Shown here: piece after piece, positions 1-13,640 of the stretch | Position numbering within the stretch: the stretch's first letter is position 1 | Layout: every line of letters begins with the position of its first letter | Assembly (NCBI GenBank): GCA_002311635.1 | Contig: DBZJ01000164.1 | Coordinates: forward strand, 1 to 13,640 | Source of the DNA: Syntrophaceae bacterium UBA1163 | GTDB lineage: Bacteria > Desulfobacterota > BSN033 > UBA1163 | DNA: 13,640 nt | Direction of reading: 5' to 3' | Made by a program: the position numbers and the translations under genes | The notes under the pieces: generated by a model | What the model was told of the DNA's origin: nothing | Seen by the model: the letters and a program-made list of their open reading frames with translations, nothing else | Databases searched by the model: none

Positions 1-17
1 TTTCTGGCATAGCTTAT

Positions 18-45
18 AAAAAGCCCTGTGATTTCGGGGCTTTTT
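18..45. terminator. Intrinsic terminator, probably bidirectional
   Basis: A perfect 9-bp stem (AAAAAGCCC at 18-26 with GGGCTTTTT at 37-45) encloses a 10-nt loop. The T-run on the right continues past the stem, and the mirrored A-run on the left makes the structure usable from either direction. It most likely ends a gene lying left of the window. Confidence 0.8.
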
Positions 46-362
46 ATTTTTGACCCGCTTTAAATTTCCGTTCTCCAAACGTTCTCCCTCAGAAACTTTT
101 TGTCTCGTTGATCCCCCACCATGCCACACGTAATTGACATCCCTCTTTCCCGAACTTCGTGTTTCAGTTCTCACTTCGCGCTCTTCTTGACCTCATAAAT
201 TCTTCTTGATAAACTCCTTCCAAATTTGATGGTGGGGTTCATATAATGAAATGCGATCGCTGTGGTAGAGCCATGGCTTACGAACAATTCTTCGATGGTC
301 TGAGACTTTTTGGGGTTGAGAGGTTCTCCCTGAATTTTACCTAAATGTGCCAAAAATTTCCC
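46..362. other. Stretch without a confident gene
   Basis: Only one ORF of note is present. It is leftward, 171-374, 67 codons, with a TTG start and no clear ribosome binding site. Its product is basic at the C-terminus and matches no family I know. It could be the decayed end of a gene or chance. A leftward transcript through it would end at the terminator at 18-45. I see no tRNA, repeat array or insertion sequence end here. Confidence 0.3.
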
Positions 363-390
363 TTGACAACACAAAATATTGTGCTAAGTT
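363..390 (+). promoter_or_regulatory. Promoter-like element with operator-like palindrome
   Basis: A perfect -35 hexamer TTGACA (363-368) is followed 16 bp later by a weak -10 candidate TAAGTT (385-390). The spacer contains a perfect inverted repeat, CACAA-aata-TTGTG (370-383), a common position for a repressor site. No ORF begins downstream although a strong Shine-Dalgarno-like AGGAAGGAG lies at 415-423. It may drive the leader of the hydrolase operon, or be left over from a lost gene. The -35 and the palindrome are seen; promoter function is inferred. Confidence 0.45.
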
Positions 391-437
391 CTGAATCAGA
401 TGTTAGATGTTTACAGGAAGGAGAGAGTAGCGACACT

Positions 438-481
438 AAAAAAACAAAAGCCCAGGGAACTACTGGCATAGCTCCCTGGGC
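438..481 (-). terminator. Leftward intrinsic terminator
   Basis: The stem pairs GCCCAGGGA (450-458) with TCCCTGGGC (473-481). After one A-C mismatch (459/472) three more pairs follow (460-462 with 469-471), and the loop is CTGGCA. On the minus strand the hairpin is followed directly by a U-rich tract (complement of 438-449, eleven U and one G). There is no T-run on the plus side, so it is directional. Confidence 0.75.
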
Positions 482-525
482 CTTTCACCGGGGAAACGAG
501 TCGCCCCTTCGTTAGATTCTTGATA
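438..525 (-). ncRNA. Candidate leftward small RNA
   Basis: On the minus strand the promoter-like element at 532-560 is followed by about 90 bases without a credible ORF, and then by the strong terminator at 438-481. Besides the terminator hairpin, the predicted RNA could form a short GGGG/CCCC stem (504-507 with 490-493). The order promoter, short structured non-coding stretch, terminator is typical of an autonomous small RNA gene. I do not recognise its family. Transcription is inferred. Confidence 0.4.
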
Positions 526-531
526 AAGAAA

Positions 532-560
532 CTTCTATCCTAGGTCGAATTTTTTGTCAA
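532..560 (-). promoter_or_regulatory. Leftward sigma-70-like promoter
   Basis: Read on the minus strand there is a perfect TTGACA (560-555), a 17-bp spacer and TAGAAG (537-532, four of six consensus positions). The start point would be near 525, about 90 bases ahead of the leftward terminator. Confidence 0.5.
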
Positions 561-582
561 GAAAAAAACGGCGGTTTCCGTT

Positions 583-613
583 TACCCCCATCGAAGAAAG
601 GGGGTATTTTTTT
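583..613 (+). terminator. Rightward intrinsic terminator
   Basis: The 7-bp stem TACCCCC (583-589) pairs with GGGGGTA (600-606) around a 10-nt loop and is followed by seven T (607-613). It lies upstream of the hydrolase gene with no gene in front of it inside the window, so it either ends a small transcript or acts as an attenuator. Confidence 0.75.
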
Positions 614-615
614 AT

Positions 616-760
616 GTGCACGCCGGGAATCTGAATTGGAGTCCACCATTCGGCGGACTCGCAGACATTACCTTCAACCTCGACCCCTCCGGTGCTAGAC
701 GTAGGGTGACTCTAAGTAATATGGGAAAACACACCAACAACTTTCGAAAGGAGAAAGGAA
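616..760 (+). other. Upstream region of the hydrolase gene
   Basis: A hairpin is formed by GAGTCC (639-644) with GGACTC (655-660), extended by CC/GG after one mismatch. An open frame from GTG 616 to TAG 769-771 (51 codons) reads through the region without a ribosome binding site. It overlaps the start of the hydrolase gene and matches nothing I know. No convincing promoter for the hydrolase operon is visible between the terminator at 583-613 and the gene. Confidence 0.3.
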
Positions 761-1888
761 GTGACAGATAGCAAAATGTTTATCAGGTTTTATCCGGTGG
801 GAAACGGGGATTCGGCTTTGATAGAGGACCTGGAAAGGAAACATTTGATGATCGACTATAACTGTGTCAGTGAGGCCGAAGAAGATAACGGCGATAGGAT
901 ATTCCTTGAGGACGAGCTTGACGAGAGACTGGACGGCAAAGACCTTGACGTTCCGATGATCACCCATGCCCACGAGGACCATTTTCAGGGGTTTTCGAAT
1001 TATTTTTGGCTGAATTCATCCAAGAAGCATCAGGGCGACGACCGGAAGAAGATGACCGAACTCTGGGTCCCTGACTCGATAATTTGGGAACCCGGGGCCG
1101 AAGATGAGGAGAAGCTGCTCTGCAAGGAAGCGCGTTACCGACTGCTGGATGACAAGAAGGGGATAAAAGTTTTTGGGGAGTCGGACTCCTTGAAAGAATA
1201 TATCAACAATAGCGGAAAGGCCAAATATGAGGAGGTTAAGCACCTGATCAAGAAGCCAGGAGAGATTGTCAGCCATTTTAAAGGATTCGAAATCTTCATC
1301 CATTCCCCTCATTCATGGGTCACAGAGGAGGATGAGAATAAGAACAACAAGTGTATCGTGGTTCAGCTTGATTTCAGGATCGACTCCGAGTCCGTCGCAA
1401 AGGCAATATTTGGAAGCGATGCAGAATCCGATGCTTGGGAGAGCATCTATTCGGCAACGAACAACAACAAGAATCTCGACAGGCTGGATTTTGACATCTT
1501 CAAACTGGCCCACCATTGCAGCCACACGCTCTTAAACAAGGATGAAAAGGGGAATTTGATTACTGAACCGGTTGAAAAGGTTAAGAAGATTTTCGAGGAG
1601 CGCGGAAGGGAGAAAGCCAAATTGATCGCCTCGTGTGATCGTATTCCATCGAAGCAGGACCGGAACGAAACCGGACCCCCACATTACCAGGCGGCGGAAT
1701 ACTACAGAAAGGTTAGAGACCTCAAGAAAGGTGATTTCAGAGTGACGATGGAGGAGCCGAAGGGGTCCAGGAATATCAAACCGATTGTAATCGAAATAAC
1801 AAAGTACGGTCCCCGCTTTGATCAGCTATCGGCAGCGGTTTTCGGGGGCGGAACCATCACATCAACCAAATCCGAGCGGCATGGCTGA
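761..1888 (+). CDS. ComEC-type metallo-beta-lactamase-fold hydrolase
   Basis: This is a predicted cytoplasmic metallohydrolase of 375 residues with no signal peptide. The opening FYPVGNGDSALIE (10-22) and MIDYN (30-34) match the first strands of the ComEC/Rec2-like branch. The metal site is HAHEDH (69-74), the HxHxDH signature; GSDAE (218-222) supplies the bridging Asp and LAHHCSH (249-255) matches the KxxHHGS-type block. The substrate is unknown; this branch includes nucleases and phosphoesterases. A long tail after about residue 345 ends in glycine. The GTG start is chosen because AGGAG (749-753) lies 7 nt upstream. Its TGA overlaps the ATG of the next gene by one base, so the two are probably translationally coupled. 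Association of such hydrolases with E2-E1-JAB proteins fits what I recall of comparative-genomic work on prokaryotic ubiquitin-like systems. Confidence 0.88.
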   Translation: MTDSKMFIRFYPVGNGDSALIEDLERKHLMIDYNCVSEAEEDNGDRIFLEDELDERLDGKDLDVPMITHAHEDHFQGFSNYFWLNSSKKHQGDDRKKMTELWVPDSIIWEPGAEDEEKLLCKEARYRLLDDKKGIKVFGESDSLKEYINNSGKAKYEEVKHLIKKPGEIVSHFKGFEIFIHSPHSWVTEEDENKNNKCIVVQLDFRIDSESVAKAIFGSDAESDAWESIYSATNNNKNLDRLDFDIFKLAHHCSHTLLNKDEKGNLITEPVEKVKKIFEERGREKAKLIASCDRIPSKQDRNETGPPHYQAAEYYRKVRDLKKGDFRVTMEEPKGSRNIKPIVIEITKYGPRFDQLSAAVFGGGTITSTKSERHG

Positions 1889-3057
1889 TGGATTTCTACG
1901 AAACCAAGCCCTTTGAAAGCGGTCACGTTCTTTCGGAACCGCTGAAAATAATGAAATCGGCCCTTCTCCAGAATCCGCAGGCTTTGGGCGGATTGATGGA
2001 GTATGAATGCGAAGGCTATCTGAACGGTAATGAAGCGATTGTCATTAGTATGCAAGTGGGCGTGCCCAGCCGTTCCCCATTCGGTGTTTTGGAACAGGAA
2101 AAGGTGGCGATCTGCCTGCTTGTGAATAATCCGCAGAAGCTCCAGACGTTTTCCCTGAGAAAGAATTTTCCACCCTTACCTCATTTGAACTTCAGTTATA
2201 AAGATACACCAAGAAGTCTTTGCCTGTTTGATGTTCCTCAAATGGACAGGGTCTATAATGAAACCTATGTGGAATTCCTTTTCAGAGTTAAGAAATGGCT
2301 CGACAGGGCCGCTGCCGGTGAGCTCCATTTAGCAGAGCAAGCGATGGAGCCCTTTGTCTTGGAGTCTACCGGGTACATGGTTATAAGTGCTGAAGCAGAG
2401 AAAAAAATTATTGAGGGGGCTCCTGCGTTCGATATACTTGTTTCCAAATATGTACCTGCTGATGAATCCAATGTGGATTATATAGAGATCTTCCCATCGA
2501 AAGGGAACGTCAAAGAATCTCCGCTTTTGGTGCTGCCGATAAAGGGAAAGCCTTCTGGTGACCGGTGCATTAACCACCTTCCGGGAAACTACCTGGAATT
2601 GGCGGATTTATTGAAAGGCAAGCTGGATATTGATTTGGATAAAGATATACTTAAGTTCATTTCCGACACTTACCGGAAATGGGGTCTCAAAGAATACCGC
2701 AATAAGAAGATTTTGGACCAATGGGTCGTTCTCGCCATCTGCATCCCCAGGCTCAATCTAAGAGGAACGCAAACCGGGCACGAGATTAGATCTTTTGGTT
2801 TGTTTGTACCTTTGCATCGACTGGGTAAGGCACTGGGGTGCATCGTGGAGCAACCGAACAAGAAAAAGAAAGAATCCACCTTTATCTTTAAAGATAGGTT
2901 GGCCAGAAAAGAAGACGATCTCAAGAAAATCAGGCCCGTTCCGTTTGCTGTCGTTCAACCTTTCTCAATAGATTTGGCCAAGAGCATGGCAGGGCTTACT
3001 ATTGACATCTCCGATGTAAGAATGTCGGCCATTGGGCTTGGTGCTTTGGGGTCATAG
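1888..3057 (+). CDS. E2-like (UBC) domain plus start of E1-like domain; ends at in-frame amber
   Basis: This is the first half of what should be a 755-codon E2-E1-JAB protein. Residues about 35-160 look like a prokaryotic E2 domain: FPPLPHLNF (94-102), then RSLCLFD (109-115) with Cys112 as the expected thioester cysteine. A conserved-looking WLDRAAAGELH (137-147) and MEPFVL (153-158) follow. Residues about 160-375 are an unassigned linker region. The chain ends AIGLGALGS (381-389), the glycine loop that opens the E1/ThiF nucleotide-binding fold, and is cut there by TAG. On its own it would have an E2 domain but no working E1. The ATG overlaps the hydrolase stop (TGATG). E2 assignment is by motif recognition and moderately sure; the broken E1 start is clear because the rest follows in frame. 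Confidence 0.82.
   Translation: MDFYETKPFESGHVLSEPLKIMKSALLQNPQALGGLMEYECEGYLNGNEAIVISMQVGVPSRSPFGVLEQEKVAICLLVNNPQKLQTFSLRKNFPPLPHLNFSYKDTPRSLCLFDVPQMDRVYNETYVEFLFRVKKWLDRAAAGELHLAEQAMEPFVLESTGYMVISAEAEKKIIEGAPAFDILVSKYVPADESNVDYIEIFPSKGNVKESPLLVLPIKGKPSGDRCINHLPGNYLELADLLKGKLDIDLDKDILKFISDTYRKWGLKEYRNKKILDQWVVLAICIPRLNLRGTQTGHEIRSFGLFVPLHRLGKALGCIVEQPNKKKKESTFIFKDRLARKEDDLKKIRPVPFAVVQPFSIDLAKSMAGLTIDISDVRMSAIGLGALGS
3055..3057 (+). other. In-frame TAG inside the E1 nucleotide-binding loop
   Basis: The stop separates GLGALGS from VVLNLCRQGF without any change of frame, and it occupies exactly one residue position of the E1 fold, where relatives have a variable residue between GS and the next helix. 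A single C-to-T change of a CAG codon would create it. No Shine-Dalgarno sequence precedes the GTG that follows. TAG also ends the membrane-protein gene at 4245 and sppA, so general reassignment is unlikely. Nonsense mutation, sequencing error or specific readthrough all fit. Confidence 0.9.
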
Positions 3058-4155
3058 GTGGTTTTGAATCTGTGCCGACAGGGGTTCGCTAGGTGGAAGC
3101 TCGTTGACGATGACATCCTGCTGCCGCACAATTTTGCACGCCATGGGTTGAGCGCGGGATTTAGGGGACAATCAAAAGCTGCCTCCCTAGCCAGAGAAAT
3201 AGGTTTGATTTTGGATAAAACGGATGTGAAAGCTTATGACCAGAACTTCCACAGTCTGCGGGAAGTCCGGAAAGAAATACTGAATACTGCTGCTATCATG
3301 GATTTTTCGGCCTCGTATTCTGTGCTTATGGATCTCTGCCGCGAGAGCAAAAGGTCGCGGGCTCTCAGTGCATACTTCTCAAACGAAGGACTTACTTCGG
3401 TTCTGCTTTCGGAGGACCGGGAAAGGAGAATCAGGCTGGATGACATTGATCTCCAGCTAAAGATCCGGGCACTAACAAGCCCATACATCGGAACCATTTA
3501 CAGAGCGAGAGAGGGAAATCAGCTTGTTTATTCCACTTCGTGCAGCAGCCAGACGATGGTAATGCCGCAGGATTTGGTATCAATCCACGCTGGGATTGTA
3601 ACGAGACAGATAAAGGAAAGTATTTCTTGCAGTGATGCCAGAGCATTTGTTAATGTCGTCTCGGAGGAAGATTTTGGCGTTAATGTTGAACAATTTTCTC
3701 CATGCGAGATGACTATTAAGGAGGCGGGGCCTTGGGAATTCAGGATAAGCCAGATCGCCCTTACAGAGATGAGTGAATACCGAAGACTCAAGCTTCCAAA
3801 TGAAACTGGAGGGGTTTTGATTGGCTGGATCAGTAGTTATAACAAAACAATCTATGTGGGAAAAGCGCTGCCGGCTCCGGGAGACAGCGTAGAACGCCCT
3901 TACTACTTCATAAGGGGGAAAAAAGGTCTGTACGCTGAGGTACAACACTTGCGGAGGGTTTCCAATAATGACCTAAGATATGTCGGTGAGTGGCACAGTC
4001 ATCCGTTTGGATTGTCTGTCCGCCAGAGTCCGGATGACATGAAATCTATGGCCAGGTTGTCAGGTATAATGATCGAAGAGGGACTTCCGGGGATTATGCT
4101 TATTTTAGCTGACGACAACGAATTAGGTTGTTACGTCCAGACGGAATGGGAATGA
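3058..4155 (+). CDS. E1-like (ThiF fold) remainder plus JAB/JAMM isopeptidase domain
   Basis: This is the second half of the same E2-E1-JAB chain. Residues 1-60 complete the E1 fold: WKLVDDD (13-19), LLPHNFARH (21-29) and the GQSKA stretch (37-41), matching the ATP- and adenylate-binding elements of ThiF/E1 proteins. Cys162 in STSCSSQ is the best candidate for the E1 thioester cysteine. From about residue 230 a JAB domain follows: Glu249 in NETGGVLIG, then EWHSHPFG (311-318) and SPDD (324-327). The spacing is exactly HSHP-x7-SxxD with His313, His315, Ser324 and Asp327, so the zinc site looks complete. JAB enzymes remove ubiquitin-like proteins from targets or trim their C-termini. The GTG directly after the TAG lacks a ribosome binding site, so independent translation is doubtful except by reinitiation or readthrough. 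The coding sequence otherwise shows no decay. Confidence 0.85.
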   Translation: MVLNLCRQGFARWKLVDDDILLPHNFARHGLSAGFRGQSKAASLAREIGLILDKTDVKAYDQNFHSLREVRKEILNTAAIMDFSASYSVLMDLCRESKRSRALSAYFSNEGLTSVLLSEDRERRIRLDDIDLQLKIRALTSPYIGTIYRAREGNQLVYSTSCSSQTMVMPQDLVSIHAGIVTRQIKESISCSDARAFVNVVSEEDFGVNVEQFSPCEMTIKEAGPWEFRISQIALTEMSEYRRLKLPNETGGVLIGWISSYNKTIYVGKALPAPGDSVERPYYFIRGKKGLYAEVQHLRRVSNNDLRYVGEWHSHPFGLSVRQSPDDMKSMARLSGIMIEEGLPGIMLILADDNELGCYVQTEWE

Positions 4156-4183
4156 TTGATCGCCATTTTCCGTAGGAACGACC

Positions 4184-4199
4184 CGGCTGTTGACAGCCG
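4184..4199. repeat. Hairpin between convergent genes
   Basis: CGGCTG (4184-4189) pairs with CAGCCG (4194-4199) around a TTGA loop, in the 89-bp gap between the JAB half-gene and the leftward membrane-protein gene. There is no T-run on either side, so it is at best a weak transcript-end structure. Confidence 0.4.
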
Positions 4200-4244
4200 C
4201 TAATGCCCTAAGCTCTCTTGAGATTGGGACTGCCAAAGGTGACA

Positions 4245-5006
4245 CTATGAGGGTTTGGGTTGGTTCGCGGATTCCAGGACATCAACGGTGGACAGCAGTT
4301 GTATAGCATATGCTTCCGCGGCGGTCTTTACCCAGTCAGGCTTTATTACAAAAAACCAGATCATCAAGAAAGATATATTTAGGATCATAGCAACCCATGC
4401 GACTGGCTTCGCGGAAGTTAGTTCTGTGCAATAGGGATGAATTTGGGTGAAGACCAGAACCATAGATAGAATGTCCAGGATCACTGCCACGGGTTTCATT
4501 CCCCACAAATTCCTTCTGAAACCATAATTTACGTTTTCTTCAAAGACCAGGGGAAATTTTTCCTTGTCCCGCGAGCGGGCTCTTAGAAAATCTCCACAAG
4601 AATCATAAATTGCATCCGCCCTATCAGGATTGCTTTTCTCTTCTTCTGAAGTTGGCAGCCTTATGGGAATGAGACGAGTCAATCTTTCATGATAGCGAGC
4701 CAACGTTGGAACGCTGAGTGTAGAATCCCGGTGTCTAAGCATCCTGGTCGAGGGCTTTCCTCCCCACAGTTTATAAAGCCCCGGCTCTTTGCGCTTGCCG
4801 CGATCCCTTGCAAGCTGCTCAAGGAAAACCGCTAGCCCAGCAGAAGTGCCCAACCAAACGATAATATCCCACCCGGCAAATTTGTTCGGGAAGAGGGTTG
4901 CGAGGGAAAGGCCTATCGGAAGCAATACTATCAGAGCGGGAACAATTCGGGCATTAAATGCATATTTATCAACGAACCGAACTGGATCTAGCTTATCACT
5001 GGGCAC
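4245..5006 (-). CDS. Four-helix membrane protein of unknown function
   Basis: The product has 253 residues with two N-terminal helices (about 21-39 and 46-65), a central cytoplasmic block of roughly 100 residues and two C-terminal helices (about 171-189 and 201-222). The block holds the striking stretch LWGGKPSTRMLRHRD (80-94) and FPLVFEENVNYGFRRN (151-166). I do not recognise a named family. The 2+2 helix layout with a cytoplasmic middle recalls small four-helix effectors of antiviral systems such as the S-4TM type, but I see no sequence match. The GTG at 5006 is preferred because GGAGG (5011-5015) sits 4 nt upstream; a GTG at 5039 in the same frame would add 11 residues with three cysteines. 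It is convergent with the hydrolase/E2-E1-JAB pair. The stop is TAG. Confidence 0.75.
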   Translation of the reverse strand: MPSDKLDPVRFVDKYAFNARIVPALIVLLPIGLSLATLFPNKFAGWDIIVWLGTSAGLAVFLEQLARDRGKRKEPGLYKLWGGKPSTRMLRHRDSTLSVPTLARYHERLTRLIPIRLPTSEEEKSNPDRADAIYDSCGDFLRARSRDKEKFPLVFEENVNYGFRRNLWGMKPVAVILDILSMVLVFTQIHPYCTELTSAKPVAWVAMILNISFLMIWFFVIKPDWVKTAAEAYAIQLLSTVDVLESANQPKPS

Positions 5007-5608
5007 ACATCCTCCAGAGCAAAAAAAACAGTGTTGCACCTTCCCCTAGTAAGCACGCTATTACGGCATGCTTCTGTTGTCAACATAATTTTTTAGAAAA
5101 CCCGCTTACCACCAGCAGGGAGCTCGTTCGCTTTTCTTTCAATGCTGCTTCCCTTTCGCGAAAAAGCCGATATGTCTAATCACCATTGGAGGGAGAAAGA
5201 TAAGACAGTCTTTAGTTGGAACTGCACTGTGGAATCAATTAAAAGGTAAAAACCGCAAATCCCCTAAGACGTAAATTTTGCGTTTTAAGCCCATAATTAG
5301 GCAATAATGACCAGGGGCTAATAATTCATATGGCCCAGCGGGAAAAGACGCTTAAAAAAGTGTATTAAACGGTTAATAAACGCATCTTGGAGAGATATAT
5401 AAGGGTGAAATTGCGATCTTAGGACTCAGTCCCATGCTTTCACCGGTTAGATCCCAGTGTTTTGGGGAAATATGGAGGCAAGAGCCCCCAATCCCCATGT
5501 CTTCCGTGTCTTCCAATTCTCATTGACGGCCTCCCACTGAATTTAGTAAAGTTAAATAGAAAATACTTCTCATTTACATCAGATTATTCTGACGAGAGAT
5601 AATTGAAT
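5007..5608. other. 600-bp intergenic stretch
   Basis: No convincing gene is present. Ahead of the leftward membrane-protein gene a TTGACA (minus strand, 5083-5078) has only poor -10 candidates. An imperfect hairpin (AAGCACGC 5051-5058 with GCATGCTT 5066-5073) lies in that leader. Further right the sequence is AT-rich, with TTGGGG (5460-5465) and CCCCAA able to pair near 5486-5491. It divides divergently transcribed genes, so both promoters should lie inside it. I see no tRNA, known riboswitch or repeat array. Confidence 0.4.
5523..5552 (+). promoter_or_regulatory. Possible promoter of the single-span membrane protein gene
   Basis: TTGACG (5523-5528) is separated by 18 bp from TAAAGT (5547-5552, four of six consensus positions), 56 bp before the gene start. 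The 15 bases 5513-5527 recur exactly at 13196-13210, also ahead of a small membrane-protein gene. Confidence 0.35.
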
Positions 5609-6058
5609 ATGGAGACGTTGGACTTTAGCAAATGGTTACCCGTATTTATATCGGGGGCTGCTGTTGCAATTAGCTTGCTTTCTCTTTTCTGGAATGTTGT
5701 TCTGGAACGAAAGAGAAGTAAAGCAAAGTTAGAAGTTTGGCAACGAAATCATTTTTACCTTGGCAGAGGAAATGAAAGAACTGAAATTGAATTGCTATTT
5801 CGTAATCTCAGTCATCGTCCTACTGCAATAATTGACATATATGTTAGAGAAAAGGAGGGCGGTATTTTAGGAGGATCGGGATATAACAATAACATTAAGC
5901 TTCCAATTCAGCTCGAGCCTTGGGGGGTAATTTCAGCAAGCTTCAGGATAGAAAAAAATGACGAAGCACGGATGGCAAATATCCTGGTCAAGGATATTGA
6001 AGATAATGAGATTGTAGTTGTCCGTGGTCCTGGTCAGAAATGGGTCAAAGCAAAATGA
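5609..6058 (+). CDS. Small membrane-anchored protein, function unknown
   Basis: The product has 149 residues: one hydrophobic helix near the N-terminus (about 8-31) followed by basic residues ERKRSK, then about 110 residues rich in predicted beta strands. The charge pattern suggests the C-terminal domain faces the cytoplasm. The beta-rich part has alternating hydrophobic stretches such as TEIELLFRNLS and TAIIDIYVRE, like a small beta-sandwich. I do not recognise a named family or catalytic motif. The ATG at 5609 is chosen; a TTG two codons earlier (5603) lies closer to the weak GAGAG at 5594-5598 and is possible. It stands alone, with long gaps on both sides. Confidence 0.65.
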   Translation: METLDFSKWLPVFISGAAVAISLLSLFWNVVLERKRSKAKLEVWQRNHFYLGRGNERTEIELLFRNLSHRPTAIIDIYVREKEGGILGGSGYNNNIKLPIQLEPWGVISASFRIEKNDEARMANILVKDIEDNEIVVVRGPGQKWVKAK

Positions 6059-6158
6059 AAATGCCCGTGTATGAATTGGGGTCAATTTTTCATCCTTGAT
6101 CAGTCATATAAAAATTTGCTGTAGTTCCCGGTATCAGGTCAACACTATTCACAGGTTC

Positions 6159-6272
6159 TTGGATCAGCCATTGGTTGGGAGTTTTTCTGAAGGACTGGCA
6201 AGAGTAAAGATTGGCGATAAGTTTGGTATCATTGATAAGACAGGAAGATATGTTTGGGGTCAACGAGACTAA
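6159..6272 (+). pseudogene. Fragment of a WG-repeat protein
   Basis: One frame reads VGSFSEGLARVKIGDKFG followed by IIDKTGRYVWGQRD and TAA (6270-6272). This is the usual sequence of a WG repeat (phe-ser-glu-gly-leu-ala, val-lys, gly-asp-lys, gly-x-ile-asp-lys-thr-gly). WG proteins have many such repeats; here only about one is left, with no start codon or ribosome binding site nearby. It is most likely the 3' end of a gene whose front part was lost by deletion. Confidence 0.55.
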
Positions 6273-6339
6273 TACAACCCAAGATTTTGTATCCGTACAT
6301 CACTTATTCCAGTCTGCCCAACAGAGAGTCCCCAGCAGA

Positions 6340-6420
6340 TTGCTCCTGGAGAAAGGGATATTCACCGGGGAAAAGTTTTTGGAGATGGTGAGGGTGGTGG
6401 ATCGAGAGATAAAAAGAAAA
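6340..6420 (+). repeat. Dispersed repeat copy A (remnant of a small coding sequence)
   Basis: The copy translates to LLLEKGIFTGEKFLEMV, then RVVDREIKRK, and runs on to a TAA at 6436. Closely similar copies lie at 8355-8438 and 11366-11437. An open frame from 6211 includes this copy, but its front part has no ribosome binding site and looks fused by chance. This copy is open to the end, so it is the tail of a lost gene rather than an internal break. Confidence 0.6.
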
Positions 6421-6452
6421 CCAAATGGAATTAAATAGGGTGGAGGTTGAAA

Positions 6453-6635
6453 GTGGTTGAGAAAAAAGAGAAAGAAATAATTGGCTATTTCACAGATGAT
6501 AGAAACATTTATTGTACGGATTGCATTTTGAAGATCCAAGAAACGATGAAAAAGAAGATCGAAAAGGCGATTACTGCGGACGATACTGATGAAGGAGAGC
6601 TCTTCTGTGACGGATGTAATAAGGAAATCAAGTGA
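6453..6635 (+). CDS. Small four-cysteine protein, possible zinc-binding
   Basis: The product has 60 residues with two CxxC pairs, YCTDC in the first half and FCDGC near the C-terminus, separated by a charged helical stretch (KIQETMKKKIEKA). Two such knuckles about 30 residues apart suggest one tetrahedral zinc site, as in small treble-clef or ribbon proteins. No DNA-binding motif or known family is evident. The GTG at 6453 is chosen because GGTGGAGG (6439-6446) lies 6 nt upstream; a TTG at 6447 touches the GGAGG and cannot be used well. It follows repeat copy A directly. Confidence 0.6.
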   Translation: MVEKKEKEIIGYFTDDRNIYCTDCILKIQETMKKKIEKAITADDTDEGELFCDGCNKEIK

Positions 6636-6777
6636 GAAAACAAAATACTATTTCAGGCTCATATCGGTAGTCTCCATCTTGGGATGCCCTTTGGGAAATT
6701 ACCGTTGGGAGACATAAAGACCCGGGAATGGGTAACTCCGATTGGAATTGACATTACAAAGGAAGGAGGAGCAGAAG

Positions 6778-7509
6778 ATGATATGGAATGAATATGCCGA
6801 GAGATTGAGGGAGGTCTTGAAACTCGATGGCAATCCTATTGCCATTACCTTTTCAATGGCCCCCGCTGAGGGAGGAAAGGGAGGTAAACATTGGGTCTGT
6901 GGGGCTTTGCAGGAGGCAAGGGATGGTGTCATTATCAATTTGGATAAGGAGAATTCAGCCTGCCATGGAGGCACGTGGCATCTCGGACTGGGGCCAAGGC
7001 CCAGCGGGAAGGAGGATAAAGCATTAAAGAAATTTTTAGTTGAAGGCGAGAAATTATTCTGCTCTATTGCTACATTCCATCGAGCGATGACCCTGACCGC
7101 TCAGCCTCCTCTTGGGCTGGCTGATTATGTTATTATTTCTCCTTTGGGGAAAGCCCCATCCAAACCAGACCTTGTTCTTTTCCTCTGCAACGCCGAGCAG
7201 GCATGTCGTCTCCTTACTTTGGCCACTTATGATAGTGGAGTTTCACCCAAGACCGAACTCGTCGGATCGGCCTGCCATATGGCCATTACCTACCCTCTCG
7301 TATCAGGGGAGATCAATGTGAGCTTCATGGATTACACGGCAAGAAAGATGAAAGGGTACAAACCGAATGAACTCTTTGTATCCATTCCCTACCATCGGAT
7401 GGCTGGGATCATGGAGAGCATTCCTTTCTGTACGGCAGGAACAGCCAAGACAGAGTATCCACCTGAATTTAGACACTTAGTGGAAGGCTCATCGGAAACC
7501 AAATCCTAA
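6778..7509 (+). CDS. DUF169 family protein
   Basis: The product has 243 residues, a usual length for DUF169, a family of unknown function common in methanogens and anaerobic bacteria. Family features are a start with YAERLREVLKLDGNPIAI (6-23) and cysteines Cys41 (VCGALQEARDG) and Cys62 in SACHGGTWHLGLG (60-72). A later part has the LVLFLCNAEQACRLL stretch (132-146) and SACHMAITYPLVSGEINVSF (165-184). Cysteines at 41, 62, 95, 137, 143, 166 and 218 could bind metal or cofactor, but no role is established as far as I know. No signal peptide or membrane helix is present. The ATG at 6778 is chosen because GGAAGGAGGA (6761-6770) lies 7 nt upstream; an in-frame TTG at 6742 lacks such a site. Confidence 0.85.
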   Translation: MIWNEYAERLREVLKLDGNPIAITFSMAPAEGGKGGKHWVCGALQEARDGVIINLDKENSACHGGTWHLGLGPRPSGKEDKALKKFLVEGEKLFCSIATFHRAMTLTAQPPLGLADYVIISPLGKAPSKPDLVLFLCNAEQACRLLTLATYDSGVSPKTELVGSACHMAITYPLVSGEINVSFMDYTARKMKGYKPNELFVSIPYHRMAGIMESIPFCTAGTAKTEYPPEFRHLVEGSSETKS

Positions 7510-7709
7510 TACCAGGTGTTGCAGAGGTTACTTTTCCTATAAAATGAGTTTAATCGTATAAGATCTTCCATCGGTGAGGGAAAGAATATTCACCAAGGCA
7601 GAAACGATGAGGGTAAAAAGAGATAGAATACCTGATAAAATTCTCAAAGAAATCTTTCCCAGAAAGCTGAACAGGCATTAAGCACCAGAAAAGGTGTAGG
7701 AGGTGGCGG

Positions 7710-8261
7710 ATGGACATAAAGACACGGTGGAAAAGAACTAAAGGCGGTCGTCTCCTATCTACTGAAGGAACTTTTCTACCGCTTCCCCCACCTGGTGAAG
7801 ACCTCACATTAGAAATTTCTGCATCCCCTTCCACTTGGCGTACACTCTACATAATGTCTTTTGCGAAACCTGAGGATATTGTAAGCATGATCCGTAACCT
7901 TTCGAAGACCACGTTTGACTATATTACTGCAAAACCTGGAAGAGAAGATTTTGTAGATAAGATGAAGCGATATGCCGCATACGTTTATTGCTGGGCCGAA
8001 TACTGGTTGAAGAAACCACAGGATGAATGGCCAGAACCTCTAAAAGAACTTGTTAGACAATTGAGTAGATATACATATCATGGAAGGAGAGAAAGGCCCA
8101 AACCACCAAGAGTAACGGCTTATATTATGGAAATGGATTTCGGAAAGGAAAGAGAAAAACATCACCTAAAAAAATGGACAAAAGATCCTGACGCTTTCGG
8201 GAGAGCATTCATTTCAAATAATAAATATGCAAAATTTGTCAAAACGATTTGCAGGAGCTAA
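7710..8261 (+). CDS. Hypothetical 183-residue protein
   Basis: The protein is soluble and rather basic, with no signal peptide, membrane helix or motif that I recognise. The N-terminal 45 residues are rich in Pro and Gly (FLPLPPPGEDLTLEIS, 22-37). The middle (about 57-125) looks helical, with aromatic residues in YAAYVYCWAEYW. The C-terminal part is Lys/His-rich (KEREKHHLKKW, 145-155). The ATG is preceded by a strong TAGGAGGTGG about 4 nt upstream, which makes it a real gene in my view. The gap before it (7510-7709) holds no gene. A 9-bp inverted repeat starts at the base after the stop codon. Confidence 0.7.
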   Translation: MDIKTRWKRTKGGRLLSTEGTFLPLPPPGEDLTLEISASPSTWRTLYIMSFAKPEDIVSMIRNLSKTTFDYITAKPGREDFVDKMKRYAAYVYCWAEYWLKKPQDEWPEPLKELVRQLSRYTYHGRRERPKPPRVTAYIMEMDFGKEREKHHLKKWTKDPDAFGRAFISNNKYAKFVKTICRS

Positions 8262-8307
8262 TAACCCCACGAAGATAATAGCTATAGCGAACCAGAAGGT
8301 GGGGTTA
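8262..8307. repeat. Inverted repeat directly after the 183-residue gene
   Basis: TAACCCCAC (8262-8270) pairs perfectly with GTGGGGTTA (8299-8307). The 28-nt loop contains the palindrome GCTATAGC, so a two-tier structure is possible. It begins immediately after the TAA. There is no T-run, so it would be a transcript-end structure or processing site rather than a classical intrinsic terminator. Confidence 0.45.
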
Positions 8308-8354
8308 GGTAAAACAAGTTCTACCTCAGACATAGGGCATCTCCCTTCACCAGG

Positions 8355-8438
8355 TTGCTCGTGGAGAAGGGGATATTCAGCAAAGAGGAGTTTTTAGAGA
8401 TGGTAAGGGTGATGACGGATAGGGAGATAAAGGGGAAA
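8355..8438 (+). repeat. Dispersed repeat copy B (remnant of a small coding sequence)
   Basis: The copy translates to LLVEKGIFSKEEFLEMV, then RVMTDREIKGK, continuing to a TGA at 8459-8461. Relative to copy A it has one extra codon (Met-Thr for Val). No start codon with a ribosome binding site precedes it. Its end abuts the stop codon of the leftward gene at 8456. Confidence 0.6.
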
Positions 8439-8455
8439 GAGGATAGAAAAAGGGA

Positions 8456-8635
8456 TTACTGAGGGAACTTGGGTTGTTTTTTGGTATATGTTTTTTCCAG
8501 ATCAAAAATATCAATCAGGCGTAAGCGGCTTCCGTCTTCTGATTCAAGAACAGCCGTTGCATGACCAATCCACTTCACTCTACAAATCTGTCCGTCTGAA
8601 TGACGAATATAGATATCTCCGACCTTTATTTCCAC
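8456..8635 (-). CDS. Small hypothetical protein, beta-rich
   Basis: The product has 59 residues: a strand-like VGDIYIRHSDGQICRVKWIG, then TAVLESEDGSRLRLIDIFDLE and a basic tail. The pattern of a short beta-barrel-like domain with a dG turn is common in small proteins of anaerobic bacteria, but I cannot name the family. The GTG at 8635 is chosen because GGGGGG (8642-8647) lies 6 nt upstream; a TTG at 8662 would add nine residues. The rightward reading of the same DNA has no ribosome binding site and a low-complexity product, so the leftward gene is favoured. It is convergent with repeat copy B. Confidence 0.5.
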   Translation of the reverse strand: MEIKVGDIYIRHSDGQICRVKWIGHATAVLESEDGSRLRLIDIFDLEKTYTKKQPKFPQ

Positions 8636-8733
8636 AAAACACCCCCCAAAATATATTCTCAAATGTATCTCTCAGGAATTCAATCGAAAGGAGGTAAACC
8701 CTAACTCATTGATTCATGATATGAGGTTTACTA

Positions 8734-8764
8734 TTGGCAGAGGTGGGAAGTCTTGTTGTATAGT
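8734..8764 (+). promoter_or_regulatory. Possible promoter of the PagL-like gene
   Basis: TTGGCA (8734-8739, five of six) and TATAGT (8759-8764, five of six) are 19 bp apart, a little long for sigma-70, and lie 32 bp before the start codon. Confidence 0.4.
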
Positions 8765-8796
8765 ATCAAGAACTTATTCTTACTTAAGAGGAACAA

Positions 8797-9405
8797 GTGA
8801 AAAAGAATTGCGTTGGGGTTCCGTATAAGACTTATTTGCTCTCTACTTTACTTCTCTTTATGATCATTGGATCAATCGTGTCCTATTCTTATGGGGAGGA
8901 GGAGGAAAAGAAAGCAAAATGGGGTTTTTCCATTTTTGGAGGGACGGGTGATGCCGTCTTAAGTAAAATTTCCATGAAGGTGTATGGATTTATTCCCCGT
9001 GTTACTTTGCCTCTCCGTAAGGATTGGAAGATGTGGGACGTAGAATTCGAAGGAAACTTTTTTTATTATGACATCCACAAGATGCCTAATGTCTATTTTC
9101 TCGGCCTCGGTACTAATTTGGTTTTCAAACCTATCCAGGAAAGATGGGGTTCGCTATTTCTCCTGACTGGAGGAGCGCTCGGTTATGATAGCGCTGGCAA
9201 AAAACTATACCGTCCTCCAAACCCGCCTCTTTTGGGAGATCAGCATTTTTCAGGAGCTGGTTATGGAGGGGCGGGCATACTCTTTAATATTAGTCGAAAA
9301 ACCGCACTGAGAGTGGAATATCGTTTCTGTCATATCTCCGAACCGTTTGATACAAGTGATAGAGGATTGAATACACACAACGTCCTTTTCGGAATCACCT
9401 TTTGA
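8797..9405 (+). CDS. PagL-like outer-membrane protein (acyloxyacyl hydrolase family)
   Basis: The product has 202 residues with an N-terminal signal (basic MKKN, hydrophobic core about 13-29, cleavage near SYG at 31-33) and a chain of amphipathic strands ending in Phe, as in outer-membrane barrels. PagL removes the 3-O-linked acyl chain from lipid A. The C-terminal YRFCHISEPF (175-184) and GLNTHNVLFGITF (190-202) match the PagL signature: His179 and Ser181 are the expected catalytic pair. The residue in the position of the PagL catalytic Glu appears to be Asn192, and the usual Asn after HxS is Glu182. Activity is therefore uncertain; a barrel that lost it is possible. The GTG start has AAGAGGAA 3 nt upstream. 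The gene stands alone. Confidence 0.65.
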   Translation: MKKNCVGVPYKTYLLSTLLLFMIIGSIVSYSYGEEEEKKAKWGFSIFGGTGDAVLSKISMKVYGFIPRVTLPLRKDWKMWDVEFEGNFFYYDIHKMPNVYFLGLGTNLVFKPIQERWGSLFLLTGGALGYDSAGKKLYRPPNPPLLGDQHFSGAGYGGAGILFNISRKTALRVEYRFCHISEPFDTSDRGLNTHNVLFGITF

Positions 9406-9706
9406 TAGGGTTGCCGTATTTCACACATTATTGATGTGAATATTGTCATCTGTTTCAGCCGGAAATCCTCAGTGCTTCCGTTTAACTAATTATCCTCAAT
9501 CTTTGTAGGTGCTGGAAACAACCCTTCTTCTAACATCTTCCCCCTTGGTGGAAAATCGTGCCCTTATCTTAAGGCGGAGGAATCAGAGGATCCCAAAAAC
9601 ACGTCCTTAAGATCGTAAAAACATGCCTATTTAACGTCCTTTTTATCAGGTCTATATCGGAATATTCATTAAATCACTTGTAGGAATTATAGAACAGTAA
9701 GTTGTT
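9406..9706. other. Intergenic stretch ahead of sppA
   Basis: No gene is seen. Right after the PagL-like gene TTCACA and TGTGAA (within about 9419-9439) form a small inverted repeat. A longer one is ATCTTAAGG (9566-9574) with CCTTAAGAT (9605-9613), with a 30-nt spacer. Both could occur by chance. The sppA promoter follows at 9707. Confidence 0.4.
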
Positions 9707-9736
9707 TTGGCACCCTTAAAGAAATTTTGATATAAT
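9707..9736 (+). promoter_or_regulatory. sppA promoter, sigma-70 type
   Basis: TTGGCA (9707-9712, five of six) is followed by an 18-bp spacer and a perfect TATAAT (9731-9736). Transcription would start near 9743, which rules out the in-frame TTG at 9738 and supports the ATG at 9780. Confidence 0.75.
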
Positions 9737-9779
9737 TTTGGAAATTGTTTTCACAACAAACCAAAAGGGAGAGAGGGTC

Positions 9780-10670
9780 ATGAAACGAAAACGGATCTTA
9801 ATTGGGTTAGGTGTCATCGCTGCACTTCTTATTTTCTTTTTTGCTGTGCTTTCCTTTATCGGAGGCTATTTTGGAGGGAAAACAGGCCGCTTTGCCTCTG
9901 GAGATAAAATTGGCATTGTAGAAGTGAAGGGTGTGATCACCCAATCCTCCGGGGTGATTGAGGAGCTCCAACAATATCTTGGGGATGAAGGGGTCAAGGC
10001 GATCATTCTTAGGGTCGATTCTCCAGGTGGGGGCGTTGGCCCATCGCAAGAGATCTACCGGGAGATCATGAGGATCAGGTCAAATTCAAAGAAAAAAGTG
10101 GTCACCTCCATGGGGTCTGTGGCAGCTTCGGGGGGCTATTATATCGCCAGTGCCTCTGATCTCATCGTTGCCAATCCTGGGACGATTACCGGGTCGATCG
10201 GTGTGATTATGGAGTTCGCCAATTTTGAAGAGCTCCTTAAAAAGATTGGAATCAAGGGAGTGGTGGTTAAAAGTGGAGAGAATAAAGATATCGGATCCCC
10301 TTTCCGTGAGATGACTCCAGAGGAGAAGGAGATTATGCAGGAAGTGCTCGATAATGTTCATGAGCAATTCATCCAGGCCGTGGCAGAGGGGAGGAAGCTG
10401 GATCGATCTAAAGTCGCTGAGATCGCAGATGGTCGAATCTTCACAGGGGAACAGGCTAAAAATCTGGGTTTGGTGGATGAACTGGGAAACTTTCAGGATA
10501 CGATCGATATCACTGCCACGATGGTGGGAATAGTAGGAAAACCGAACGTTCTCTATCCCAAAAAGAGATTTTCCATTTGGGAGCTTTTAATGAGGGATAT
10601 GGCTTCTGCCATCGTAGATGTTCTCAATGAGAAGGGATATGAAATAAACTTCCCCCTCCAGATTAAGTAG
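9780..10670 (+). CDS. sppA: Signal peptide peptidase SppA, S49 family
   Basis: This is a membrane-anchored serine protease that degrades signal peptides left in the membrane after protein export. It has 296 residues, the usual short single-domain form. One N-terminal helix (about 5-30) follows MKRKR, and the catalytic domain lies outside the cytoplasmic membrane. Characteristic blocks are IILRVDSPGGGV (75-86), the nucleophile Ser117 in GSVAASGGYY (112-121), GTITGSIGVI (134-143) and Lys169 in GENKDIGSP (166-174). The Ser-Lys distance of 52 residues equals that of Bacillus subtilis SppA, and the dyad looks intact. The later GRIFTGEQAKNLGLVDELG (218-236) is also typical. The start is the ATG with GGGAGAGAGG 3 nt upstream, downstream of the promoter. 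The stop is TAG. No operon partner is obvious. Confidence 0.95.
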   Translation: MKRKRILIGLGVIAALLIFFFAVLSFIGGYFGGKTGRFASGDKIGIVEVKGVITQSSGVIEELQQYLGDEGVKAIILRVDSPGGGVGPSQEIYREIMRIRSNSKKKVVTSMGSVAASGGYYIASASDLIVANPGTITGSIGVIMEFANFEELLKKIGIKGVVVKSGENKDIGSPFREMTPEEKEIMQEVLDNVHEQFIQAVAEGRKLDRSKVAEIADGRIFTGEQAKNLGLVDELGNFQDTIDITATMVGIVGKPNVLYPKKRFSIWELLMRDMASAIVDVLNEKGYEINFPLQIK

Positions 10671-10681
10671 GACTGTTTAAA

Positions 10682-10939
10682 GTGACCAAAGCCTTGTACT
10701 TTTTACTCAGTTTCTTAAGACAAAGAGAGCGGGATTGGGATAGACTTCGGTTGCCGGTCTCGAACGATCTTACGAACCTGTACAAGCACTTCATACTAAG
10801 TGAGGGTGGTTTCAACAACTACGATCTTAATAGGATTATTTCAAAAATAAATAGAACGCCCCAGAGAAATTTGGGATGGTCGAATTCTGTTGAAATCGCC
10901 CGTGAATTACTACAAGGGAACATCAAATATGCTACATGA
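10682..10939 (+). CDS. Hypothetical 85-residue protein, doubtful
   Basis: An open frame begins with GTG 11 nt after the sppA stop, but no ribosome binding site precedes it, so it would depend on coupling to sppA. The product is basic and mostly helical (LLSFLRQRERDWDRLR at the start, SVEIARELLQ near the end), without a motif I know. Its amino acid mix looks protein-like rather than random. It may be a real small gene or the remnant of one. Confidence 0.35.
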   Translation: MTKALYFLLSFLRQRERDWDRLRLPVSNDLTNLYKHFILSEGGFNNYDLNRIISKINRTPQRNLGWSNSVEIARELLQGNIKYAT

Positions 10940-10984
10940 CAAAGTCAATCGAGCGCTATCCAGTGAAAGTGAAAGAAGGGTACA

Positions 10985-11143
10985 ATGTTAAAAGCGTTAT
11001 TAATCGCTTATCTGATCTTTCGTTTCTTAGTAAGGTCTCTGTTCATGATGATGAAGGGATTGCTAATTTTCTTTAGCATCTCTTGGTTTATCATCTTTTT
11101 GCTCGTTTTCCTGTTTTATTTTAGAGTGTATAGGCAGAAATGA
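10985..11143 (+). CDS. Small two-helix membrane protein (52 residues)
   Basis: An ATG with GAAAGAAGGG (10971-10980) 4 nt upstream opens a 52-codon frame ending in TGA. The product is almost entirely hydrophobic: one helix about 4-22, a short MMMK turn, a second helix about 25-46 and a basic end (RVYRQK). Positive charges at Arg14 and Arg17 break the first helix and could make it peripheral. No family is recognised; such small proteins are often subunits or regulators of membrane complexes, or hydrophobic toxins. Confidence 0.55.
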   Translation: MLKALLIAYLIFRFLVRSLFMMMKGLLIFFSISWFIIFLLVFLFYFRVYRQK

Positions 11144-11365
11144 TTTAAACAAAGAAAAAGATTAATCGGGTGCCCAGGCTCCGGAGAAAAAGATAGGTTT
11201 TTCTTTTGGGCAGATTGGATTCAGTGAAGGTGGGCATAAGACATTTTCATTCGATCATCAGACAACATCGGAAATTGGGATGGAATGTTCCGCCCTCCCT
11301 CTATGTGTATGATGGTAAGGAGAGGAGCAGGATTCTGAGTGGAAGCCAGCGGAGAAAACAGCGGT
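11144..11365. other. Gap with possible gene debris
   Basis: Between the small membrane protein and repeat copy C, one frame is open from GTG 11224 (or 11230) to TAG 11365-11367. It contains RKLGWNVPPSLYVYDGKERS, which looks like real coding sequence but has no good ribosome binding site and no recognised family. I read it as a probable remnant. Confidence 0.3.
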
Positions 11366-11437
11366 AGAAGGGGATATTCACCCCAAATTAGCTTTTGGAG
11401 ATGGTGAGGGTAGTGGATCGGGAGATGAAGAGAGAAA
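11366..11437 (+). repeat. Dispersed repeat copy C (broken)
   Basis: The copy reads KGIFTPN, then an in-frame TAG (11389-11391), then LLEMVRVVDREMKRE in the same frame. The upstream part present in copies A and B is out of frame or lost. It is the most decayed of the three copies and ends about 30 bp before the isochorismatase-family gene. Confidence 0.6.
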
Positions 11438-11467
11438 GTAAGTAGTCGGGGGAAAGGAGGTACATAA

Positions 11468-12094
11468 ATGAAAACAGCAAATGGAGTGATAGTCTACGAA
11501 AACATCCGGGAAATAGTTGAGCCAAAACATTCTTGTCTTATTGTCTGGGATGTGCAAATTGGTTTGGTGGATAGAATATTTAACAAAGAGGAATTTATGA
11601 CTACTCTGAAAAAGTTTATTGAAAAATTCAGAAACAAGATGCCCGTGGCGTACACATTGATTACGCCTCTCCCTACAGGGTTCGCCTCCTCATGGAACTA
11701 CTATTCGATGATGAAGCGTTTTAATGTGGATCATATAAACAAGTTACCTCCTTTTATGGCAATTGGTTCAAAAGAGCGGGAAATACCCGAGATAGTCAAA
11801 CCTCAACCTACCGATATCGTCCTTGAAAAATCCACGGCAAGTATCTTTATCGGAACAAATTTCGAATATATGATGCGTAATCGTGGTGTTACTACCCTGA
11901 TATTTACTGGAATAGCTACCGAATTTGGCGTTGAATCTTCGGCACGTGACGCTTCAAATAGGGGATTTTATCCCGTGGTAGTATCGGATTGCGTTTCTTC
12001 GTCGGACAAAGAGGCACATGAACGTTCTTTAAAGAACATGGCTAAACTTCTTATCGTACAAAAGTCAGTGGATATTTTACAAAATATAGATTAA
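11468..12094 (+). CDS. Isochorismatase-family hydrolase with Cys replaced by Gly
   Basis: This is a cytoplasmic alpha/beta protein of 208 residues. Asp28 in LIVWDVQIGL (24-33) and Lys121 in VLEKSTASIF (118-127) match two catalytic positions of the family. The third block, TGIATEFGVESSARDA (147-162), has Gly154 where amidases of the family have the nucleophilic Cys. As I recall, isochorismatase-type members such as EntB and PhzD also lack this Cys, so vinyl-ether hydrolysis or a related water-mediated reaction is more likely than amide hydrolysis. No siderophore or phenazine genes are near, so the substrate is open. The ATG has AAAGGAGGT 6 nt upstream, a very strong site. The gene stands alone. 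Confidence 0.82.
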   Translation: MKTANGVIVYENIREIVEPKHSCLIVWDVQIGLVDRIFNKEEFMTTLKKFIEKFRNKMPVAYTLITPLPTGFASSWNYYSMMKRFNVDHINKLPPFMAIGSKEREIPEIVKPQPTDIVLEKSTASIFIGTNFEYMMRNRGVTTLIFTGIATEFGVESSARDASNRGFYPVVVSDCVSSSDKEAHERSLKNMAKLLIVQKSVDILQNID

Positions 12095-12265
12095 CAGGTC
12101 ACGACCGAACAGAGTTTTTTGATTTCTTGTATGAAGTGTATTAAAAACCCCTAAGCAAAAACTCTTAAAATTTCTCAAGGTGCTGGGCTAAGTACCAGAT
12201 CATAGGTTATGTAATTGGATGTTAGGTTACTCTGTTGAACCTAAAAGAACAAAGGAGGATCTTTC

Positions 12266-12778
12266 ATGGCAAAAAAAATTGCTGATTACAAGGACTACGT
12301 AGGGGAAACGATAAAAGCCTTTGATGAGGGGCGTGTGCTTCTTGTCAGCCACGGGAAAGAAGGTCTCCCTAACGTCATGGCGATAGGATGGGGAACAGTA
12401 GGAATCATTTGGCGAAAGCCCATGTTTGTGGTGTTGGTACGTCCCTCTCGTCATACCTACAAACTGATCGAAGAGACCGGGGAATTTACAGTCAATATCG
12501 TGACGCCGCAATTGAAAGAGGTGGTGCAATATTGTGGAACCGTGTCCGGTCGAGACCACAACAAGTTTAAAGAAAAACAGCTAACGGCTATCCCGTCCAA
12601 GAAGGTAAAAACACCCATCATCAAAGAATGTATTCTTCATTTTGAGTGCCGGGTCGTCTATAAAAACGACCTGATTCCATCTGAATTAGAAAAATCAATC
12701 ATTCCTGCCTTATATCCTAAAGGTGATTTTCACCTTGTCTATTTTGGCGAAATCCTTGCCTGCCAATATGAGAGTTAA
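12266..12778 (+). CDS. Flavin reductase / flavoredoxin-like protein
   Basis: The product is a 170-residue FMN-binding split-barrel protein of the flavin reductase-like family. Flavoredoxins of sulfate reducers are of this type and pass electrons through bound FMN. Blocks seen are NVMAIGWGT (36-44), VRPSRHTYKLI (58-68), GEFTVNIV (72-79), GTVSGRDHNKF (91-101) and YPKGDFHLVYFGEI (150-163), all usual for the family; the SR-T stretch and the SGRDxxKF block are expected to contact FMN phosphate and ring. It is free of membrane helices. The ATG has AAAGGAGGA 6 nt upstream. No partner gene is coupled to it; a redox role in an anaerobe is inferred. Confidence 0.88.
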   Translation: MAKKIADYKDYVGETIKAFDEGRVLLVSHGKEGLPNVMAIGWGTVGIIWRKPMFVVLVRPSRHTYKLIEETGEFTVNIVTPQLKEVVQYCGTVSGRDHNKFKEKQLTAIPSKKVKTPIIKECILHFECRVVYKNDLIPSELEKSIIPALYPKGDFHLVYFGEILACQYES

Positions 12779-13018
12779 TTTCCAGATTTTGAAGATTGCT
12801 ATGGGCATTACACTATAAATACTGATACACCCTTTTTTAGACATACGAGCCACTTGTTACCTCCGATGACGATGATCATCTCTTTTTAGTTTGGCGACAA
12901 ACGTGAAGGACATCGATCACGGTTTGAGCAGGAGAAGGGTTTTCTTTTTCTGATACTCAAAAGCGTAATTGATGTTCTTGACCAGAAAGGTATTGAGTGA
13001 GCGCTCAAAAAGGAATAA
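12779..13018. other. Non-coding stretch after the flavin reductase gene
   Basis: This is an AT-rich stretch with no strong promoter, terminator or RNA gene that I can see. A leftward open frame enters it from the right (stop near 12917), reading IPYHAFHIGSALNQKIPF and further; it extends to about 13186 without a start codon or ribosome binding site and may be the 3' remnant of a gene. Confidence 0.3.
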
Positions 13019-13177
13019 ATGGACAGGATAAAGAGCAAATGGGATTTTTTGATTCAATGCAGACCCAATGTGAAAGGCATGATAGGGAATGCCAAGTTGA
13101 TTGGGGGTCACATTGATTACGATGATAACCACGATGAGATTTTCAACTTTAGACCAAGTACCATGCAGGACAATTAA
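13019..13177 (+). CDS. Tentative 52-residue ORF
   Basis: An ATG with AAGGAA about 4 nt upstream opens a 52-codon frame ending in TAA. The product is hydrophilic (MDRIKSKWDFLIQCRPN at the start, IDYDDNHDEIFNF near the end) and unrecognised. The leftward open frame on the other strand covers most of the same DNA, and only one of the two is likely to be real; this one has a start and a ribosome binding site. Confidence 0.3.
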   Translation: MDRIKSKWDFLIQCRPNVKGMIGNAKLIGGHIDYDDNHDEIFNFRPSTMQDN

Positions 13178-13257
13178 AAAAGATCATTTCAGTTCCCAAT
13201 TCTCATTGACACACTGCCTCAAATTGAACAGATTTTATCTTGATACAGGAGATAACT

Positions 13258-13398
13258 ATGGGAATTTTGATATTCATCAATATCATGAACGCTCTCGGCG
13301 TATTTGCCGTTGTTAAAGCAGTCTATGACATAATAATGAAACTTAGAGAAGAACGACGATTCAAGGAAGTACACAACGACAATCCGAGATCCAAGTGA
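13258..13398 (+). CDS. Small single-helix membrane protein (46 residues)
   Basis: An ATG with AGGAG 6 nt upstream (13246-13251 region) opens a 46-codon frame. The first 26 residues are hydrophobic (MGILIFINIMNALGVFAVV) and the rest is charged (KLREERRFKEVHNDNPRSK), giving a one-helix anchor with a basic cytoplasmic tail. No family is recognised. A perfect TTGACA lies at 13206-13211, but no good -10 follows at normal spacing. Its TGA overlaps a GTG of the next small frame (GTGA at 13395-13398). Confidence 0.5.
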   Translation: MGILIFINIMNALGVFAVVKAVYDIIMKLREERRFKEVHNDNPRSK

Positions 13399-13526
13399 AC
13401 ATTCCGAGCCTCCCCTGCTACCGCTATAAGGTGATGAAAGTCAGTGGCCACGATACAGAGGTTGAAGTCCCGTTCCTTGCTCTATGTGAAGCTGAAACTC
13501 TCGTGACTGACACCAAAGGGCAGTAG
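13395..13526 (+). CDS. Tentative 43-residue ORF overlapping the previous gene
   Basis: The GTG overlaps the stop of the 46-residue protein by four bases (GTGA), the classic arrangement of coupled genes. The frame ends with TAG at 13524-13526. The product starts MNIPSLPCYRYKVMKVSG and is otherwise acidic; no motif or family is recognised. It may be real and coupled, or chance. Downstream to the end of the window (13527-13640) I see no gene. Confidence 0.28.
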   Translation: MNIPSLPCYRYKVMKVSGHDTEVEVPFLALCEAETLVTDTKGQ

Positions 13527-13640
13527 CAAAGAAATTAAATAGATGTGCATGAACGCAAAGAATAGTCTCCAGCATTTTTCAAGGGCATTCCTGTGAGGTA
13601 AACGACCCCTCTCTCACCTCTGAGTCAATACCGTTCTTAG

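Follow-up and report, generated by a model that had tools for sequence, protein, structure and literature searches.

An operon type designated 6a, in which a triple-module E2-E1-JAB gene lies beside a gene for a metallo-beta-lactamase (MBL)-fold protein, is described in the relevant part of Iyer et al. (2006; PMC1779556). In type II CBASS, as outlined in one section of a later account (PMC10097602), JAB is a separate protein, Cap3. NCBIfam already carries models named for a 6A-MBL system; its antiphage role is putative and rests on that NCBIfam name, and our literature search found neither a paper using the name 6A-MBL nor a primary antiphage paper. We analysed a stretch of 13,640 nucleotides from a Syntrophaceae bacterium (hereafter the window) in which, judged from profile matches, the gene at 761-1888 and the interrupted gene behind it are such a 6A-MBL antiphage system (Table 1). 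The MBL gene is directly upstream of cap2_3 and co-directional with it, and its stop overlaps the cap2_3 start as TGATG (1886-1890). An MBL homologue lies upstream of cap2_3 in all 82 related loci compared, which comprise 80 of the 462 loci found and two more, one of them apparently repeating a genome among the 80. Two intact relatives, P0002 and P0003, pass the cap2_3 model NF058523 with 529.5 and 515.8 bits (cut-off 320), and apart from one amber codon the DNA frame in the window is that of the 6A-MBL cap2_3 family.

Table 1. Features of the 6A-MBL locus in the window (position 1 is the first nucleotide of the window)
Feature	Position	Strand	Basis
6A-MBL metallo-beta-lactamase-fold protein, 375 aa, THAHEDH motif	761..1888	+	NF058524, 290.5 bits (cut-off 220)
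N-terminal cap2_3 piece, E2 and start of E1 up to GLGALGS, 389 aa	1888..3057	+	PF14457; NF058523 below cut-off; identical P0158
Predicted E2 active-site Cys112	2221..2223	+	Invariant column; putative role
Possible re-initiation site: G-rich stretch, TAG and abutting in-frame GTG	3047..3060	+	Sequence; conjectural use
In-frame amber TAG replacing the residue that follows GLGALGS	3055..3057	+	Frame and alignment
C-terminal cap2_3 piece, rest of E1 and JAB, 365 codons	3058..4155	+	NF058523, PF14464, kept invariants
E1 acidic residues Asp407 and Asp409	3106..3114	+	Alignment
Candidate E1 catalytic Cys552	3541..3543	+	Invariant; putative role
JAMM site Glu639, His703, His705, Ser714, Asp717	3802..4038	+	Alignment
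Helical membrane protein, 253 aa, 4 hydrophobic segments, GTG start behind GGAGG	4245..5006	-	Model, pLDDT 92

The original prediction described an otherwise intact E2-E1-JAB gene split by a single in-frame amber, with the stop taking the place of exactly one residue after GLGALGS and with the E1 aspartates, the candidate cysteine and the JAMM site kept in 365 open codons beyond it; every one of these points was re-found. The TAG at 3055-3057 is the sole break in a frame of 755 codons (read with X at the stop): an ORF of 389 aa begins with the ATG at 1888 and ends at the amber, and the next stop in the same frame, at 4153-4155, is reached after 365 further open codons. Under translation table 11, E2, E1 and JAB consequently do not stand in one polypeptide, owing to the amber. 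The read-through frame is collinear with P0002, its 82% identical relative, with 0 gaps, and the amber replaces the residue directly after GLGALGS, in the E1 nucleotide-loop region. Still encoded downstream are Asp407/409, Asn415, Arg418, Lys430, Asp472 and the candidate Cys552 of E1, followed in the JAB part by Glu639, His703, His705, Ser714 and Asp717, the set that we take to be the JAMM site. The post-stop frame is not a chance open frame, since it shares 307 of 365 residues with P0002, keeps all 28 of its columns that are invariant across 31 full-length homologues, and passes the NF058523 cut-off by itself (337.6 bits for the C-terminal piece, 169.1 bits for the N-terminal piece). The matches of the two pieces to this model meet at model positions 311 and 313. 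In Pfam, Prok-E2_A (PF14457, 63 bits) is found before the stop and Prok-JAB (PF14464, 35.6 bits, cut-off 25) after it; for E1, ThiF (PF00899) is matched only in part beyond the stop, with 19.3 bits, below the cut-off of 28.1.

We consider it probable, though well short of certain, that the conjugation enzyme of this 6A-MBL system is cut by a genuine, lineage-level amber mutation and that the system is most likely disarmed. The enzyme, a fused Cap2-like E2-E1 plus a Cap3-like JAB, would be interrupted such that the product is 389 residues long, with the E2 domain complete (the predicted active-site Cys112 is retained) but the E1 fold reduced to its first strand and glycine loop; this product would have neither the E1 active site nor the JAB peptidase. 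With no E1 activity nothing would be loaded onto E2, and the system would therefore most likely be disarmed. In the structural model of P0003 (pLDDT 81) the glycine motif occupies residues 380-386 and the stop position corresponds to residue 387, inside the first helix (383-394) after the strand 375-379. On this model the cut is inside the E1 nucleotide-binding fold, not at a domain border. The position of the cut bears on a different outcome, in which stop-start coupling at the GTG that abuts the TAG in frame gives an E2 piece and an E1-JAB piece as two working subunits, or at least a free JAB peptidase. A G-rich TGGGGT lies 5 nt upstream of this GTG, the post-stop half is preserved, and JAB stands alone as Cap3 in type II CBASS, according to the section cited above (PMC10097602). 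We nevertheless hold such a restart to be unlikely: the cut lies within the nucleotide-binding fold, in the first helix beyond strand 1, and not between domains, a protein restarted at the GTG would be without E1 strand 1, a conserved hydrophobic position accounts for the GTG codon, and no relative was seen split at the amber position.

A search with the N-terminal half, in which a length filter separates truncated from full-length proteins, returned an identical truncated protein of 389 residues (P0158). It represents a cluster of 18 sequences on 30 contigs, although these contigs may be partly redundant (several assemblies of one site) and some members may be fragments. The cluster is not just this window, since its longest contig has 13,878 bases and exceeds the window. 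The amber allele thus appears to recur, and no intact copy from the same lineage is seen among the full-length matches. We regard the amber as probably real and recurring and, because the allele is on other contigs too, as probably a lineage trait and not the accident of one clone. A base-call error, one of the three options originally offered, is disfavoured by the identical protein in the 30-contig cluster. More broadly, an error made in sequencing or assembling this contig could draw on the state of the genome, which is a bin of 4.08 Mb in 248 contigs, 90.6% complete, and on the inverted third gene (see below), which could also be a misjoin; against this stand the P0158 cluster, with a contig longer than the window, and a 308 kb sample of the genome in which no TAG-broken gene was established. 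We judge such an error to be very unlikely.

Two other genes in the window speak to the origin of the contig. The DUF169 protein encoded at 6742-7509 has an 80% identical counterpart in a congener (G001) and a distant match in 1 of 15 other relatives searched; its presence in the congener supports the contig belonging to this genus. At 9738-10670 lies a second copy of an S49 peptidase gene whose other copy, 84% identical, is on contig C116. Each of 16 related genomes gave one S49 match, and the C116 copy is closer than the window copy to all four congeners compared. From this S49 evidence, the window contig may come from a sister strain or may carry a duplication. The S49 genes of two related genomes, G007 and G008 (L166 and L170), each have one stop inside the match (TAG and TGA), which may only be gene ends.

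Among 5.8 billion proteins, 36 relatives of the read-through protein were found, the best full-length ones being 82% and 70% identical. The full-length search scored only the 7990 candidates sharing most words, by which a close relative should not be lost; no full-length relative above 82% identity was among the 36 matches. In the stop column, glutamine is present in 33 of the 36 proteins (His, Asn and Lys in the other 3) and in 67 of the 82 loci (A, H, P, V, K, S, L or G in the other 15), the latter count being biased to glutamine because a pattern that includes GALGSQ played a part in choosing the set. The comparison with close relatives that had been proposed therefore yielded the expected glutamine as the usual residue, and it turned up no sense-codon copy from the same lineage and none above 82% identity. 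The amber column is free of stops in all 36 protein homologues (a search that favours unbroken proteins) and in all 82 loci, and in these loci the aligned gene has no stop at any other place either. The stop is thus not conserved among relatives as a programmed readthrough site or regulatory stop would be, the P0158 copies being of the same lineage.

These counts weigh on the proposal that low-level readthrough by a near-cognate tRNA gives enough full-length enzyme, the stop serving to set how much of this costly protein is made. Residues besides glutamine are tolerated in the column (15 of 82 loci, 3 of 36 proteins), the genome has three tRNA-Gln genes, two of them with anticodon CUG, and the downstream half is preserved in a recurring allele. 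Yet the stop is absent from every relative examined (36 proteins, 82 loci), the RNA around it folds no better than shuffled sequences (z values of +0.71, +1.17 and -0.37), no suppressor tRNA was found among 37 tRNA matches, and leakiness of UAG is generally low. The original suggestion of a leaky amber as a control point thus found no positive support in the relatives or in the RNA fold, and we think readthrough quite unlikely.

Irregular copies of other kinds were seen among the relatives. One cap2_3 relative (L138, 1534-3773) extends across two overlapping frames, as if frameshifted; in a plasmid record (H7) the E1 and JAB parts are listed with a transposase between them; and a protein of 429 aa (P0159) has an E2 domain without an E1 or JAB match and a tail that looks out of frame, possibly another broken cap2_3. 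P0159 and a homologue of the membrane protein (P0062) are both listed with a contig of 2,976,804 bases. Breakage elsewhere is understated in these comparisons because the locus and plasmid sets favour good matches.

Next, we examined how UAG is decoded in this genome. Release factor 1 is intact (549 bits, above the cut-off). Three matches to pyrrolysyl-tRNA synthetase (PylS) were obtained in the 90.6% complete genome, with 22.6 to 25.4 bits, all below the cut-off of 178; in the controls 1 of 14 genomes scored above it, which we take to be that of Methanosarcina acetivorans. No CUA anticodon is present in the 37 RF00005 tRNA matches (36 read by ARAGORN, and 1 copy cut by a run of N read by eye), with 150 of 207 candidates scored and about 9% of the genome missing. 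The copy read by eye, at 15740-15828 of L062 (numbered on its own contig, C147), has its 5' part hidden by the run of N and shows CTT in the anticodon loop. The RF00005 search was not exhaustive, as it missed a tRNA-Sec (C11:3002-3091, 81.4 bits, cut-off 47) that a search with its own family found. The recommended search for pylS or an amber suppressor tRNA accordingly came back with sub-threshold PylS matches and no CUA anticodon among the 37 matches, and the earlier view that UAG reassignment is unlikely agrees with these findings and with the presence of release factor 1.

We also surveyed other stops of this genome, in 20 sampled stretches totalling 307,804 bases. At a coding threshold of 0.08, above the 0.073 scored by the window's own gene, there are 169 coding-like segments, ending in TAA (75), TGA (57) or TAG (37), of which 20 stay open for at least 60 codons past the stop. 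The survey was repeated at thresholds of 0.07 and 0.05. At 0.05 there are 230 segments, with 93 TAA, 87 TGA and 50 TAG ends; 26 of them are followed by at least 60 open codons, 11 with a coding-like continuation, and the other 15, with weak or no coding signal, were listed only. Seven or eight of the 11 mark the border of a gene: in six an ATG, judged by eye to open a new gene, follows within eight codons, one joins a complete CarD to a PIN-TRAM protein, and in one a complete Memo domain ends and a short frame follows with only a sub-threshold OB-type match. For two more (L074 at 11718 and L072 at 5839) no family match was found before or after the stop. A genuine break is seen in L068, where a TGA separates a DsbC N-terminal domain from a thioredoxin-like domain (FSDPD-stop-PYC). 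This DsbC-like gene, at 5296-6063 on the minus strand of its own contig C116 with the in-frame TGA at 5629-5631 just before PYC, is a probable UGA selenoprotein when read together with the tRNA-Sec. Since it picked up this gene, the survey is able to find a recoded stop. Six of the 50 TAG stops have a long open continuation, two of them at gene borders and four without coding signal, and for none of the 50 could a broken gene be established in these 308 kb. Reassignment or recoding of UAG, as pyrrolysine or another amino acid, would account for a TAG in an otherwise open and conserved frame, and the genome does recode UGA (tRNA-Sec and the DsbC-like gene). With release factor 1 present, no PylS above cut-off, no CUA anticodon in the 37 matches and UAG ending 50 of 230 sampled coding-like segments, recoding is disfavoured, and we assign it an almost negligible likelihood.

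To date the amber, the window was compared with P0002, with P0003 as outgroup. Before the stop there are 25 window-specific and 22 P0002-specific changes; after it there are 28 and 15, respectively (chi-square 3.9; binomial p 0.066). This excess hints at relaxed constraint after the stop, but it is not significant as a contrast between the N- and C-terminal halves (Fisher p 0.29). All 42 deep invariants are kept (14 before and 28 after the stop), as are 169 of 171 close invariants (70 of 71 before, 99 of 100 after); thirteen relatives handled likewise lose between 1 and 10 invariants. No second stop or frameshift is present in the 365 post-stop codons. Only one of the 28 window-specific post-stop changes strikes a close invariant, for which the chance is 0.0015 if all 28 were neutral and 0.09 if 13 were; much of the post-stop branch was therefore under constraint. 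A recent relaxed phase appears compatible with this substitution pattern. Recent loss would fit it, and so would a downstream half that is still in use. Because the downstream half is not visibly decayed, the amber would have arisen late and be young relative to the gene, and a recent nonsense mutation is the best supported of the three options originally offered.

We infer that function is lost, and also when and why; a possible reason is that the loss relieved the cell of the burden of a toxic defence system. As events go, a nonsense mutation that hits a defence gene is unremarkable; this one affects the key enzyme of a little-studied system. If the function is lost, nature has knocked out one enzyme of a ubiquitin-like antiphage system that has received little study, and the apparently intact MBL and membrane-protein genes make the locus a natural test of which parts persist without conjugation. 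It is the good preservation of the downstream half that leaves the more exciting readings a small likelihood. The amber might be a held, lineage-wide switch, with the enzyme off until UAG decoding changes (through a phage-borne suppressor tRNA or falling release factor 1, for instance) or made as two pieces by stop-start coupling; we rate this, including its proposed triggers, as highly improbable. Were a full-length or split enzyme made, the dose of a defence enzyme would here be controlled in an unusual manner.

The neighbouring membrane-protein gene belongs to a large family with 1,132 matches, and among the best 120 of these the closest is 97% identical (a cluster of 11) and no Pfam domain is found. 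No name for the family was obtained from Pfam or PADLOC (the window's protein and six others each) or from NCBIfam (the window's and three others). By tblastn, relatives are present in 24 of the 82 loci, in 22 of them adjacent, downstream and co-directional; L084 carries its relative about 1.8 kb downstream and L117 elsewhere on the other strand. A profile adds two loci (L092 and L094). The window gene is inverted relative to 22 out of 22 loci where the relative is adjacent to cap2_3. Neither this inversion of what is commonly the third gene of such operons nor the GTG abutting the amber figured in the original prediction. Elsewhere the same slot holds patatin-like proteins in 28 loci (LSGGG-type motif) and in L081, with PF01734 in 4 of 4 scanned, a caspase in L153, and other small membrane proteins in further loci; no ORF was found in 8 loci, and the contig is too short in 5. 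Examples of such third genes are those of L079, L088, L109, L131 and L153; among the 82 loci they often overlap the cap2_3 stop. The contents of the third slot resemble an interchangeable effector repertoire such as that of CBASS, and the membrane protein may act as a killing effector.

In comparison with known systems, the locus shares with the 6A-MBL system the succession of an MBL-fold gene and, immediately behind it, a triple-module E2-E1-JAB gene, and it differs in that the second gene is split by the amber and the neighbouring membrane-protein gene is inverted. The BubCD conjugation enzymes (9eae and related), which presumably come from another operon type, give a weaker fold match to the intact relative (1.9e-9) that scores below Cap2. 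Type II CBASS is closer: the E1 region of the window is nearest by profile to Cap2 among solved structures (7tsq, 1.8e-19), and the fold of the intact relative is also nearest to Cap2 (7to3, 1.3e-23). When the MBL protein, both pieces of cap2_3 and the membrane protein were scanned with PADLOC, models for JAB and Cap3 were hit by the JAB part, which scores 30.3 bits on NF050170, below the cut-off of 200. The locus departs from type II CBASS in that no CD-NTase was found by Pfam among ten window proteins and that 6A-MBL fuses E2-E1 and JAB in one gene. The exchangeable third gene (patatin, caspase or membrane protein) resembles the effector swapping of CBASS, and it gives a testable killing step.
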